Positions 1 to 64,000 of a stretch of DNA of 64,000 bases are shown here, in pieces. The DNA is taken from positions 16,025-80,024 of the IMG/VR virus record IMGVR_UViG_3300013212_000061. The stretch is one strand, 5' to 3'. Numbering within the stretch: the first letter of the stretch is position 1; each line of letters begins with the position of its first letter. Position numbers and translations under genes: made by a program. The stretch comes from a virus. Under the pieces are notes generated by a model, which was given only the letters and a program-made list of their open reading frames with translations, did not search any database and had not been told where the DNA came from.

Positions 1-1
1 A

Positions 2-703
2 ATTCTTGACTACATGCAATTGTATGACAAATATGACCGAACGGTAAAAGTTAAAGAATCCAACTCATTAGATTATGTTTCTAGTCAAGTTTTGAATGTT
101 AACAAAATCAAGTTCACTGGTTCACTACAGGACTTATACCGTGATAACTTTGTTAAGTACATATATTATAACGTTGTCGATTCAGTGCTTGTGTATTACA
201 TTGACCAGAAGTTGAAGTCGATGGAGGTACTATTAACACTGGCAAATATTACAAATATGCCCTTATATAAAGCAAGTTCTCCAGTGGCAGTTACTGAATC
301 TATTATGGCCAGAAAATTGGCTGAGCAAGGAATGCGAATTGGAAGTGAAGAGAAATCTGATAGTCAAAAAGATGGCCAATACGCTGGAGCATTCGTAAAA
401 GAACCAATCTTAGGATTCTATGAAGGTGTAAGTGCATTCGATTTTGCTTCACTGTATCCTTCGATCATGAGACAATTCAATATATCTCCAGATGCATACA
501 TCGAAAAGATTTATAAGAGTGAAATTGATGAACGTAGAAAGAACAAAGAGGTTATAGTTTGTGATAATGGTGTAGTTTACAAAACTGAAGATTCAATCTT
601 AAGAAAGATATTAAGTGACCTATATGCACAGCGTAAAGATTATAAAAAAACTTCTTATGAATACTTCACAAAAGCTGACCGGTTGAAAAAACTGCTCCAA
701 TAA
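2..703 (+). CDS. 43: DNA polymerase, N-terminal part of a split gp43 (5' end outside window)
   Basis: Family B replicative DNA polymerase, T4 gp43 type. The frame is open from base 2, so the gene begins upstream. Visible are the end of the 3'-5' exonuclease domain (YNVVDSVLVYY, the Exo III Tyr/Asp region) and polymerase motif A (DFASLYPSIMRQ, near 425-480), which holds a catalytic Asp. It then stops in the fingers region after a basic helix (ADRLKKLLQ). Motifs B and C are absent here but are present in the gene at 7124. The two halves presumably associate into one enzyme. Split gp43A/43B genes are known in some Aeromonas T4-like phages. Identification is firm; how the halves assemble is inference. 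Confidence 0.93.
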   Translation: MLDYMQLYDKYDRTVKVKESNSLDYVSSQVLNVNKIKFTGSLQDLYRDNFVKYIYYNVVDSVLVYYIDQKLKSMEVLLTLANITNMPLYKASSPVAVTESIMARKLAEQGMRIGSEEKSDSQKDGQYAGAFVKEPILGFYEGVSAFDFASLYPSIMRQFNISPDAYIEKIYKSEIDERRKNKEVIVCDNGVVYKTEDSILRKILSDLYAQRKDYKKTSYEYFTKADRLKKLLQ

Positions 704-720
704 CATGTATATATATAAAC
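704..720 (+). promoter_or_regulatory. Possible late-type promoter before nrdB
   Basis: The short gap between the polymerase fragment and nrdB holds the AT-rich run TATATATATAAA, similar to the GATATATAAT box before virion genes. It lacks the leading G, so it is a weaker match. Confidence 0.35.
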
Positions 721-747
721 CGCGAAACTTAAAAAAATAATTACTAA

Positions 748-1725
748 ATGAGCAATATCTTTGAAAAAAGGGTAAACATTTTACCCTACGAATACCCATC
801 CCTATTAGCATACAAAGACGCAATCCGCCATTCATACTGGATTCACACAGAATTTAACTTTACAACAGATATTGATGACTTTATGACTAAAGTAACTGAA
901 TCAGAGCGTGAAGTAATTAAAAGATCGATGCTTGCAATCGCACAAATCGAGGTTAACGTTAAAACATTTTGGGCAGATCTTTATAAAAGAATGCCAATCA
1001 CTGAAATTGGAGATGTTGGAATGACATTTGCCGAAAGTGAAGTGCGACACAAAGATGCTTACGCACAATTATTAAGAGTCCTAGGATTAGAAGACGAATT
1101 CCAACATGTAGTAGAAATTCCAGCAATTAAAGATAGAATTGCATACTTAAGTAAGTATTTGGATGGTACAAGAAGTAAGGACAATAAAATGTATACGAAA
1201 TCCGTACTGTTATTTTCATTGTTTATAGAACATGTTAGTCTATTTAGCCAATTCTTTATTATGATGTCCTTTAACAAAGAGAAAAACCTTTTTAAAGGTA
1301 TTTCAAATGTAGTTGAAGCGACAAGTAAAGAGGAGGAAATCCACGGTAACTTCGGATCTGAATTGATTAACATTATTAAGAGAGAGAATCCAGAATGGTT
1401 TGATGAGGAATTCGAACAACTTATAGATTCTGCCTGTAAAAAAGCGTACCTAGCAGAGGTTAAAATTCTTGATTGGATTTTTGAAAAGGGTGAACTTGAT
1501 TTCCTATCAAAGGAGACTATTAAACAATTTATCCAAAACCGTTTTAATAATTCCCTACAAAGAATTGGAATGAAACCTGTATTTGATGTTGATTTTACAG
1601 AAATTGAAAAGTCCCTATGGTTTGACGTTGAGATTCTTTCAACTAAAGAGGGAGACTTTTTTTACAAGAAGCAAATCGATTATTTTAAGAAAGGTAAGTC
1701 AATAACTGAAGACGATTTATTTTAA
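748..1725 (+). CDS. nrdB: Ribonucleotide reductase class I, small subunit
   Basis: Small subunit of aerobic ribonucleotide reductase, which makes dNTPs for phage replication by housing the metal centre and tyrosyl radical. At 325 aa it has the ferritin-like helical fold. Likely metal ligands are E68, E98, H101 and a later E-E-I-H motif (about residues 197-200). The radical tyrosine is probably Y105 in E-x-x-H-x-x-x-Y. It ends in an acidic tail (ITEDDLF) of the kind that docks on the large subunit. The protein starts directly with the catalytic fold, with no N-terminal ATP-cone, although some flavobacterial NrdB proteins carry one. nrdA follows 21 bases downstream in the same operon. Confidence 0.95.
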   Translation: MSNIFEKRVNILPYEYPSLLAYKDAIRHSYWIHTEFNFTTDIDDFMTKVTESEREVIKRSMLAIAQIEVNVKTFWADLYKRMPITEIGDVGMTFAESEVRHKDAYAQLLRVLGLEDEFQHVVEIPAIKDRIAYLSKYLDGTRSKDNKMYTKSVLLFSLFIEHVSLFSQFFIMMSFNKEKNLFKGISNVVEATSKEEEIHGNFGSELINIIKRENPEWFDEEFEQLIDSACKKAYLAEVKILDWIFEKGELDFLSKETIKQFIQNRFNNSLQRIGMKPVFDVDFTEIEKSLWFDVEILSTKEGDFFYKKQIDYFKKGKSITEDDLF

Positions 1726-1746
1726 AATTTAAAAACAAAGAACAAA

Positions 1747-3372
1747 ATGGAATATCAAAAGAATTACTGGCTTAATGAAGACAGTAGAACATTTTTATCT
1801 AGAGGTTATATCACAGAATCTCCAGAGCAGCGAATTAAAGATGTAGCAAATACCGCAGAAAGAGACTTAAAAATTGAAGGATTTGCAAAAAAGTTTGAGG
1901 ACTATATGACTAGAGGATTCTATAGTTTATCAACTCCAGTTTGGATTAATTATGGAAAAGACAAGGGACTTCCGGTTAGTTGTTATGGAAGTAACGTAGA
2001 TGATACTTTAGATAGTATCTTAAATGGAAGTAGAGAAGTTGGAATGATGTCAAAATACGGAGGAGGAACTTCGGCATTTTTAGGAAACATCAGGGCAAGA
2101 GGTACTAAAATTTCAACAGGTGGAACTGCAGATGGTCCAGTACATTATGCCAGATTATACGATACAACAGTTGATGTATGCAAACAATCAGAGGCCAGAA
2201 GAGGCGCATGTGCAGTTTGGTTACCAGTAGAACACAATGACATTCTAGAATTTTTAGATATCGGAACCGATGGTAATCCAATTCAAAACCTACAATATGG
2301 TGTTACTGTCACCGACGCTTGGATTGCTGAGATGAAAGCAGGAGACGCAGATAAACGTAAAATCTGGGCTAAAATAATCCAAAGACGTAATGAGTTTGGT
2401 TTTCCTTACATTATGTTTAAGGACAATACCAATAACAATTCGCCATATAAAGAATTGGGACTTGAAATTACCGCAAGTAACCTTTGTAGTGAAATTCAAT
2501 TACCAACAGACAGTTTTAATTCATTTGTTTGTTGTTTAGGTTCTATCAATTTATTACATTGGGAAGAAATTAAAGAGACTGATGCAATCGAAGTTTATGT
2601 TCAGTTCTTAAACGCAGTTATGGACGAATTCGTCAACAAGTCTTATAATATGCCTGGAATGAAAAGAGCATGGAGATTTGCAAATGACCACAGATCGTTA
2701 GGTCTTGGAGTATTGGGTTATCATTCACTATTTCAGGCTAAATTAATTAGCTTTGATTCACTTCAAGCAAAACAATTAAACCATGAAATCTTTTCAACAA
2801 TAAAAGAACGTAGCGAGGCGGCTTCAAGATGGTTGCACGATGAGAAAGGTTACCGTTCAATCCGTCCAGGTTATGCAAACACTACCCTAGTTGCGATTGC
2901 TCCTACAAAAAGTAGTTCATTTATCCTAGGACAGGTAAGTATGGGAATTGAACCAATCAAATCTAATTATTTTATTAAAGATTTGGCCAAGTCAAAAACA
3001 ATTTATAAGAACCCTTTCTTAATTCAAGAGCTGGACAAATATGGTTTAAATACACCAGATGTTTGGGAAGGAATCTTAAAACGTGACGGGAGTGTACAAC
3101 ATTTAGACTTTCCAACTAAAGAGGTTTTTAAATCTTTTGTTGAAATCAGTCCAAAGGAAATAGTACTACAAGCGGCTCAAAGACAACAATTTATTGACCA
3201 ATCACAGTCACTAAATTTAATGATACATCCATCAGTTTCGGCTAAGGACATTAATACACTATACCTTTACGCACATGAGGAAGGGGTTAAAACCCTATAC
3301 TATCAATTTAGTCAAAGTTCAGCCCAGTCTTTTGCAAGAGACATTCTTGAATGCACAAGCTGCGAGGCGTAA
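1747..3372 (+). CDS. nrdA: Ribonucleotide reductase class I, large subunit
   Basis: Catalytic subunit of class I ribonucleotide reductase. Recognisable are the active-site cysteines (CYGSNVDD near the N-terminus; ASNLCSEI around residue 244 with N-x-C-x-E), the YGGGTSAFLGNIRARG glycine-rich segment and the C-terminal redox Cys pair (ECTSCEA). It is only 541 aa because there is no N-terminal ATP-cone, the domain giving dATP feedback inhibition. As NrdB also lacks one, the pair may be insensitive to dATP inhibition. It is co-transcribed with nrdB and followed by a strong terminator. Confidence 0.95.
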   Translation: MEYQKNYWLNEDSRTFLSRGYITESPEQRIKDVANTAERDLKIEGFAKKFEDYMTRGFYSLSTPVWINYGKDKGLPVSCYGSNVDDTLDSILNGSREVGMMSKYGGGTSAFLGNIRARGTKISTGGTADGPVHYARLYDTTVDVCKQSEARRGACAVWLPVEHNDILEFLDIGTDGNPIQNLQYGVTVTDAWIAEMKAGDADKRKIWAKIIQRRNEFGFPYIMFKDNTNNNSPYKELGLEITASNLCSEIQLPTDSFNSFVCCLGSINLLHWEEIKETDAIEVYVQFLNAVMDEFVNKSYNMPGMKRAWRFANDHRSLGLGVLGYHSLFQAKLISFDSLQAKQLNHEIFSTIKERSEAASRWLHDEKGYRSIRPGYANTTLVAIAPTKSSSFILGQVSMGIEPIKSNYFIKDLAKSKTIYKNPFLIQELDKYGLNTPDVWEGILKRDGSVQHLDFPTKEVFKSFVEISPKEIVLQAAQRQQFIDQSQSLNLMIHPSVSAKDINTLYLYAHEEGVKTLYYQFSQSSAQSFARDILECTSCEA

Positions 3373-3432
3373 GAAACCGGCAATCTGAAACATGATTGCA
3401 TTTTAGGACCGGGACTAGTTCACGGAGGTGTA

Positions 3433-3463
3433 AAGCAGGGAATTCGCTACTCCCTGCTTTTTT
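3433..3463 (+). terminator. Rho-independent terminator after nrdA
   Basis: AAGCAGGGA and TCCCTGCTT form a 9-bp stem followed by a T run. It ends the nrdBA transcript just before a late-type promoter. Confidence 0.9.
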
Positions 3464-3479
3464 ATGTTTAAAATCTAGG

Positions 3480-3490
3480 GATATATAAAT
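3480..3490 (+). promoter_or_regulatory. T4-like late promoter (GATATATAAAT)
   Basis: The box lies 20 bases upstream of the ATG at 3511, immediately after the nrdA terminator. It matches the motif repeated before virion genes here and resembles T4 late TATAAATA. Confidence 0.7.
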
Positions 3491-3510
3491 AAAATAAAAA
3501 TCTTTTGCAA

Positions 3511-4593
3511 ATGATTCCAATCAAGCTTTTCGAAGAATTCTTATACGAAGAAAATCTTAAAAACAAATACGCTAAGAAAGTGGCATGGATTATGAAGTCT
3601 CATGATATTCATGCAACTTCAGGCGATGTTAATGGCCGCGAAAAGAAATACAATATCGCCGCTAAAGGTAACCTATTCTTAAACTATGCAACCAAAGAGG
3701 ACTTTAAAGATGATGCAGTTGTAGTACCTGGAAATGTTCCAATACTTAATTATGGAGGAGCAGTAGACCCGGAGGCTATTGGATTCTTAAAGAATAAAGG
3801 AATCAACAATGATAATCTATACAACAAAAGAGAATTACTTCCACTATCAGGAGACAAGATAAAATTTGCTAAAGCAGCCGCAAAATTTGATTGGCTTCCA
3901 AAAACAGTTTTTACAAAAGAGGATGCCATTAAAGGAGACGTTGGTTTCCCGGTAATTGCAAAAATAAAAGATGGACACAGTGGAGTTGGAATTCAAAGGT
4001 TTGACACCGCCAAAGAATTAGAAGAGAGCAAAGATACATTCGATATCTTTTGTCAATTTATAGATTTTGCAAGAGAATATAGAGTAATGTTTTGTAGAGA
4101 CAAGATATTTGTTATCAACGAAAGAGTACCTAGAATTGAGGACGACCGTTCAATCAAAACTAAAACTGCCGATGAAAAAATCAGTTTTACTTATGTTTAT
4201 CAAGACAGAAAGAAAGTTGACCCTGAATTTATTGAAAATGTGTTATCAATTTGCAAAGACGTTAAAACATTCTTAGACCTAGACTTATGGGCCCTAGATA
4301 TTGTAGTAGATAAAAAGGGTAAAATGTGGATTATGGAAACATCATCTGCTACCGGACTTGGAAGTGTTAAAATGTGCGAAGTTTATAAGGCAATGTATGA
4401 AGATTTTTACGGAGAAGCAATAGATGACGAATTCTTAGAGGACATTTACCTAAAATACGTAGTTCCTGGACATCAAAATTATTACCCAAAATTTAAAAAA
4501 GAAATCGATTCATCACAATGGCCGATGGATTACAAAATATTGACTGATCCGAAAGCAAAAGATGGATATAGATATTTTTTTAATTTAGATTAA
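3511..4593 (+). CDS. ATP-grasp ligase-like enzyme with capsid-targeting-type leader
   Basis: A 360-aa enzyme of the ATP-grasp superfamily, which joins a carboxylate to an amine or thiol through an acyl-phosphate. Seen: a central segment GFPVIAKIKDGHSGVGI (Lys plus Gly-rich loop binding ATP), then ALDIVVDKKGKMWIMET, matching the D...E metal-binding strand of the fold. Substrate is unknown. The N-terminus MIPIKLFEEFLYEE matches the leader of seven other proteins here and includes L-Y-E, a plausible prohead protease site. The ATG at 3511 is preferred over the in-frame TTG at 3505 because the leader begins there. The dehydrogenase gene starts two bases after it, so the two probably work in one pathway. 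Its late promoter and leader suggest packaging in the head; that is inference. Confidence 0.8.
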   Translation: MIPIKLFEEFLYEENLKNKYAKKVAWIMKSHDIHATSGDVNGREKKYNIAAKGNLFLNYATKEDFKDDAVVVPGNVPILNYGGAVDPEAIGFLKNKGINNDNLYNKRELLPLSGDKIKFAKAAAKFDWLPKTVFTKEDAIKGDVGFPVIAKIKDGHSGVGIQRFDTAKELEESKDTFDIFCQFIDFAREYRVMFCRDKIFVINERVPRIEDDRSIKTKTADEKISFTYVYQDRKKVDPEFIENVLSICKDVKTFLDLDLWALDIVVDKKGKMWIMETSSATGLGSVKMCEVYKAMYEDFYGEAIDDEFLEDIYLKYVVPGHQNYYPKFKKEIDSSQWPMDYKILTDPKAKDGYRYFFNLD

Positions 4594-4594
4594 T

Positions 4595-5653
4595 ATGAAA
4601 ACAGGAATATTTAAAACATCGCTAAAGGAAAACGAAAAACGAATTCCAATCCACCCAGCCCATATTGAAAGGCTATCCGGAGAAATAATTAAAGAACTCT
4701 TATTTGAAGAGGGATATGGAGATGACTATGGCTATTCAGACTCTCAACTCGAACAAATGGGTTGCAAGTTTGCCAGTCGTGCGGATCTTTTTAAAGAGTG
4801 CAACATAATTATATTACCAAAACCACTCGCTGAAGACCTAAAACAAATACAGGATGGTGCAACTCTATGCGGTTGGACCCATGCAGTTCAACAGAGGGAC
4901 ATTACAGACATTGCTATCGAAAAAGGGTTAACACTTATTGCTTGGGAAGAGATGAACAGTGTTTCCAAAAACCAAAAGTTGCATACATTCTATCGGAACA
5001 ATGAACTTGCTGGATACGCTGGCGTTATACATTACCTACAATTAGCAGGTCTTGATGGACACTATGGAGACCGTAAGAAGGTTGTTATTTTTGGATTTGG
5101 TTCTGTAAGTAAAGGAGCAATCTATGCCCTACAGGGTAGAGGTTTTAATAACATTACCGTTTATACTCAAAGACCTACACACTTAGTTGCCGACAAAAAT
5201 CCTGACGTCTGGTACAAAAACTTTAATGACGATGACGTTTGGGAAGACATGTATTCTGCCAATATTATATTTAATGGAGTCTTACAGGATGTAAATAATC
5301 CACTAATGTTTATTAAAGATTTGAATCAATTGGATCAACTACGCAGAAACTGCGCAATTATCGATATCAGTTGTGACAGGGGAATGGGATTCTTTTTTGC
5401 AGAACCTACATCATTTGAAAATCCAATTATAAAATTAAGAAGAGGGATACAGTACTATTCAGTCGATCATACTCCAACATACTTATGGAATGCAGCATCT
5501 AGAGAAATCTCTGCCGCGCTTGTACCTTACTTAGATACTATAATAGAACCTCAAAAATGGAAAGACAATCCAGTTATTAATGCTTCTATCGATATTGCAT
5601 GTGGAACTATTATTAATCAAAACATAAACAAATTTCAAAAAAGGAATATATAA
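4595..5653 (+). CDS. Alanine dehydrogenase / carboxyethyl-ornithine synthase-like NAD(P) dehydrogenase
   Basis: A 352-aa oxidoreductase of the AlaDH/PNT N-terminal superfamily. The start (KTSLKENEKRIPIHPAHI) and the FEEGYGDDYG and ILPKP segments are typical of alanine dehydrogenase, saccharopine dehydrogenase and N5-(carboxyethyl)ornithine synthase. A Rossmann dinucleotide loop, VVIFGFGSVSKGA, lies near residues 165-177. It likely performs reductive amination or the reverse on an amino-acid substrate; which one cannot be read from sequence. It sits directly behind the ATP-grasp gene and has no leader itself. A dehydrogenase-ligase pair is unusual between replication genes and suggests synthesis or consumption of a small amino-acid derivative. 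Confidence 0.75.
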   Translation: MKTGIFKTSLKENEKRIPIHPAHIERLSGEIIKELLFEEGYGDDYGYSDSQLEQMGCKFASRADLFKECNIIILPKPLAEDLKQIQDGATLCGWTHAVQQRDITDIAIEKGLTLIAWEEMNSVSKNQKLHTFYRNNELAGYAGVIHYLQLAGLDGHYGDRKKVVIFGFGSVSKGAIYALQGRGFNNITVYTQRPTHLVADKNPDVWYKNFNDDDVWEDMYSANIIFNGVLQDVNNPLMFIKDLNQLDQLRRNCAIIDISCDRGMGFFFAEPTSFENPIIKLRRGIQYYSVDHTPTYLWNAASREISAALVPYLDTIIEPQKWKDNPVINASIDIACGTIINQNINKFQKRNI

Positions 5654-5655
5654 AT
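5644..5655 (+). promoter_or_regulatory. Late-type promoter (GAATATATAAAT) overlapping the end of the dehydrogenase gene
   Basis: The AT-box lies about 22 bases before the proposed start at 5677, the same spacing as at 3480/3511. Confidence 0.55.
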
Positions 5656-5676
5656 AAAAAAAAATAAAAAACGATA

Positions 5677-6120
5677 ATAAAACACATTAAACTATACGAA
5701 GAATTTGTAAACGAAGACTTAGGAATAATTGACATTGCATTAGGAGCCGCAGTTGGAGTTGCAGGTCTATTGGCATTAGTTCAAGGTTTACCGGTAGTAG
5801 GTAGGGTTCTTGGAGATGCTGCTGAAGCATTAGCAAATAGGACTGAAGCAAAAGCTAAGCAAGCAGCAAAAGGTAAAAGAAAAGAATTAATTGGAGAAAT
5901 CATTAAGAAATTTGAAGGAGATACAAAACTTAAACAAATGTATCAAGACTTGCCTGAGTATGGCGCAATGGGAAGTAGTCAAAAAACACTTAAAGCCAAT
6001 AGTGAAAGAAGAAACCAATTAACAACAATCGGAAATTATATTAAATCTAAACTAACACAAGAGGAAATGGAATACTTTACCGATATTTCTTCTATGCTAA
6101 GAACTGGAGACGTAAGATAA
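5677..6120 (+). CDS. Small internal-type protein with capsid-targeting-like leader and apparent ATA start
   Basis: Reading from 5677 gives (I/M)KHIKLYEEFVNEDLGIIDIALG, which matches the leader on other proteins here (MKHIKLFEEF-x-N-E). The expected ATG is ATA. An in-frame stop at 5665 excludes an upstream start, and the next conventional candidate (TTG 5770) would drop the leader. After the leader comes a hydrophobic Ala/Gly segment (IDIALGAAVGVAGLLALV) that may be membrane-active, then a basic, Lys-rich helical region. Function is unknown. V-N-E at leader residues 11-13 fits the likely protease site. Either AUA initiates here or a point mutation has damaged the start. Confidence 0.6.
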   Translation: MKHIKLYEEFVNEDLGIIDIALGAAVGVAGLLALVQGLPVVGRVLGDAAEALANRTEAKAKQAAKGKRKELIGEIIKKFEGDTKLKQMYQDLPEYGAMGSSQKTLKANSERRNQLTTIGNYIKSKLTQEEMEYFTDISSMLRTGDVR

Positions 6121-6137
6121 AAATATCATTTAATGTA

Positions 6138-6230
6138 ATGGACCCAGCGCCAAATTGCCTACCCTTCTTTATTGGAATAATTGGTATATTTTTTATAGTC
6201 ATGATACTTAATGAATTTAAAAAAAATTAA
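6138..6230 (+). CDS. 30-aa single-pass membrane microprotein
   Basis: MDPAPNCLPF followed by a hydrophobic stretch (about residues 9-24, FFIGIIGIFFIVMIL) and a basic tail. One predicted membrane segment, no recognised family. It lies between the internal protein and a terminator. Coding status is supported only by the open frame and hydrophobic pattern. Confidence 0.4.
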   Translation: MDPAPNCLPFFIGIIGIFFIVMILNEFKKN

Positions 6231-6281
6231 ATAATTAACCTCTCCTCAGGATAGAATCGGAGGACCGACTCATACGAGTTT

Positions 6282-6308
6282 AACCTGTCAGTAATGGCAG
6301 GTTTTTTT
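6282..6308 (+). terminator. Rho-independent terminator before the sliding clamp gene
   Basis: AACCTG...CAGGTT stem followed by seven Ts. Two further small hairpins (CCTC/GAGG near 6243-6263 and ACTC/GAGT near 6268-6279) precede it. Confidence 0.85.
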
Positions 6309-6364
6309 ATGTGAAACAAAACCCCCTTTTTGTCTATAATACTTAAATAATTTAAACACTAAAT

Positions 6365-7120
6365 ATGAAAATTAAAATTGACAAAGTAGACCAAAACAAT
6401 TTCATCGGTTTTGTGAATAGACTTAAGGTTATAGATACCTTTATCTACTTTAAAATCAAGGATGAAGTGGTACAGGCATCCGCCTATCTTCCACAAAGAG
6501 ATGCTGTTAAACATCACAGAATTCCAGTGTCGCAAGTATTCCAATTAGAAGACGGTGCTATTAACACATCAAAAGAATTAAAAATTGCCTTCTTTGATGC
6601 TGGTCGTTTAACTGACGCATTTAAACAATTTGAATTTGGAAACATCCAAGCTGAAATTGAATTCGTAGAAAATGACGAGGATTTCGTAGCAACTGAGTTC
6701 CGTATTTTCAACAATGAATTGGAAATTAAACTTGCATGTTCTGAGCCTTCATTAGGTTATAAAGACCTTACAGATGCTCAAATTGCAGGAATCTTTAATA
6801 TTGACGCAGCAAACTATGTATTTGACATGGATTATACTGCAACTTCAAAAGTTCGTTCTCTTTTTGGATTGGACAAAGAAGAAACTTTCACTATCTCAAC
6901 TAATGCAGAAGGTGTCCGAATGAAAGGTAAAACTTACAACTACCTTGTAACCGATTCATTCCAAGGAACCAATCCTGGAAATGTAACTCTTTTCAAAAAA
7001 TATTTAAACCTATTAGACAAAGAAGATTATTCAGCAAATGTTATGGATAACCGAGTAGTATTACGCTCAAAAGATTCAGAAACATTACTAACTATCGCTA
7101 CTTGCCAAACAGCTGAATAA
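6365..7120 (+). CDS. 45: Sliding clamp (gp45-like)
   Basis: 251 aa, similar in length and pattern to T4 gp45 (228 aa): an all-alpha/beta protein beginning MKIKIDKVDQNNFIGFVNRL with the acidic, repetitive strand pattern of the clamp fold. It forms a ring round DNA that holds the polymerase; in T4 it is also the mobile activator of late transcription with gp33 and gp55. It ends four bases before the second polymerase half, so clamp and polymerase C-part are coupled. Assignment rests on fold pattern and context rather than a catalytic motif. Confidence 0.85.
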   Translation: MKIKIDKVDQNNFIGFVNRLKVIDTFIYFKIKDEVVQASAYLPQRDAVKHHRIPVSQVFQLEDGAINTSKELKIAFFDAGRLTDAFKQFEFGNIQAEIEFVENDEDFVATEFRIFNNELEIKLACSEPSLGYKDLTDAQIAGIFNIDAANYVFDMDYTATSKVRSLFGLDKEETFTISTNAEGVRMKGKTYNYLVTDSFQGTNPGNVTLFKKYLNLLDKEDYSANVMDNRVVLRSKDSETLLTIATCQTAE

Positions 7121-7123
7121 TTT

Positions 7124-8320
7124 ATGACAATCGAAGAACTAATACTAAAACCAGAGAGTGATTTATCACAAGATGAAATTAAAACATTGGTTGAGCATTA
7201 TTCTATGTTGTCAGCAAAGTTTGGAGCCTATGAACAAGCAGTAAAAGTAATGCTTAACTCGATCTATGGCGCCTTCGGTAACAAATGGTTTCACTTTTTT
7301 AATATAGACATCGCAGAATCTATTACCCTACAGGGACAGTCTGCGATTCTATATTCTGAGAAGATACTAAATAAGTATTTTCAAGAGTTTTGGACTAAAG
7401 ACAAGGCAGTTCATGAGTTTTTTAACATTCAAGTTAAAAATAAACTTGTGCGACCTTCAGTAGTCTATATTGATACCGATTCTTGTTATGTACAGTTTGA
7501 AGAGATGTATGAATCTATTGAATGGCTTGGAGACAAGATATCGATTGACCAATTCATTATGAAATTGTATAACTTTAGACTTAAAGATTATATTTTTAAG
7601 TGTATGGAGAAATATGCAGAAGCCACTAATACTGAAAACTTCCTCCAGTTTGAATTGGAAACGATTGCCTACTCTGGAATTTGGTTAGCTAAGAAAAAAT
7701 ACCTGCAAAATATTGCTTGGGAAGATAAAATTGGAATTGAAGAACGTTACCCTTCACTTAAGAAGGTTAAAACTATTGGTTTTGATACAATTCAAAGTTC
7801 AACACCAGCTCTTGCAAGAAAGCAGTTGACCGATATTCTTAAATTGATTCTTTCAGAAAAACCTACAGCGTCCCTATTAAAAAGACTAGTAGATTATTTG
7901 AAACAATGTAAAAAAGAATTCCAATTAGCAAGTGTTGATGAGATATGTTTTAATAAAAGAACTAACAATATCGAAAAATATATTGTAGATGATACGGTAG
8001 AATTTCAATATGGTTTAAAATGTCCACCAAACGTTAAAGCTGCAGGATTTTATAATTTCTTAATGAATCAAAATCCAAAGTTCAAGAACAAGTATAAGAT
8101 GATTGGTAATGGTGAAAAGCTAAAACTATATCATTGTAAACATGGGACATGTGAAATATTTGCATACCAACCAGGAGCTCATCCTTATGAAATTGCCCCT
8201 CAAGTTGACTATGAAACACAATTCGAAAAGAGTGTTATAGATCCATTGAACCGGGTTCTTACCGCAGTTGGTTTACATACACTAAATAGAAACTTAATTT
8301 ATTCAACTTCATTATTTTAA
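7124..8320 (+). CDS. 43: DNA polymerase, C-terminal part of split gp43
   Basis: Carries the rest of the family B polymerase: motif B (KVMLNSIYGAFGNKW, about residues 43-57), motif C (YIDTDSCY, about residues 118-125, with catalytic Asps) and the thumb. The first 20 or so residues are a new N-terminus in the fingers. The final residues (LIYSTSLF) resemble the hydrophobic clamp-binding tail of T4-type polymerases. This half is useless without the 2-703 half, which has motif A. There is no sign of an intron: each part has its own stop or start, and six genes lie between. Confidence 0.93.
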   Translation: MTIEELILKPESDLSQDEIKTLVEHYSMLSAKFGAYEQAVKVMLNSIYGAFGNKWFHFFNIDIAESITLQGQSAILYSEKILNKYFQEFWTKDKAVHEFFNIQVKNKLVRPSVVYIDTDSCYVQFEEMYESIEWLGDKISIDQFIMKLYNFRLKDYIFKCMEKYAEATNTENFLQFELETIAYSGIWLAKKKYLQNIAWEDKIGIEERYPSLKKVKTIGFDTIQSSTPALARKQLTDILKLILSEKPTASLLKRLVDYLKQCKKEFQLASVDEICFNKRTNNIEKYIVDDTVEFQYGLKCPPNVKAAGFYNFLMNQNPKFKNKYKMIGNGEKLKLYHCKHGTCEIFAYQPGAHPYEIAPQVDYETQFEKSVIDPLNRVLTAVGLHTLNRNLIYSTSLF

Positions 8321-8321
8321 T

Positions 8322-8513
8322 ATGGATATAGATATCGATGACTTAACATCAGACCAAAAATACTACGTCAATCAATACAAGAGAATTAATTCTAGACTAG
8401 AATCTCTTATGGCGCAAATGGCAATAATACAAAAGGAAACTAAAGGACTAATAGAGGAACTTGAAGACCTTAGAAAAAAAGAAACAAAACAATACAAAAA
8501 TGGCAAAAAATAG
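8322..8513 (+). CDS. Small coiled-coil protein upstream of uvsX
   Basis: 63 aa, predicted mostly helical with heptad spacing (YYVNQYKRINSRLESLM ... LIEELEDLRKK) and a basic tail. It overlaps the uvsX start by 14 bases, so translation is probably coupled. It might be a recombination or replication accessory protein, but no family is recognised. Confidence 0.6.
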   Translation: MDIDIDDLTSDQKYYVNQYKRINSRLESLMAQMAIIQKETKGLIEELEDLRKKETKQYKNGKK

Positions 8514-9618
8514 ATTTACATTTGACGATTTAAACGCAGAACTTGCAGGATTAAATCCACTAGGTTCTGTTATGGATAAATCAGACTTTTCGGAAGTTAC
8601 TGAATGGATTCATACTGGAAACTATCATTTAAACGCATGTCTGTCTGGGGATTTATTTGGTGGATGGCCAAATAATAGGTCTTGCTCGATTGCTGGACCA
8701 TCAGGAACAGGTAAAACTTTCTTGACACTGAATTCAGTTCGAGAGGCAATCAACATGGGTTATTACGTAATCTATTATGATTCAGAAGCTGCAGTTGACA
8801 AAGACCAAATGGTAAAATTTGGTATTGATGTAACTAAAGTAAACTACCAACCTGTAAATACAGTACAGGCATTTAGAACTTCGGTAACCTCAATTACCCA
8901 AAAAATGCAAGAGGTTAAAAGAAAAGGTGGAGAGATTCAAAAGATTATGATTATCTTAGATAGTGCCGGTAACCTTGCAACACAAAAAGAAATTGATGAT
9001 GCTGCAACTGGAAGTGAGAAGGCAGATATGACACGTTCTAAAATGTTAAAGTCAATCTTTAGAATTATCATGACGCCATTGGCTGACTTAAAGATCCCGT
9101 TCTTATTTACAAATCACACATACCAAACCCAAGATTTCATCTCACGTCAGGTTGCCGGAGGTGGTACTGGACCAGAGTATGCCGCTTCAATAGTTCTTAT
9201 GTTAAATAAGGCGCAATTGAAAGATGGTGATAAAAAAGTTGGTATCGTTGTAACCGCCAAGCCTGACAAGAATCGTTTCGCAAAACCCCACCCAATTAAA
9301 TTCCACCTCGACTTTACTAAAGGTATGAATCCTTACGTTGGATTAGAACAATATGCTACATGGGATATTTGTGGAATCACAAGAGGTTCTATTGAAAAGG
9401 GTGTTAAAACTCCTAAATCAACTGCAAGAGGATGGATTTGTAAACACCTTGATGAGACTGTTTCTAATGCAGAATTCTTTACTGAAAAGGTATTTACAAG
9501 AGAGGTGCTTGAACAAATTAATGAGTACCTTAAGCCAATTTTTAATTATAATACTTCGGCTGAAACTCTTAATAATGAAATTGGAGACTTATTAAACGAG
9601 GACTTAGATACTGAATAA
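8500..9618 (+). CDS. uvsX: UvsX recombinase (RecA-like)
   Basis: Strand-exchange protein for recombination-dependent replication and repair. Walker A GPSGTGKT is at residues 66-73. The region YYVIYYDSEAAVDK follows, with the Walker B-type segment IMIILDSAGNLATQKE and a LFTNHTYQTQ segment typical of the RecA core. It is 372 aa, close to T4 UvsX (about 390). The start at 8500 is preferred over the in-frame TTG at 8461 because it opens MAKNRFTFDDLNAEL. The C-terminus is acidic, as in UvsX. Confidence 0.93.
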   Translation: MAKNRFTFDDLNAELAGLNPLGSVMDKSDFSEVTEWIHTGNYHLNACLSGDLFGGWPNNRSCSIAGPSGTGKTFLTLNSVREAINMGYYVIYYDSEAAVDKDQMVKFGIDVTKVNYQPVNTVQAFRTSVTSITQKMQEVKRKGGEIQKIMIILDSAGNLATQKEIDDAATGSEKADMTRSKMLKSIFRIIMTPLADLKIPFLFTNHTYQTQDFISRQVAGGGTGPEYAASIVLMLNKAQLKDGDKKVGIVVTAKPDKNRFAKPHPIKFHLDFTKGMNPYVGLEQYATWDICGITRGSIEKGVKTPKSTARGWICKHLDETVSNAEFFTEKVFTREVLEQINEYLKPIFNYNTSAETLNNEIGDLLNEDLDTE

Positions 9619-9619
9619 T

Positions 9620-9931
9620 ATGGAAGTGAATCTTAATCGACTAGATGAAGACAAACTACCCATTAAATATATTTTAGGCATCCATGAACAACTAGAAAGT
9701 TTTCCGGATGCCTTTGATATTATACATGTTTATGTTGTCGAAACTATGAAAAAACCAGACCGACCACGAATCAATTTTACAAAACACTCATTGATGACAT
9801 ATCATGCATGCGGTAATATTGAAAATGCGGAGAAAGGTTTAGAACAGGCAATTGGCCTAGGTTTAATTGAGCAAACCCATTTTGAAGATGGAAAAGAAAC
9901 ATACAAAATATTAATGAACCCGTTCCAATAA
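9620..9931 (+). CDS. Hypothetical protein between uvsX and helicase
   Basis: 103 aa, starting one base after uvsX. Mixed alpha/beta composition with no motif I recognise; the KHSLMTYHACGNIENAEKGLEQAIGLGLIEQ portion could be a small helical winged-type fold. Position suggests a replisome or recombination accessory, but this is only context. Confidence 0.65.
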   Translation: MEVNLNRLDEDKLPIKYILGIHEQLESFPDAFDIIHVYVVETMKKPDRPRINFTKHSLMTYHACGNIENAEKGLEQAIGLGLIEQTHFEDGKETYKILMNPFQ

Positions 9932-9971
9932 GAAACTTTACCCCAAACAGGCTTATAATCTAAAAAAATAT

Positions 9972-11285
9972 ATGAAATTCGGACAAGATTTTGAAAAAAT
10001 ATTCTTTAAGTTATCTTTGGCAAAACCAAAGTACTTAGAAAAAATACATAAAGGTTTTTATACTTCAGATGAAATAGATACGATGCACTTTTTAGCAACG
10101 AAGTTCTATGAGAAATTCCATGAAGCGCCAAAAGCAGATCAGATGAAAATCCTTTCTCAAAGTCCTAAATTTAAAGGAAAAGTAGATGAGAATATTATTG
10201 AATTGGTTTATAAAACGGACCTTACCCAATATGATGATGAATGGTTAGTTTCTACTGCTGAAGCCTGGATTAAATGGAGAACATTCGATACTACTTTAAT
10301 AGACACTATTGAGTATATTAAAACAACTGAAGTTACTCCAGAGAATGCTGATTCAATCATCTCAAAAGTTAAAAGTTTAATTAATGACCGAAATTCAATT
10401 GTATTTAACTCAGATATTGGATTAGATTTCTTTAATGCAGGAGACCACTATCAAGAGGGTAGAGCTAAATTTTCAACTGGATATAACTTTTTAGACCGAT
10501 TACTTTCCGGAGGTTATGACAAAGATGGTTCATTAATAGTTTATGTTGGAGAACAAAATATCGGTAAGTCTATTTTCTTAGCAAATGATGCCGCAAATTT
10601 TGTTAAAATGGGAGTTAACACTGCATTTGTTTCAGCAGAGATGGCAGCTCATAAAGTTCTTAAAAGAATTGGAGCAAACCTACTTACAATTCCAATGAAT
10701 GAATATGATGCAAAAGCCCAAAATAAAGACTTGATTAAAAGAAAGCTTGAAAATGTAGGTGATGGTTTAACACCACCTGGAAATCTTTTTGTAAAACAAT
10801 TTCCAACATCTCAAGCTACCGTACCAGATATTGAAGCCCATCTAAAACAAATCGAAGAGGAACGTAAAATAAAACTAGGAGCTATTGTTATTGACTATAT
10901 AAATATCCTAGCAAATTATAGAAATCCAAACTCTGAAAATATGTACCTTAAAATCAAGCAAATTGCTGAAGATTTACGTGCAATGGGAGTAAGAAATAAT
11001 TGGTTGATAGTTACTGCAACACAGATTAATCGAAATAATTATAATTCAAGTGATATTGGAATGGGAGATGTTGCAGAATCCGCAGGACTTTCACATACCG
11101 CAGATTTAATGCTTGGAATTATTCAAGATGATATTATGCGAGCATCATTTGAATATTGGCTTAAAGTCTTAAAAATTAGAGATGGTGAAGGTAAGGGTGT
11201 TAAATGCCGATTAGATATTAATTATCAATATATGAGACTTACCGAAACAGATGACGTTACAAATTCAAACATACACAACTTATAA
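9972..11285 (+). CDS. 41: Replicative DNA helicase (gp41-like, DnaB family)
   Basis: Hexameric 5'-3' helicase that drives the fork. A RecA-type core starts near residue 165 (STGYNFLDRLLSGG). The P-loop is GEQNIGKS (193-200), an acceptable Walker A variant. IGAIVIDYINILANYRNPNS supplies Walker B, and VTATQINR is the conserved sensor/Gln segment. At 437 aa it is near T4 gp41 (475). It is followed 3 bases later by the gp33-like gene. Confidence 0.93.
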   Translation: MKFGQDFEKIFFKLSLAKPKYLEKIHKGFYTSDEIDTMHFLATKFYEKFHEAPKADQMKILSQSPKFKGKVDENIIELVYKTDLTQYDDEWLVSTAEAWIKWRTFDTTLIDTIEYIKTTEVTPENADSIISKVKSLINDRNSIVFNSDIGLDFFNAGDHYQEGRAKFSTGYNFLDRLLSGGYDKDGSLIVYVGEQNIGKSIFLANDAANFVKMGVNTAFVSAEMAAHKVLKRIGANLLTIPMNEYDAKAQNKDLIKRKLENVGDGLTPPGNLFVKQFPTSQATVPDIEAHLKQIEEERKIKLGAIVIDYINILANYRNPNSENMYLKIKQIAEDLRAMGVRNNWLIVTATQINRNNYNSSDIGMGDVAESAGLSHTADLMLGIIQDDIMRASFEYWLKVLKIRDGEGKGVKCRLDINYQYMRLTETDDVTNSNIHNL

Positions 11286-11288
11286 AAA

Positions 11289-11732
11289 ATGAGAACACAA
11301 AGAGACAAAATATTCGACAACACATTTGCTGAGAGTGAATTTGAATTAGACAGTTCATTTTCTTTTGAAATTGCTCCAAGCTACTTAGACAATCGAGATG
11401 AAGAGGACAAAATTGAAACACAAATCATAATCACAAAGATTCATGAGTTAATTGAATCCTCAAGATTCAAACACTTCAATAACATTAATGAATTTAACGA
11501 GACTGTTAAATTAAAAAAGAATGAAATTAACGAAATCTATGAATTTATTTCAGATGAGCTCCGACCAAATCATTCAATCATTGAAGTATTTTCAGAATTG
11601 TGTGATTACTTTAATGTTAATCCAACAAAATTCTACCAGTCACTAGGAAACAAATTTAAAGAGGAACTAATCGAGGTATTAGACAAGAAGACAAACGTAC
11701 TTAAGAAAAAGCATATAAATAGATTATTCTAA
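11289..11732 (+). CDS. Possible late-transcription co-activator (gp33-like)
   Basis: 147 aa, acidic and helical. The segment SIIEVFSELCDYFNVNPTKF and following helices resemble the arrangement in T4 gp33, and the basic, hydrophobic-ended tail (KKKHINRLF) looks like a sliding-clamp-binding peptide. T4 gp33 links RNA polymerase to the gp45 clamp for late transcription. The phage also has gp55, clamp and late promoters, so a gp33 is expected. Similarity was judged by eye and is weak; an unrelated replication accessory remains possible. Confidence 0.45.
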   Translation: MRTQRDKIFDNTFAESEFELDSSFSFEIAPSYLDNRDEEDKIETQIIITKIHELIESSRFKHFNNINEFNETVKLKKNEINEIYEFISDELRPNHSIIEVFSELCDYFNVNPTKFYQSLGNKFKEELIEVLDKKTNVLKKKHINRLF

Positions 11733-11734
11733 CT

Positions 11735-12847
11735 ATGATTCAACAAGCAAATTTAAACAAGCCAGTTAAAAGAATTTGGATTCTAGGTGATATGCACTTA
11801 GGAGTCCGATCAAGTTCATTGGAATGGTTAGAAATGCAAAAGGATTTTTATGACAATCAATTTATTCCGACTCTATTAGAAAACTATGAAGATGGAGATA
11901 TATTGGTTCAAGTTGGAGACGCTTTCGATAATAGACAAAGTGTAAACATTAGAGTTCTACATTATGCAATCGATCTTTTTGAAAGACTTGGAAATATTCT
12001 ACCAACCCATATAATTTGTGGAAACCATGATATATGGGCAAAGAAAAGCAATGATGTAAGTTCTATTGATGCTCTTAAATGGATTCCAAATGTAAGCATC
12101 TATAAAGAACCTCAAACATTTCATTGGGGTGGAACAGAAGTCCTATTGATGCCATGGAGGAGAGACGTTGAACATGAAGTAGAAACTTTAGATTTGTTTC
12201 CAAACTCTGAAATTGTATTTTGCCATTCAGAAGTGCGAGGTATTAAATTAAATAAGAAGGTTGATAATCACCACGGTACTGATTCAACTACTTATGACCG
12301 ATTTACTGCAGTTTATTCAGGACATATTCATTATAGACAGCGCCGAGGCCAGTTGCGAATGGTTGGTACCCCTTATGAATTGACGCGATCTGATATGGAC
12401 AATACTAAAGGATTTGACCTTGTTAATTTAGAAGACATGCAGGAAACTTTCTTTGAGAATACAATATCACCAAAGTTTGTTAAATTTAATCTAACTAATC
12501 TTTACAATACACCTCTTGGAGAATTTAAAGATGCTATTAGAAATAATTTTGTAGACCTTTATGTCCCATCAAATATTGCAACTACATCTGCTCTTTCCAG
12601 ACTTATTAATAAAGTACAAACAATAAGTAGAAAAATAGACCCTAATATCTACGAGCAAGACACGTTCTTAGACGAGGATTCATACGACATGGACCAAATC
12701 GAAGACCTATACAAAAACTATAATATCTTACATCTTTGTAATATCTATGTAGACAATACAATGCATGCTGAAGATGTTAAAATACAAATCAAAGATCGTT
12801 TGAAGAAACTTCATGATTTTTATGCATATAATAATCAAATGGATTAA
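11735..12847 (+). CDS. 47: Recombination nuclease subunit gp47 (Mre11/SbcD-like)
   Basis: Mn-dependent nuclease subunit that resects DNA ends with gp46. All metallophosphoesterase motifs are present in order: GDMHLG (about 18-23), GDAFDN, GNHDIW, CHSEV and GHIHYRQR, followed by GTPYELTRSD. At 370 aa it is like T4 gp47 (339). gp46 starts two bases downstream, the usual 47-46 pair. Confidence 0.95.
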   Translation: MIQQANLNKPVKRIWILGDMHLGVRSSSLEWLEMQKDFYDNQFIPTLLENYEDGDILVQVGDAFDNRQSVNIRVLHYAIDLFERLGNILPTHIICGNHDIWAKKSNDVSSIDALKWIPNVSIYKEPQTFHWGGTEVLLMPWRRDVEHEVETLDLFPNSEIVFCHSEVRGIKLNKKVDNHHGTDSTTYDRFTAVYSGHIHYRQRRGQLRMVGTPYELTRSDMDNTKGFDLVNLEDMQETFFENTISPKFVKFNLTNLYNTPLGEFKDAIRNNFVDLYVPSNIATTSALSRLINKVQTISRKIDPNIYEQDTFLDEDSYDMDQIEDLYKNYNILHLCNIYVDNTMHAEDVKIQIKDRLKKLHDFYAYNNQMD

Positions 12848-12849
12848 AT

Positions 12850-14523
12850 ATGAAAATACAAAGTATTGAACTAAAAAACTTTGCATCTTACGGTAATCAA
12901 GTTCAAACTATAAAATTTGAAGATGATAAATCTGAGCTATTTTTAACCTTAGGAAAAAATGGTGAAGGCAAAACAACTATTGCTAACGCGATAGTTTTTG
13001 CGCTTTACGGTAAAGTTGAAGGTGTTAAAATGTCCGACCTTCCAAATAGAATTAATAAAGAACTTTGGGTCAGAATAACCTTACAATGTAAAAGTGTTGA
13101 GGTTGTTATTGAGCGTGGTTTGGCTCCTGGAATTTTTAAAGTTCTCCTTAATGGAATTGAATTCGACAAGGCAGGAAAACGTTCAGTACAAGAATACCTT
13201 GAAGAGGAAATCTTTGGTATTCCATACCATGTATTTAAAAACATTATCATTCTCTCTGTTAATGACTTTAAGTCTTTTTTAACAATGAGTAATAGTGACA
13301 AGCGCCAGATTATTGATAAAATGTTTGGATTTTCTATCTTAAATGATATGCAAAATGCACTTAAAGAAGAGAGAAGAACTCTTAAAAGCGATATTGATGC
13401 ATTTGGCAGAGAGTTAGGCCAAATAAATGAGAATATAAAACAAGTTCAAATTAAGCTAGACCAGTTGATGGTTGAAAGCCAAGAAAAGGACAAAAAGAAA
13501 ATTCAACATCTTAAAGATTCTCTTGTTAAATATGACGAGAATAAAAAGAAGTTGGAAGAGGCCCAGGGTAAAATCACTGCAAGCATTAAGGGTTTAAATT
13601 TGGATCTACAATCAAATCAGTCGACCGAAACTGAATTAAAGTTTAAAATAGCAGAACTTAAAAAGAAATTGGAGTTGTATGAAAATAATTCATGTCCAAC
13701 TTGCGAACATGAGCTTACTGGAGAGTTTCACAACTCTAGACGGGATGAACTTGAATCTGAACTAAAAGATATTCCAAATCAACTAGAAGAGGTTACACAA
13801 GAAGTGTCAACTATTAAAACACAAATCAGCGATCTTAGAGATAAAGATAGTGTTGTTCGTGATAGGGTATCTTCATTAAATATAAACATTGCAAACTTTA
13901 AAAAAGAACTCTTAGCAATTTCAGCATCAATTAAAGGTACAACTGATTTTTCTCACATGGAGCAAATTATATCTGACTTTGAAACACAAGAGCTGGAGAA
14001 GGGAAATCTTAAAGATACTAAAACTATTGACTACAATTTCTTAGAAATGGTTGAAGAGGTTCTTGGAGAGGATGGAGTTAAAAATCTTGCAATCAAGACT
14101 ATATTACCCGGGTTGAATGCAAATATCGCAGCTATGACCCAGACAATGCACCTTCACTTCCACCTCCGATTTGATGAGAAATTCAATTGTATTATCAATC
14201 ACTTAGGAGAGGAAATAAATCCAATGACCCTTTCAACAGGTGAACGAAAGAAGGCAGACTTTATAATTATTATTGCAATTATAAAAATTTTAAAATTAAG
14301 ATTCCCACAACTAAACCTGTTATTCTTAGATGAGTTGCTAAGTTCTGTCGATCAAGATGGAATCCACAATATCCTAAAAATCTTAAGTGGAGTAATTAAA
14401 GAGAGCAAAATTAACTGTTTTGTTATCAACCACACCCCCTTACCTCATGAAATCTTTGACAAAAAAATTCAAATCTTCAGAGAAAATGGATTCTCCAAAT
14501 TTAATATTGAGCTAATAGAATAG
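12850..14523 (+). CDS. 46: Recombination nuclease ATPase subunit gp46 (Rad50/SbcC-like)
   Basis: SMC-like ATPase partner of gp47. Walker A LGKNGEGKTT lies near residues 34-43, two coiled-coil arms flank a zinc hook CPTC at 282-285, and the C-terminus holds the signature motif (LSTGERKKADF) and Walker B (LLFLDELLSSVD). Length 557 aa matches T4 gp46 (560). No unusual changes seen. Confidence 0.95.
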   Translation: MKIQSIELKNFASYGNQVQTIKFEDDKSELFLTLGKNGEGKTTIANAIVFALYGKVEGVKMSDLPNRINKELWVRITLQCKSVEVVIERGLAPGIFKVLLNGIEFDKAGKRSVQEYLEEEIFGIPYHVFKNIIILSVNDFKSFLTMSNSDKRQIIDKMFGFSILNDMQNALKEERRTLKSDIDAFGRELGQINENIKQVQIKLDQLMVESQEKDKKKIQHLKDSLVKYDENKKKLEEAQGKITASIKGLNLDLQSNQSTETELKFKIAELKKKLELYENNSCPTCEHELTGEFHNSRRDELESELKDIPNQLEEVTQEVSTIKTQISDLRDKDSVVRDRVSSLNINIANFKKELLAISASIKGTTDFSHMEQIISDFETQELEKGNLKDTKTIDYNFLEMVEEVLGEDGVKNLAIKTILPGLNANIAAMTQTMHLHFHLRFDEKFNCIINHLGEEINPMTLSTGERKKADFIIIIAIIKILKLRFPQLNLLFLDELLSSVDQDGIHNILKILSGVIKESKINCFVINHTPLPHEIFDKKIQIFRENGFSKFNIELIE

Positions 14524-14533
14524 GATATATAAT
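14524..14533 (+). promoter_or_regulatory. Late-type box GATATATAAT touching the next start codon
   Basis: A perfect copy of the late motif ends only two bases before the ATG at 14536. If initiation were 6-7 bases downstream as in T4, the transcript would begin at or just after the ATG. It may be functional with leaderless output, or vestigial. Confidence 0.5.
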
Positions 14534-14535
14534 CC

Positions 14536-17031
14536 ATGGCAAGTTACAATCAAAAATTTAATTCCGATGATAGTGTAGTTAGACACATCATTATAGGTTT
14601 TTTAGCCGATTTGAATACCAAATTGTATTTTCATCGACAAATAACCAATGACGAAAGAGTAGTAGTGGATGTTCCATTTTATTACTCAATAACAGGGGAT
14701 GACCAATTCCTTAGAGACAATTTTCTATTTTCAACACCATCAGGACCAAATTGTACTCCAGATAAAGCGCATGCGGATGCAAACTATGATGTTGTACCAA
14801 GAGGAATTGTAAACTTTTCAGGACTTGCTATTGATTCTGGAAAATTAGTCAATAAAAGAACTACAGGTCAGTACACTAAAATGAACTCTGAAGGGATCAT
14901 TGAATCTTATGTTGCTGAATTTGACATGATTCCAATAACTATTAGTTTTGATGTTGAAATCCTAGTATCTTCAACACTTGATTCTTTTAAAATCACTGAG
15001 GCAATAATCAAAAGAATGTACAAATCCAACTATTTTAATGTTGAAGTTGGGCATTTAGAGGAGGGTAATTATAGAATCGCATCTTATTATGCACTACCTG
15101 ATGATTACACTCTTGAAAGACCTGTTGGATTTACATATGATGACAAAGACCGATTTAAAATAACTTTTCCTATTGAAGTTAATTCATTTATACCTTCATT
15201 TCATTTAGGTAATGAAGAAGGTTTTGGATCAAATCAACTTTCTACTGAGCGTTTTGCTGGAAACAGAATGTTTACTATAGATGCTATTATAAACTCTACT
15301 GATGTTAATCAAATTACTTCCGGACAATATTTCGGAGATATTGTAGAAGTTCCAGGAACATCGCAACCTGGCGGAAGTTCTCTATTTGGAACCCAAGGTC
15401 CTGTAGGACCTGCAGGGGATAGAGGACCTCAAGGACGTCAAGGAACGCAAGGAGCACAAGGTACTCAAGGTTACCAAGGTACCCAAGGAAACCAAGGAAC
15501 ACAAGGTTACCAAGGAGACCAAGGAACACAAGGTTACCAAGGAGACCAGGGAACTCAAGGTTACCAAGGAGACCAGGGAACTCAAGGTTACCAAGGAGAC
15601 CAGGGAACTCAAGGAACACAAGGTACTCAAGGAGACCAAGGAACACAAGGTTACCAAGGAGACCAGGGAACTCAAGGTTACCAGGGAGACCAAGGAACAC
15701 AAGGTTACCAAGGAGACCAGGGAACTCAAGGTTACCAGGGAGACCAGGGAACTCAAGGTACTCAAGGAGACCAAGGAACCCAGGGATTCCAAGGTGCTCA
15801 AGGATTCCAAGGTGCTCAAGGAGTTCAAGGTGCTCAAGGTGCTCAAGGAGTTCAAGGTGCTCAAGGAGTTCAAGGAGTTCAAGGTGCTCAAGGAGTTCAA
15901 GGTGCTCAAGGTGCTCAAGGAGTTCAAGGTGCCCAAGGAGTTCAAGGCTTACAGGGAATTCAAGGTGCCCAAGGATTTCAAGGTGCTCAAGGAGTTCAAG
16001 GCTTACAGGGAGTTCAAGGTGCTCAAGGACGCCAAGGTTCTCAAGGGTTTCAAGGACAAAAAGGTGAAACTGGATCTTTCGGTGGTGCAACATTTGAGTT
16101 CTATTATGATAATGACACAACAGATCCCGTAAATTTGACACCAGGGCATGTAAGAATTAATGAATTTGGTACGGAAATGTACATTTCATATTTAGACATT
16201 AACTCTATAAGTATTCAATCATTTTTACAAACAATTGATGATTCAACTTCTCAAATTAAAGGTTTATTTAAACTAACATCATATACTGACCCGTTACTTT
16301 ATGCAATATTTAATATAGTAGGTAGCCATACAGAGCATACAGACCATTTCAATGTTCCAGTTGCATTTATTTCCAGTCCTATTGCTGGAACTGTTCCTCC
16401 CGACCAATTAGCATATATTACTTTCCAAAGAACAGGAGACATTGGAGATAGAGGACCTCAAGGTTTTCAAGGTGCCCAAGGAACGCGAGGTTTTCAAGGA
16501 GCCCAAGGTTTTCAAGGAGTACAAGGAGCCCAAGGTTTTCAGGGAATACAAGGAGTACAGGGTGCCCAAGGAACTCAAGGTTTCCAGGGAATACAAGGAA
16601 CTCAAGGAACTCAAGGAGTACAAGGATTCCAAGGTGCTCAAGGAGTACAAGGATTCCAAGGACCTCAAGGTTTTCAAGGAGCCCAAGGTACTCAAGGAAC
16701 TGGAGCCCAAGGGTTTCAAGGTGTTCAAGGACCCCAAAGTTCAGGTGCAGGTGGAAGTATTAAATCAATAAATGTAATAAGTAGCAACACCACCGCCGGA
16801 AGCAATGCAAGTACTGAATATACATATCTTGCTTCAGGAACTATTGATATTACTCTTCCAACTGCCGTAGGAAATACAAATAACTATTACATTAAAAATA
16901 CCGGAACCGGCACAGTAACAATTAAAACAACTTCAACTGAAACAATAGATGGAAGTTTAACAGCCCCATTGCGGGTTCAATACACAGCATTAACATTAGT
17001 AAGCGATGGTACAAACTGGTTTATAATATAA
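14536..17031 (+). CDS. gp15-like tail protein fused to two collagen-like domains
   Basis: Residues 1-260 align by eye along their length with T4 gp15, the tail-sheath terminator that caps the tail and joins it to the neck: a YNQKFNSDDSVVRH start, FHRQITNDERVVVDVPFYYS, VPRGIVNFSGLAIDSG, MIPITISFDVEILV and KITFPIEVNSFIPSFH. Then follow about 230 residues of G-x-Q collagen-like triplets (15390-16070), a globular domain (16070-16440), a second collagen-like block (16440-16740) and a beta-rich C-terminal domain ending in TLVSDGTNWFII, typical of fibre tips. T4 gp15 is only 272 aa, so this is a large fusion, perhaps giving neck whiskers or fibres. The gp15 match is an eye alignment. Confidence 0.65.
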   Translation: MASYNQKFNSDDSVVRHIIIGFLADLNTKLYFHRQITNDERVVVDVPFYYSITGDDQFLRDNFLFSTPSGPNCTPDKAHADANYDVVPRGIVNFSGLAIDSGKLVNKRTTGQYTKMNSEGIIESYVAEFDMIPITISFDVEILVSSTLDSFKITEAIIKRMYKSNYFNVEVGHLEEGNYRIASYYALPDDYTLERPVGFTYDDKDRFKITFPIEVNSFIPSFHLGNEEGFGSNQLSTERFAGNRMFTIDAIINSTDVNQITSGQYFGDIVEVPGTSQPGGSSLFGTQGPVGPAGDRGPQGRQGTQGAQGTQGYQGTQGNQGTQGYQGDQGTQGYQGDQGTQGYQGDQGTQGYQGDQGTQGTQGTQGDQGTQGYQGDQGTQGYQGDQGTQGYQGDQGTQGYQGDQGTQGTQGDQGTQGFQGAQGFQGAQGVQGAQGAQGVQGAQGVQGVQGAQGVQGAQGAQGVQGAQGVQGLQGIQGAQGFQGAQGVQGLQGVQGAQGRQGSQGFQGQKGETGSFGGATFEFYYDNDTTDPVNLTPGHVRINEFGTEMYISYLDINSISIQSFLQTIDDSTSQIKGLFKLTSYTDPLLYAIFNIVGSHTEHTDHFNVPVAFISSPIAGTVPPDQLAYITFQRTGDIGDRGPQGFQGAQGTRGFQGAQGFQGVQGAQGFQGIQGVQGAQGTQGFQGIQGTQGTQGVQGFQGAQGVQGFQGPQGFQGAQGTQGTGAQGFQGVQGPQSSGAGGSIKSINVISSNTTAGSNASTEYTYLASGTIDITLPTAVGNTNNYYIKNTGTGTVTIKTTSTETIDGSLTAPLRVQYTALTLVSDGTNWFII
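15390..16070 (+). repeat. Collagen-like coding repeat, block 1
   Basis: Tandem 9- and 27-base units encode G-T-Q-G-Y-Q-G-D-Q and later G-A-Q-G-V-Q / G-F-Q triplets. Many units are near-identical at DNA level, so length variation by slippage or recombination is likely. They also create long spurious ORFs on both strands. Confidence 0.95.
16440..16740 (+). repeat. Collagen-like coding repeat, block 2
   Basis: A second run of G-x-Q triplets (mostly G-F-Q, G-A-Q, G-T-Q, G-V-Q) after a globular insert, less regular at DNA level than block 1. Confidence 0.93.
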
Positions 17032-17043
17032 AAACAAAACAAT

Positions 17044-17490
17044 ATGGCATATAATCCTAATAATCCAAACGGACAAGCTACGTCAGCAAATTCAGCTCCT
17101 GTCGTAATTGCATCAGATCAAACCGCAGTTAATACATCCCTACAGGAAGTAGCAACAGGAGGAGCAAGTGTGTTTCACCTGGTATCAACTGCATCAACTA
17201 ATGCAACCAACATTAAGGCATCCGCTGGAAAGGTGACCGGTTGGTACATTTTTAATTCAAACGGATCTGCTAGAAAAGTAGCATTTCATAACACGGCTGG
17301 TACTCCTACCGCAGGTGCTTCCGTTTATTTTTCTATTGTAATCCCTGCGCTATCAGGTGCAAACTGTCCCTTCCCAGCTGGAATAAATTTTAGCACAGGT
17401 ATTGCAATAACAACCGCAACTGGACTTGCAGATAGTGATGCTGTAGCAGTAGCTGCAAATGATTTAATAATTAATATATTTTACAAATAA
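17044..17490 (+). CDS. Phage structural protein, beta-rich (NPNGQATSANSAPVVIASDQ type)
   Basis: 148 aa. The opening NPNNPNGQATSANSAPVV and IASDQTAV is a motif common in phage virion proteins and fibre-associated modules. The rest is Ala/Thr/Ser/Gly-rich beta sequence, likely a small jelly-roll or decoration protein. It follows the gp15-collagen protein and precedes another fibre-like gene, so surface or tail decoration is likely. Exact role unknown. Confidence 0.65.
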   Translation: MAYNPNNPNGQATSANSAPVVIASDQTAVNTSLQEVATGGASVFHLVSTASTNATNIKASAGKVTGWYIFNSNGSARKVAFHNTAGTPTAGASVYFSIVIPALSGANCPFPAGINFSTGIAITTATGLADSDAVAVAANDLIINIFYK

Positions 17491-17491
17491 A

Positions 17492-17815
17492 ATGAAAATT
17501 CAACAAACACAGTCAGTTCAGCTTCCCTTATTAGGAATAGCTGATACCCTAGAGATTAGGGTTAATTCATTCCCTCTATTTCCATCCTCAATTGAAGTGT
17601 TTTGGAAAGTAAGTGGTGATGTAATAAGTAAGGAAGGGACAATTGTTCTTCCTCAAGAAATAGTACAAAACTGGGGAACAGACGATACCATAGTAAAAGA
17701 GTATATACTTCAACAATTGGGTCTCGTAGAGGACACAACGCCAGATCCTGTGGTAACCTCGCCATTACAGGGTCCTGTAGATGACACTGCTCTAACAGAA
17801 GAAACTCCACAATAA
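17492..17815 (+). CDS. Hypothetical protein in fibre gene group
   Basis: 107 aa, starting one base after the previous gene. N-terminal half is beta-like (IRVNSFPLFPSSIEVFWKV); the C-terminus is acidic and Pro-rich. No family recognised; co-directional with and tightly linked to virion surface genes. Confidence 0.6.
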   Translation: MKIQQTQSVQLPLLGIADTLEIRVNSFPLFPSSIEVFWKVSGDVISKEGTIVLPQEIVQNWGTDDTIVKEYILQQLGLVEDTTPDPVVTSPLQGPVDDTALTEETPQ

Positions 17816-17826
17816 AAAGTTATTAA

Positions 17827-20517
17827 ATGGCAGCTAAGTATTGGTATGTAGCAGGTAATGGAAGTGCAGATTGGAGTGTCGCAGCTAATTGGTATTTAGG
17901 ATCTGGGGGTACTGGAGGCGCTGCAGGTTTACCAACAGCATCCGATACAGTGTACTTAAGCCAGGCATCTGGTAGCGGTACATTAACAATTGGAAGTGGT
18001 ACTACTGCATCGTGCAACGGTTTAATATGTACGGGTTTTATAGGAACACTAGCTGGAGCAACTTCATTGACTATAACCGATACAACATCACCTGTAACAC
18101 AACTACTTGAGTTTTCTCCTACTATGGGTATAACTTATAGCGGAACCTTTACAATTAATGGATCAGGAAATGGGAGTAATATTATTTTTAACGGACAAAC
18201 TTTTCCTGGTAATATTACATTAGCCAAAAGTTCAACTACAGGTACTACACAGGTTACTTTTGTTGACACAGCAAGAATTACTGGTCTTTTAACAATATCA
18301 AGTGGGTTTATATTTTTAACATCTCAGTTATTTACAGGAAGGTTTTCTATGTCCGGCACAGGTTCATCAACCAATAGAGATATATTCGGTGGAACTATAT
18401 ATTTAACAGGATCTGGCGCAGTATTAACAGTATCAACAACTGGAACATATAGCAATAACCTTTCATATGAACTTACTGATACTACAAGTAATACAAAGAC
18501 CGTAGTATCTACTGTTACTACGGCATCTGGGTTTGAACCCTTTATAAATATAACAGGTGGAGGTACTGGTAGTTATTCATTAACAGGAAATTTTGCTAAT
18601 ATATCTGTTAATAATTCAGGAGGTGCTACTTTTAGTTTTGGCGCATCTAATATATGGGCACTATTCTTTAATAATTCAAATGTAAATTGGAATAATGCTG
18701 TTGTAGCCCTTGCAATTCGTGATGCTTTATACCTTAGTTCTAATATGACGGTAACTGCCACACCGACAATTACTTTTAATGGTCAAAGCAGAGTACGATG
18801 TAATACTAAAAGATTAACAGGTGCAGTATCTGTAACTTTAGGAAATATTTTAACAGCAGAAGATGATTTTCGTTTAGCTAATACATTAACTTTAACTAAT
18901 GGTTCATTTGCTGGTGGAGATGCGTACATAAATTCTATATCATCATCAAGTAGTAATTTTAGAGATATTACGATAACTAACTTATATCTTACCGGTACTG
19001 GTACTTTAGCTACTACTACTACTGCAACAAATTTAACCGTTACGATAGTTGCGATATACATACAAGATACATCTAACACGGGTCAAACTAAAACGCTAAC
19101 ATTTGGTTCTGTATTTGGGTCACCTATTGTTTATATAGCAGGAACCGGCACCGGTCTAATTACTTTAGCGCCGGCTAATACGCTCGTACCGTATGTATAT
19201 GTAACTAATATAGGAGGAAGCGTATCTTTTGCATCTGGTACTATTGGTAATTTGGTATTTGTTGATGGGACTACATGCACATGGTCAAACGCAATTACTC
19301 AAACACTAAATATAGTTAATGATTTAACTTTTGCGGTTGGTCAGCCATTAAGCACCGTAACGCCAGCATTAGTATTTAATCAAGGAGTTTCAATTATAAC
19401 AATGAATGGTAACCGTTTAGTTGCAGGAGCACTTACAGCCGGTTATACTAGTGGCGCAACAGTATTTACTGACAACTTTACCACTAATGCAGCCGTAACA
19501 ATTACCGACACATATACCGATTCAGCAGCCGCAGGTAATTTTACTTGTTCTACTCTTACTCTAACTGGTTCAGGAGTTTTCACATTTAAAAAAAATCTAA
19601 CTGCAACTGTAACTGCCATTAGTGGAAACGCTGGAGTATCTATAGCAGGACTTATTTCACCCGGGGTTTACTTTCAATCAGTTGTTAATATAACTACGCT
19701 TACCGTTAGTTCTGCTAATTCAGACCCTCTTACTATAAATGGTGGAACTTTTACATGCACATCGATATCTAATTCAAGTACATATCCTATCGCAATCAAT
19801 AGTGGCTCCACTTTAAATTGCTCATCTATTTCTTTAACGGCTGGCTCAAGTTTAAATGCATCCGGAAATAGCATTATCAGATGTAATGGTGCATTTCTTA
19901 GTACCGCTGGTAATGTTAATTTTACAAATTCTACTGCTACTTTTTTAACTTTTGGTTTAAGTGGAGTCACTAGCAATTATAATGTGAACAATAGTAAAAT
20001 TTATATAACTGGTGCCACAACTACTGCCTTTTCATTAGCTGCTACTATAGCATCTTACACATCAAGTCAAACATCAATAGAATTTACTAATAACACAAAT
20101 GCAAATACTACGTTTGCAGGAGGAGGATTTACATACTATGAATTGATATTCAATAGAGGAGCAGTCACCGGTTTTAATAATGTTATAACCGGAAGTAATA
20201 CATTTACCAATCTCAGAGACTTTGGCACAGCGGCTCATTTTTTGCTATTTCCTTCAGGTGGAACAACCAATATAGGACATCTAGATGTTCATGGAGCTCC
20301 GGGTGCTGTAATAACCATCGGAAGAACTTCAACAACTGCTACCCTATTAACTAAATCTCCAGCGGGTCTTGTTATTTGTGATTATGTTGCAGTAGTTAAT
20401 GTTCCTGTTAGTGAAACTAACACATTTTATGCTGGACCAAATAGTACAGTGACTACTTCTGCTAACTGGATAAATTCTGGTAAGGTAAGAAATCAAGGTG
20501 CCCTAGGTGTAGGATAA
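17827..20517 (+). CDS. Large beta-helix adhesin-like surface protein
   Basis: 896 aa of low-complexity Thr/Ser/Asn/Gly beta sequence with repeated N-G-x-T-F and T-x-T-G-x-G-x-F patterns characteristic of right-handed beta-solenoids. The start AAKYWYVAGNGSADWSVAANWYLGSGGTGG resembles modules seen in adhesins and phage fibres. Likely a receptor-binding or decoration protein. Ends in a compact region (APGAVITIGRTSTTATLLTK). Sequence is fast-evolving, so family assignment is tentative. Confidence 0.6.
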   Translation: MAAKYWYVAGNGSADWSVAANWYLGSGGTGGAAGLPTASDTVYLSQASGSGTLTIGSGTTASCNGLICTGFIGTLAGATSLTITDTTSPVTQLLEFSPTMGITYSGTFTINGSGNGSNIIFNGQTFPGNITLAKSSTTGTTQVTFVDTARITGLLTISSGFIFLTSQLFTGRFSMSGTGSSTNRDIFGGTIYLTGSGAVLTVSTTGTYSNNLSYELTDTTSNTKTVVSTVTTASGFEPFINITGGGTGSYSLTGNFANISVNNSGGATFSFGASNIWALFFNNSNVNWNNAVVALAIRDALYLSSNMTVTATPTITFNGQSRVRCNTKRLTGAVSVTLGNILTAEDDFRLANTLTLTNGSFAGGDAYINSISSSSSNFRDITITNLYLTGTGTLATTTTATNLTVTIVAIYIQDTSNTGQTKTLTFGSVFGSPIVYIAGTGTGLITLAPANTLVPYVYVTNIGGSVSFASGTIGNLVFVDGTTCTWSNAITQTLNIVNDLTFAVGQPLSTVTPALVFNQGVSIITMNGNRLVAGALTAGYTSGATVFTDNFTTNAAVTITDTYTDSAAAGNFTCSTLTLTGSGVFTFKKNLTATVTAISGNAGVSIAGLISPGVYFQSVVNITTLTVSSANSDPLTINGGTFTCTSISNSSTYPIAINSGSTLNCSSISLTAGSSLNASGNSIIRCNGAFLSTAGNVNFTNSTATFLTFGLSGVTSNYNVNNSKIYITGATTTAFSLAATIASYTSSQTSIEFTNNTNANTTFAGGGFTYYELIFNRGAVTGFNNVITGSNTFTNLRDFGTAAHFLLFPSGGTTNIGHLDVHGAPGAVITIGRTSTTATLLTKSPAGLVICDYVAVVNVPVSETNTFYAGPNSTVTTSANWINSGKVRNQGALGVG

Positions 20518-20546
20518 CTAATAGACAAAAACTATTTTAATAAAGA

Positions 20547-20557
20547 GATATATAAAT
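20547..20557 (+). promoter_or_regulatory. T4-like late promoter (GATATATAAAT)
   Basis: Clear copy 21 bases before the ATG at 20578. Confidence 0.75.
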
Positions 20558-20577
20558 AAAATAAAATAATAAACAAT

Positions 20578-21657
20578 ATGACAACTAATATTCTTGCACC
20601 ATTTGTTAAATTAGATGAATCTTTCCAATTTTATGTAAGCGGAAGACTTTTCGAAATGAATGAAACTGAAATTAAAGAAGTTGAAGGAACAGACAACTCA
20701 ACCTTAATTAATGCAATTAATGCATTTGAATCTTTTCAATTTACTGAAGATTCTGTTAGATGGTTCCATGGGCCAAGTAAATTCATCTACAATTTAGCTG
20801 AAGGTATTTTTCAACACAACAATTCAGAAATTATTGGAAGCACATTTTCAAATCATATCATGGCCGCCGGTCATATCAGATATGCTGAAAAACCGATTGC
20901 TGAATTATTTGAATCACTTCCTACCCTATTAGAAAATTTTGTAACTCTTGATTTTGCTGCAACATTTGAAGGAAACAACACAACTGTAAATCTTTTTGTA
21001 TTAAACGAAAATGTTTACGTTGCACGTAATAACCACTCAAATAAAATTGCAAAATTCTTTAAAGCAAACAGTGCTAATGAAGCTGCTGAATATGTTACTA
21101 AGGAGACTGGAGAATCTGCCCTTTCTTTCTTAAAAGAGATGGTTGAAGGAGAATCTGCTGAACTTGCAATTAAAGAGGAAAAACTCCAAACTTACGAATC
21201 AATTATTTCTTTCTTAAAAGACCAAAAGGGTTTATTGGCAAACGCTGATAGAAACGATGAGGCTATTAAAGAAGCTGAATCTTTAATCAATGGAGAAATT
21301 AAAGCATGGAAGGACAAGATTACCCAATTAGATGAAGCCGTTAAGTTTATTGATTTTCGTTTTAATTCACATCTAGACCATAACCCATCATGTGATATTT
21401 TAGAAGGACACTTGGACAAAGATACCTTTATAACTTATGGAATCTATGTTAAAGACGCTGGCTCTAGAAAAGTTGGAGATGAATTTATGGAATATTACAC
21501 AGGTGGTAATTACGTGCCTACTTCATTAAAGACAAGCCGATCGATGTTTTACACTGTTGATAAAATACCAGCAAAGTATAAAGCTGCTTGGGAAGAATTG
21601 CGCACTACTTACCAAAATGAATATAAAGGTTCAGGAGTATCGACAAGAAATAGATAA
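20578..21657 (+). CDS. Probable virion protein of unknown function
   Basis: 359 aa with its own late promoter. N-terminal and central parts are mixed alpha/beta; residues about 185-260 are strongly helical and charged (EKLQTYESIISFLKDQKGLL ... KAWKDKITQLDEAVKF), a probable coiled coil. The C-terminal part is mixed. No T4 counterpart recognised. Position between fibre and head genes suggests a structural role. Confidence 0.65.
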   Translation: MTTNILAPFVKLDESFQFYVSGRLFEMNETEIKEVEGTDNSTLINAINAFESFQFTEDSVRWFHGPSKFIYNLAEGIFQHNNSEIIGSTFSNHIMAAGHIRYAEKPIAELFESLPTLLENFVTLDFAATFEGNNTTVNLFVLNENVYVARNNHSNKIAKFFKANSANEAAEYVTKETGESALSFLKEMVEGESAELAIKEEKLQTYESIISFLKDQKGLLANADRNDEAIKEAESLINGEIKAWKDKITQLDEAVKFIDFRFNSHLDHNPSCDILEGHLDKDTFITYGIYVKDAGSRKVGDEFMEYYTGGNYVPTSLKTSRSMFYTVDKIPAKYKAAWEELRTTYQNEYKGSGVSTRNR

Positions 21658-21693
21658 TATAAATAAGATAGTAGTATAAATATATTAAATTTT

Positions 21694-21718
21694 AAAGGGG
21701 TCGCCAAGCGTCCCCTTT
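21694..21718 (+). terminator. Hairpin after 20578-21657 gene
   Basis: AAAGGGG and CCCCTTT form a 7-bp stem with an 11-base loop. The following T run is short, so termination may be partial. Confidence 0.55.
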
Positions 21719-21785
21719 GGTGTCTAAACTGGAATTGAAACAGAATCAACACTTCGTTATATAAGATTAAACTAAAAGAATTAAA

Positions 21786-22157
21786 ATGGCTAAAACTAAA
21801 AACTATTTAAACAATAAGGACCTTCATGATGCAATGAGTGAATCCAAAAATCTGGATAAACTAACTCCAACTGCAGAGAAAATGTTAATCCTATTAGCAG
21901 AACGTGCAATTAATAGAATGTCCTATGTTAATAAAGACGACCGAGATGATTGTCTTCAGTTTGCAATGTTAGACCTCTTAAAATACTGGAGAGGATTTAA
22001 CCCAGTATATCCAAACGCATTTGCCTATTTTACAGAAATTGCAAAGAGAGGATATGCAAAAGGTTGGAATAAAATTCACCCACAAAAATACAAAGGTACC
22101 ATCTCTATGAGCAGAACATCAGGTGATGATGATAGCGGCGGGATTTATTCTATTTAA
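21786..22157 (+). CDS. 55: Late-promoter sigma factor (gp55-like)
   Basis: 123 aa. By eye it follows T4 gp55 over its conserved core: N-N-K-D-L-H near the start (T4 N-N-K-E-L), then a helical region MLILLAERAINRMSYVNKDD, DCLQFAMLDLLKYWRGFNP and the strongly similar NAFAYFTEIAKRGYAKGWNKI (T4 has [20 protein letters not shown]). This is the divergent sigma region 2 that recognises the T4 late box. It is shorter than gp55 (185 aa) and ends with an acidic then hydrophobic tail (DDDSGGIYSI), a possible clamp contact. Its stop overlaps the next ATG. Confidence 0.75.
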   Translation: MAKTKNYLNNKDLHDAMSESKNLDKLTPTAEKMLILLAERAINRMSYVNKDDRDDCLQFAMLDLLKYWRGFNPVYPNAFAYFTEIAKRGYAKGWNKIHPQKYKGTISMSRTSGDDDSGGIYSI

Positions 22158-22645
22158 TGTCGATTAAGAATTTAAAACCAACCAAAAAGTCCGGATTTAA
22201 TCAAGGATATTTTAATCCCAAGAACCTTGAAAAATATATAGGTCCATCACCTATTATTTACAGGAGCTCTTGGGAATATAAGTTTATGATATGGTGTGAC
22301 ATCAATGACAAAGTCCTTTGTTGGTCGAGTGAACCAGTTGAAATTAAATATTGGTCACGCCAGGGAAATAAGCAGCGAACATACCACCCAGACTTTTACT
22401 TTAAAATCTTAAAACAGGATGGCTCAAACGAAGAGTTTCTTGCCGAAATCAAGCCAAAAAATCAAATACAAAAGCCAAAACCTCCGACAAATCCAACTAA
22501 AAAAAGTGTTGCATCTTATAAGTTTCTTACAGAACAATACATAAAAAATATGGATAAATATAATGCTGCTAAAGAATACGCAGCAAGTCGTTGTTGGCGA
22601 TTTATTGTCCTAACAGAAGATACTATTAAAAATGGGTTACATTAA
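22157..22645 (+). CDS. 4: Head completion nuclease-like protein (gp4)
   Basis: 162 aa, related to T4 gp4 (150 aa), which finishes packaged heads before tail joining and has a TnsA-like endonuclease fold. Seen: IYRSSWEYKFMIWCDINDKV, WSSEPVEIKYWSR, then YHPDFYFK...LAEIKPKNQ, giving an E...PD...E-x-K catalytic pattern. Overlaps gp55 by one base and the next gene by 14 bases, so expression is coupled. Confidence 0.82.
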   Translation: MSIKNLKPTKKSGFNQGYFNPKNLEKYIGPSPIIYRSSWEYKFMIWCDINDKVLCWSSEPVEIKYWSRQGNKQRTYHPDFYFKILKQDGSNEEFLAEIKPKNQIQKPKPPTNPTKKSVASYKFLTEQYIKNMDKYNAAKEYAASRCWRFIVLTEDTIKNGLH

Positions 22646-23267
22646 GAAGAGAATAGCCGAGTTAAGCAAAGAATTTGGAGGTAAAATAAGAGCCTCTCGA
22701 GCATGTATGGATTGGTATGAGGCTGGAATTAAATCTAAAAGTGTAGCTGAGGCTAAACTAACCCGATCGCGCTTTCAACCTGGAAAGATTTATGTTTTTA
22801 AATACGATCCAAAATATGCAAAAAAACTTCCATGGTTTGATGCAAATCCAGTAGTATTAGCCATTGAACAAGTTAATAATAATGACCTTGGAATTAATTT
22901 AAACCTGCTACCAGTTCCTTATAAAGAGAAATTGTTGGATGAGTTATTTACCCGTATGAATATAAAAGTAGATGTACAAGAAACAAACATAATTTCAGAA
23001 ATTCTTGGAATTGAAACACCGAGTGGAATTGATGCACTTAAAGAAAAACCTCTCCGGATAACTTATGCAGGAATTAAAGCATACCTTGAAAAAGATGGAT
23101 ATGATTTTGCCATAAGACAATATATACCTTCAAGAAAGAGTAACCAAGCAGTTGTTAGTTATTCAAAATGGCCAGAAATAGCACTATGTGATTTTATGGA
23201 TTTTAACAAAACAAATGTAATGAAGGTCAGATTAATGTTTAATGACTATTTAAAAAAGAATATATAA
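22632..23267 (+). CDS. Conserved T4-superfamily morphogenesis protein, unassigned
   Basis: 211 aa. The stretch FQPGKIYVFKYDPKYAKKLP-WFDANPVVLAIE followed by GINLNLLP and KLLDELF is a signature I associate with a conserved protein of T4-like phages, but I cannot give it a certain gene number. It lies between gp4 and portal, where T4 has gp2, gp53 and gp5 nearby. A DNA-end-protector or baseplate role is possible and unproven. Confidence 0.55.
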   Translation: MGYIKKRIAELSKEFGGKIRASRACMDWYEAGIKSKSVAEAKLTRSRFQPGKIYVFKYDPKYAKKLPWFDANPVVLAIEQVNNNDLGINLNLLPVPYKEKLLDELFTRMNIKVDVQETNIISEILGIETPSGIDALKEKPLRITYAGIKAYLEKDGYDFAIRQYIPSRKSNQAVVSYSKWPEIALCDFMDFNKTNVMKVRLMFNDYLKKNI

Positions 23268-23289
23268 CTTAAATTAATATAATAATATA

Positions 23290-24888
23290 ATGGCAGGATT
23301 TGTACAAAGAAATGGTCCATTGACTAAACAACCATTCAACTTAAGTAGCACCCTTAAGAAGTTATCTTCTTTCGGTATGTACTATGATGATTTGGTGCTT
23401 AGACAATCTCAAGCAATCGGACCGGTAGAAGATGCAATTGGTTACGGTCAAATGAACCCAACAGGTCTCGATAGCGATGATATGTATGGAGCATTTGCAG
23501 CCCTTTCGATGGCTGATACTACAATGCGTAAAAATATTCCATTTTTTGACCAAGCATATCGTGGTAAAAGAGATGAACTTAGAGCATTTGCACAGCATGA
23601 CGAAATTGAAGACATCTTAGATATACTCTGTGATGAGTCAATTGTATATGATAGCAAAAACTTCATGGCCAATCCAGAGATTATCGGTATGGAAGTTTCT
23701 GAAGATGTGCAGAAATATCTTAATAAAGCATATAGAGACCTCTATCAATATTTTGGATTCAATCTAGACCAATCAGCTTGGTACTTCTATAGAAAATGGT
23801 TAATTGATGGTTACCTATCGTTTGAGATTATTTATAATCCTGAAATGTCGGAAGTTATTGGATTTAAAGAAATTGATCCAATCACATTGGTCCCAGGATA
23901 TAACCATGAAGATGGTAAAAAAGTTTGGATTCAGTTTAAAGACGATCCAGTTAAACAGAGAAAATTGTATGATTCACAGATTGTGTACATATCATACTCT
24001 TCAATTACTACAGCATCAAGGGTTTCTTACCTTGAGCGACTTGTAAGAGCATTCAACTTAATGAGAATTATGGAACATACCAGAGTTATTTGGGCTGTGA
24101 CAAATTCATCTTATAGAATGAAATTTATTATACCAGTTGGTGGTAAATCTAAAACCAGAGCAAAACAATCCCTTGCTCAATTAATGAATAACTATAAAGA
24201 AGTTGTAGATTTTGATTGGGACAGTGCATCTCTTACAACTAATGGTAAACCAATGTTACAATTTAACAAAGAATATTGGTTACCTAGCAAGGACGGAGAA
24301 CAACCTGAAATTGAAACCTTAGGTGGAGAAGGTCCAGAATTAAGCGACACTGAATCATTAAAATACTTCTCAGATAAACTTAAAGCAGTTTCAAAAATTC
24401 CTTACAATAGATTCATGTATGAAGATGGTGGAGGAGATTTCAATCTAGCTGCCGATGGTATGATTAGAGATGAGATTAAATTCAGCAAATTTATTAATCG
24501 TTTACGTAGTTCATTCCAAGAGATATTGATTAAACCCTTATGGATTCAAATGTGTCTTAAATTTCCAGAATTTAAGGAGGATGCAGGATTTAGAACCCAA
24601 ATTGCACTCCGATTTAATGAGGATAATATGTTCTCTGAATTAAAGACAATGGAAATCATGCAAAAGAGACTTGATTTTATTACTACAATGAAAGATTCAC
24701 TGGTTAAAACAGATCCAATGACAATGGAAGAAACTCCATATTTTGACATGGACTTCTTAGTTGATAGATACCTTAAATTAAGTCCAGATGATAAAGCAGC
24801 TAATGATGCATATAAAGCCCGAACTGCTGCTGCCAAAGCTGCCGAACCAGAAGTAGAGGATCCAATGGGCTTAGGAATGGGAATGTAA
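23290..24888 (+). CDS. 20: Portal protein (gp20)
   Basis: Dodecameric vertex protein through which DNA is packaged and released. 532 aa against 524 in T4. Conserved features include ILDILCDESIV near residue 100, the WYFYRKWLIDGYLSFEIIYN core, IDPITLVPGY, and the C-terminal clip/crown region (KIPYNRFMYEDGGGDFN ... ISRDE-type KFSKFINRLR). It ends in a Met/Gly-rich tail. First gene of the head operon that continues with a core protein, protease-scaffold and capsid. Confidence 0.93.
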   Translation: MAGFVQRNGPLTKQPFNLSSTLKKLSSFGMYYDDLVLRQSQAIGPVEDAIGYGQMNPTGLDSDDMYGAFAALSMADTTMRKNIPFFDQAYRGKRDELRAFAQHDEIEDILDILCDESIVYDSKNFMANPEIIGMEVSEDVQKYLNKAYRDLYQYFGFNLDQSAWYFYRKWLIDGYLSFEIIYNPEMSEVIGFKEIDPITLVPGYNHEDGKKVWIQFKDDPVKQRKLYDSQIVYISYSSITTASRVSYLERLVRAFNLMRIMEHTRVIWAVTNSSYRMKFIIPVGGKSKTRAKQSLAQLMNNYKEVVDFDWDSASLTTNGKPMLQFNKEYWLPSKDGEQPEIETLGGEGPELSDTESLKYFSDKLKAVSKIPYNRFMYEDGGGDFNLAADGMIRDEIKFSKFINRLRSSFQEILIKPLWIQMCLKFPEFKEDAGFRTQIALRFNEDNMFSELKTMEIMQKRLDFITTMKDSLVKTDPMTMEETPYFDMDFLVDRYLKLSPDDKAANDAYKARTAAAKAAEPEVEDPMGLGMGM

Positions 24889-24909
24889 TTAAATAAAAAT
24901 ATAAATAAA

Positions 24910-25251
24910 ATGAAAATAATTAAAACATTTGAGGAATTTACAAGTTCACTTCAAGAAGATGCAATTGATGCAGGAGAAGATTCAAAAGTAGTAATTGATG
25001 ATGTCACACTTGACTCAGGAAAAGAAATTAAATCTACTGAAATTTTAGGGACTATTCTGTCTTCAAAAAGTGAAAAAGAATTTAAAGAATATTTCTACAG
25101 TGAATATGGAAATACTGCATTTACCGAAGAGGATATGTTTACTCTAGTTAAATTTTATAGCGATTATCAAGAAGAAACTGCTCAAAAAGAAAAGGATGCT
25201 GAAAAAGATGCAGAAGGTGGCGAAGAAAAAGATCCACTAGCCGATCTATAA
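24910..25251 (+). CDS. Prohead core protein candidate with leader (gp67/68 position)
   Basis: 113 aa, very acidic, starting MKIIKTFEEFTSSLQEDA, a variant of the shared leader with L-Q-E as a possible protease site. It sits between portal and protease genes, where T4 has gp67 and gp68, small prohead core proteins degraded by gp21. The remainder is helical with a Lys/Glu/Asp-rich tail. Role as scaffold core protein is inferred from position, charge and leader. Confidence 0.6.
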   Translation: MKIIKTFEEFTSSLQEDAIDAGEDSKVVIDDVTLDSGKEIKSTEILGTILSSKSEKEFKEYFYSEYGNTAFTEEDMFTLVKFYSDYQEETAQKEKDAEKDAEGGEEKDPLADL

Positions 25252-25288
25252 AAATTTAAAATTTTTAAAAATCTTCAAAAATTAACTG

Positions 25289-25298
25289 GATATATAAT
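25289..25298 (+). promoter_or_regulatory. T4-like late promoter (GATATATAAT)
   Basis: Consensus box 24 bases before the protease-scaffold ATG. Confidence 0.75.
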
Positions 25299-25321
25299 AG
25301 AAATATAATAAAATAATACTT

Positions 25322-27241
25322 ATGACTAATAACTTACTGATCTTAGAAAGATCGTCAACGGAATTAGAGTTTAAACAAGATGGTGGAACCTATGTTCTAG
25401 AGGGTATCTTTGGAGAAATCGATAAGAAAAATCGTAATAACCGAATCTATACTGAATCTGAATACTTACCACAGATTGAAGCTCTACAGGCAAAAATTAA
25501 ATCATCAAAGTTACTAGGTGAATTAGATCACCCACAAACATTTGATGTTTCCTTAAAAAATGTGTCACACATTATTGAAGAGCTTACTTATGATACCAAT
25601 ACAAAGCAAGTTAAAGGACGTATTAGACTATTAGATACTGATGCTGGAAGACAGGCAAAAGCCCTTGTAGACGCTGGTGTTCCCCTACAAATTTCAAGTA
25701 GAGCAGCTGGTGCAGTTGAATCTAATGGAACTGTAAAAATCAAACAATTGTTTACTTATGATTTAGTTGCAGACCCTGGGTTTGAAAATGCTGAATTGAA
25801 AAGAGTTAATGAATCTTATGGATTTGTTAATGAAGGAAACGACCTATTTATTTACGAGATAAATAATACAAATGAAAAACAATCAATCGAAAATATAAAC
25901 GAAACAAAAATGGCAGAGTCTAAATTTATTACGACTGAGGATTTTAATAAGTACTCTAAATATCTTTCTGAAGAAATCAAATCTATTAAAGAAAGTATGA
26001 ATTCTTTAACAGAATCAGAGTCTACTAGTTCTCAATTAGAAACACTTAAAGAATACACTGATTATTTAGCTAAGAAATTAGATGAATCAATCGCATATTC
26101 AGAACACATTGCTGAAAAAGCAGACCAAGGTATTCAATACTCAGAAAATCTTGCAGAGAAAGTTGACCAAGGTATTCAATATTCTGAGCATATCGCTGAA
26201 AGCGTTGATGCTATTAAAAACTACACTAACTATTTAGCTGAATCTTATAATGAAGGTTCTACTTCTTACGATAACTTAATTAAATATACTGAATATTTAA
26301 GAGAAAACTTAGAGAAAGTAACTGAATATGCAGAATACGTTGCAGAAACTGTTAACACTAACCTATTATTAGAAGACGAAGCAGGTTTACCAGCTGAAGA
26401 CCTTAAAGATGAAACAGAAGATGTTTCTCCAGATGTAGTAGATGCTGATGGTAACGTAATCACTGGAAAACCAGAAGATGTAGAAGGTGAATTAGACCTT
26501 AAAGGAGTAGACGGTGCCGGTAAAGAAGTTACTGAAGCAAATGATGGAACTGAAGCAGGTTTACCAGCTGAAGACATTAAAAAAGCTACTAAAGATGTTA
26601 CAGTAGATGTAGTTGATGCTGATGGTAATGTAATCACTGGAAAACCAGAAGATGTAGAAAAAGACTTAGAACTTGCTGGTAAAGGAGACGCTGCTGGTAA
26701 ACAAGTTGACCAGATGGAGGCTTACAAAAATTCAATCACTTCTAAATTAGAAGCTATTGTTGAAAAAGTAAATGCTAAAAAATCAGAAAATCCAGCATTC
26801 TTTAAATTTATCTCTGAAGAGAAAGTAAATGAATTTAATGCATTATCTACTGAAGAAAAATCTAAAGTTGTAACTGCTGTTGAAGGTCGCGGTTACCTTA
26901 CTGAAGGACAAATATTAGCCCTATGGAACACTTCATTATCAGGAGTTGTAGAAACTAATAATGCTCCTACAGTTATTAAATTAATGCCAACTGAATACCA
27001 TGATACTTGGGCTAAATGTTCTGAAGGTAAGAAAAATCAAATCATAGCACAATCTAAATATCACAAACTAGAAACACCTTACCAAGTTGCAAACTTCTGG
27101 CAAACTAGAGACCTTAGAGAGGTTGCTCCAGTAATGGAAAAAATTGCTATGGTAAATGAATCTACTGTTGAAGAAGTTAAAACTTTAGGTTATGATGCAT
27201 CTGAATTAGGAGCTGAAATTGCAAAAAGATTTAGAAAATAA
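25322..27241 (+). CDS. 21: Prohead protease-scaffold fusion (gp21 + gp22-like)
   Basis: Residues 1-175 are a T4 gp21-type prohead protease: GIFGEIDKKNRNNRIYTESE, LLGELDHP with the candidate catalytic His, VSHIIEEL, and ISSRAAGAV with the serine nucleophile region, ending LVADPGFENAEL. From residue 197 onward it is a helical, acidic scaffold-like protein with near-repeats of x-Y-S-E-x-I/L-A-E-K and a duplicated V-V-D-A-D-G-N-V-I-T-G-K-P-E-D-V-E block. I-N-E just before M197 is a likely self-cleavage site. T4 encodes gp21 and gp22 separately, so one gene here supplies both. The fusion is seen in sequence; cleavage is inferred. Confidence 0.88.
   Translation: MTNNLLILERSSTELEFKQDGGTYVLEGIFGEIDKKNRNNRIYTESEYLPQIEALQAKIKSSKLLGELDHPQTFDVSLKNVSHIIEELTYDTNTKQVKGRIRLLDTDAGRQAKALVDAGVPLQISSRAAGAVESNGTVKIKQLFTYDLVADPGFENAELKRVNESYGFVNEGNDLFIYEINNTNEKQSIENINETKMAESKFITTEDFNKYSKYLSEEIKSIKESMNSLTESESTSSQLETLKEYTDYLAKKLDESIAYSEHIAEKADQGIQYSENLAEKVDQGIQYSEHIAESVDAIKNYTNYLAESYNEGSTSYDNLIKYTEYLRENLEKVTEYAEYVAETVNTNLLLEDEAGLPAEDLKDETEDVSPDVVDADGNVITGKPEDVEGELDLKGVDGAGKEVTEANDGTEAGLPAEDIKKATKDVTVDVVDADGNVITGKPEDVEKDLELAGKGDAAGKQVDQMEAYKNSITSKLEAIVEKVNAKKSENPAFFKFISEEKVNEFNALSTEEKSKVVTAVEGRGYLTEGQILALWNTSLSGVVETNNAPTVIKLMPTEYHDTWAKCSEGKKNQIIAQSKYHKLETPYQVANFWQTRDLREVAPVMEKIAMVNESTVEEVKTLGYDASELGAEIAKRFRK
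25910..27241 (+). other. Possible internal start for free scaffold protein
   Basis: An in-frame ATG at 25910 (MAESKFITTEDF) sits in an A-rich context (GAAACAAAAATG) like other start sites here, exactly at the protease-scaffold junction. Internal initiation would make a 443-aa scaffold in excess over protease, as lambda does with Nu3 inside C. Confidence 0.5.
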
Positions 27242-27282
27242 TCTTATTTTTGGGTTTTTTTAAAAAAATCAAAAAAAACGTA

Positions 27283-27292
27283 GATATATAAT
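27283..27292 (+). promoter_or_regulatory. T4-like late promoter of the major capsid gene
   Basis: Consensus GATATATAAT, followed by an unusually long leader of roughly 105 bases before the capsid ATG. Confidence 0.8.
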
Positions 27293-27307
27293 ACTTATTA
27301 AAACATA

Positions 27308-27350
27308 TTCGATGCTCAGTTAAGAAGCAAAAAACTGAAATTATATCGAA
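27308..27350 (+). other. 5' leader hairpin of major capsid mRNA
   Basis: TTCGAT pairs with ATCGAA and, nested inside, CAGTT pairs with AACTG. It lies just after the late promoter and could stabilise this abundant mRNA. Confidence 0.55.
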
Positions 27351-27402
27351 AACTCGTAATATACGAAAAACATAAAACCATTAAAAAAAAATAAATTTAC
27401 AA

Positions 27403-28905
27403 ATGGCAAATTTAATTAATGAAGCAGAAATCAGAGCAACGTGGGCTCCGATTATCGAATCTGCGACAGGTATCAACGATGCAAGCAAATTAGCTTGGAT
27501 GTCAGAATACTGTCACAACCACAAATTATACGAAGATGCTTCTCAAATGAGCTTAGGTACTGCTGGTAACATCTTTGGTATGGGTGCTACAACTTTACCT
27601 GGTAATACATTCTCAAATGGTATGTCTACTACTAAAGGTTCTGGTGATAAAGCTCCTTCTTTACTTCCTTTAGCAATGCAAGTTGCTGCTCAAACTATCG
27701 GTCTTGACTTAGTACCAGTAGTTCCTATGGCTGGTCCAATGGGATTATTGTCTTACTTAGACTTCGTTTACGAAGGTGGTAAATTAGGTGGAACTGTTGC
27801 TCCAACTTACATTAAAGCTAACCCAGTTGCTGGTGTTATTGATATCGCTGCTGCTACTTCTGGTACTCCAGCTGTTGCAATCTCAGCTGCATATACTTTC
27901 ATTGGAAAATCTCGTATCGATGGTTATTCAATCTTCAAAGTAGTTGGTGCACCTGTTGCTGCTAACGTTGCTGCGGATTTATTAATCGCAGTAAATGCTG
28001 TATTATCTCCTGATACTACTGCTACAATCTTAGATGTACAATTAGTAAAAGCTTTAGAGGATCACGTTAAAGGATTCGCTGCTTCTACTGCTACTGGTAC
28101 TCCATTCTCAAGAGAAGCTGGAGAACAAACTCCAGATAAAATCATGGGATTATCTTTATTCTCTAAAAGCGTTACAGCTGAAACTTTCCAAGTTGCTGCT
28201 GCCGTTACAAGAGAACAAGTTCAAGATTTAAAACAATTCGGAGTTGATGCTGTTGCTCAAGTTGAAGCTGTTTTAACTAATGAATTAACTCAAGGTATTA
28301 ACCAATACATCTTAGGAAGAATCAGAACATTAGGTGCTCTTAACGTTACTAGAGCGTTCAGTTCTAATGCATTTGACTTAAGCTTACCTACTGCTGCATC
28401 TTTATCAGGTGGAGAAACTTTACCTTCTGTTCACAGAAGAATTCTTTCTCAAATCTTAGCTTCTGCTAACTTGATCGCTAACAGAGGTAGAAGAGGTGCT
28501 GGTAACTTCGCAGTATGTGGACCACAAACTGCTACAGTTTTACAATCAATTGCTGGTTTCGTTGCAAACCCAATGGCAAATACTTTCGCACAAGCTGCTG
28601 GAGCTATCTACCCATTAGGATCTGTTGCTGGAATTAACATTTATACTGACCCTACAATGGACTGGTTTGATTATTCAATCGCAGTTGGTAGAAAAGGAGA
28701 CGGAAACGGACCTGGTATCGTATTCATGCCTTACTTAATGGCTGAATCAGTTCAAGCAATTGCTGAAGGAACTATGGCTCCTAAAGTAGCTGTTAAATCT
28801 AGATTCGCTCTAGTTGATGCAGGATTCCACCCTGAAACTCAATACGTTGAGTTTAACGTAACTGTTGCAGGTAGTGCTACAGCTAACTTATTAACATTAG
28901 CTTAA
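27403..28905 (+). CDS. 23: Major capsid protein (gp23)
   Basis: 500 aa with HK97-type fold, T4 gp23 family (521 aa). The start EAEIRATWAPIIE parallels T4 AELLNKWKPLLE, followed by the region with KLYE at residues 43-46, a candidate gp21 site for removing the prohead delta domain; LINE at residues 4-7 also fits the cleavage pattern. Later features include VAAAVTREQVQDLKQFGVDA, the RRILSQILASANLIANRGRRGAGNF core and AGINIYTDP. Codon choice is markedly more uniform than in neighbours, as expected for the most expressed gene. Own late promoter and strong terminator. Confidence 0.95.
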   Translation: MANLINEAEIRATWAPIIESATGINDASKLAWMSEYCHNHKLYEDASQMSLGTAGNIFGMGATTLPGNTFSNGMSTTKGSGDKAPSLLPLAMQVAAQTIGLDLVPVVPMAGPMGLLSYLDFVYEGGKLGGTVAPTYIKANPVAGVIDIAAATSGTPAVAISAAYTFIGKSRIDGYSIFKVVGAPVAANVAADLLIAVNAVLSPDTTATILDVQLVKALEDHVKGFAASTATGTPFSREAGEQTPDKIMGLSLFSKSVTAETFQVAAAVTREQVQDLKQFGVDAVAQVEAVLTNELTQGINQYILGRIRTLGALNVTRAFSSNAFDLSLPTAASLSGGETLPSVHRRILSQILASANLIANRGRRGAGNFAVCGPQTATVLQSIAGFVANPMANTFAQAAGAIYPLGSVAGINIYTDPTMDWFDYSIAVGRKGDGNGPGIVFMPYLMAESVQAIAEGTMAPKVAVKSRFALVDAGFHPETQYVEFNVTVAGSATANLLTLA

Positions 28906-28942
28906 TATTTTAAATTAGAACTAACATTCTAATTATATTTAA

Positions 28943-28972
28943 AGGGAACTGAGAAATCAGTTCCCTTTTTTT
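28943..28972 (+). terminator. Strong terminator after major capsid gene
   Basis: AAGGGAACTGA-GAAA-TCAGTTCCCTT perfect 11-bp stem with a tetraloop and T7 tail. Confidence 0.95.
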
Positions 28973-28974
28973 GT

Positions 28975-28984
28975 GATATATAAT
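28975..28984 (+). promoter_or_regulatory. T4-like late promoter (GATATATAAT)
   Basis: Starts immediately after the capsid terminator, 22 bases before the next ATG. Confidence 0.8.
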
Positions 28985-29006
28985 CTATAACAAAATAAAT
29001 TAAAAT

Positions 29007-30116
29007 ATGGACGCATTTGAAAATTGGTATACTAATATACTTGAAGAGGTTGCAACAGCACCTGCTAAAACACTAGCAGGAGATGTCGATACTATTATAA
29101 ATTCTTTAGATACTCTTGTTAAAGAATTGACTGAAGAACTTGATTCTCCAGAATTTAATGAATTAAATGAAGCTGGTGAAGAAGGTCCAAGTAAAGTTTG
29201 GCAATGGATTTGGTGGATGCCAAAAGCCAGAAAGGCACAGCAAAAGGTTAATAAAATAAAATTGAATGTTGCTGATATGGAATCCGCGGCTGAAGATGCT
29301 AAAGATGCAGAACAAAAGGCAAAAATTAATGCAAAAGCAACAATGACAAAGGATCAGGCAAATGAACTTCAAAGATTAGTTGATGACAAATACAGTGCAA
29401 AAGGAGAACTTGTTGCAAAGGCACTTCATACTGAAAAAATCCTAGGGCAAATTGCATCAATTAAAAGAGTTTCAGGATTAGAAGACGATCCGGAAAAAAA
29501 GGCTAGTTATAAAGAAAAAATGGCCGAACTTCAGCAAAAATGGAAAGAGGATCAGATTGCAATTAAAGAACTTGAACCTTCCGAGGAGGATAAAGCTGCT
29601 GAAATTGAAAAAAAGAAAGAAGAGCAAAGACTAGCAAAAGAAAAACAAGATAAATTAGATGCTGATGCCGAATCGGCTAAAAAAGAAAAAGAGGAAGAGC
29701 CTAAAGAAGAACCAAAGGAAGAGCCAGAATCTACTGAAAAAGACCCAAAGGTAAAAGCGTTAGAGGATGAAATTACTAAATTAGAACAACAATTAGCAGA
29801 TTCTGAAAAATCTCCAGATAAGAATAAAGAAGGAATTGAAACACTTAAAGGTGCAATTGTAGGTAAAAAGAATGCATTACAAAAATTAAAAGATAAAACA
29901 GAACCAAAAGAATCTTTAGTTAATAGAGCCACTGCCTCCGGTTTAGATGAATTAGCATCTGAAATCGCTTCTAAACTTGATTGGCAATTAGATGAAGGAA
30001 CTGTCTTATATCAAAAATATGACAATATCATTAAAAAGACTGAATACTCAAAATCTTTAAATGAGTCAAAGTACCAAAATCTAAGTGTTAAAGATAGATT
30101 CTCTAGATTACTATAA
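29007..30116 (+). CDS. Acidic coiled-coil virion or prohead protein
   Basis: 369 aa, late promoter. Residues about 50-57 read FNELNEAGEE; L-N-E followed by A is a good prohead-protease site. Then come WQWIWW and long charged helices (residues 75-290), including a K/E repeat KEEPKEEPKEEPESTEKD. Composition resembles T4 head core proteins, though no counterpart is recognised. Its 3' end overlaps the convergent gene on the other strand by six bases. Confidence 0.6.
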   Translation: MDAFENWYTNILEEVATAPAKTLAGDVDTIINSLDTLVKELTEELDSPEFNELNEAGEEGPSKVWQWIWWMPKARKAQQKVNKIKLNVADMESAAEDAKDAEQKAKINAKATMTKDQANELQRLVDDKYSAKGELVAKALHTEKILGQIASIKRVSGLEDDPEKKASYKEKMAELQQKWKEDQIAIKELEPSEEDKAAEIEKKKEEQRLAKEKQDKLDADAESAKKEKEEEPKEEPKEEPESTEKDPKVKALEDEITKLEQQLADSEKSPDKNKEGIETLKGAIVGKKNALQKLKDKTEPKESLVNRATASGLDELASEIASKLDWQLDEGTVLYQKYDNIIKKTEYSKSLNESKYQNLSVKDRFSRLL

Positions 30117-30611
30117 TTTAGAATTCTTTCTAGCAATATTTAAAAACTCCTTTTGTTGATTCAATAGGAGTTTTTTTACGTGTTGTTGGAAGGCAACCGA
30201 AGATTTTAGGATTCTACCATCCACCATCTTACCACCAAGAGTATCGTGATAGTCAGGATGGACAAAGTTTTCCGCTCCAAAGTTATTTATATTAGACCTG
30301 ATAGGTTCTCCAGAAAGGGCACAAGTCCAATCAATTGTATCGTAACTATCCGAAAGCTCTTCGCTCTTCATTAGTTCCCCAGTAGACCAATCATAATAAT
30401 ACCTGTCCCGTTTTGAATCGTTTTTATGCTTACACATTTCAAAGATAATATGTAGGAACTTGTCAGATTGGGCCCTTTCTTTTATTAGTGGATTCTCTAG
30501 TAGTAATCGACGCTGTTGCCGTGAGAGTCCTTCATAACATACACCATATCTATTCCTTGGATAGGGTCCTCCAGTTCGACGAATCTTTGGGTATTTGTTA
30601 TTAAAAGCCAT
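30111..30611 (-). CDS. Hypothetical protein, leftward gene
   Basis: 166 aa, one of only two leftward genes. Begins MAFNNKYPKIRRTGGPYPRN; basic and aromatic-rich with few cysteines (VCYEG, EMCKHK, WTCALSG). The CALSGEPI segment looks like half of a zinc-binding site, but pairing is unclear. Convergent with the preceding gene, whose terminator lies inside this coding region. Unknown role, perhaps regulatory or morphogenetic. Confidence 0.6.
   Translation of the reverse strand: MAFNNKYPKIRRTGGPYPRNRYGVCYEGLSRQQRRLLLENPLIKERAQSDKFLHIIFEMCKHKNDSKRDRYYYDWSTGELMKSEELSDSYDTIDWTCALSGEPIRSNINNFGAENFVHPDYHDTLGGKMVDGRILKSSVAFQQHVKKLLLNQQKEFLNIARKNSKL
30144..30178 (+). terminator. Terminator for the 29007-30116 gene, inside the convergent CDS
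   Basis: AAACTCC...GGAGTTT stem followed by a T run. It functions for rightward transcription but lies in the 3' coding part of the leftward gene. Confidence 0.7.
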
Positions 30612-30675
30612 AAGATATTTATCTGAAACTTATTGGTTCTGTCTTATATAATACCTATAAACTTAAACCTAAAAA

Positions 30676-31626
30676 ATGATTCAAGCACTTTTTACAGAAA
30701 AATATAGACCAAAAAATCTAGAAGATTTAATCCTTCCAGAACGTGTAATGTCAAAATTTGAAAATGGATTAACACAGAACATGCTATTAGCAGGTAGTCC
30801 TGGAACTGGTAAAACTTCAACTGCAAAAGCTATTGTTAACCAATTTGGATTACCATACCTTTATATTAATGCATCTACTGATACTTCAGTTGATGTAATT
30901 AGAACCCGGATCACTGATTTCTGTTCAACGATGTCAATCCTAGATGACCAAGGAAAATTTAAGGTTGTAATATTAGATGAGGTTGATGGTGTATCTGACC
31001 AATTCTTTAAAGCGCTTCGTGCAACCATGGAGCAGTTTGCAAGTAACTCCCGTTTTATTGCAACTTGCAATTATGTTAATAAAATCCCAGATCCAATTCT
31101 TTCCAGGTTTGAAGTTATTAATTTTGACTTTGATAAATCCGAAGAGAATGAATTGACCAAGAAATATATTAGAAGGGTTTATGATATTTGTGGAAAGGAA
31201 GGAATGACAATTGAAAAACCTGCATTGGTAGAATTTGTTAAAAGAAACTTTCCGGACCTAAGAAGTACTCTTAATAAATTACAAGGTTATAAAACGCAAG
31301 GTACTCAAAACATTACAGTTGATGATGTTAAAAAGTTTAATTCAGTCTATAAAGACATGTTTGACCTTATTTTTAATCAAATGGACCCTGTAGTTAACTA
31401 TAAGTATATTGTAGGAGAATATTCAAATAGGGTAGATGATGTGTTGCAAACGCTTGGTCAAGAATTTATTGAGTACATACAAACAGAAAAACCTCAAAAT
31501 GCTCGACACATTCCACAAATTGCAATTTGCGTTGCAGAACATCAAGCACAGAGAACATTAGTAATCGATCCGGTTATTACATTGCTTTCATGTGTTTATA
31601 AAATTCAAACAATAGTTAACGGTTAA
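30676..31626 (+). CDS. 44: Clamp loader large subunit (gp44)
   Basis: AAA+ ATPase that opens the gp45 clamp. 316 aa, T4 gp44 is 319. Opening LFTEKYRPKNLEDLILP is typical of RFC-like loaders; Walker A GSPGTGKTST lies near residues 40-49, Walker B VVILDEVDGVSDQ, and sensor/SRC-like motif LSRFEVINFDF. Followed one base later by a glycosyltransferase gene. Confidence 0.95.
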   Translation: MIQALFTEKYRPKNLEDLILPERVMSKFENGLTQNMLLAGSPGTGKTSTAKAIVNQFGLPYLYINASTDTSVDVIRTRITDFCSTMSILDDQGKFKVVILDEVDGVSDQFFKALRATMEQFASNSRFIATCNYVNKIPDPILSRFEVINFDFDKSEENELTKKYIRRVYDICGKEGMTIEKPALVEFVKRNFPDLRSTLNKLQGYKTQGTQNITVDDVKKFNSVYKDMFDLIFNQMDPVVNYKYIVGEYSNRVDDVLQTLGQEFIEYIQTEKPQNARHIPQIAICVAEHQAQRTLVIDPVITLLSCVYKIQTIVNG

Positions 31627-31627
31627 G

Positions 31628-32416
31628 ATGGAAAAAGTAGCAATAATTTGCCCAATCAAAGATGAAAATACATTTATTCATAAATTCTTTGAGTATTACA
31701 AGCAACATTTAGATAGTAAGGATATTTATATTCTAGATTTTGGTTCGTCTGAAGAGTATATAAAAGATGTAATTAGTCCCAATGCAAATGTAATCCATAC
31801 CAATGCTGATATTCTAGATGCACCTGGAGTTTTTAATGAAATAAAAAGGCAAATGGTATTGTTAAAATCTAATGGATATGATTTTGTGATTCCATTAGAT
31901 GTTGATGAGATATTATGCTATCATGAAGAGGGAGGACTAAAAGGATTCTTACAAGGTTTAACAAAATCTGACAATATAGCTACATGTAGAGGTTATGAAG
32001 TAATCCACATTCCAACCCTACAAGAAGACCTAAAAAAGGATGAACCATGGGCACCTCAAATTAAATACTGGTACCCTGACCAACAGTGGTATGGAAAAAC
32101 TTTAATTTCAAGAGATCAATTAGATTGGGGAATAGGTTTCCATAAGTATAAAATAAATAATGTTTGGCAACCTGATACAATGGTTGATAATAGATTATTT
32201 TTAATTCACATGCATAAAAGTGATTTTAAAACAACAATTGAACGTCACCAAAAATGGTCTTCAATGACTTGGTCCGATGAAACTATCGAAAATGGTTACA
32301 ACTACCATTATAGAATGACCGAAAAGCAAAAAATAATAGATTGGTATTTTGAACCAATCTTAAACAATCCAATATACGAAATTCCAGAGATAATAAAAAA
32401 TAACATAAAAATATAA
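31628..32416 (+). CDS. Family 2-like glycosyltransferase
   Basis: 262 aa. Starts with a GT-A fold strand (KVAIICPIKDENTFIHKFFEYY), followed by IYILDFGSSEE and the metal/nucleotide-sugar motif VIPLDVDEIL, then a C-terminal region rich in His/Trp (FHKYKINNVWQP, LIHMHKSDF) typical of single-domain GT2/GT92-like enzymes. It could glycosylate phage DNA, virion protein or host surface; T4 modifies its DNA with unrelated glucosyltransferases. Acceptor not deducible. Confidence 0.75.
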   Translation: MEKVAIICPIKDENTFIHKFFEYYKQHLDSKDIYILDFGSSEEYIKDVISPNANVIHTNADILDAPGVFNEIKRQMVLLKSNGYDFVIPLDVDEILCYHEEGGLKGFLQGLTKSDNIATCRGYEVIHIPTLQEDLKKDEPWAPQIKYWYPDQQWYGKTLISRDQLDWGIGFHKYKINNVWQPDTMVDNRLFLIHMHKSDFKTTIERHQKWSSMTWSDETIENGYNYHYRMTEKQKIIDWYFEPILNNPIYEIPEIIKNNIKI

Positions 32417-32448
32417 CACAAAATATTTTACCGTGTCAGATTTTTTTA

Positions 32449-32458
32449 TTATATTTAC
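32449..32458 (+). promoter_or_regulatory. Early promoter (TTATATTTAC) before rnh
   Basis: TATATTTAC follows a T7 tract and the fragment TTTTACCGTGTCAG, which is half of the terminator hairpin seen complete at other copies of this block. RNase H starts 20 bases downstream. Confidence 0.75.
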
Positions 32459-32477
32459 ATAAATAAATTATAGAACT

Positions 32478-33710
32478 ATGAAACTAGGAAAACACACACT
32501 TATTATCGACGGAAATTACTTCGTGCATAGCAGACTTTTTGTACTTCCACGCCCTAAAAAAGAACAATTATTAGGAGACAGAGATGGACAAGAACAATTC
32601 ATGCGAAAACTATGTATTGACTTTGCATCAGAGGTCCGAAAAATGACTCCATTTGTCGACCAAATTGTGGTTGCAGTCGATTCAAAATCATGGCGTAAAG
32701 ACCTGTTTCCAACAGCAGAATATAAAGGTACCCGAGTTGCTGATAGTTCAGTTAACTGGGAAAATGTATTTAATGTTTACACAGAATTCCAAGACATTCT
32801 TGCAAAGCAAGGTGTTATTATACATAAAGTTCCTGGTGCAGAAGCTGATGATATTCTATTCGGTTGGTCGACCCAATTAAACAATGAAGGTAAAAACTGT
32901 ATCGTTTGGACTGGTGACCGTGACCTTATTCAATTAGTTAATTATAATGAAGCTACAGATGCATATACCCTATGGTATTACAATTCTAAACGTAGATTGT
33001 TAGCATTTGAAGGTTTCGAAAACCTTATTAATAAACCTAATGAGGTAGAAATTTCAAATGATGACCTATTATTTAACATGGGTTCTGCTGATGTACTTAA
33101 TAACCAACTTAAAGGTGATTTTATTAGTTGGATAGCTAAAAATGGTGTTGAGATTGAAGAGATTAATTGTGATGATTTTATCTTCTCTAAAATCTTACAG
33201 GGAGATAAAAGTGATAACATCCAATCTGTAGTTTCATGGACTAAAAGAACTAGTACTGGTTCTATCCGAAACTATTCAATCACTGAAAAGCAGGCAATTC
33301 AAATCCTAGAAAAATATCGTGAAATTGAAGGTAACTTCCACATTGACCATTTTTTCTCTGAGGAACAGGTTAAAACAATAGTTGATATGATTCATGATGT
33401 TGTTGGTAAATCTACAATTGATGAAATACGTCTACGATTTAACCAAAATCTTGACTTAATGCTCCTGCATTATAACACAATACCTGGTGGAATTCAAAAA
33501 GCAATATATAATGAAATTGAGAAAGATTTTACAGTTGAAACTCGATTGGCCGGACTAACTCAGATGGAAAAGATATTGGAAGGATCTCAGTGGAATTCTA
33601 AAGGTTCAGCCGGAAGTGGAGCTCCAAAAAGTTTTGACCCATTTGCAACGTTGCAATTAGACAAAGTCTCTCAACTACCTGAAACTAAAAAAATAAATAC
33701 ACTATTTTAA
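32478..33710 (+). CDS. rnh: RNase H / 5'-3' exonuclease (T4 Rnh family)
   Basis: FEN-1/PIN-like nuclease removing RNA primers and flaps. Catalytic acidic residues are visible in order: IIDGNYFV, VVAVDSKSWRK, AEADDILFG, WTGDRDLIQL and the GDKSDNI helix-hairpin-helix region. 410 aa, longer than T4 Rnh (305), with a Ser/Gly linker and a C-terminal tail KKINTLF that looks like a clamp-binding peptide. It has its own early promoter. Confidence 0.92.
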   Translation: MKLGKHTLIIDGNYFVHSRLFVLPRPKKEQLLGDRDGQEQFMRKLCIDFASEVRKMTPFVDQIVVAVDSKSWRKDLFPTAEYKGTRVADSSVNWENVFNVYTEFQDILAKQGVIIHKVPGAEADDILFGWSTQLNNEGKNCIVWTGDRDLIQLVNYNEATDAYTLWYYNSKRRLLAFEGFENLINKPNEVEISNDDLLFNMGSADVLNNQLKGDFISWIAKNGVEIEEINCDDFIFSKILQGDKSDNIQSVVSWTKRTSTGSIRNYSITEKQAIQILEKYREIEGNFHIDHFFSEEQVKTIVDMIHDVVGKSTIDEIRLRFNQNLDLMLLHYNTIPGGIQKAIYNEIEKDFTVETRLAGLTQMEKILEGSQWNSKGSAGSGAPKSFDPFATLQLDKVSQLPETKKINTLF

Positions 33711-33711
33711 A

Positions 33712-33882
33712 ATGACTAGCGAGGATATTTTAACAGAAATCTTAATTGAAGCTCATAAAGACGGTGACTTTGACAAAGTTATTGCAGAGGTAAACAAATT
33801 AAAAAAAACCGATATAAAAAGTACACAACTTGAACTTTTTGAAAAAGCAATAAAAAATGTTAGACGAAACAAAACTGTTTGA
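33712..33882 (+). CDS. 56-aa hypothetical protein after rnh
   Basis: Starts one base after rnh stops and overlaps the next gene by 26 bases. Acidic helical N-terminus (MTSEDILTEILIEAHKDGDF), Lys-rich C-terminus. No family recognised; the tight packing supports it being translated. Confidence 0.6.
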   Translation: MTSEDILTEILIEAHKDGDFDKVIAEVNKLKKTDIKSTQLELFEKAIKNVRRNKTV

Positions 33883-34285
33883 TTTTATAAAAATCTTATT
33901 TACCAAGCCTGCTGAATACAAAAAAATAAGTAACCATAATAAGAAGCGACATCATTTCATGATTAATCGCTTCTTTTCGATTCAATACCCTACAAATGCC
34001 CAATTATTTAATAAAAATGGGATTAATCCACTTGCAGTAATTGATAGTTGGTCTCTTGTTGCAGCCAGATTTAAGAGTGTGCCCGCTTGGATTTATACCA
34101 AGACCAAAAAGTCCGAAAAAGAAGTGACTTCAAAAAGCAAATATATACCATCAGAAGAGGCCATCTCATTCTTTATGCAAAGAAATGAAATTGGCAAAAG
34201 AGAATTTAAAGAACTTGAAAAATTTGCTAAAGAAGAACTTTATATCTCTTTACAGAGGATAGAGAATTCGATGCAGGTATATTAA
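33857..34285 (+). CDS. Possible clamp loader small subunit (gp62-like)
   Basis: 142 aa. The sequence KRHHFMINRFFSIQYPTNAQ is reminiscent of the F-M-I/V-N-R-F-L-S-M core found in gp62 of T4-like cyanophages, and the C-terminal helices (EEAISFFMQRNEIGKREFKE) fit. gp62 partners gp44, encoded 2.2 kb upstream. T4's own gp62 is not visibly similar. Moderate to low confidence. Confidence 0.5.
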   Translation: MLDETKLFDFIKILFTKPAEYKKISNHNKKRHHFMINRFFSIQYPTNAQLFNKNGINPLAVIDSWSLVAARFKSVPAWIYTKTKKSEKEVTSKSKYIPSEEAISFFMQRNEIGKREFKELEKFAKEELYISLQRIENSMQVY

Positions 34286-34294
34286 TATCCGACT

Positions 34295-34939
34295 ATGCAA
34301 CAATTTGAATTTAGTTCGATGCCAACGGCGATCGACGTTACACTATACAAATATAATTACATTGATAATAAATTATGGGCACAAATCCAAAACGATACTG
34401 ATTTTATCGAACTTGGGAATGACTCTATAATGATATCGTCAACTCAATTAAAATTTGTACTAGATAAATATTATCAAAGTTCTATCAATAAAATTAAATC
34501 AGTTGGTTCTGATTTTATCCATAAGGAAATCAATACAGTGTTTTTTCTTTTTCAAATTCTACTAGAAATGGAGAATTTGCAATATATTAAATTAACGCTT
34601 AACAAGGATAAAAAGTACTCTAGAATAATTGAAACTGATGGTGTAAAAATGATTCAATTCAGTTTTAAGTTACTAACAGCGACTCTAAGACTTTATGATT
34701 TATATGAAGATGATGAACTTCCACTGGTTAATAAAATTCTAGAAGAACTTGAAGTATTTGAAGAGGGAATTCCATATGTCAGACTTAATGCAAAAGAACT
34801 TTATGATAGTATACTTTTCTATCTTGAAGAAAAAGACCCAGAAGATCTGGAGGCTGGAATAGTTACTGACATTTTAGATATACTTGAGTCTAAAATTGAG
34901 AAAGAGGACCCATTAATCCTATTAATTACTGACTACTAA
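34295..34939 (+). CDS. Hypothetical protein
   Basis: 214 aa, acidic, mostly helical with a beta-like middle (YIKLTLNKDKKYSRIIETD). No motif recognised. Lies between the gp62-like gene and a late promoter, so it may end the replication group. Confidence 0.6.
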   Translation: MQQFEFSSMPTAIDVTLYKYNYIDNKLWAQIQNDTDFIELGNDSIMISSTQLKFVLDKYYQSSINKIKSVGSDFIHKEINTVFFLFQILLEMENLQYIKLTLNKDKKYSRIIETDGVKMIQFSFKLLTATLRLYDLYEDDELPLVNKILEELEVFEEGIPYVRLNAKELYDSILFYLEEKDPEDLEAGIVTDILDILESKIEKEDPLILLITDY

Positions 34940-34947
34940 TATTTCGT

Positions 34948-34959
34948 GAATATATAAAA
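34948..34959 (+). promoter_or_regulatory. Late-type promoter (GAATATATAAAA)
   Basis: AT-box 15 bases before the ATG at 34974; marks the start of the neck-terminase-tail run. Confidence 0.5.
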
Positions 34960-34973
34960 GAAAAACATTTGAT

Positions 34974-35378
34974 ATGAATTTCTTTAGTAATTTTGGTAAA
35001 AGAGAAGCATTAATCTATATTATAGTCGCTCTTTGGGTAGGGATGGGACTTTTTGGAGCCTTTAAAGAGGCAAGCTTTACAGACCTTTCGATATATTTTG
35101 GATCCCTAACCGCATACGCTGCAACTTATATATGGGCTGAATCTAAAAAACCAAGTTCAAAATCATCAATTCTTAAAAAGGGACCAAATTCCAGAAAAGA
35201 GGTAATGATCTATGTTATTGTTATTCTTTGGGCTATCGCAGGATGCGGAGCCATTTACTTTAAAGCAAACTTAGGAGAACTTGCACTTTATTTTGTATCA
35301 TTAACTGGATTTGTAGCATCTTGGCTAGCTGGAGAGGTTTATGCTCCACAAGACACGATAAATAAAAATAAAGACTAA
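34974..35378 (+). CDS. Four-helix membrane protein with internal duplication
   Basis: 134 aa made of two copies of one two-helix unit: residues about 9-55 (REALIYIIVALWVG...) and 70-116 (REVMIYVIVILWAIAG...). In each, a hydrophobic helix is followed by F/Y-K-A-x-x-x-x-L-x-[IL]-Y-F and a second helix ending in A-G/A-E. Linked by a Lys/Ser-rich loop. Could be a holin-like or head-associated membrane protein. Function unknown. Confidence 0.7.
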   Translation: MNFFSNFGKREALIYIIVALWVGMGLFGAFKEASFTDLSIYFGSLTAYAATYIWAESKKPSSKSSILKKGPNSRKEVMIYVIVILWAIAGCGAIYFKANLGELALYFVSLTGFVASWLAGEVYAPQDTINKNKD

Positions 35379-35380
35379 TA

Positions 35381-37315
35381 ATGGTAACTAAATATACAGC
35401 AAATGAATATGGTGATTTTTTTGTCGCATCTATTCAACAACCATATCTTAATGTAATTCGCGTACTTGATTGGAACATCGTTGCGGGTGTTAAAAAAAGA
35501 AACATGACTGGTAATGTAACCGGATCAAGCGCATCAACTCATGTCTATGGATATGAAACTCAATTTGATACATCATTTGCTGGTGGAGATTCTATAATTA
35601 TTGGTAATATAACATATCAAATAGATGTTGTTATTAGCAATACTGAATTGACTGTTACTGAACCTTTACAATATAATTTTACAAATGCTCAATACTATAC
35701 AACACCAGATACTGTAACTTTTTTTGAGTATGAATTTAGATGGTCCACAACCGGCAAATCTTTTTCTGAGTTTGTTCCATTAAATCATGAAATAGGACCT
35801 GGAGACATACAAGGAATTACATTTGACCACCTAAAACCTCTTTACATTGATGTTAAGTCTGAAGTTGCTGGATTAGCTACTGGAAATACTATAACATTCC
35901 TTTCAATAGAATTTACAATTGAAACTGAGGCCGGAATAATTGAATCATGTCCTAATTTTTGTACTGATTGTACCGACCCTTTTGCAATGAATGGTTGTGC
36001 AAATATTCAAGTTACATGCAATACATTAAATCAATTCAATCCTTATGCTCTTACCAAATCGGTTAAAATGTATAAGCAACTTGTCAATATTGTTAATGGC
36101 ATCTTTGGACATCAAGTTACTTATTTTAAGACAGAACCCGATGCAAGAACAACGGATGTTATTTTAATGGAATATTCATTGCATAACGTAACCGACAAGC
36201 AAACAATAAAGATAATGGTTCCAGATAATGAATTTCCAACTGAATCACATACTTATGATATATTTGGAATTGAATTAGAGGATTTTGAAATTCATATAAC
36301 TGCTGAAGAATTTGAAACACATTTTGGAGCAGGAAAATATCCAAGAAACAAGGACTATATGTTTATTCCGATCATTAATAAAATGTACGAAATAAATTCT
36401 GTTTCCCTAGCAGATGAATTTAATAGAAGCCACTCATATTGGAAAGTTAAACTTGTTAAATATCAAGACCGCGGGGATGTTATCAAAGGACAATTTGATG
36501 ATGACACTGACGTGCTAATAACTGGAATTGAAGAAATATTTGGAGAGAGAATTCAAGACGAATATAAAAAGAATCTTAAGCCGGAAATATTCCAAACAGT
36601 TATTGATAAACATCACGATGGAATCCGAACTTTTGTTGATAGAAAACTTAGAATAGTTGATTATGAATTAAAAAATAGATGGACTATTGTCAGCAAAAAT
36701 CATTACAATTTTTTAAATATGACAACAGGAGATTCTGCTGTAATTTATGAAGCACAATCCGAAGTTAAGTCTGGAAATAGTATTGCATTCTCTTCATGGT
36801 TTGCCCCTCGATTTGCAACAAATTCAACTTTAAATTACAGATTAATTGGAGATACTGCAGATAAGTTTGAAATAACAATAAGTAATACTGAATTAGTTGT
36901 TACAACTCCACAAGGTACACAATACTTTATGCATGGAATAACGTTTAACCCTGCAAAATGGTATGGCTATGTTGTTAATATCAATAATGAATTTCTTCAA
37001 ATGTCTGCATCAATATACAGTCTTGATACTTCAAACAATATGATGCTTCCTCAAAGTGCTGAAAATAATTTAACTAATGAATTTACTCAGATAGTACCTC
37101 AACTTGAAGAGCAAATCTGGACTTCTCAAGCAAAATTTGAATTAGTTGCAAATCAAATGTTAATGACAAACATTAGAGTATTTAGTACTCCTATTGAATT
37201 TGAACAGCATTCAAATATTTTAAATCAATATGTTGTGCGAGATAATCAACTTGCAATTATTGTTGATAATGCAATTCCAAGCATAGGATTCCAAAAATAT
37301 GCCAACCCTCGTTAA
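35381..37315 (+). CDS. Large neck/structural protein (gp14-like core, LamG-like C-terminus)
   Basis: 644 aa. The middle part (EDFEIHITAEEFETHFGAG-KYPRNKDYMFIPIINKMYEI, then SYWKVKLVKYQDRGDVI) resembles the conserved core of gp14 neck proteins of T4-like cyanophages. Before it are four cysteines in CPNFCTDCTDPF and more in GCANIQVTCN, a possible metal or disulphide site. C-terminal residues about 460-590 look like a concanavalin/LamG jelly roll (SIAFSSWFAPRF ... FNPAKWYGYVVNI). Located directly before terminase genes, as gp13/14 are in T4. Assignment by pattern and position. Confidence 0.55.
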   Translation: MVTKYTANEYGDFFVASIQQPYLNVIRVLDWNIVAGVKKRNMTGNVTGSSASTHVYGYETQFDTSFAGGDSIIIGNITYQIDVVISNTELTVTEPLQYNFTNAQYYTTPDTVTFFEYEFRWSTTGKSFSEFVPLNHEIGPGDIQGITFDHLKPLYIDVKSEVAGLATGNTITFLSIEFTIETEAGIIESCPNFCTDCTDPFAMNGCANIQVTCNTLNQFNPYALTKSVKMYKQLVNIVNGIFGHQVTYFKTEPDARTTDVILMEYSLHNVTDKQTIKIMVPDNEFPTESHTYDIFGIELEDFEIHITAEEFETHFGAGKYPRNKDYMFIPIINKMYEINSVSLADEFNRSHSYWKVKLVKYQDRGDVIKGQFDDDTDVLITGIEEIFGERIQDEYKKNLKPEIFQTVIDKHHDGIRTFVDRKLRIVDYELKNRWTIVSKNHYNFLNMTTGDSAVIYEAQSEVKSGNSIAFSSWFAPRFATNSTLNYRLIGDTADKFEITISNTELVVTTPQGTQYFMHGITFNPAKWYGYVVNINNEFLQMSASIYSLDTSNNMMLPQSAENNLTNEFTQIVPQLEEQIWTSQAKFELVANQMLMTNIRVFSTPIEFEQHSNILNQYVVRDNQLAIIVDNAIPSIGFQKYANPR

Positions 37316-37319
37316 TTTC

Positions 37320-37329
37320 GATATATAAT
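37320..37329 (+). promoter_or_regulatory. T4-like late promoter (GATATATAAT)
   Basis: Consensus box 19 bases before the small terminase ATG. Confidence 0.8.
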
Positions 37330-37347
37330 TTAATAAAACAAATTTAT

Positions 37348-37992
37348 ATGTCAGAAAATAAAAGTATAAAAGACCAGGCAGAGGATATCCGAAAGGACCT
37401 AGATGAGTTAATTGGAGCCAGCGCCGGAGAAATATCTCAAGTAATCGAAACTGATGTAGAACTTCCAGCAAGAAGACCTCAAAATCATGTCAGTTTTGCT
37501 GAACTTAAAGAGAGCTCTACCAGAAAGGCTAAGAAAACTATTACCGCCTTAATGAAGTTCTACTTAGACGCAGATATTATAGAGCAAGACGAGTATATTC
37601 AAGCTAAAAAGAAGATGGACGAAATGACAATGAGTTCATTAGTCTATCAACTTCAAGCCGGAGAGCGGGCTCTTACAACCCTATTGGATGCTATTGAAGA
37701 TGGAGAAGTTGCACCAAGAATGTTTGAAGTACTGGCAACACTACAAAAATCAATGCTCGATATAATCAAATCTCAAACAATGTATTTAATGGCAACTGAA
37801 GAAAGTGCCAAAAGAATTGCAAGAGATATTGAGATATACAGAAAACGAGATAACATCAGAGAAATAGAAGTTTCAGGTGGAGACCCAGGCTCAGGAAATG
37901 TTCAAAGAGGTACTAAAGACCTAATGAGAATGATTCGCGAAGGAATTGATTCTGCCGAAACTGACGTTCAAGATGTTGAAATAACCGAATAA
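37348..37992 (+). CDS. 16: Terminase small subunit (gp16-like)
   Basis: 214 aa, T4 gp16 is 164. The central helix PRMFEVLATLQKSMLDIIKSQ matches T4 PRHMEVFATLMGQMTTTN in character; flanks are helical and charged, consistent with the coiled-coil ring that regulates packaging. Precedes the large subunit by one base, the standard 16-17 pair. Confidence 0.8.
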   Translation: MSENKSIKDQAEDIRKDLDELIGASAGEISQVIETDVELPARRPQNHVSFAELKESSTRKAKKTITALMKFYLDADIIEQDEYIQAKKKMDEMTMSSLVYQLQAGERALTTLLDAIEDGEVAPRMFEVLATLQKSMLDIIKSQTMYLMATEESAKRIARDIEIYRKRDNIREIEVSGGDPGSGNVQRGTKDLMRMIREGIDSAETDVQDVEITE

Positions 37993-37993
37993 T

Positions 37994-39829
37994 ATGTCAA
38001 ATGAAAACTATATAGGTGATAATAAATGGATCCCTAGTGGAGATTCAGAAAAGGATGCACAAAAACTAGTATGGTCAACTAAGATTATTAATGACTTAAT
38101 GGTTGCCTTGGATAAAGGTTATAGACCCCAAGTCAGTATGCCTTTCTACGAAGGAAAACAATTCTTACGTAGAGGTAATATTGTATTTGAGTATACTGAA
38201 GCAGAACTTAAAGAAATTACAAAGTGCGCAAATGATATTGTTTACTTTGCAGAGAAATATGCAGTTGTAATGACTGATAATGGTATTCAACAAGTAAAAC
38301 TTAGAGAATACCAAAAAGACCTATTAAGGGACTTTCAACACAACCGATTTAATATTGTCCTAGCATCCAGACAGATGGGTAAAACTGTAACTGCCAGTAT
38401 TTTTAATGCATGGTACCTTACATTTAACTATGACAAAACAACCTTACTACTTGCAAATAAATCTGAATCAACAAAAGAGATTATTGACAAGGCTAAAGTT
38501 GTAATTGAGAACCTTCCATTCTTTATGAAGCCGGGAATTATCAAATATGATGTAATGAACGTAAGGGCTGATAATGGTTGTAGACTTGTTGGTCAGTCAA
38601 CTACAGCTAAGTCAGGTATTGGTTTTACTATTCACAATTTATATCTTGATGAGTTTGCTCACGTTCATCCAACGATTGTAAACTCATTCTATGAAAACGT
38701 TTACCCTACACTTTCTGCCTCAAAGATTTCTAGAATCAATATTACCAGTACACCAAATGGATTTAATAAGTTCTATGAAATTTATTCCGATGCTGAAAAA
38801 GGTAATAATGAGTACAAAGCAACCCGAATAGATTGGTGGCAACATCCTGATAGGGACGATGCTTGGTATAAAAGAGAACTTGGAAACTTAGGTTCTGAGG
38901 ATGCTTTTAATAGACAATATGGTAATGAGTTTACCAGCTCATCTAGTTTATTGCTAAGTCCTGGTACGATGAAAAATATCAGAAAGAATGCTAAGAAATT
39001 TGTTTGGCATGATATTGAAGAGTTTGAAAATGCCCATATTGATACTCAAGGATTCCTTTCATTTAACCCTGGCTTTGATATTGAAGAGGCCGCAAACGAA
39101 GAAAAATATTACCTATTTACAGTTGATATTGCAGAAGGGAATGGAGGAGACTATTCGGTTATAAATATGTTTGAAGTTGAACCACTTCCGGATAAAGACA
39201 TAGAAAATTATATTAATCCAGGAGCGATGTATGATTTTTTTAGAATTAATCAAGTTGGAATATTCCGAAGCAATGAGCATCCAATCGAAGACTTTGCAAA
39301 AATCTTATACATATTGGCCCTTGATGTATTTAATGCTGAAAATGTTAAATTGATTATTGAATATAATACTTATGGAAGTATCTTATTACAGTACCTTTCA
39401 ACAGTTTTCCCAGGGAGAAATGAATTTGAAGATGAATTGGTCCTAAGATTTAAACATCGACATGATGCAAAAGCACCAAAACCTGGAATTAGATTAAAGT
39501 CTGATAATAAATCAGTTTTCTGTCAAAACTTTAAAAAGTTTATAGAAATTAATCGCGTTAAGATAAATGATATACAAACAGTCCAAGAGGCCAGTCTTTT
39601 TGGAATCGTTAAAAATGGAAGCTATGGAGCCCAGATGGGAAATGATGATTCAATCATGACATGCATTACAGCAACTGAATTTTTTACAACGGTAGATTAT
39701 GCAGATTATGTTGAAGAGCTATTGGATATTATAGAACCTGAAAAGCACTCACTTATGGAAAAAATATTATATAAAAATAATGATTTTCAAGGAGATTTAC
39801 AATTTGATATTTATTCATTACTAGACTAA
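37994..39829 (+). CDS. 17: Terminase large subunit (gp17)
   Basis: 611 aa (T4 610). Packaging ATPase and headful nuclease. Walker A SRQMGKT (about 125-131), Walker B LYLDEFAHV (about 216-224), coupling motif INITSTPNG, and an RNase H-like nuclease domain beginning FTVDIAEGNGGDYS (near 376), with further acidic residues in LIIEYNTYG and NDDSIMTC. Intact. Confidence 0.96.
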   Translation: MSNENYIGDNKWIPSGDSEKDAQKLVWSTKIINDLMVALDKGYRPQVSMPFYEGKQFLRRGNIVFEYTEAELKEITKCANDIVYFAEKYAVVMTDNGIQQVKLREYQKDLLRDFQHNRFNIVLASRQMGKTVTASIFNAWYLTFNYDKTTLLLANKSESTKEIIDKAKVVIENLPFFMKPGIIKYDVMNVRADNGCRLVGQSTTAKSGIGFTIHNLYLDEFAHVHPTIVNSFYENVYPTLSASKISRINITSTPNGFNKFYEIYSDAEKGNNEYKATRIDWWQHPDRDDAWYKRELGNLGSEDAFNRQYGNEFTSSSSLLLSPGTMKNIRKNAKKFVWHDIEEFENAHIDTQGFLSFNPGFDIEEAANEEKYYLFTVDIAEGNGGDYSVINMFEVEPLPDKDIENYINPGAMYDFFRINQVGIFRSNEHPIEDFAKILYILALDVFNAENVKLIIEYNTYGSILLQYLSTVFPGRNEFEDELVLRFKHRHDAKAPKPGIRLKSDNKSVFCQNFKKFIEINRVKINDIQTVQEASLFGIVKNGSYGAQMGNDDSIMTCITATEFFTTVDYADYVEELLDIIEPEKHSLMEKILYKNNDFQGDLQFDIYSLLD

Positions 39830-39830
39830 T

Positions 39831-39960
39831 AAAGGTCTCTGATACTACGTTATATTTGGTCGTTCTTTGTTTCATAAGTATACCTCCAGAGACCTTTTTA
39901 ATTTCAATAAGGAAATAAAGATATATAGAATAACGACTAAATATAATTATTAACTTATGA
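39831..39960 (+). promoter_or_regulatory. Hairpin with loop complementary to downstream endonuclease leader and start codon
   Basis: An 11-bp stem (39831-39841 with 39887-39897) ends in a T5 run and can terminate the gp17 transcript. Inside its loop, 39850-39864 can pair for 15 bases (one G-U) with 39932-39946, and 39872-39879 can pair 8 bases with 39953-39960, covering the ATG at 39957. A late-like box (GATATATAGAAT, near 39919) lies between. The pairings cross, so they would form a pseudoknot. The ten bases GTTTCATAAG at 39869 recur in the similar element at 58282. Confidence 0.65.
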
Positions 39961-40559
39961 TAAAATATCACTATGTGTATAGAATAACTAACACAAAACT
40001 CAACAAACACTATTATGGTTCAAGAACATCTCAAATAGAACCTGCAAAAGATTTGGGACATAAGTACTTTTCAAGTTCTTTTGATAAAGAATTTATCAAA
40101 GACCAAAAGAACAATCCACAGGATTATAAATACGTGATAGTTTCTAAATTTAATTCACGAAAAGAGGCTCTAGAATTAGAAGTTAAACTACACACAAAAT
40201 TTAACGTAGGAGTTAACAATAATTTTTATAATAAAGCTAGAGCAACTTCTTCAAAATTCACAATGGAAGGAACCAAAATATCGGAAGAAACTAGACTAAA
40301 GCATATTGGCGAAAATAATGGAATGTATGCTAAAAATCATACAATTGAATCTAGAATTAAAATGAGTCAATCTAGTAAAAATCCATCCGAAGCTACTCGA
40401 AAAAAAATGTCTGAAAATCATGCGGACGTTTCAGGAGATAAAAATCCAATGTATAATAAAAATCATACAATTGAATCTAGAATTAAAATGTCAAAGCCAA
40501 AGACCGAAGAACATCGTCGCAAAATGTCCGAAGCGGCAAAAAGAAGATACTCTAAATAA
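39957..40559 (+). CDS. GIY-YIG homing endonuclease with NUMOD3 repeats
   Basis: 200 aa. N-terminal YHYVYRITNTKLNKHYYGSR is the GIY-YIG catalytic start. The second half carries repeated NUMOD3 DNA-binding motifs (NNGMYAKNHTIESRIKMS, NPMYNKNHTIESRIKMS, TEEHRRKMSEA). Free-standing mobile gene between terminase and sheath genes. Two motif copies share identical DNA (AAAATCATACAATTGAATCT), a sign of recent duplication. Translation may be blocked by the upstream element until a late promoter fires. Confidence 0.88.
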   Translation: MIKYHYVYRITNTKLNKHYYGSRTSQIEPAKDLGHKYFSSSFDKEFIKDQKNNPQDYKYVIVSKFNSRKEALELEVKLHTKFNVGVNNNFYNKARATSSKFTMEGTKISEETRLKHIGENNGMYAKNHTIESRIKMSQSSKNPSEATRKKMSENHADVSGDKNPMYNKNHTIESRIKMSKPKTEEHRRKMSEAAKRRYSK

Positions 40560-40637
40560 AAAGACATATACGATTTATTGGTATAAAATCCATTTTAATT
40601 TAGATATCTAATAAAAGAAAAAAATATAATTAAAATT

Positions 40638-42917
40638 ATGGCACTAAGTCCGCAATTATTAAATTTTAAGAGCTCAGGAGTTTATAGACTTGAGTTTGAT
40701 AAATCTCAAACAGCAAATATAAATGTTGAGACTCTTAGATTAATGGTAGGTCACTCTAAAAAAGGTCCTTACAACACACCAGTTTTGATTGATTCAGTTG
40801 AGACACTTACTAATGTGTTTGGAAACATTGATAAAAGTTTAGAAAAAAAAGGAATGTTTTTCCACAGATCGTGTATCGAAGCTCTTTCAAGAGGTCCTAT
40901 ATTGGCCTTAAATCTTGAACAATTCACAAACTTAGATATTACATCTTACCAAAGTCCAGTAACTTGTGGAGGCGCTGGAGCAGTTAACATTACATCAGAC
41001 AGTGGTACTGATGAATATAGCAAGTTTTTTGATAATGATAAATTCATGGTTCCTTCAGATACTGCTACACTAGCAACTATTAACCCTGATAACGATCACA
41101 TTTTAAACTTTGTAAATATTAAACAAGATTCAATTACAATTATTGTAAGACAAGCACAAGACGTTAAAGAATTTGACTTAACTGCAAGAGAATGGTATGG
41201 TGTTGGAAATGTCCCAGAATACTTAAATGATTTTGACAAAATGTCAGATTTTATGATTGACGTATTCGTATTCAAAGGAGAATTTGATGCTGCAACAATG
41301 GCAAATGACCCGATTTATTCTGCTTACTTTACAGCAGACGGTTTAGATAAAACAAAACTTGCACAATTTGCAAACTTAAGACAAGTTAGTTTAATTGCAC
41401 AATACACCGGTTCTATCTTACCAGGATTTAAAGACCTTGAAGGTAGAAACTTATACATTGAATCAACTATTAATGCAGAGGCCAGAAGAACTGGTTTATT
41501 CTGTGCAGTTAATGAAGATGCAGTTATGGACGAACAAGGAACTCAAGTTGATTTTGTTGGACATGTACATAATAGTGCTAATAGTTACGAACTACTATCT
41601 CACTATGTTCCTGTAGGTGATAGAGAAACTACTGAAACTTTTGTTGATGGTACTATTGGAACTAATACTTCTTTAGGTTTTTCAAATTTCACTGTAACTT
41701 ATGCAACAGGAGATGAACCTACAACATTCCCAATTACAGTTGGACAATATGTTGATGCCGCTACTACTGATAGACTTGCAAGAGTTAATAGAGTTGCAAA
41801 AGCAATCGATGGTGGAGATACTATTTTTACAGTTTATACTGATGTAGAACCTGCTTATAATGATAGAATTATTGAATCTTATGAAGCTGCTTCTCTAGTT
41901 TATAAAACTTTTGTATTGACAAAAGCATCTATAACTGGAAAAGAAATAAGCGACTATTTATCAGTTCTTTCTGGTGGTAATGGAATCTATGATGCCTTAG
42001 TTGACAAAGACATTATCGATTTTAGATATGTCGTAGATACTTTTACATCTTTTGATGAGAATGGATTAAATAACAAACGTAATCTTTCTCAATTAGCAAA
42101 AGACAGACAAAATGCTGCTGCAATCTTAAATGCACCAACAATTGAAGATTTCAAAAAATCTACAGACCCATCTTTCACCGATGAGAATTTAGCATTTGAT
42201 ACAGCTTATATCGCATCAGGTGGTAATCAAGATAAAAACCCAACCAAAATATATGCCCTACCAAGTATTAATGAAGGTGCAAATTATGCATTCTACTACG
42301 GACCTGGTTTAATCGTAAGTGACAATGGAAAAGACATTATTGTTCCTCCAGCTGCTTATGTTGCTAACAACTATATCGACAAATACACGAATGCTCTTCC
42401 ATGGTCAATCGTTGCTGGTCCAAGAAGAGGAGTTGTTGCAGGTACTAATGTTAAAGGAGTTGAGTATTCATTTGATAAAGGTGATAGAGATATTCTAGAG
42501 CCATTCGGAATTAACCCAATTGTATTCCAAAGAGGAACAGGTTTAACTATCTTAGGTAATAAAACTGCTCAACAATCTATTAAATCTGCGCTTTCTTCTG
42601 CTCACGTAAGAGAGGTACTTATTTATATCCAAGACGGTATGGCAAATATTCTTAAAGATTACATATTTGAATTTAATACTGCACAAACAAGACTTGAAAT
42701 CAAGACCCTTGCAGATGCGTTCTTACAAGGTGTTAAACAAGATAATGGTGTTTATGAGTTTAAAAATGTAATGGACTCAACAAACAATACAAATGAGGTT
42801 ATTGATAATAATATTGGTATAATTGATACTTACGTAGAACCTGTTAAAGGTTTAGAAATTGTAGTTCACAGAACAACAGTTTTAAATACTGGAGAAATTC
42901 AATCAGGTAACCTATAA
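40638..42917 (+). CDS. 18: Tail sheath protein (gp18)
   Basis: Contractile sheath subunit, 759 aa (T4 659). Typical start with SSGVYRLEFDKSQ and the conserved C-terminal domain (YIDKYTNALPWSIVAGPRRG, FGINPIVFQRGTGLTILGNKTAQ, LSSAHVREVLIYIQDGMANILKDYIFEFN). Extra length lies in the outward middle domains. Followed by a late promoter and tube gene. Confidence 0.95.
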   Translation: MALSPQLLNFKSSGVYRLEFDKSQTANINVETLRLMVGHSKKGPYNTPVLIDSVETLTNVFGNIDKSLEKKGMFFHRSCIEALSRGPILALNLEQFTNLDITSYQSPVTCGGAGAVNITSDSGTDEYSKFFDNDKFMVPSDTATLATINPDNDHILNFVNIKQDSITIIVRQAQDVKEFDLTAREWYGVGNVPEYLNDFDKMSDFMIDVFVFKGEFDAATMANDPIYSAYFTADGLDKTKLAQFANLRQVSLIAQYTGSILPGFKDLEGRNLYIESTINAEARRTGLFCAVNEDAVMDEQGTQVDFVGHVHNSANSYELLSHYVPVGDRETTETFVDGTIGTNTSLGFSNFTVTYATGDEPTTFPITVGQYVDAATTDRLARVNRVAKAIDGGDTIFTVYTDVEPAYNDRIIESYEAASLVYKTFVLTKASITGKEISDYLSVLSGGNGIYDALVDKDIIDFRYVVDTFTSFDENGLNNKRNLSQLAKDRQNAAAILNAPTIEDFKKSTDPSFTDENLAFDTAYIASGGNQDKNPTKIYALPSINEGANYAFYYGPGLIVSDNGKDIIVPPAAYVANNYIDKYTNALPWSIVAGPRRGVVAGTNVKGVEYSFDKGDRDILEPFGINPIVFQRGTGLTILGNKTAQQSIKSALSSAHVREVLIYIQDGMANILKDYIFEFNTAQTRLEIKTLADAFLQGVKQDNGVYEFKNVMDSTNNTNEVIDNNIGIIDTYVEPVKGLEIVVHRTTVLNTGEIQSGNL

Positions 42918-42921
42918 TCGT

Positions 42922-42931
42922 GATATATAAA
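42922..42931 (+). promoter_or_regulatory. T4-like late promoter (GATATATAAA)
   Basis: Box 21 bases before the tube protein ATG. Confidence 0.75.
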
Positions 42932-42951
42932 AAAATAAAAATTAATTAAAC

Positions 42952-43506
42952 ATGGGATTACCACACTATAATCAAGACCAAACGTCTAGAAAAGGTAGAA
43001 ATTTTGAACCAATCCAGCCTAACCTGTTTGAAGTTACCGTACTTCCACCAGCTGGTGTTGCAGATGCTCCACTACTTTTACAGCACGTTAATTCAATCTC
43101 AGGATTAGAATTATATAAAGAAATTGCTGCAGTAGAACAAAAATACAAATGGGTTACTAGATCTTTTGCTGGTATGCCTGACGAAACTGCAGTTGATGTA
43201 ACTATTAACTTCTCATTAAACTTAAATGAAGCAAATCAGGCTTATTTATACAAGTCAATGAGACAATGGTATAACTTAAGATATGACCCTCAAACAGGTA
43301 CAATGGGACTTAAAAAAGATTACGTAGGTACTATTGTTATTGTACAGTTCAACAGAGCTGGAGATATTTATAGAACAGTAACTTTAGAAGATTGCCAAAT
43401 TTCTTCAGCTTTAGGTTTTACTACTGAATTAAACTACGAAACTAAAGATGCAGCTGCGTTAGAAGTAACATGGAGATGTGATGCTTGGAAAGAAATACTA
43501 GCATAA
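42952..43506 (+). CDS. 19: Tail tube protein (gp19)
   Basis: 184 aa (T4 163). Matches the family: FEPIQPNLFEVTVLPP start, HVNSISGLE, SFAGMPDETAVDVTINFSLN, YDPQTGTMGLKKDYVG and the end LEVTWRCDAW. Hexameric rings form the inner tail tube. Own late promoter and terminator. Confidence 0.93.
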   Translation: MGLPHYNQDQTSRKGRNFEPIQPNLFEVTVLPPAGVADAPLLLQHVNSISGLELYKEIAAVEQKYKWVTRSFAGMPDETAVDVTINFSLNLNEANQAYLYKSMRQWYNLRYDPQTGTMGLKKDYVGTIVIVQFNRAGDIYRTVTLEDCQISSALGFTTELNYETKDAAALEVTWRCDAWKEILA

Positions 43507-43520
43507 TTATTTAACAAAGT

Positions 43521-43554
43521 ATAGGGAATGATTGATTTGTTCCCTATATTTTTT
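43521..43554 (+). terminator. Terminator after tail tube gene
   Basis: ATAGGGAA...TTCCCTAT 8-bp stem with T6 tail. Confidence 0.9.
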
Positions 43555-43592
43555 GAAACAAAAACATAATATAATGATAATATAATATATTG

Positions 43593-43808
43593 ATGGATAA
43601 ACTAACCAAGAAGTTACAGGTCCTATTATCAGAAGATGAAGTAGCTTTAATTAATCGAATAATACTCACTGAAGCTATCGAAAACGGACAGCGACCAATT
43701 TCAATTTCAGCATTTATTAGAGATGTTATAAGGACCGAAATAGACAAAAGATCAGAAACAATCACAAAATTTAATAAAATCGACATTAAAAAACTTAAAA
43801 ACAAATAA
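43593..43808 (+). CDS. Small protein, possibly ribbon-helix-helix
   Basis: 71 aa: MDKLTKKLQVLLSEDEVALI then a helix and SISAFIRDVIRTEIDKRS, resembling the RHH pattern (strand, helix, S-x-S-x-F-I-R-x-x-I helix). If so it is a DNA-binding regulator, oddly placed between tube and tail chaperone. ATG 43593 chosen over in-frame TTG 43590. Confidence 0.55.
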   Translation: MDKLTKKLQVLLSEDEVALINRIILTEAIENGQRPISISAFIRDVIRTEIDKRSETITKFNKIDIKKLKNK

Positions 43809-43811
43809 TTT

Positions 43812-44789
43812 ATGAGTACAGAAACCGATTCAAATCTAGAAGAACAATATAAAAATATGGTTCAATCTGTCGAAAACCAAGAAGTTCCACAAAATGCAGT
43901 TCCGGAACCAGTACAAGAAGCACCTTTAAATTTAGGAAAGGTTAACATGGAAAGATTTACTGGTGAAAAGGCCGAAGATGCAGATTTCCACCTAGGTTAT
44001 CATACAATTCCATTACTTTCACTACCTTCAGGAGGTATGTTTTACCCAGAAGGAACTCAACTTTCAATTAGATCTGCAAAAGTTGCAGAAGTTAGACATT
44101 TTTCAACTATCGATGAGACAAATGTTTTAGATATTGATGAGAAATTAAATACAATTGTAGATTCTTGTACAAGAATTACATGTACATCAAAAAGATTATC
44201 TTATAAAGACCTTTTAGAAGAGGACCGTTTTTATGTTATTCTTTCTATTAGAGACCTAACTTTTCCAGAGCCAGAATCAAGTTTAAAAATTGAGCACACT
44301 AGCAAAAAAGGAGAGAAACACGACATTGAAATTAAAAAAGACTATTTTCAATACTTTAAAATTCCAACAGAACTTGACAAGTATTATGATTCTGAGTCAA
44401 AATCTTTCTTAGTTGAAACTCGATCATTTGGTACTATTGAAATGAAACCGCCTGCTATCGGAGTTATGCAAAAAATTACTGCATATATTAAAGAGAAACA
44501 GCAAAAAGGACTTAAAGTTGACCAGTCAGTACTTCAAATTATTCCATACTTGCACAAGGATTGGAGAACTTTTAGTGATAAAACAATTTTTGAATTTGAA
44601 ATTGAATTAAACGGATGGACTAATAAAAAATACAATTTGGTTTATACATTGGCTGAAAAAATGAAAGTTGGAATTCAACCAAATATGCTAGTACAATTAG
44701 GGGACGAGGAGGAAGAGGTTCCCATCAGTTTTCGCGACGGAATCAAATCTCTTTTCATTGTTCAAGATATCGCTGGAGAACTTCTTTAA
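43812..44789 (+). CDS. Tail assembly chaperone / T4 gp26-like baseplate hub family protein
   Basis: 325 aa. After an acidic, Pro/Gln-rich N-terminus (1-55) it has LLSLPSGGMFYPEG, LSIRSAKVAEVRHFST and the DIDEKLNTIVDSC pattern typical of the T4 gp26 family. Position between tube and tape measure is that of the G chaperone of many phages. The last sense codon is CTT followed by TAA; a +1 slip joins the next reading frame. Confidence 0.7.
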   Translation: MSTETDSNLEEQYKNMVQSVENQEVPQNAVPEPVQEAPLNLGKVNMERFTGEKAEDADFHLGYHTIPLLSLPSGGMFYPEGTQLSIRSAKVAEVRHFSTIDETNVLDIDEKLNTIVDSCTRITCTSKRLSYKDLLEEDRFYVILSIRDLTFPEPESSLKIEHTSKKGEKHDIEIKKDYFQYFKIPTELDKYYDSESKSFLVETRSFGTIEMKPPAIGVMQKITAYIKEKQQKGLKVDQSVLQIIPYLHKDWRTFSDKTIFEFEIELNGWTNKKYNLVYTLAEKMKVGIQPNMLVQLGDEEEEVPISFRDGIKSLFIVQDIAGELL

Positions 44790-44790
44790 A
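44784..44790 (+). other. Candidate +1 programmed frameshift site, prfB-like (CTT TAA A)
   Basis: P-site CUU with UAA in the A site can slip to UUU, then read AAA, exactly the geometry of the bacterial prfB CUU-UGA site. GGAG lies 5 bases upstream. The new frame continues as FKTKFQIYLKLHMQPSELER, coherent protein upstream of the next ATG. Confidence 0.6.
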
Positions 44791-44820
44791 ACGAAGTTTC
44801 AAATATATCTTAAACTACAT

Positions 44821-45006
44821 ATGCAACCATCGGAGCTTGAGAGATTGGAATACTATGAATTCCATTATCTTGTTAAAGACTTGATAGAGCATATCAAAGA
44901 GGAGAATAAACAGAACCAAGGTCAAAATGATGCAACATCTGGCATGATGGGTAACATGAAAATGCCAAACATGAAAATGCCAAACATCAGTATGCCGAAA
45001 ATGTAA
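44821..45006 (+). CDS. Tail chaperone extension (GT-like), read by frameshift or from its own ATG
   Basis: MQPSELERLEYYEFHYLVKDLIEHIKEEN is typical of the C-terminal extension of tail assembly chaperones; the tail is Met/Pro-rich (NMKMPNMKMPNISMPKM). The frame is open and protein-like from 44758, before this ATG, so the main product is probably a fusion with the preceding gene. Terminator follows directly, then the tape measure gene. Confidence 0.7.
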   Translation: MQPSELERLEYYEFHYLVKDLIEHIKEENKQNQGQNDATSGMMGNMKMPNMKMPNISMPKM

Positions 45007-45009
45007 AAT

Positions 45010-45036
45010 AAAGGGTCCCTAATCGGGCCCTTTTTT
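45010..45036 (+). terminator. Terminator after chaperone genes
   Basis: AAAGGG...CCCTTT stem with GC-rich core and T6 tail. Confidence 0.85.
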
Positions 45037-45041
45037 ATTTG

Positions 45042-45051
45042 GATATATAAC
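45042..45051 (+). promoter_or_regulatory. T4-like late promoter (GATATATAAC)
   Basis: Box follows the terminator directly, 36 bases before the tape measure start. Confidence 0.7.
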
Positions 45052-45087
45052 AAAGATAAAGATTTATCTTAAAAAAATCGACAATAG

Positions 45088-47580
45088 GTGACTCAAAACG
45101 TTAAACAACTTTCGCTACTAACAAGCCCTTTAAATAAAATTCAAGACGCTACCGAAGCAACTGCAGTTATTCTTAATAGAATTGCTGAAGTTATTCTTAA
45201 TGGAGCAAGTAGTAAATCAGGAGAAACCACTTCAGATGAGCTTAAAAAACAAACAACAATACTTACCGATATTCGAAGCATCTTAAGGGAGCAGAATAAA
45301 GTATTAGCAAGAGGAACTGGAGCTAAAGGCGGAGCCAGTGGTGGAATGTTTTCCCCGATGTCAGCCAAAGATACTGGATTAACTGCATTGATGATAGTTG
45401 GAGTTGCTGGAGCAATTGTTGGAGCAGCTGCATTATTTACATTAGTTCCGGTTATTTCAATAGGACAGTTGCTTACTATACTTGCAGTTGCAGGAATTTT
45501 TGCACTTATTGCACCTACGTTTGTTAGAATAGCAGAAATACTCAGTGGACAAACCGATCTTGCTGGAAATGGAAAAGTAGGAGATTTAAGTAAGCCAAAA
45601 TCTATGTTTGCACTTGCCGGTGCAACAACGCTTGCAATGGTAGGAATTGCAATATCTATAGTATTAAGTGGAGCAATTTTTACACTAATGCCAGTTATTA
45701 CAGGTGGTCAGTTTTTAACAGCATTGGCAGTTGCACTTATATTGATTCCAGCTGCGTTTGCATATTCATTAATTCTTAAAGCAACCAAAGGCCTTAAAAA
45801 AGAACAATTATTATTTGCAGCAGTTGCAATTCCATTAATAGCACTTGGTATTGTTGCAGCGGCTTATATATTCATGGCTCTTCCAGAAGGAGACAATTTA
45901 ATGGCGCCAGACCCTTTATGGACTCTTAAATCTGCTTTTGCAATTGGACTATTTGCAGTTGGTTTTTATTATATTATGAAAGCAATTAAAGGTTCTAAAC
46001 CGGAAGAAATTGCATTTGGAGCTTTTGCAATTCCATTAATTGCAATTAGTATTCTTCTAGTATCTTATATTTTTATGGCTCTTCCACAAGGAGACAATGT
46101 GATGGCACCAGACCCTCTATGGGTTCTTAAAGCTGGTTTTGCCATGCTTATTTTTGCAATTCCTTTTTATATAGTTTCAAAAGCCATTAAAGGAATGGGA
46201 ATTAAAGAGATGTTATTTATGGCATTTGCAATTCCAATAATTGCATTTGGAATTCTTGCAACCGCATGGATTTTCCAAGGACTTGCTGGAATTGCATTCC
46301 AAGCACCTGACCCTATTTGGAGTCTTAAAGCAGCGCTTACTGTTATATTATTTGGCGCTGTGATGTATCTTTCAAGTAAAACTATTGGAAAATTAAGCAT
46401 GCCTGACATGCTTAAATCCCTATTAGGAGTCGTTGTAACATCATTTGCAATACTTGCAACTGCATGGCTATTTCAACTTTTACCAAGCACATTCACTGCC
46501 CCACCCATGGATTGGACATTAGCAGCTGCTCTTTCAATTGGAGCTTTTGCAGTTGTTATCAAAGAAGTTGGTATAGCTATACAAGCATTGACTCCTGCAA
46601 CACTTCTTTTAGGAGCATTGGGTATTATAGTAATTGCAATAACTATTGTGGCAGTCGGTTGGATTCTTTCCCTATTAGAACCGGCGATGCCAGCACTTAA
46701 AGGAGTTGCAAGTGGATTTGTAGATATTGTAATGATGCCAGTACATGCTATTATTAGTGCATTTGCCCGATTTAAAGATGAAATTGGAATTGAAAATATG
46801 ATTCCTCTTGCTATTGGTGTTGCCGCTTTAGGTGGTGCATGGTTAATATTTTCTGCAGCAGTAGCAGGTGGGGATGTTGCAGGATTACTTGGTTCCGCCG
46901 CTGGAGCAATTGGAGCAATTTTTAATGGAATTGGTTCTCTTTTTGGAGGAGACCAACCATCACCTTTAGATATATTAAAAGAACTTGCAGTGCTTGGACC
47001 TCAAATACAAACACTTGCAAAACCACTGGTTGCAGTTGGAACTGGATTTGCTCTTATTAATAAATCAGCAAACGGAGTTTCTAAAGCATTTACAAGTGTT
47101 ACCAAATTTGTTGGAGATACCGATACCGATGATTTAACAGCAAATGCAAAATCATTAAGTAGCATCGCAAATTCTTATGTTAAAATTTCAAATGCAAGTA
47201 GAACATTAAATGTAAAAGCAATTGAATCTACTACAAACATGTTTAAAGCCCTTACAGATCTTGCCAAAAATAATGGACAATCTGCAATGGGAATCTTGGC
47301 CGATAAATTACTAGTTGCTGTTAAAGAACTTACCGGAGCCGCTAAAAATCTTGAAGACAGCGTTTCAAAACAAGGTGATAATACTAGTGCTGCCGCAGAT
47401 GTGTTGTCCGGAACGTTTAACAATATTAAAGAAACTGTTACTGGAGTTAAGAAAGATGTTAGTAAAATGACAGCAGATGCAAAAGGAGTCTTAGACATTC
47501 AACCACTTATTGATGCAATAACATCATTAGAAGAACGTTTCGACACATTTATTACTGTTAAAATTAAACCGGAAGAATAA
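45088..47580 (+). CDS. Probable tail tape measure protein, multi-transmembrane repeats
   Basis: 830 aa, GTG start. Helical N-terminus (1-85), then about 12 or more hydrophobic segments. Three to four units of roughly 65 residues repeat the pattern I-F-M-A-L-P-x-G-D-N-x-M-A-P-D-P-L-W-x-L-K followed by two hydrophobic helices and K-A-I-K-G. The last 200 residues are amphipathic helices. Located after tube and frameshifting chaperone genes, the classic tape-measure slot; T4 gp29 is 590 aa. Repeated hydrophobic helices suit a protein that enters the host membrane during DNA injection. Confidence 0.75.
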   Translation: MTQNVKQLSLLTSPLNKIQDATEATAVILNRIAEVILNGASSKSGETTSDELKKQTTILTDIRSILREQNKVLARGTGAKGGASGGMFSPMSAKDTGLTALMIVGVAGAIVGAAALFTLVPVISIGQLLTILAVAGIFALIAPTFVRIAEILSGQTDLAGNGKVGDLSKPKSMFALAGATTLAMVGIAISIVLSGAIFTLMPVITGGQFLTALAVALILIPAAFAYSLILKATKGLKKEQLLFAAVAIPLIALGIVAAAYIFMALPEGDNLMAPDPLWTLKSAFAIGLFAVGFYYIMKAIKGSKPEEIAFGAFAIPLIAISILLVSYIFMALPQGDNVMAPDPLWVLKAGFAMLIFAIPFYIVSKAIKGMGIKEMLFMAFAIPIIAFGILATAWIFQGLAGIAFQAPDPIWSLKAALTVILFGAVMYLSSKTIGKLSMPDMLKSLLGVVVTSFAILATAWLFQLLPSTFTAPPMDWTLAAALSIGAFAVVIKEVGIAIQALTPATLLLGALGIIVIAITIVAVGWILSLLEPAMPALKGVASGFVDIVMMPVHAIISAFARFKDEIGIENMIPLAIGVAALGGAWLIFSAAVAGGDVAGLLGSAAGAIGAIFNGIGSLFGGDQPSPLDILKELAVLGPQIQTLAKPLVAVGTGFALINKSANGVSKAFTSVTKFVGDTDTDDLTANAKSLSSIANSYVKISNASRTLNVKAIESTTNMFKALTDLAKNNGQSAMGILADKLLVAVKELTGAAKNLEDSVSKQGDNTSAAADVLSGTFNNIKETVTGVKKDVSKMTADAKGVLDIQPLIDAITSLEERFDTFITVKIKPEE

Positions 47581-47596
47581 ACAAATTCAGCGTTTT

Positions 47597-47606
47597 TTAT
47601 ATAATA
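47597..47606 (+). promoter_or_regulatory. Late-like box TTATATAATA before thioredoxin
   Basis: Weak copy lacking the initial GA, 17 bases before the ATG. Confidence 0.4.
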
Positions 47607-47622
47607 TAAAAATATAAAATCT

Positions 47623-47877
47623 ATGAAATATCTCTATTTTAGTGCACCTTGGTGCGGACCTTGTAAACAATTAGCGCCAAAAATGGAATTGGTTGCAGAA
47701 CAAATTGCTGTTGAAAAAATCTTAGTAGATTCAGATGCAGAAACAACACAAAAGTATGGAATCCGAAATATTCCAACAGTAGTATTAATTGATGAGAATG
47801 GAGTTGAACTTGAAAGATTCGTAGGAGTTAATCCAGTTGAGTTCTATCTTGAAAAATGGGAGAATCATGTTAACTAA
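47623..47877 (+). CDS. Thioredoxin-like protein
   Basis: 84 aa minimal thioredoxin with the redox motif APWCGPCKQ at residues 8-16 and the cis-Pro segment IRNIPTVVLID. Probably a reductant for the phage ribonucleotide reductase, as T4 NrdC is, although far from nrdAB. Overlaps the next gene by 11 bases. Confidence 0.92.
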   Translation: MKYLYFSAPWCGPCKQLAPKMELVAEQIAVEKILVDSDAETTQKYGIRNIPTVVLIDENGVELERFVGVNPVEFYLEKWENHVN

Positions 47878-48196
47878 AGCATCTATTGTTCAAAGATTAT
47901 TGGACGAGAAACTAATAACTACCGAAGAGGCAGTGGTCCTGTTAAAAGGAGAAGATTTTAATGGAATAAAATACGTTCCAGTTCCTTCAACATTACCATG
48001 GGTTGGTCCAGGACCTACTCAACCATATCAACCGTATACAACTCCAAGTACGCCATATAATCCAATGTACCCACATTGTGATTGGACTTATAGACCGGAA
48101 AACCAACCAATGTATGGAGGTACCTCATCTCATACTGGAACTGCAAACCCTAATTCATTTGCGCATACAACAAACGAAAACTTTTGTGCTAAATAA
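47867..48196 (+). CDS. Pro/Tyr-rich protein of unknown function
   Basis: 109 aa. Helical first 25 residues (SIVQRLLDEKLITTEEAVVLL), then a Pro/Thr/Tyr-rich stretch (PGPTQPYQPYTTPSTPYNPM) likely unstructured. ATG 47867 chosen rather than 47837, which lies deeper inside thioredoxin. Overlap suggests coupled translation. Confidence 0.6.
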   Translation: MLTKASIVQRLLDEKLITTEEAVVLLKGEDFNGIKYVPVPSTLPWVGPGPTQPYQPYTTPSTPYNPMYPHCDWTYRPENQPMYGGTSSHTGTANPNSFAHTTNENFCAK

Positions 48197-48207
48197 AAAA
48201 GCCAAGG

Positions 48208-48345
48208 TTATTTACCTTGGCCTTTATATGCTTTTTTGTATTTTTGGGCTCCTTTATTCTTAGTGCTTTTAGTTTTTGCATGAACCCCTTTTCTTTTCTT
48301 TTTTGGAGTTGCGTTAAATGCTCCTCCTGTAGTGCCTTTTGCCAT
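48208..48345 (-). CDS. 45-aa highly basic leftward microprotein
   Basis: Reads MAKGTTGGAFNATPKKKRKG with a Lys/Ser/Thr-rich remainder ending KKAYKGQGK; about a third Lys/Arg. Similar tiny K-G-V-H-x-K-x-K-S proteins recur in other phages to my knowledge, so it is probably real. Likely nucleic-acid binding. The hairpin GCCAAGGT/ACCTTGGC at its end also serves as a terminator for the rightward gene. Confidence 0.65.
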   Translation of the reverse strand: MAKGTTGGAFNATPKKKRKGVHAKTKSTKNKGAQKYKKAYKGQGK

Positions 48346-48433
48346 GATATATGGATATTTTTAGATTAGATTATTTATCTAAACTTTTCCAAAAAAACAT
48401 TGAAAAATGTTTTACCGCGTCCCATTTTTTGTT

Positions 48434-48442
48434 TATATTTAC
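48434..48442 (+). promoter_or_regulatory. Early promoter (TATATTTAC)
   Basis: Preceded by TTTTACCGCGTCCCATTTTTTG, the terminator-derived upstream half shared by this promoter family; 24 bases before the next ATG. Confidence 0.75.
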
Positions 48443-48465
48443 ACTATAATTAAAATATATAGAAT

Positions 48466-49056
48466 ATGAAGAAAATTAAACTATATGAACAATTTATAGA
48501 AGAGAGAAGCGGAGAGCTTTTTAATCCTAAGAAAAACAAACCAGTCATATTAAAACCGACTAAAGATACAGAATTAGAAAAGGAATTCTTTAATCTTATT
48601 AGTACAGCGTACTCTGAGATTGGAGGACATATCAAGGTCCAATCACCTAGTGATGTATTTAAAGACCCTGATTGGAACTATTGGGAAGGAATAGATATTC
48701 ACGGTAGTAATGATTTTGATGTTATCATGTTTGGTGAAAAAACCCGATTTGGACTTAAATTCTCAGGAGTTGGTCATGATGGAACCAAAGATGCTAAGAG
48801 AGACTATATGGATAGAAGAGGAAAGGAATTAAAACAACTTGGATATTACATAGAAGTTTCTGGTAAAATTGCAGAAATCTTAATCAATAAGTATCAAGTA
48901 CCTATTGTAACTGACCAAGAAACGGTAGAAAAGGTACTGGGTAAAAAAGTTGATTGGATTGGAAATCTAGATGGTGGAACTGGAGGAGGTTGGTATAGCC
49001 GAACTATTGGTGGAGGAGCTCATGAAAAGATAATGTTAGGTAAACCAAAGGTATAA
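48466..49056 (+). CDS. Leader-bearing protein of a widespread phage family
   Basis: 196 aa. Starts MKKIKLYEQFIEERSG: the shared leader with I-E-E as protease site. The mature part (FFNLISTAYSEIGGHIKV, DPDWNYWEGIDIHG, FGLKFSGVGHDGTKDAKRDY, ELKQLGYYIEVSG) recalls a phage family sometimes predicted to have an acetyltransferase-like fold; I cannot confirm activity. It has an early promoter, which is unusual for a virion protein, so it may act both early and after packaging. Confidence 0.6.
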   Translation: MKKIKLYEQFIEERSGELFNPKKNKPVILKPTKDTELEKEFFNLISTAYSEIGGHIKVQSPSDVFKDPDWNYWEGIDIHGSNDFDVIMFGEKTRFGLKFSGVGHDGTKDAKRDYMDRRGKELKQLGYYIEVSGKIAEILINKYQVPIVTDQETVEKVLGKKVDWIGNLDGGTGGGWYSRTIGGGAHEKIMLGKPKV

Positions 49057-49057
49057 T

Positions 49058-49573
49058 ATGAAAGCACTATTTTTACACGGTCTTGAAAGTAAACCCAAAA
49101 ACCAAAAGTCAGAGTTTTTAGCAAAGTTTGATGCCCAATGTCCCGCGATGGACTATAAAAATCCTGGTCTATTTAATGAAATCTTGACAAAGATTCAGAA
49201 TGACAGACCAGAAGTTTTAATTGGAAGTTCTATGGGAGGATGGTTTGCATATTGTCTTTCAACAATCACTGGAATACCAACAATTCTTTTTAATCCAGCA
49301 GTTCATAGTCGTTCAATAGAACCCGTTGTTCAAATTGGAAGTATGCAAGCAAATCATACTGTCATTCTCGGTAGAAAAGACGACTTAATTAACCCTGAAG
49401 AGACACTTGAATGGATTAAAAAAAATCCAGGACATTTCAAAGTCAACTTTGAAAACAATGGACATCAAACTCCAATAAACATATTTAAAAAATATGTCTT
49501 AAATTCTGGTTATCTTAACGAAATGCAAAGAATTAAAATGTTTGAGGAATTTAATAATTTAGATTTAACATAA
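49058..49573 (+). CDS. Alpha/beta hydrolase (YqiA-like esterase)
   Basis: 171 aa. LFLHGLESKPKNQKS start, nucleophile elbow GSSMGGWFA with Ser, Asp in LGRKDDLINP and His in NNGHQTPINIF complete the triad, as in the YqiA/UPF0227 esterases. The last 16 residues (MQRIKMFEEFNNLDLT) closely match the N-terminal leader of other proteins, here at the C-terminus. One base after the previous gene. Confidence 0.78.
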   Translation: MKALFLHGLESKPKNQKSEFLAKFDAQCPAMDYKNPGLFNEILTKIQNDRPEVLIGSSMGGWFAYCLSTITGIPTILFNPAVHSRSIEPVVQIGSMQANHTVILGRKDDLINPEETLEWIKKNPGHFKVNFENNGHQTPINIFKKYVLNSGYLNEMQRIKMFEEFNNLDLT

Positions 49574-49612
49574 TTTTAACACTCCAAATTTTACCATCTG
49601 GGGTTTTTTGTT

Positions 49613-49621
49613 TATATTTAC
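49613..49621 (+). promoter_or_regulatory. Early promoter block
   Basis: TATATTTAC preceded by CTCC...GGGG hairpin remnant and T6-G; ATG at 49640. Confidence 0.75.
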
Positions 49622-49639
49622 ATATCTAATTAAAACACC

Positions 49640-49777
49640 ATGGAAAAGAAAAAACTTACAAAAATAAACTTCACATTAGAGGAATGGTTTGATGCCTTAA
49701 AGGTACCGACTCCTCATCGTAATAAAAAGAAGTATTTCAAGAAAACAAAGCACAAAGGTAAATCCGAGGATTGTTAA
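49640..49777 (+). CDS. 45-aa basic microprotein
   Basis: MEKKKLTKINFTLEEWFDALK then a Lys/His-rich tail. Own early promoter, A-rich start context. Unknown role, possibly a host-takeover peptide. Confidence 0.6.
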   Translation: MEKKKLTKINFTLEEWFDALKVPTPHRNKKKYFKKTKHKGKSEDC

Positions 49778-49830
49778 TAACTTTAACAAAACTTTAACAC
49801 TCCAGATTTTCCAGATTCAAAACTATTGAT

Positions 49831-49839
49831 TATATTTAC
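49831..49839 (+). promoter_or_regulatory. Early promoter block
   Basis: TATATTTAC with the same 80-base upstream region (TTAATAACTTTAACAAAA...) as at 50291 and 54383; ATG at 49863. Confidence 0.8.
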
Positions 49840-49862
49840 ATATCTAATTAAACAAAGGAATT

Positions 49863-49988
49863 ATGATTATAGCGACCGAATTAGCAGAAAAATTAATAGC
49901 CACCGGAAAACTTATTTTTGGAGACTATTTTATTAACCTAGAAGGTGAATATTATATTACTCGTAAAAATCTTAATAAAATTAAATAG
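49863..49988 (+). CDS. 41-aa microprotein
   Basis: MIIATELAEKLIATGKLIFG followed by YFINLEGEYYITRKNLNKIK; small alpha/beta. First gene behind an early promoter. No family recognised. Confidence 0.55.
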   Translation: MIIATELAEKLIATGKLIFGDYFINLEGEYYITRKNLNKIK

Positions 49989-49990
49989 TT

Positions 49991-50089
49991 ATGAAACAAA
50001 ATGTAAAAGACAATCTCCAGTTTGCAATATTCTGTATTATTGTTGCTATAGCCACGGCTTTAGTTGTTCATTTTTCACCTACATCGTAG
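49991..50089 (+). CDS. 32-aa single-pass membrane microprotein
   Basis: MKQNVKDNLQ then a hydrophobic stretch FAIFCIIVAIATALVVHF. Two bases after the previous stop, so likely same transcript. Unknown. Confidence 0.5.
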   Translation: MKQNVKDNLQFAIFCIIVAIATALVVHFSPTS

Positions 50090-50090
50090 T

Positions 50091-50237
50091 ATGAAAAATT
50101 CTATTTTATTTGCAAGATGCAAAAACAGTATCTTGATAGCCATACTATGCATTAAACTGAGTTGGAATCCCAAACCACACGGTGCAGCCAGAGCCCTTGA
50201 TAAAAAATATAAGGCTAGTACTTCAGCAATATGTTAA
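50091..50237 (+). CDS. 48-aa hypothetical microprotein
   Basis: MKNSILFARCKNSILIAILC start with a partly hydrophobic segment, then a basic tail. Three Cys residues. Ends right at the next promoter block. Coding support is only open frame and packing. Confidence 0.45.
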   Translation: MKNSILFARCKNSILIAILCIKLSWNPKPHGAARALDKKYKASTSAIC

Positions 50238-50290
50238 TAACTTTAACAAAATTTTAACACTCTAGATTTTCACGATTCAAGCATATTGAT

Positions 50291-50299
50291 TATATTTAC
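50291..50299 (+). promoter_or_regulatory. Early promoter block
   Basis: TATATTTAC with conserved upstream region; nearly identical over about 80 bases to the copy at 49831. Confidence 0.8.
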
Positions 50300-50323
50300 A
50301 TATCTAATTAAAACAAAGAAATC

Positions 50324-50521
50324 ATGACAACAATTACAAACATTCTTAATGCAGCTAAAAGTCTTAACGCTCAAAACTTTGCAAGTTTTCTAGACAACAA
50401 CAAAATTTCATTCACAATTTTAGATTGTAACATTATGGACTACAATGATGATTATTTTAACATAATTATCGACAAGTTTGACGAAAACATTTTATTTTTT
50501 GACGGTAAATTTCAATCATAA
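50324..50521 (+). CDS. 65-aa hypothetical early protein
   Basis: Acidic alpha/beta sequence (ITNILNAAKSLNAQNFASFL ... DYNDDYFNIIIDKFDENI). Preceded by early promoter and AAACAAAGAAATCATG, a leader repeated before the next gene. Confidence 0.65.
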   Translation: MTTITNILNAAKSLNAQNFASFLDNNKISFTILDCNIMDYNDDYFNIIIDKFDENILFFDGKFQS

Positions 50522-50542
50522 TATAATTAAAACAAAGAAATC

Positions 50543-50872
50543 ATGACAGCACAAGTACAAATGGAAAGATTAAATGTTAATGATAATAGATTTAACTATT
50601 GGGTAGAAGCAGAAGAGTTTAACAAAATTAAGCAAGGATATCTACCTAGAAAAATCGAGGCTGGCGGCGCTGGAGCAATATTACAAGGTAAAGAACAGTA
50701 CTATAATGATGTAACTAGATTTTCTTTTACTCCTACATATGAATTAAAAGAAGAATATAGAGACACTATTTTTGAAGGGTTAACTCATGAATTTATATTA
50801 GAAAGTATTTTTAATGAGGATGGTATGAATAAGGGGTTTGGTAATTTAATTAACAACTTAAAACAAAACTAA
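50543..50872 (+). CDS. 109-aa hypothetical early protein
   Basis: No recognised motif. Gly/Ala-rich middle (RKIEAGGAGAILQGKEQYYN) and acidic C-terminal helices. Same AAACAAAGAAATCATG start context as the previous gene; overlaps the following ATG by one base. Confidence 0.65.
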   Translation: MTAQVQMERLNVNDNRFNYWVEAEEFNKIKQGYLPRKIEAGGAGAILQGKEQYYNDVTRFSFTPTYELKEEYRDTIFEGLTHEFILESIFNEDGMNKGFGNLINNLKQN

Positions 50873-51030
50873 TGAAAGTAATTTACATGAAACACACGTT
50901 AAACCTGATGGCTGCTGGAGGTTTAGAAATCTTAGCAGCGGTTAAAGAAATTGTAGCATCTGGAACAATAAAACAAACAGAAGTTGGAACTTATTTAGTA
51001 ATTGAAACAAAACCCGAAGAACAAATATAA
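50872..51030 (+). CDS. 52-aa hypothetical early protein
   Basis: MKVIYMKHTLNLMAAGGLEI, helix, then a beta hairpin (GTIKQTEVGTYLVIETK). Start overlaps the upstream stop. Could be a small winged-helix-like fold. Confidence 0.55.
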   Translation: MKVIYMKHTLNLMAAGGLEILAAVKEIVASGTIKQTEVGTYLVIETKPEEQI

Positions 51031-51035
51031 TTATT

Positions 51036-51254
51036 ATGGAAAAATTAACTACAGGAATCGGATTAATCTTTGCTGGGATAGCATTGTTAGTCGTGGCTGC
51101 AATCTTATTTGCATGGCCAGTACAATTATTATGGAATGGATGTTTAATTAGTGCAGTTGATGGAGTTCACCCAATTACATTTTGGCAAGCTCTTGGATTG
51201 AACTTCTTATTTTCAATCCTATTCAAAGGAACTTCAACTTCAAGTAAAAAATAA
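51036..51254 (+). CDS. Two-helix membrane protein, 72 aa
   Basis: Hydrophobic segments at about residues 7-30 and 48-63, with Trp residues at boundaries. No family recognised; next gene starts on the next base. Confidence 0.6.
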   Translation: MEKLTTGIGLIFAGIALLVVAAILFAWPVQLLWNGCLISAVDGVHPITFWQALGLNFLFSILFKGTSTSSKK

Positions 51255-51449
51255 ATGTTACACGACATTACTTTATATTTATTTTTTGGTACATCTTATT
51301 CGTTTGGGATGTACCAGCTTAATAAAATGTTGAATAATGCTAATCTATCAGTACGTTTAAAACCATACGGTACTATTGAACTTATATTACTGGCCATATT
51401 TTGGCCTTATTTTGTTTTGATATTTATTATTTCATTTTTTAAATCTTAA
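51255..51449 (+). CDS. Two-helix membrane protein, 64 aa
   Basis: Aromatic hydrophobic segments (DITLYLFFGTSYSFGMYQ and ELILLAIFWPYFVLIFIISF). Abuts neighbours closely; perhaps pairs with the preceding membrane protein. Confidence 0.55.
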   Translation: MLHDITLYLFFGTSYSFGMYQLNKMLNNANLSVRLKPYGTIELILLAIFWPYFVLIFIISFFKS

Positions 51450-51450
51450 T

Positions 51451-52227
51451 ATGCCAGAATTAGCAGAACTAAAACTTACGGCAGCCTATATTAATACAGT
51501 ATCCGAGGGACTCACCTTTAACGGGATTGAAAAGAATCCGGTACACAAAGGGCTTGATGTTACTTCACCCTACCCAGAATTTAAAATCAAGGCAAAGAGT
51601 CGAGGAAAAGAATTGTTAGTCTATTTAACTGATTCAGCAAGTTTCATTTCTATTCGAATGAATATGGGAATGGCTGGACATTTTCAAATAAGTCCAACGG
51701 GTAAAGAATCAAAGCATGCACACCTTAAGTTCTATTCAACTTGTGGAAAGACCCTAAGTTTTGTAGATGTTCGAAGATTTGGAAAGTGGAAAGTAGAAAG
51801 CGACTGGTCAGCGGACAGAGGACCAGACCCCACACAGGAATTTCAAGGATTTGTTAAAAACATAATGGATAATATTGACAAAAAAGAATTTGATAAACCA
51901 GTTCACTTGGTAATGATGAACCAGAAGTATTTTAATGGAATTGGAAACTACCTCCGAGCTGAGATTTTATATAGAGTTCCAATGGCAAATCCATTCCTTC
52001 CGGCTAGAGAGATTATTCAACAATACCCTGAAGTCCTAACCTTTTGTCGAGAATTACCAATACTTGCATATGTTATGGGAGGTGGAAGCATTAAAGACTG
52101 GAAAAACCCCTTTGGTTTGGATGCCGCACCAGAACATTTCTTTGAATGTTACTCAAATCCAACTATGGCAAATATGGTTGATGCAAACGGTCGAAGATTT
52201 TGGTACGATCAGAAATGGAACAAATAA
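51451..52227 (+). CDS. Fpg/Nei-type DNA glycosylase lacking zinc-finger cysteines
   Basis: 258 aa base-excision enzyme. MPELAEL keeps Pro2/Glu3, the catalytic N-terminus; Lys in SRGKELLVYL and the H2TH motif NQKYFNGIGNYLRAEILYRV are present. The C-terminal finger (FFECYSNPTMANMVDANGRRF) has one Cys only, so it is probably a zincless finger with Arg retained. Likely removes oxidised bases from phage DNA. Confidence 0.87.
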   Translation: MPELAELKLTAAYINTVSEGLTFNGIEKNPVHKGLDVTSPYPEFKIKAKSRGKELLVYLTDSASFISIRMNMGMAGHFQISPTGKESKHAHLKFYSTCGKTLSFVDVRRFGKWKVESDWSADRGPDPTQEFQGFVKNIMDNIDKKEFDKPVHLVMMNQKYFNGIGNYLRAEILYRVPMANPFLPAREIIQQYPEVLTFCRELPILAYVMGGGSIKDWKNPFGLDAAPEHFFECYSNPTMANMVDANGRRFWYDQKWNK

Positions 52228-52239
52228 AATATAATTAAA

Positions 52240-52719
52240 ATGACTGGAAAAATTGCAATTGTCGGAGCTGCGGCTACCGGTAAAGATTACTTAAGAAAAC
52301 GAATGATGGATAGGGGATTTGAATATGGAGTTTCATGTACAACCCGTCTACCTAGAGAGGGAGAGGTTCATGGAAAGGACTATTATTATATAACAGTTGA
52401 GGAATTCGACACTAAAATAGAAAGTGGAGAATTTGCAGAATGGCAAGAATTTAATGGTTGGAAATATGGTTTGACCAAAGATGAATTTGAGAGATGTGAC
52501 GTAATGATTCTAAACGCAGAGGCTGTCACCTTACTTGAACAGGATTATAGAGACCGTGTCTTTGTTATATACTTAGACATCCCAGAATCAATTCGCAGAG
52601 AGCGTCTAGGTGTTCGTGATGATAAAAATGATTCAACTGACAGAAGAATCAATGCAGATAATGAACAATTTAGAAACTTTTTTGATTTTGATTGTAAAAT
52701 AACTAACGAAAACTTTTGA
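52240..52719 (+). CDS. Guanylate kinase-like enzyme
   Basis: 159 aa. P-loop IVGAAATGKDYL, GMP-binding CTTRLPREGEVHGKDYYYIT, GEFAEWQEFNGWKYGLT, and lid region with RRERLGVRDD. Shorter than bacterial Gmk (about 200) but with all main motifs. Supplies GDP/dGDP; T4's nucleotide kinase is a different fold. Confidence 0.85.
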   Translation: MTGKIAIVGAAATGKDYLRKRMMDRGFEYGVSCTTRLPREGEVHGKDYYYITVEEFDTKIESGEFAEWQEFNGWKYGLTKDEFERCDVMILNAEAVTLLEQDYRDRVFVIYLDIPESIRRERLGVRDDKNDSTDRRINADNEQFRNFFDFDCKITNENF

Positions 52720-52720
52720 T

Positions 52721-52730
52721 AATATATAAT
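52721..52730 (+). promoter_or_regulatory. Late-like promoter (AATATATAAT)
   Basis: Box 18 bases before the next ATG; first base differs from the GATATATAAT consensus. Confidence 0.55.
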
Positions 52731-52747
52731 ACCTAAAACAATTTAAA

Positions 52748-53266
52748 ATGGCGAAAGCAAAACAAAAATCTACAGCAGAATTAAAAGACCTACGCGCTCA
52801 ATTAGAAATTGAAGTTAACGAGGCACAAAAAGACCTAGCAGAAAAGAAATATTCTGTAAATCTTGAAAGTATTCAAAATATTAACTCTATCTTAAAGCAA
52901 ATCGACAAAAATTATGAGTGGAGCATCAAAAATGCTGCTTTTGTAATTAACCTTTATGATGCCCTAGCAGACCAAAAGAAACAATTCCAAATTGCAGACA
53001 AGGGAGAATCTACAGTTCAACTTAATGGAGTTCAATTAAATCAATTGTACACTATCATCACAAACATTACCGGTACTGGTATTGATGGTGCTAAAATCTT
53101 TACTAGATTACTAACAAATGTAGGAGCTCAAATTTCAGCAGCCCTAACTGAAATGGCTGAAGCTAATAAAGTAATCCAAGAAAAACATGTTGCTCTAGCA
53201 GAACTTGATGGTGCTATTGATGAAGCAGAAAAACCTGAGGTTGCAGTAGAAGAAATCACACAATAA
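52748..53266 (+). CDS. Helical protein of unknown function
   Basis: 172 aa: charged coiled coil (1-45 and 135-160) around a less charged core (WSIKNAAFVINLYDALADQ). No family recognised. Possibly a virion protein because of the late-type box. Confidence 0.6.
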   Translation: MAKAKQKSTAELKDLRAQLEIEVNEAQKDLAEKKYSVNLESIQNINSILKQIDKNYEWSIKNAAFVINLYDALADQKKQFQIADKGESTVQLNGVQLNQLYTIITNITGTGIDGAKIFTRLLTNVGAQISAALTEMAEANKVIQEKHVALAELDGAIDEAEKPEVAVEEITQ

Positions 53267-53268
53267 TT

Positions 53269-53805
53269 ATGAAATTAGCAAGTAAATCTAAAAAACGTTT
53301 AGATTTGCTAGAAGCTATCCAAGACGGCATTACAACTCGTGATGTTTTTGAAACAATTGGCTATAAGAATCAAAGTGAGGATAAAATAATTCAATTTATT
53401 TATCCTCACCTTCTTACTCAGTTGACAGAGTATGTCATGGAAAAGAAGGGCTTTAGCAGATCTCTTGCCAAAGAAAAGGCAAGAACAATGATTAAATGGG
53501 AGGGTAATGTAAATACTACCGTGAAACAAATTCAATTCATGGGTACTCAAAACCGTCCAGATATGACAATTCAAAGCGAAGGGGTTACTATTGCCATCGA
53601 ATTTAAGAAAGGGGACAGAGGTTCATCCCTACGAGAAGGATTTGGACAATCAATAGTATATTCAACAGCATACGATTTTGTGATGTACATGTTTATTGAT
53701 GTAAGCGAGGACGGTAGAATCGTCAATGGATCCACTGCAGTAAATGAACAAAAATTCTTACAGAACTTGTGGGATAACTTTAACGTAAAATTTGCAATAG
53801 TTTAA
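53269..53805 (+). CDS. PD-(D/E)XK nuclease-like protein
   Basis: 178 aa. The core is NRPDMTIQSEGVTIAIEFKKGD: Asp, then E-x-K after a beta turn, with a following REGFGQSIVYS helix carrying a Gln, typical of restriction-endonuclease folds. N-terminal half is helical. Could be a repair or host-DNA-degrading nuclease. Its stop overlaps the next start. Confidence 0.7.
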   Translation: MKLASKSKKRLDLLEAIQDGITTRDVFETIGYKNQSEDKIIQFIYPHLLTQLTEYVMEKKGFSRSLAKEKARTMIKWEGNVNTTVKQIQFMGTQNRPDMTIQSEGVTIAIEFKKGDRGSSLREGFGQSIVYSTAYDFVMYMFIDVSEDGRIVNGSTAVNEQKFLQNLWDNFNVKFAIV

Positions 53806-54323
53806 TGAAAACATTCGTAACATCAAATCAGCAATTTGGCCGACCAGGTGCCATAAAATCATATAAAAGACCCTTTGAGGACGTCCAAGAAATGAATCAA
53901 GAACTTTTTGAATCATGGAATTCAGTGGTCTCTCCGGAAGATACTGTATATGTACTTGGTAACTTTGCATGGGACCCAGAAACTGCAGAATATTTCTTAA
54001 GAAACCTGAATGGGACTATTATTAATATAGAAGGAGAATTTGATAGTGCCATTGAAGAACTTGAAGAGACCGCAACTGCCCTAGATATTGACTTTTTTAA
54101 TGGACTATTAGAGGTCTTTTCAGAAGAGAATGCAGTTCTTTCATATTGGCCGCTTCTAGAATGGCCACGCAAATCAAAAGGTGCCTATTCAATCATAGGA
54201 TTTCCGAATAAAAAATACGGTAGCAACCACAAAACCAAAACAGTTAATTGCTGTTGTGACTTTTGGGAATACAAACCCGTAGAATTATCACGTATAATTG
54301 AGCTCTTCAATGAAGTAGAATAA
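53805..54323 (+). CDS. Metallophosphoesterase-like pseudoenzyme
   Basis: 172 aa that aligns with small phage/bacterial calcineurin-like phosphoesterases: K-x-F-x-T-S-D-x-H-F-G-H becomes KTFVTSNQQFGR, then PFEDVQEMNQELFESWNSVV, LGDF becomes LGNF, and KGNHD becomes EGEFD. All visible metal ligands are replaced, so phosphatase activity is unlikely. Retention of the scaffold suggests a binding or decoy role. Confidence 0.75.
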   Translation: MKTFVTSNQQFGRPGAIKSYKRPFEDVQEMNQELFESWNSVVSPEDTVYVLGNFAWDPETAEYFLRNLNGTIINIEGEFDSAIEELEETATALDIDFFNGLLEVFSEENAVLSYWPLLEWPRKSKGAYSIIGFPNKKYGSNHKTKTVNCCCDFWEYKPVELSRIIELFNEVE

Positions 54324-54382
54324 TGTTAATAACTTTAACAAAATTTTAACACTTTAGTGTTTCCCCATTCAAATAATTGTAT

Positions 54383-54391
54383 TATATTTAC
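54383..54391 (+). promoter_or_regulatory. Early promoter block for the sigma factor gene
   Basis: TATATTTAC with TTAATAACTTTAACAAAA upstream; ATG at 54417. Confidence 0.78.
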
Positions 54392-54416
54392 ATATCTAAT
54401 AAAAACAAAAACTTAT

Positions 54417-55031
54417 ATGGCATCTAAATCTTACAGAGAATTAACAGAGAATTTTTTAGCAACCCGTTCTGAAGCGGACTTTACTGCACTTTTTTACAAA
54501 TTAAAACCAGGACTTACGACCTACATTAACAAAATAGTAAAAGATCGCGAAATGGCTGAAGATATTGCCGTAAACACTTTAACAAAATTGTGGACTAAAA
54601 TTGATCAATATGACCCACAATACCAGATCACTACATGGTTGTACCGTATAGCATTTAATGATGCATTGGGACATATCAATAATAGAAATAAACAATCCTC
54701 CTTGGATGCCCTATCTGATTACGGTGTTGAAGTAAGCGAGAATGGAGAATTTGTTAGTGGTACCCGCGGATTAAATGGTGCTATTGAAGATTATGTAATG
54801 AAAACCGAACAGGATTTCCTTGAGGAAGATGATGAACTTATGTCAAAATATGGTCGTGCACTTACTGAAATAGAAAATCTTAAAGAAATGTACAAGGAAA
54901 TAGTAATTGATCGTTTGATTAATGAAATGAAGTACGAAGAAATCGCAGAAAAACATGACCTACCCTTACAAACTATTAAAAACCGTATTCGTAGAGGTAA
55001 AGCAATCATCGAAGAAAATATGATGTCGTAA
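54417..55031 (+). CDS. ECF-type sigma factor
   Basis: 204 aa. Region 2 (FTALFYKLKPGLTTYINKIV, MAEDIAVNTLTKLWTKIDQY, ITTWLYRIAFNDALGHINNR) and region 4 (YKEIVIDRLINEMKYEEIAEKH with LQTIKNRIRRGKAII) are clear. It is unrelated in sequence to gp55 and is expressed from an early host-type promoter, so it probably switches host RNA polymerase to another class of phage or host promoters. ATG 54417 preferred to the TTG at 54357, which lies in the promoter block. TAATG overlap with the next gene. Confidence 0.88.
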   Translation: MASKSYRELTENFLATRSEADFTALFYKLKPGLTTYINKIVKDREMAEDIAVNTLTKLWTKIDQYDPQYQITTWLYRIAFNDALGHINNRNKQSSLDALSDYGVEVSENGEFVSGTRGLNGAIEDYVMKTEQDFLEEDDELMSKYGRALTEIENLKEMYKEIVIDRLINEMKYEEIAEKHDLPLQTIKNRIRRGKAIIEENMMS

Positions 55032-55243
55032 TGGTTGTTGTTGTCTATAGAAAATCTAACAGTTCAAAAACAAAATACATGACAGTTTTTGAAAATGAAC
55101 CCAATCCGGATAAAATCATAAACCTGAACGCCAGGAAACCAATGATTCCAAATAATTATATTATTGAAGACATTGGAGTTGGCGACAGTTTTATAGAGAG
55201 CTATAAAAAACAACATAAAATTAAAAAACATGAAGTTTGTTAA
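55031..55243 (+). CDS. 70-aa hypothetical protein coupled to sigma factor
   Basis: MVVVVYRKSNSSKTKYMTVF then a mixed segment and a basic tail (ESYKKQHKIKKHEVC). Start overlaps the sigma stop by one base, so translation is coupled; an anti-sigma or co-activator is conceivable but not shown. Confidence 0.6.
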   Translation: MVVVVYRKSNSSKTKYMTVFENEPNPDKIINLNARKPMIPNNYIIEDIGVGDSFIESYKKQHKIKKHEVC

Positions 55244-55303
55244 ATTGTTAATAACTTTTTGAAAATAATTAACCTGACATTTTACCGTGTCAGGTTTTTT
55301 GAT

Positions 55304-55312
55304 TATATTTAC
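55304..55312 (+). promoter_or_regulatory. Early promoter with complete terminator hairpin
   Basis: AACCTGACA...TGTCAGGTT stem then T6-G runs into TATATTTAC: the clearest terminator-promoter fusion. ATG at 55339. Confidence 0.85.
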
Positions 55313-55338
55313 ATATCTAATTTTAACAAAGAAACATT

Positions 55339-55647
55339 ATGAAAAATTTTAAAGTACTTTCAAACAAAGAAACAGCAAGCAGCGGAACATCTCTACAAGG
55401 TTACATTAATGCGACTTATAGTCAATTACTAGAGGCACTAGGAGAACCTACTTACAATGAACCATCAGGAGATGACAAAGTTCAAGTCGAATGGGTTGTA
55501 GAATTCAATGATAATTTTTTTACAATATATGATTGGAAAACTGGTTCAAGAGAATACACTGAAAACGAATTGACAATGTTTAATGTAGGAGGAACCATAC
55601 CTGCATATGATTTTATTAATGCACTGCAATCTCAAATTAACAAATAA
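55339..55647 (+). CDS. 102-aa hypothetical early protein
   Basis: Alpha/beta: SLQGYINATYSQLLEALGEP, WVVEFNDNFFTIYDWKTGSR, then a C-terminal helix. Pattern known to me from small phage proteins of unknown role. First gene behind an early promoter and head of the RNA repair operon. Confidence 0.65.
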   Translation: MKNFKVLSNKETASSGTSLQGYINATYSQLLEALGEPTYNEPSGDDKVQVEWVVEFNDNFFTIYDWKTGSREYTENELTMFNVGGTIPAYDFINALQSQINK

Positions 55648-55648
55648 G

Positions 55649-55798
55649 ATGACAGACAAGGACACAAATATGGTAATTTTGATAATTGCATTTATGGCCT
55701 TCCTATTTGGATTCTTGGTTGCAGAGGCAATATACAATAAAAGGCCAATGACTGAAGAGGAATATTATGAACTACAAAAATCACAATGGTATGAGTAA
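55649..55798 (+). CDS. 49-aa single-pass membrane protein
   Basis: MTDKDTN, a hydrophobic segment MVILIIAFMAFLFGFLVAEA and an acidic tail. ATG 55649 chosen. Overlaps the kinase start by 8 bases. Confidence 0.6.
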   Translation: MTDKDTNMVILIIAFMAFLFGFLVAEAIYNKRPMTEEEYYELQKSQWYE

Positions 55799-56189
55799 AG
55801 AACTATTTTTATTAAGAGGACTACCAGGAGCTGGAAAATCTACGTTGGCAAAAATCCTTGTTGGTGATAGAGATTATTGCCACAAAGAGGCCGATATGTT
55901 TCATGTTAATGCAAATGGTGAATATAAATGGAAGCCTGAAAATGTAAAAGAAGCCCATGCATGGTGCCAATCAGAAGTCGAATTCCTTATGAAATACGAG
56001 CATACTGTAGTAGTATCAAACACATTCACCCAGGAATGGGAAATGCAAGCCTACTATGATTTGGCCAAAAAATACGGATACAAAGTCAATTCTATAATCG
56101 TAGAAAACCGACATGGAGGGGTAAATGAGCACAATGTTCCGGAAGAAACATTAGAAAAAATGAAACAACGTTTTGAAACTAAATTATAA
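55791..56189 (+). CDS. P-loop polynucleotide kinase-like protein
   Basis: 132 aa. Walker A LRGLPGAGKSTLAK (residues 7-20), then DMFHVNANGEYKW, a WCQSEVEFLM helix and VVVSNTFTQEWEMQAYYDLA, as in PseT/N4BP2-type kinases that phosphorylate 5'-OH ends. Smaller than T4 Pnkp (301) and lacks its phosphatase domain. Followed by RNA ligase, which supports an end-healing role. ATG 55791 preferred; 55767 is an in-frame alternative. Confidence 0.75.
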   Translation: MSKELFLLRGLPGAGKSTLAKILVGDRDYCHKEADMFHVNANGEYKWKPENVKEAHAWCQSEVEFLMKYEHTVVVSNTFTQEWEMQAYYDLAKKYGYKVNSIIVENRHGGVNEHNVPEETLEKMKQRFETKL

Positions 56190-56194
56190 AGAAA

Positions 56195-57319
56195 ATGGAA
56201 AACAATAACTCAGTTTGCTACATAGCAAAGATTAACGAAGTAAGAGCAATCGAAGGAGCAGATAACATCGAATTAGTTATCGCAGGTGGATGGAATGCCA
56301 TCACAAAGAAAGGTGAATTTAGAGAAGGTTCCCTAACAGTAATTGCAACAACAGATGCGGTAATACCTGAAGCCCTTTCTGAAAAAATGGGAGTTGCAAA
56401 CTACCTAAGAAAAGGTACAAGAGTCCGAACTGTAAAATTACGTGGAGTCTATTCAGAATGTTTAATCATTCCAGTTACATACATTAGAGCAAAATCTATC
56501 GTAGAAGGAAAAGATTTAATGGAAGAGTTAGGTATCACTAAATACGAGCCACCAGTTAAACAAATCCAATTAGCGTCTGGTAGAAAAATCAAATGGAGAG
56601 ATAACCAAAACTTCCATATCTACTACAAATTTCCAAACTTGAAAAATGTGGCTGGATTATTTACTGAAGAGGATGAGGTTCAAATCACCAGAAAAATCCA
56701 CGGTACTAATGCACGTTATGGTATTGTAAGGAAATCTAAATTGACCTTTTGGGACAGAGTAAGAAAATTCTTAAGAATTGCTGACGAATGGGTTAACTAT
56801 GAGTACATCTACGGTTCTCATAATTGTGAGAAGGGTTCAGATACTCAAGGATTCTATTCAACTGACGTTTGGAGAACTATCGCGGAGGAATATGGTATTA
56901 AAAAAAGACTTTGGAACCAGGCCAAAAAATACAGCCCTGAAGATTTGGGTTCTGGATTGGTTCTTTACGGAGAGATTTACGGAGCTGGAATTCAAAAGAA
57001 CTACGAATATGGTTTAACCGACATTAAGTTTGTTGGATTCGATATTACTGTAGATGGAAAATATCTAACACCAGAAACTACTCACTTAGTTACTTCTTGT
57101 GACTTAGAACTTACTCACGTTGAAGTACTTTACAATGGACCATGGTCTCAAGAGGTACAAGACCGTTATGTATTTAATAACTTCATTGAGGGTACTAAAG
57201 TTCCGCATGAAGGAATTGTAATCAAGCACGTCTCTGGTGAAAGAAATAAAGTTGCGAAAGTAATTAACCCAGACTACTTGATTTATGGTGAAAAGAATAA
57301 CGTAGGAGATTCTCATTAA
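56195..57319 (+). CDS. RNA ligase with N-terminal OB-like domain
   Basis: 374 aa. Nucleotidyltransferase motif I RKIHGTNARYG with Lys167 as AMP acceptor, motif III region LVLYGEIYGAG, motif IV HEGIVIKHV and motif V KVINPDYL. An N-terminal 120-residue beta-rich domain (AKINEVRAIEGADNIELVIA) resembles the OB module of Deinococcus-type Rnl5 ligases. Seals RNA breaks, possibly tRNA cleaved by host defence nucleases, with the kinase upstream. Confidence 0.88.
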   Translation: MENNNSVCYIAKINEVRAIEGADNIELVIAGGWNAITKKGEFREGSLTVIATTDAVIPEALSEKMGVANYLRKGTRVRTVKLRGVYSECLIIPVTYIRAKSIVEGKDLMEELGITKYEPPVKQIQLASGRKIKWRDNQNFHIYYKFPNLKNVAGLFTEEDEVQITRKIHGTNARYGIVRKSKLTFWDRVRKFLRIADEWVNYEYIYGSHNCEKGSDTQGFYSTDVWRTIAEEYGIKKRLWNQAKKYSPEDLGSGLVLYGEIYGAGIQKNYEYGLTDIKFVGFDITVDGKYLTPETTHLVTSCDLELTHVEVLYNGPWSQEVQDRYVFNNFIEGTKVPHEGIVIKHVSGERNKVAKVINPDYLIYGEKNNVGDSH

Positions 57320-57320
57320 T

Positions 57321-57776
57321 ATGGCATTAGACTACAAAAGAGTACTCTTAGGAATGCTAGGAGAAAAGATAGTTGCAAAACACTTTAGGGATTCCGGACA
57401 TCAGGTCGAGGAATCCCTAAATGTTTTTGATTCGGATAAAGATATGATAATTGATGGGAATAATGTTGAAGTAAAAACAAATGCACCCTTAATTTATTAC
57501 GATTCGTTTTCATTTGCAAAGGGTCAATACAATAAGATTATGAATTCTCATCGAGTTTATTGGGTTTCTGTTCCATTACAAACTCAAGAGGACCAGTTCG
57601 CTGGATGTGTTTTTGAAATGGACCCTAAGGTTGCAAAACTACATACGATTAAATTTAATTCAGGAACAACTGCAATAGGACTTCGGAGACAACAGGAGGG
57701 AATGAAGGTTATCCATAAGATTGAAGACCCTGCCCTACTAAAACAACTTAAAGAATTATCGTCTTCGTATTTATAG
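57321..57776 (+). CDS. PD-(D/E)XK nuclease-like protein
   Basis: 151 aa. GEKIVAKHFRDSGHQVEESL, then DKDMIIDGNNVEVKTNAPL gives D...E-x-K of a Holliday-junction resolvase or restriction-type fold. Begins one base after RNA ligase. May be a repair nuclease or act on nucleic acid in the same operon. Confidence 0.68.
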   Translation: MALDYKRVLLGMLGEKIVAKHFRDSGHQVEESLNVFDSDKDMIIDGNNVEVKTNAPLIYYDSFSFAKGQYNKIMNSHRVYWVSVPLQTQEDQFAGCVFEMDPKVAKLHTIKFNSGTTAIGLRRQQEGMKVIHKIEDPALLKQLKELSSSYL

Positions 57777-57785
57777 ATATATAAT
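57776..57785 (+). promoter_or_regulatory. T4-like late promoter (GATATATAAT)
   Basis: Consensus box 20 bases before the first gene of the leader cluster. Confidence 0.75.
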
Positions 57786-57805
57786 ACATAAAAATATATA
57801 TAGGT

Positions 57806-58258
57806 ATGAAACATATTAAACTATTTGAAGAATTTACCGCAAATCAAATTAAATGTGATAAATGCGGTTGGAAATGGAGACTTGAAGACGGAGGTAACGA
57901 CGTTTTTTTATGCAAATGCGGACATGATAACACTCCAGAATTTGTACAAGAGGCAGAGAAAAAAGAGATGGACAAAGGTCCACTAGATAACGCCGGAATT
58001 AATAAGGCGCTTGATAAAAAAGCAAAAGCATCTGGAGTTCCAATAGGAATTATTAGAGCAGTGATGCGAAGAGGAATGGGAGCTTGGAACAGCAGTCACA
58101 GGGCTGGAGTTCCACAAGAGGCTTGGGGATATGCCCGGGTTGGAGCTTTTTTAGAAAAAGGTGAAGGAACATGGCAAAAAGCAGATGCTGATTTGGCAAA
58201 AGAAGTTCGAGATGGAGGACATGACAAAAAACTACCATGGAAACCTAAAGAAGACTAA
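57806..58258 (+). CDS. Leader-bearing zinc-ribbon protein
   Basis: 150 aa. MKHIKLFEEFTANQ leader, then a zinc ribbon CDKCGWKW...CKCGHDN (residues about 17-41), then ALDKKAKASGVPIGIIRAVM and GAWNSSHRAGVPQEAWGYARV, a small helical domain found in many phage proteins. Late promoter and leader suggest packaging in the head. The zinc ribbon may bind nucleic acid. The canonical L-x-E site is less obvious here. Confidence 0.65.
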   Translation: MKHIKLFEEFTANQIKCDKCGWKWRLEDGGNDVFLCKCGHDNTPEFVQEAEKKEMDKGPLDNAGINKALDKKAKASGVPIGIIRAVMRRGMGAWNSSHRAGVPQEAWGYARVGAFLEKGEGTWQKADADLAKEVRDGGHDKKLPWKPKED

Positions 58259-58266
58259 AGCAATAT

Positions 58267-58389
58267 AGAGACTTACTTAATGTTTCATAAGATTTGTCGT
58301 TACTTCTTTAAAATAAAGGTAAGTCTCTTATTTTTATTTAGATATATAATATAACGACAAATCTAAATAAATTTTAATCTTATGAAACA
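58267..58389 (+). promoter_or_regulatory. Hairpin element able to sequester the HNH gene start
   Basis: A 10-bp stem (58267-58276 with 58319-58328) acts as a terminator-like hairpin. Its loop base-pairs downstream in nested fashion: 58290-58302 with 58352-58364 (13 bases) and 58281-58291 with 58379-58389 (11 bases, including the ATG at 58382). A late promoter (GATATATAAT, 58341-58350) lies between, so late transcripts lack the inhibitory strand. Confidence 0.7.
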
Positions 58390-58909
58390 CAAGCACCACA
58401 TCATACCAAAGCATATGGGAGGTACTAATGACCCTGAAAATATTATTGAATTAACTATTGAAGAGCACGCCAAAGCGCATCAATTACTATGGGAAGAACA
58501 TGGTAAGAGAGAAGATTGGCTAGCATATCACGGATTATCTAAGTTAATTGGTAAAGAAGAACTTTTAAAAGAAGTACTTTCAATGGCCGGAAAAAAAGGA
58601 GGAAGCAATGGTAAAGGAGTTACTGGCAATAGAAAAAACGGAGCAATCGCAAATTGGGAAAAAAATAAAGATTTAATTCTTAAAACACTTTATGAAAATG
58701 GTAAAATGTATGGACATTTAGGTGGAGCGCCTAAAGACAAATGGATATGGATAAATAATAATAAAGAAGCTAAAAAAGTGTTAAAATCTGATGCAATACC
58801 ATTTGGCTGGAAAAGAGGAAGACTACCATTATCCAATGAAACCAAAGAAAAATTAAAAGAAAGTTGTAAAGGTATTAATACAGGTACTAAAAGAACTAAT
58901 AAAGATTAA
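58382..58909 (+). CDS. HNH homing endonuclease
   Basis: 175 aa. HHIIPKHMGGTNDPENIIEL followed by EEHAKAHQLLW is a classic HNH fold. C-terminal part has basic DNA-binding repeats ending GRLPLSNETKEKLKESCKG. Free-standing mobile gene wedged between two leader-bearing genes; one base before the next ATG. Regulated by the element above. Confidence 0.88.
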   Translation: MKHKHHIIPKHMGGTNDPENIIELTIEEHAKAHQLLWEEHGKREDWLAYHGLSKLIGKEELLKEVLSMAGKKGGSNGKGVTGNRKNGAIANWEKNKDLILKTLYENGKMYGHLGGAPKDKWIWINNNKEAKKVLKSDAIPFGWKRGRLPLSNETKEKLKESCKGINTGTKRTNKD

Positions 58910-58910
58910 C

Positions 58911-59294
58911 ATGAAACATATAAAACTTTTTGAGGAATTCTTGAACGAAGCTGAAGAGACCTATAATGACTATCCAGCAGCCGCAAAGGAGAATGCAAAG
59001 AAGGCACTGGATTGGAGAGACCAATACGGTCGAGATATTGTAACTGCAGGTACTCCAGTTGGATGGCAGCGGGCTAATCAATTGGCAAAAGGTGAAAAAC
59101 TTTCTGCTGATGTTGTTTCCCGAATGGCACAATTTAATCGACACCGAAAAAACTCAAAGATATCTCCAGAACACAAATCAGAACCATGGAAAGACAATGG
59201 ATATTTAAGTTTTTTGTTATGGGGCGGTAAAGAAGGCGTTGATTGGGCTATAGAAAAAATGAAGGAAATACGAAAAAAAGAAGGTGATAGATAG
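58911..59294 (+). CDS. Leader-bearing small protein, possible host of a homing gene
   Basis: 127 aa. MKHIKLFEEFLNEAEE has the best leader with L-N-E then A, an ideal prohead-protease site. The rest (AGTPVGWQRANQLAKGEKLS, RMAQFNRHRK, YLSFLLWGGKEGVDWAIEKM) is a domain I know from many phage proteins of unknown function. Its last 20 codons are echoed at the end of the homing gene downstream, see findings. Confidence 0.65.
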   Translation: MKHIKLFEEFLNEAEETYNDYPAAAKENAKKALDWRDQYGRDIVTAGTPVGWQRANQLAKGEKLSADVVSRMAQFNRHRKNSKISPEHKSEPWKDNGYLSFLLWGGKEGVDWAIEKMKEIRKKEGDR

Positions 59295-59320
59295 ATTTTG
59301 AATATATTACTTGGATTCTT

Positions 59321-59332
59321 TAGATATATACT
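59321..59332 (+). promoter_or_regulatory. Late-like box before third endonuclease (TAGATATATACT)
   Basis: Only 3 bases before the ATG at 59335; imperfect copy. Confidence 0.35.
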
Positions 59333-59334
59333 AT

Positions 59335-60189
59335 ATGGCAAAATGTAAAATATGTAAAGAAGAAGACCAAAGTAAATCAAAGTCTTTTAGATGTGAAAAA
59401 TGTACTGAAGCATCTTTAAAATGTGAAGGTTGTGGAAACAAGAAATCGAAATCAACTTATCGTTTTTGTAGAAATTGTATAGGATCTGATTTAACATATA
59501 GGAATAATTTAAGTGCATCTTTGAAAGGAAAGACTTCTTGGGCTAAAGGATTAACTAAAGAAACAAATAATTCTATTAAAAGAAGTTCTGAATCTAAAAA
59601 AGGTGTATTATTATCAGATTCTCATAAAGCAAAAATATCTAGTAGTATGACTGGAAAACATGCAGGTGCTAAAAATCCTTTTTATGGAAAAACACACACT
59701 GATGAATTAAAAGTCAAATGGTCTGCTGAAAGATCCGGAAAATCAATTCATACCGACGAGACAAAAGAAAGAATGAGAAATAAAATGCTAGAAAGATATG
59801 AAAATGGTGAAATTCAAAAATCACCAAAATCTAACTGGTATGAATTTCAAGGACTTAAGTGTCAAGGAAGAACTGAATTAAAATGGGTAGAAAGAAACTT
59901 TGATAGAATAATTAATAGTCGAATTTACATAAGTACACCACATGGAACCTATATTGGAGATTTTGAAACTAATGATTCATTAATAGAAGTTAAATCATTT
60001 TACACATTTAGCGTAATTAGTCAAAATCAACTTGATAAAATAATGTGGATAGACAAAAATATTAAAAAGATTATTTTTGCAGTTAAAAAAGATAATAAAT
60101 TCTATGAATTTAGTTATAACAACGAAGGAGTTGATTGGGCTATGAAAAAAATGGACGAAATAAAAAAAGAAAATAATGAAAAAATTTAA
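59335..60189 (+). CDS. NUMOD3 homing endonuclease with zinc-finger N-terminus and Vsr-like nuclease
   Basis: 284 aa. Cys-rich start (CKICKEE, FRCEKCTEA, CEGCGNKK, CRNCIG), then NUMOD3-type repeats (AKNPFYGKTHTDELKVKWS, HTDETKERMRNKM), then an EDxHD/Vsr-like nuclease region (WYEFQGLKCQGRTELKWVE ... GTYIGDFETNDSLIEVKSF). Its last 20 residues resemble the end of the 58911 protein (EGVDWAMKKMDEIKK). Overlaps the next gene by 14 bases. ATG 59335 preferred over TTG 59311. Confidence 0.82.
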   Translation: MAKCKICKEEDQSKSKSFRCEKCTEASLKCEGCGNKKSKSTYRFCRNCIGSDLTYRNNLSASLKGKTSWAKGLTKETNNSIKRSSESKKGVLLSDSHKAKISSSMTGKHAGAKNPFYGKTHTDELKVKWSAERSGKSIHTDETKERMRNKMLERYENGEIQKSPKSNWYEFQGLKCQGRTELKWVERNFDRIINSRIYISTPHGTYIGDFETNDSLIEVKSFYTFSVISQNQLDKIMWIDKNIKKIIFAVKKDNKFYEFSYNNEGVDWAMKKMDEIKKENNEKI

Positions 60190-60622
60190 ACTATTTGAAG
60201 AATTTAAAAATTCTACAGCTTGTCCAGTTCCAACTAGAGACCTTGAAGTTAATACTAAAAACAGAGACCGTGCAATTAAGGCAGATCACATTGAATATGG
60301 TCCCTTAAATGTTGATGAACCTGCTGGATTTTGGGAACATATTGCAGACCACTGGAATACCAGTGTAGAAGCTGCAAAGAAATCATTATGTGCAAACTGT
60401 GCTGCATTTGATGTTTCACCAAGAATGAAAGAATGTATGCCCGGAGAATTAAGCGACCCGGACGGTGAATTAGGATATTGTTGGATGCACCAGTTTAAAT
60501 GTCATTCTGCAAGAACATGTTATACATGGGCAAAAGGTGGACCAATATCAACTGACAAAATCTCATATGATTGGCAAGATAAAAATCAAGATGCCGCGAT
60601 GAATAAAAATCCTATAAAATAA
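60176..60622 (+). CDS. Leader-bearing Cys-rich protein
   Basis: 148 aa. MKKFKLFEEFKNSTACPVPT leader, then an eight-Cys domain (SLCANCAAFDV, MKECMPGE, GYCWMHQFKCHSARTCYTW), likely metal-binding; similar sequences occur in other phages without known role. Lies inside the leader cluster. No perfect L-x-E here. Confidence 0.62.
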   Translation: MKKFKLFEEFKNSTACPVPTRDLEVNTKNRDRAIKADHIEYGPLNVDEPAGFWEHIADHWNTSVEAAKKSLCANCAAFDVSPRMKECMPGELSDPDGELGYCWMHQFKCHSARTCYTWAKGGPISTDKISYDWQDKNQDAAMNKNPIK

Positions 60623-60623
60623 T

Positions 60624-61166
60624 ATGAAAAGAATTAAATTATTTGAAGAGTTCTTGAATGAAAAGGAGAATGTAACGCATGATTTTAATTGTGCAATGTT
60701 ATACTTTGACTTTCCAGCAATGGCAACCTTACATCAATCAATAAGACCTGAAGATATTTTCACAGTAGAAGCTGATGAAAGTTACGGTCTTGAAGACGAA
60801 CCACACTGTACCCTCCTATACGGACTTCATCCAGAAGTAACCGTTGATCAGGTTGCAGATAAACTAAAAGGGATCCAATTTGGAGAATGTAAAGCCTACA
60901 ACCTTTCTCTTTTTGAAAATGATAAATATGATGTCTTGAAATTTGACATGGAAGGTGATAATCTTCATAATGCAAATAAGGCACTTAGCGAACTTCCATA
61001 TACTACGGACTATCCGGATTATATGCCCCACATGACTGTTGCGTATTTAAAACCTGGCAAAGGTTCTGAGTATTTGAAAATATTAAATTCGCAAGAGCAT
61101 TCACTAAAACCACTGCATATTACTTACAGTATGACAGATGGCTCTAAACAAAAAATAGATTTATAA
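60624..61166 (+). CDS. Leader-bearing 2H phosphoesterase
   Basis: 180 aa. MKRIKLFEEFLNEKEN leader with L-N-E. The body has two H-x-T motifs, PHCTLLYG (H61, T63) and PHMTVAYLKPG (H136, T138), that define the 2H superfamily (LigT, CPDase, T4 Acb1). Such enzymes hydrolyse cyclic or 2',5' phosphodiesters. If packaged, it could destroy host cyclic-nucleotide alarm signals on entry or tidy RNA ends for the phage ligase. Activity is inferred. Confidence 0.82.
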   Translation: MKRIKLFEEFLNEKENVTHDFNCAMLYFDFPAMATLHQSIRPEDIFTVEADESYGLEDEPHCTLLYGLHPEVTVDQVADKLKGIQFGECKAYNLSLFENDKYDVLKFDMEGDNLHNANKALSELPYTTDYPDYMPHMTVAYLKPGKGSEYLKILNSQEHSLKPLHITYSMTDGSKQKIDL

Positions 61167-61168
61167 TT

Positions 61169-61348
61169 ATGAAACAAGAATCGTTAGACAAAACATTAGG
61201 ACTTGTTAGACACATTTTAACATTCGTAGGTGGTTACTTAGTAACTTCAGGAGTACTAACAGAAGTAACGCTTAGCACTGGAATTGGTGCAATTGTAACA
61301 CTTATTGGAGTGGTATGGTCAGTTATTGATAAAAATAAAGCAGCATAA
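61169..61348 (+). CDS. Putative small holin-like membrane protein
   Basis: 59 aa with two hydrophobic helices: LGLVRHILTFVGGYLVTSGV and IGAIVTLIGVVWSVIDKNKAA. The R-H-x-L-T-x-x-G-G pattern matches small phage proteins annotated as Pam3-gp28-type holins. No endolysin is seen nearby, so lysis role is tentative. Confidence 0.6.
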   Translation: MKQESLDKTLGLVRHILTFVGGYLVTSGVLTEVTLSTGIGAIVTLIGVVWSVIDKNKAA

Positions 61349-61410
61349 TTTGAAACAAATAGGTTTCGGATTGTATAACTTTAAAATTAAATAACATTAA
61401 ACAAACCAAA

Positions 61411-61584
61411 ATGAAAAAAGTATTATTCGCAATAGCATTTACTATTGTAACATTAGTAGCTACATCTTGTAAGCGAGCAGAAACTACAACAACCGATGCA
61501 ACTGACACTATAGCAGTTCAAGTTGATTCAGTTCAAGTAGACACGGTAGCAGTCGACACTATTGCAGTAGACACAGTAAAGTAA
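61411..61584 (+). CDS. Phage lipoprotein with VDT repeats
   Basis: 57 aa. Signal peptide MKKVLFAIAFTIVTLVATSC with lipobox cysteine at 20, so a lipoprotein of about 38 residues. Mature part is Thr-rich then short repeats of V-x-V-D-[ST]. Candidate superinfection-exclusion lipoprotein or outer spanin; no Pro-rich spanin hallmark. Confidence 0.75.
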   Translation: MKKVLFAIAFTIVTLVATSCKRAETTTTDATDTIAVQVDSVQVDTVAVDTIAVDTVK

Positions 61585-61603
61585 TTAAACTTTAACAAAA
61601 TTT

Positions 61604-61648
61604 TAACACTCCAGACTTTCGGGTCTGGAGTTTTTTGTTTATATTTAC
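61604..61648 (+). promoter_or_regulatory. Terminator-promoter fusion
   Basis: CTCCAGAC...GTCTGGAG hairpin, T6-G, then TATATTTAC (61640-61648). Ends the lipoprotein transcript and starts the next early operon. Confidence 0.85.
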
Positions 61649-61669
61649 ATTATAATTAAAACAAACAAT

Positions 61670-61894
61670 ATGATACGAAGTAAACAAGAAAAAACTGGAC
61701 CGATTATTATAGACCTTACAGGTCCTGATGGAAATGCATACGCTCTTATGGCCTATGCTAGACGTTTTGCAACCCAATTAGGTTGGTTGGACTGTGGTTC
61801 TGCACTTATTCAAGAAATGATGTCCGGAGACTACGAGCACTTACTACAAGTATTTGATAATGCATTCGGCGAATACGTAATCCTAGAGAGATAA
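61670..61894 (+). CDS. 74-aa conserved phage protein
   Basis: GPIIIDLTGPDGNAYALMAY and ARRFATQLGW is a sequence type I have seen in many phages, without known function. Its stop and the next start share one base, so they are coupled. Confidence 0.7.
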   Translation: MIRSKQEKTGPIIIDLTGPDGNAYALMAYARRFATQLGWLDCGSALIQEMMSGDYEHLLQVFDNAFGEYVILER

Positions 61895-62268
61895 TGGCTA
61901 AGTACAAAATACCTAGAGATAGGGTCTTTAAAGACTTTGGAATTATGAGAACCTCGTTTGGTACCTATATATGTCCGGGATGGATTCCTGTAGATGAGGG
62001 AACAACTAGAAATGATGTAGAGTTCGATGATAGTATAATTATTGAGAAACTAATAGTTCCAACCCAATTGAAGGCTGAACCACCTGTGGAACTAGAATTT
62101 AGGGTACCATCATCAAACGGGAAGTCAGAATATCTGGTCAAATACCGGAGAGAGGTTAACCAGAAAGGTGTTTGGAGTTGTAACTGTCCCGCATCAAATT
62201 TTAGAAGAGGAGATTGTAAGCATATCAAAGCCCTTTCAATTGAAAACCAACCATTTGAAAATAAATAA
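61894..62268 (+). CDS. SWIM zinc-finger protein
   Basis: 124 aa. C-terminal SWIM motif WSCNCPASNFRRGDCKHIKAL (C-x-C...C-x-H). N-terminal strand-rich half includes DFGIMRTSFGTYICPGWIPV. Probably binds DNA or protein. Its last bases are one copy of a 23-bp direct repeat. Confidence 0.78.
   Translation: MAKYKIPRDRVFKDFGIMRTSFGTYICPGWIPVDEGTTRNDVEFDDSIIIEKLIVPTQLKAEPPVELEFRVPSSNGKSEYLVKYRREVNQKGVWSCNCPASNFRRGDCKHIKALSIENQPFENK
62246..62268 (+). repeat. 23-bp direct repeat, left copy
   Basis: ACCAACCATTTGAAAATAAA plus TAA, identical to 62849-62871, flanking the TRIC channel gene. Confidence 0.9.
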
Positions 62269-62861
62269 TGTTTAATCTATTAGACCTAATAGGAACACTG
62301 GCTTTTGCCATATCCGGAGCTTTAGTTTCCATAGATAAAAAAATGGATTTATTCGGAGTGCTTATAATTACATTTGTAACTGCAGTTGGTGGTGGAACAC
62401 TGAGAGATGTAATGATTGGAAGAACACCAGTAGGATGGATGCTTAACATAGATTATATCTTTGTAATAACAACAGGGTTTATAGTAACATTACTATTCAA
62501 ACAATTGATAGAAAGATTTAAAATATATCTTTTTATATTTGATACAATCGGTTTAGGTGTATTCACATTGATTGGATTAGAAAAAGGAATAAACATTGGT
62601 CTACATCCTATTATATGTATCGCATTAGGTACGATGACCGCTTGTTTTGGTGGTGTGATTAGAGATATTTTATGTGCTGAAATACCGGTCATCTTTAAAA
62701 AAGAAATATATGCAACCGTTTGTATATTAGGTGGAATATTATTTTTTATACTTAAGAAATTTAACTTAAACTCAGATGTGTTGTATCTAATTACTTCATT
62801 GGTTATCATATCGGTTAGAGTAATGTCAGTGAGATTTAAGTGGTATTTACCAACCATTTGA
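62268..62861 (+). CDS. TRIC/UPF0126 family cation channel
   Basis: 197 aa, about seven membrane helices. Two halves with pore glycine motifs: AVGGGTLRDVMIG and CFGGVIRDIL, as in bacterial TRIC (YadS/YicG) channels conducting K+. Start overlaps the SWIM gene stop by one base. Flanked by a perfect 23-bp direct repeat and therefore possibly a recent insert. A phage-encoded TRIC could change host membrane potential or osmotic state. Confidence 0.85.
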   Translation: MFNLLDLIGTLAFAISGALVSIDKKMDLFGVLIITFVTAVGGGTLRDVMIGRTPVGWMLNIDYIFVITTGFIVTLLFKQLIERFKIYLFIFDTIGLGVFTLIGLEKGINIGLHPIICIALGTMTACFGGVIRDILCAEIPVIFKKEIYATVCILGGILFFILKKFNLNSDVLYLITSLVIISVRVMSVRFKWYLPTI

Positions 62862-62871
62862 AAATAAATAA
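62849..62871 (+). repeat. 23-bp direct repeat, right copy
   Basis: Includes the TRIC stop codon; identical to 62246-62268. Confidence 0.9.
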
Positions 62872-62911
62872 AAAATAAATGGAATTTACATTGAATTTCA
62901 TGAAACAAAAA

Positions 62912-62921
62912 GATATATAAT
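62912..62921 (+). promoter_or_regulatory. T4-like late promoter (GATATATAAT)
   Basis: Consensus box upstream of the 62981 small ORF. An ATAAGA/TCTTAT hairpin follows near 62936. Confidence 0.65.
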
Positions 62922-62980
62922 ACTATAATATACATAAGAAAAAAATCTTATATATATTTAGAACAAATAAAACAAGCAAA

Positions 62981-63121
62981 ATGCAAGCAATTCAAAGACA
63001 TATCATTTTTATGGAACAACCAGTCCCTACGACAGGTAGCCCGATATGTGCCTCTTATAGAAATAATGGGGATTGGAAGCATAGTGGTTCTTTTGAAACA
63101 AAACAGGTTAATATGAGTTAA
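62981..63121 (+). CDS. 46-aa hypothetical microprotein
   Basis: MQAIQRHIIFMEQPVPTTGS, then polar. A-rich start context, late-type box upstream and terminator downstream; composition gives no functional hint. May be non-coding. Confidence 0.4.
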   Translation: MQAIQRHIIFMEQPVPTTGSPICASYRNNGDWKHSGSFETKQVNMS

Positions 63122-63144
63122 ACTCTATTAACATACAAATATTC

Positions 63145-63178
63145 AAAAGGACCTTTCAGAAATGATTGGTCCTTTTTT
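63145..63178 (+). terminator. Terminator before tRNA cluster
   Basis: AAGGACC...GGTCCTT stem and T6 tail. Confidence 0.9.
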
Positions 63179-63188
63179 GATTTTACAT

Positions 63189-63258
63189 GTTTCTGATGGT
63201 TATGGCGACCGGTAGGATTGCAAACTCTACAGATAGAGTTCGATTCTCTACAGAAACT
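63189..63258 (+). tRNA. tRNA-Cys (GCA)
   Basis: Acceptor GTTTCTG/CAGAAAC, T-arm TAGAG-TTCGATT-CTCTA and anticodon loop TTGCAAA (GCA). The D-arm is small and the anticodon stem (TAGGA/CTCTA) has a mismatch next to the loop. CCA not encoded. Odd features lower confidence in full function. Confidence 0.75.
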
Positions 63259-63318
63259 CAAATTAAAACTTTAACATAATTTTAACACTTAAAGTTTTAC
63301 CGATTGAAAGAATTGTTA

Positions 63319-63327
63319 TATATTTAC
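63319..63327 (+). promoter_or_regulatory. Early promoter driving the tRNA-Gly region
   Basis: TATATTTAC with CTTTAACATAATTTTAACAC upstream, as in the other copies. Confidence 0.75.
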
Positions 63328-63373
63328 ATAACAAATTAGAACAAAGGTTCTTTGACATACTGATAACCAAACT

Positions 63374-63445
63374 GCAGATATCGTATAATGGCCATTACTT
63401 TAGACTTCCAATCTAAAGATGGGAGTTCGATTCTCCCTATCTGCT
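63374..63445 (+). tRNA. tRNA-Gly (TCC)
   Basis: All arms pair well: acceptor GCAGATA/TATCTGC, D-arm GTAT/ATTAC, anticodon arm TTAGA-CTTCCAA-TCTAA, T-arm GGGAG-TTCGATT-CTCCC. CCA not encoded. Confidence 0.95.
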
Positions 63446-63817
63446 CAATGCATTGATTACCGGCCACAAGCCTCGCACCTTTACCCTAAATCGTAGGGAT
63501 ATACTCAAAATGGTGAGACCGGGACGCTTTCGTAACCGCATCCAAGTGGGCAGTAGGGGATGACGAAAAGAAATAAATTGTATAATGGCGAAAATATGGA
63601 ATCGGCCGATAAACATAGAAGTAGCATGAAACGAATATCCAAAGGAGAATATTCTCCGGAGAATAACGAAGCTCAGCGGTATCAATCAAACACCTCCTCG
63701 TGGTGATACTGGAAATTTAATTAGGCAGTTCATTCAATAAGCTTTAAGAATGTTCCGTTACTTTGAAAATACAAGTGATGCGCTCCGAAACCTAATTAAA
63801 AACCAAGTTTGAAATAA
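63446..63817 (+). ncRNA. Unassigned structured RNA between two tRNAs
   Basis: About 370 bases without a convincing gene on either strand but with many consecutive helices: CCCTA/TAGGG, CGG-ACG/CGT-CCG, CATCC/GGATG, TATG/CATA around ATCGGCCGAT, a GGAGAATATTCTCC palindrome, GTATC...CACC/GGTGATAC, and an outer TTAATTAGG/CCTAATTAA enclosing CATTC/GAATG. It does not match tmRNA, RNase P, or group I intron signatures that I know. Large phage RNAs such as GOLLD and ROOL also sit beside tRNAs. Confidence 0.5.
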
Positions 63818-63888
63818 TGCCTGTTCGTATAAAGGTGGTACAATGCTCTTTGACAGCATCGGAGGAGGATCGTTACCTCCACAGGCAA
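63818..63888 (+). tRNA. tRNA-Gln (TTG)
   Basis: Acceptor TGCCTGT/ACAGGCA, D-arm GTAT/GTAC, anticodon arm ATGCT-CTTTGAC-AGCAT, T-arm GGAGG/CCTCC with unusual loop ATCGTTA. CCA not encoded. Confidence 0.88.
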
Positions 63889-63896
63889 CAAAAATT

Positions 63897-63922
63897 AACG
63901 AGTGGTATAAGAATCTCGTTTT
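63897..63922 (+). terminator. Terminator after tRNA-Gln
   Basis: AACGAG...CTCGTT stem followed by Ts. Confidence 0.8.
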
Positions 63923-63939
63923 AAAATAAAGACAATTTT

Positions 63940-64000
63940 ATGTATTACATAATTTATAAAATAACAAATATAATCAATAATAAAATTTATATTGGATATC
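63940..64000 (+). CDS. GIY-YIG endonuclease, 5' end only
   Basis: The first 20 codons, MYYIIYKITNIINNKIYIGY, are a clear GIY-YIG start. Runs off the window. Probably a further free-standing homing endonuclease beside the tRNA cluster. Confidence 0.75.
   Translation, partial: MYYIIYKITNIINNKIYIGY

Follow-up and report, generated by a model that had tools for sequence, protein, structure and literature searches.

A 13-residue N-terminal tag on a dozen unrelated proteins of this large T4-type phage very probably directs them into the phage head and from there into the next host. This reading is carried by the tag itself, the abrupt end of its conservation at a site of protease type, a tagged gene at the core position among the head genes, matching sites in the protease, scaffold and major capsid protein (MCP), and the absence of the tag from cytoplasmic proteins. 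The window analyzed here comprises 64,000 nt of the phage contig, and the whole contig of 80 kb, including 16 kb upstream, was also searched.

A shared leader on unrelated proteins

The first-pass annotation had reported eight genes with a common leader; all eight starts in the window do carry it (MK-x-I-K-L-[FY]-E-[EQ]-F), and the protein bodies behind it are, as claimed, mutually unrelated. The set proved larger than that, the 16 kb upstream adding another four or five:

3511..4593 (+): leader protein, MIPIKLFEEFLYE followed by E, ATP-grasp-like body (R2K clade)
5677..6120 (+): leader protein, IKHIKLYEEFVNE followed by D, first codon ATA rather than ATG, body without a recognised family
24910..25251 (+): leader on an acidic 113-aa protein at the T4 gp67/68 position (portal, 24910, protease, MCP)
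48466..49056 (+): leader protein, MKKIKLYEQFIEE followed by R, conserved body
57806..58258 (+): leader protein, zinc ribbon and DUF5824 (6e-9)
58911..59294 (+): leader protein, MKHIKLFEEFLNE followed by A, body domain that other phages have fused to head proteins
60176..60622 (+): leader on a Cys-rich protein
60624..61166 (+): leader protein, MKRIKLFEEFLNE followed by K, 2H phosphoesterase, Acb1-like
604 of upstream sequence L002: extra leader gene, MKHINLFEDFLNE
879 of L002: extra leader gene, MKTKILNFNQFITE
2170 of L002: orphan leader ORF, 21 aa
4144 of L002: extra leader gene, MNFNEFLNE
5687 of L002: extra leader gene, MKHIKLFKQFVNE

A degenerate DNA pattern for MKxIK-x-[FY]E[EQ]F, with at most two mismatches, matched nine times in the window and never in 100 shuffles; in the whole 80-kb contig it matched 12 times and the reversed pattern not at all. 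These shuffles, the reversed pattern and the triplet enriched at residues 11-13 among 76 bodies (see below) rule out a leader arising by chance. Up to five synonymous codon differences over ten residues separate pairs of window leaders, and the leader is thus conserved as protein. One further copy forms the C-terminus of a UPF0227 protein (49058-49573).

The earlier claim that most leaders continue with [LIV]-x-E at residues 10-16 holds with corrections. The triplet lies exactly at 11-13 in five of the eight (3511 LYE, 5677 VNE, 48466 IEE, 58911 LNE and 60624 LNE) and is shifted to 14-16 in 24910 (LQE), but 57806 and 60176 are without it (TAN and KNS at 11-13), and these two are not expected to be cut at residue 13.

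Resemblance to the T4 capsid-targeting sequence

In the capsid-targeting sequence (CTS) of T4 IPIII the first 10 residues suffice, positions 4 and 7 serving targeting and 8 and 10 processing, and gp21 cleaves after L/I-x-E (PMC9026906). T4 Y4, F7, I8 and E10 correspond, with identical spacing, to F7, F10, [IV]11 and E13 of the leader: the three-residue aromatic/Phe spacing of Y4-F7 is present as F/Y7-F10, and from the Tyr on the two align without gaps (T4 MKT-Y-QE-F-I-A-E/A, window F-EE-F-L-N-E/A). The peptide occurs at the extreme N-terminus of 76 unrelated body clusters, and positions 11-13 played no part in finding them; [ILVMF]-x-E nevertheless stands there in 51 of the 76 (67%) against a background of 1.9%. 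Conservation ends at E13, with entropy rising from 1.55 to 3.4-4.0 bits directly after it. When a test motif composed from the T4 targeting and processing positions was scanned over ORFs, it found IPII and IPIII only in T4 itself, 8 of 92 ORFs in the 80-kb contig (0.9 expected), 23 of 622 in LR756500 (1.7 expected) and 25 of 919 in LR756502 (4.4 expected).

The first-pass likening of the leader to the T4 sequence is supported by this spacing of determinants, the enriched [ILV]-x-E and the end of conservation there. Cytoplasmic and tail proteins are without the leader, in keeping with the earlier expectation for clearly cytoplasmic proteins, and it was absent from the replication proteins of the same contigs when looked for on them. 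Strong sequence evidence thus argues that the leader is a local form of the T4 CTS. We counted against this reading the two of eight window leaders without the 11-13 triplet and the one with a shifted triplet, a leader three residues longer than that of T4, and the single C-terminal copy and 21-aa orphan ORF.

Head genes and late-promoter-like motifs

The head genes around 24910, and the late-promoter-like motifs before head and leader genes, are as follows:

23290..24888 (+): portal protein (PHROG 213, 1.6e-68)
25322..27241 (+): predicted S77 (gp21-type) prohead protease fused to scaffold (Pfam S77 1e-11; PHROG head maturation protease 2.5e-44)
27403..28905 (+): gp23-type MCP (Pfam Gp23 1.5e-40; predicted cut LYE44/D)
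3481..3488 (+): late-promoter-like ATATATAA, 30 nt upstream of 3511
5646..5653 (+): late-promoter-like ATATATAA, 31 nt upstream of 5677
23260..23267 (+): late-promoter-like ATATATAA, before the portal
25290..25297 (+): late-promoter-like ATATATAA, before the protease-scaffold
57777..57784 (+): late-promoter-like ATATATAA, 29 nt upstream of 57806, before the cargo operon

The orthologue of 24910 between portal and protease carries the leader in 10 of 10 relatives as well as in the window, mostly with F-I-x-E, and 24910 is better read as a prohead core protein than as cargo for injection. In the scaffold half of 25322 there are 27 [LIV]-x-E sites compared to 13.3 in shuffles. The MCP of phage PAU, which has been sequenced N-terminally, loses about 65 residues (PMC5646251), and this loss maps to LME64, in the same alignment column as LYE44 of the window. 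From the scaffold and MCP sites, we infer that the phage encodes a protease with the predicted specificity for the leader site; candidate substrates of 25322 are the peptides MKHIKLFEEFLNEAEE and MCP 36-52, each predicted to be cut after Glu.

Predicted cargo proteins and distribution among relatives

The four cargo assignments made earlier (ATP-grasp, 2H phosphoesterase, zinc ribbon and Cys-rich) were all right. The 3511 body gave weak Pfam matches to several ATP-grasp families, the best of which, R2K_2 (7e-5), is under its cut-off. All seven aligned orthologues of 48466 carry the leader, as does the homologue of 60176 in L009; the predicted structure of 48466 (pLDDT 42.5) was unusable. For 60624, Pfam Acb1 matched above its cut-off (2e-7), Acb1 was the best of the solved-structure profiles (E=0.011), and a fold search returned 2H/Acb1, with Usb1, LigT and other 2H enzymes scoring similarly; the protein also has the two H-x-T motifs of the 2H fold (HCT 61-63 and HMT 136-138). 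It resembles Acb1, a known inhibitor of bacterial immunity (anti-CBASS), and may have the same activity. Most tagged bodies are accessory and variable, and the recognisable ones look like enzymes (2H, ATP-grasp, nucleotidyltransferase) or repeat proteins (LRR, ankyrin); two cargo domains occur in other phages as fusions with head proteins (cf. PMC5512222). PADLOC found four scattered single matches and no system among the tagged proteins.

The nearest relatives of this phage are huge and Bacteroidota phages. Leader genes number as many as about 25-30 in a related genome, with variants that differ from lineage to lineage, and Gp23 was above cut-off in 18 of 25 large leader contigs (19 at E<=0.001); GTDB genomes yielded only 5 leader matches. 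In PAU, gp142 and gp154 start MK[ST][LI]..LYE.KLNE/A, and their "internal capsid" label is the depositors' annotation. Phage records searched at the DNA level contained no relative, and unbiased N-terminal k-mer counts revealed no lineage-wide tag in PTm1 (160 kb searched) or in T4, which has too few tagged genes for this test. The literature covered, which excludes most subscription journals, described no such tag for Bacteroidota, huge or jumbo phages, and we found in it no virion mass spectrometry for the PAU-like phage MA9V-1.

Proposed mechanism and alternative explanations

We consider it highly probable that the leader is a CTS of the T4 kind, by which tagged proteins would enter the prohead, mostly be trimmed after E13 and be ejected with the DNA, this last step following from the T4 precedent. 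Late in infection, tagged proteins would be produced alongside head proteins, the tag would bind the prohead core or scaffold, and the shell would close around the cargo. The S77 protease at 25322 would then remove the tag from most, cutting after E13 ([LIV]-x-E/), and the trimmed cargo would remain with the DNA in the head until ejected into the next cell, where it could act before expression of any phage gene. Cargo roles may lie in host takeover and counter-defence, the most specific being Acb1-like removal of CBASS signals.

In one alternative, the leader targets the prohead but marks mainly core or assembly parts for head building, later removed or left inside, and not delivered effectors. 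In its favour, 24910 and its orthologues sit among the head genes and are core-protein-like, and head assembly is influenced by IPIII in T4 as well (PMC9026906). We regard this as unlikely given that most tagged bodies are accessory and variable, that the recognisable ones are enzyme-like or repeat proteins, and that one phage can have as many as 25-30 of them. Less likely still is an N-terminal address for a site other than the head (replication compartment, membrane or host protease adaptor): the leader is a short N-terminal helix in structure prediction, at low confidence there, but its spacing and cleavage site match the T4 CTS, and replication proteins in the same contigs lack it.

We give least credence to a conserved 5' segment that moves along with accessory genes as a nucleic-acid cassette (DNA or RNA; a translation start or recombination seed), its peptide having no targeting role. 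Accessory genes do get swapped, and T-even ip loci are polymorphic, but conservation is in frame up to E13 and then absent, sequences upstream of the leaders differ, and the conserved core gene also carries the leader; because synonymous codons vary at conserved residues, we rejected the DNA-cassette or translation-start reading.

Beyond capsid targeting in this one phage, we lean towards a widespread clade of large T4-type phages with tens of CTS-tagged proteins per genome, a modular set that each head would contain and release into the host at time zero, under lineage-specific tag variants. The delivered set would then include an Acb1-like CBASS signal nuclease and NMN-adenylyltransferase-like, R2K ATP-grasp, KxDG ligase-like, LRR and ankyrin proteins, with roles in immune evasion and metabolism. 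Since the variants are lineage-specific and presumably core-matched, the set delivered could be read from sequence alone. If true, a short tag would make it possible to tell from genome sequence alone which proteins many uncultured large phages inject ahead of transcription, first-minute effectors that are otherwise hard to find; counter-defence enzymes such as the Acb1-like nuclease would ride in the incoming particle, phage research would gain a new cargo-loading tag, and tag-core co-evolution would become testable.

Comparison with known systems

T4 IPI-IPIII and Alt (Mullaney and Black; reviewed in PMC9026906) share with this set an MK-start N-terminal peptide with an aromatic residue, Phe three residues on, then I/L, and Glu before the cut, as well as an S77 protease, unrelated bodies and a core gene at the gp67/68 position between portal and protease. 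Counter-defence cargo is a further probable likeness, as Ip1-3 of T4 block GmrSD enzymes (PMC12373910). The T4 sequence has 10 residues, whereas here there are 13 with a conserved I-K-L block; T4 tags a handful of proteins, compared to a dozen to about 30 genes with lineage-own variants here, and the enzymatic cargo and the fusion of protease to scaffold are unlike T4. Giant phages of the phiKZ/SPN3US type (PMC5694885) are likewise rich in internal head proteins, and a gp21-like protease cleaves several of these after Glu, but the propeptides there mostly exceed 100 residues and share no single short tag. In P1, a short N-terminal segment of DarB brings an anti-restriction protein to the head (PMC9024508), a likeness by description rather than sequence, in one system without a separate scaffold.

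Like the anti-CBASS nuclease Acb1, 60624 is a 2H protein with two H-x-T motifs, and Acb1 comes first for it among Pfam families and, by profile, among solved structures. Identity is low, however, the 60624 model is of moderate confidence and the substrate match is putative; to our knowledge, Acb1 is not known as a virion-packaged protein. Polyvalent proteins (Iyer et al., PMC5512222) likewise contain conflict domains predicted to be injected, including 2H fused to portal or MuF, but there one large multidomain protein carries them, whereas here most proteins have a single domain and bear a tag of their own.

Phage context and distribution of the leader

The virus contig comprises 80,024 bases, of which the window covers bases 16025-80024. 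Among the products encoded in the window are a capsid protein of the gp23 type (Gp23 in Pfam, 1.5e-40), a predicted S77 prohead protease joined to a scaffold-like half (gene 25322; genes are named by start coordinate), portal, tail sheath, tail tube, and a gp44-type clamp loader with further T4-type genes. No record similar to the window was found by a DNA-level search of phage records. The host probably belongs to the Bacteroidota, because the closest relatives of the capsid protein were those of LR756500 (a 462-kb metagenomic phage, 52% identity), Lak megaphages, PAU, and Tenacibaculum phages.

The first-pass annotation had described a shared leader, in variants of MK-x-I-K-L-[FY]-E-E-F, on genes 3511, 5677, 24910, 48466, 57806, 58911, 60176, and 60624, and the sequence of each confirmed it. 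The [LIV]-x-E that it saw after the leader in most of them is present in six genes (residues 11-13 in five of the eight, 14-16 in 24910) and absent from 57806 and 60176. Across the contig, a degenerate leader pattern with up to two mismatches matched 12 times, while the reversed pattern and shuffled DNA each gave 0 matches. Upstream of the window (L002) were four further tagged genes and one orphan leader ORF of 21 residues (L002 2170-2235, MKHIKLFEEFVEAELNESTIN), consisting of tag and cut site with no body behind. Separately, a UPF0227 (alpha/beta hydrolase-like) protein (ORF 49058-49573) has a leader-like C-terminal end, MQRIKMFEEFNNLDLT (window 49523-49570), which is either what is left of a fusion or a signal placed at the C-terminus.

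IMG/VR was scanned with a pattern stopping at residue 10, leaving positions 11-13 free, and at least 118 stretches matched. Proteins of the matches listed, together with those of the window, formed 76 clusters mutually unrelated past residue 15. Among these matches, positions 11-13 read [ILVMF]-x-E in 51 of 76 clusters against a 1.9% background (binomial tail ~1e-68, treating clusters as independent), Glu occupied position 13 in 74% of clusters, and column entropy was 1.55 bits at position 13 and 3.4-4.0 bits thereafter. Judged from its sequence, the leader terminates in a protease-type site. The conserved residues are encoded by varying synonymous codons, and therefore the peptide is the conserved entity.

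Some contigs held 25-26 leader pattern matches, and in LR756500 29 of 622 ORFs carried an MKYIxEYEEF(L)xE-type tag. By unbiased counts, the dominant N-terminal word differed between the window's contig, LR756500, LR756502, and PAU; such lineage-specific tags would be the expected outcome if tag and core co-evolve. In Salicola phage SCTP-2 (L134, gp458-462), the 58911 homologue gp459 opens MKINDFTSTKLFEDE and its neighbours open with ...LLEN-type peptides, perhaps a further dialect.

Head genes, predicted protease sites, and expression

Gene 24910 sits between portal and protease, the place of T4 genes 67 and 68. Ten further contigs have an orthologue at this position, and all ten orthologues begin with a leader (including MKIIKTFEDFITE, MRYVKLFEQFIKE, MKIKTFNQFITE, and MKHIKLFEEFVSE); in the more distant LR756500, gene calling gave no 24910-like gene between the portal and the protease. 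The gene directly after the capsid protein also opens leader-like in some phages with a tagged 24910 orthologue, and Gp23 exceeded the curated cut-off in 18 of 25 large leader contigs (19 at E<=0.001).

N-terminal sequencing showed that the PAU capsid protein is trimmed from 585 to 520 residues (PMC5646251), which puts the new end no more than one residue from LME64. The window has LYE44 in this column of the capsid alignment, and relatives have LYE, INE, ILE, IYE, or LNE; one relative, LR756501, is without [LIV]-x-E there. The scaffold half of 25322 contains 27 [LIV]-x-E triplets, where shuffled versions give 13.3 and none of 2000 reaches 27. The other predicted substrates, capsid protein and scaffold, thus bear the same site as the leader. 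PAU has a differently worded tag, MK[ST][LI]..LYE.KLNE, on at least six proteins, among them gp142 and gp154, which their depositors labelled internal capsid proteins.

The T4 late promoter is TATAAATA. A similar element, ATATATAA, lies 29-32 bases upstream of portal, protease, tail tube, and tagged 3511, 5677, 57806, and L002:4144, with 22 copies on the gene strand versus 4 on the other; sitting about 30 nt ahead of many late genes, it looks like the late promoter of this phage.

Sites of ATATATAA in the window, among the 22
14525, gene strand, late-promoter-like element
20548, gene strand, late-promoter-like element
28976, gene strand, late-promoter-like element
42923, gene strand, late-promoter-like element

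Predicted cargo

The 73 tagged bodies matched 19 Pfam and 12 PHROGs families, and no replication, nucleotide-synthesis, or tail family was among them, whereas 73 untagged genes, taken from the same loci and matched in length, hit 32 and 70, including primase, dUTPase, SSB, dCMP deaminase, and head closure. In the window, clamp loader, exonuclease, SbcC/D, glycosylase, guanylate kinase, RNA ligase, sheath, and tube lack the tag; the earlier concern that the leader might be common on cytoplasmic proteins was therefore not borne out in either comparison. In the cluster 57806-61166, the two genes without a tag, 58382 and 59335, resemble homing endonucleases (HNH, NUMOD3), and the remaining four genes are all tagged. 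The exact pattern turned up 5 times among 84,980 genomes of bacteria and archaea.

The ATP-grasp, 2H phosphoesterase, and zinc ribbon cargo named previously was recovered: 3511 is ATP-grasp-like, 57806 combines a zinc ribbon with DUF5824, and 60624 is a 2H phosphoesterase with HCT and HMT motifs. For 60624, Acb1 was the top Pfam family over cut-off and the best solved relative by profile search (E 0.011); since its predicted fold (pLDDT 75) matches Usb1, Burkholderia-phage Acb1, and FBB1 Acb1 about equally, it is fairly described as Acb1-like, its identity as Acb1 not being proven. The 58911 domain occurs within the annotated prohead protease of halovirus HGTV-1, in an 816-aa ORF of Roseobacter phage CRP-811 annotated as capsid protein and adjoining the portal, and in a MuF-type head protein of HRTV-28. 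Iyer et al. described 2H domains joined to MuF or portal (PMC5512222), and therefore two or more of the cargo domains enter the head along another route in other phages.

Tagged proteins in relatives include NMN-adenylyltransferase-like, LRR, ankyrin, and ligase-like (K-x-D-G, judged by eye) proteins. The tagged NMN-adenylyltransferase-like nucleotidyltransferases with a GRFQPFHNGH motif (L069:6399-6992, L014 from 7917, L116 from 11532) are possible NAD-related counter-defence cargo. Long ORFs in L095, L093, L116, L109, and L013 start with the tag MNFNQFLNE and carry a second, tag-like stretch, MKTKFIYESFxEF...LNE, 320-510 residues on, a layout suggestive of a precursor that would yield two cargo proteins on cleavage.

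Comparison with the T4 capsid-targeting sequence

The first 10 residues of T4 IPIII are enough, with positions 4 and 7 serving targeting and 8 and 10 processing, and gp21 cleaves after L/I-x-E (PMC9026906). IPII and IPIII begin MKTYQEFIAE|A, and T4 Tyr4, Phe7, Ile8, and Glu10 correspond, gap-free, to Phe7, Phe10, Leu/Ile/Val11, and Glu13 of the leader. A motif built from these T4 positions found IPII and IPIII only when run on T4, and was strongly enriched among the N-termini of the window's contig, LR756500, and LR756502. T4 gp61.1 (NC_000866 18966-19130, hypothetical, 54 aa) opens MKTFKEFIKED, closely resembling the capsid-targeting sequence, and may be an overlooked internal protein.

Residue spacing, cleavage-type site, and head-gene context agree with the likeness to the capsid-targeting sequence drawn earlier. 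The first-pass interpretation, on which the leader proteins would be packaged, trimmed, and ejected, was supported on every computable test. The leader set is a T4 capsid-targeting system in new and much expanded form rather than a system of another kind.
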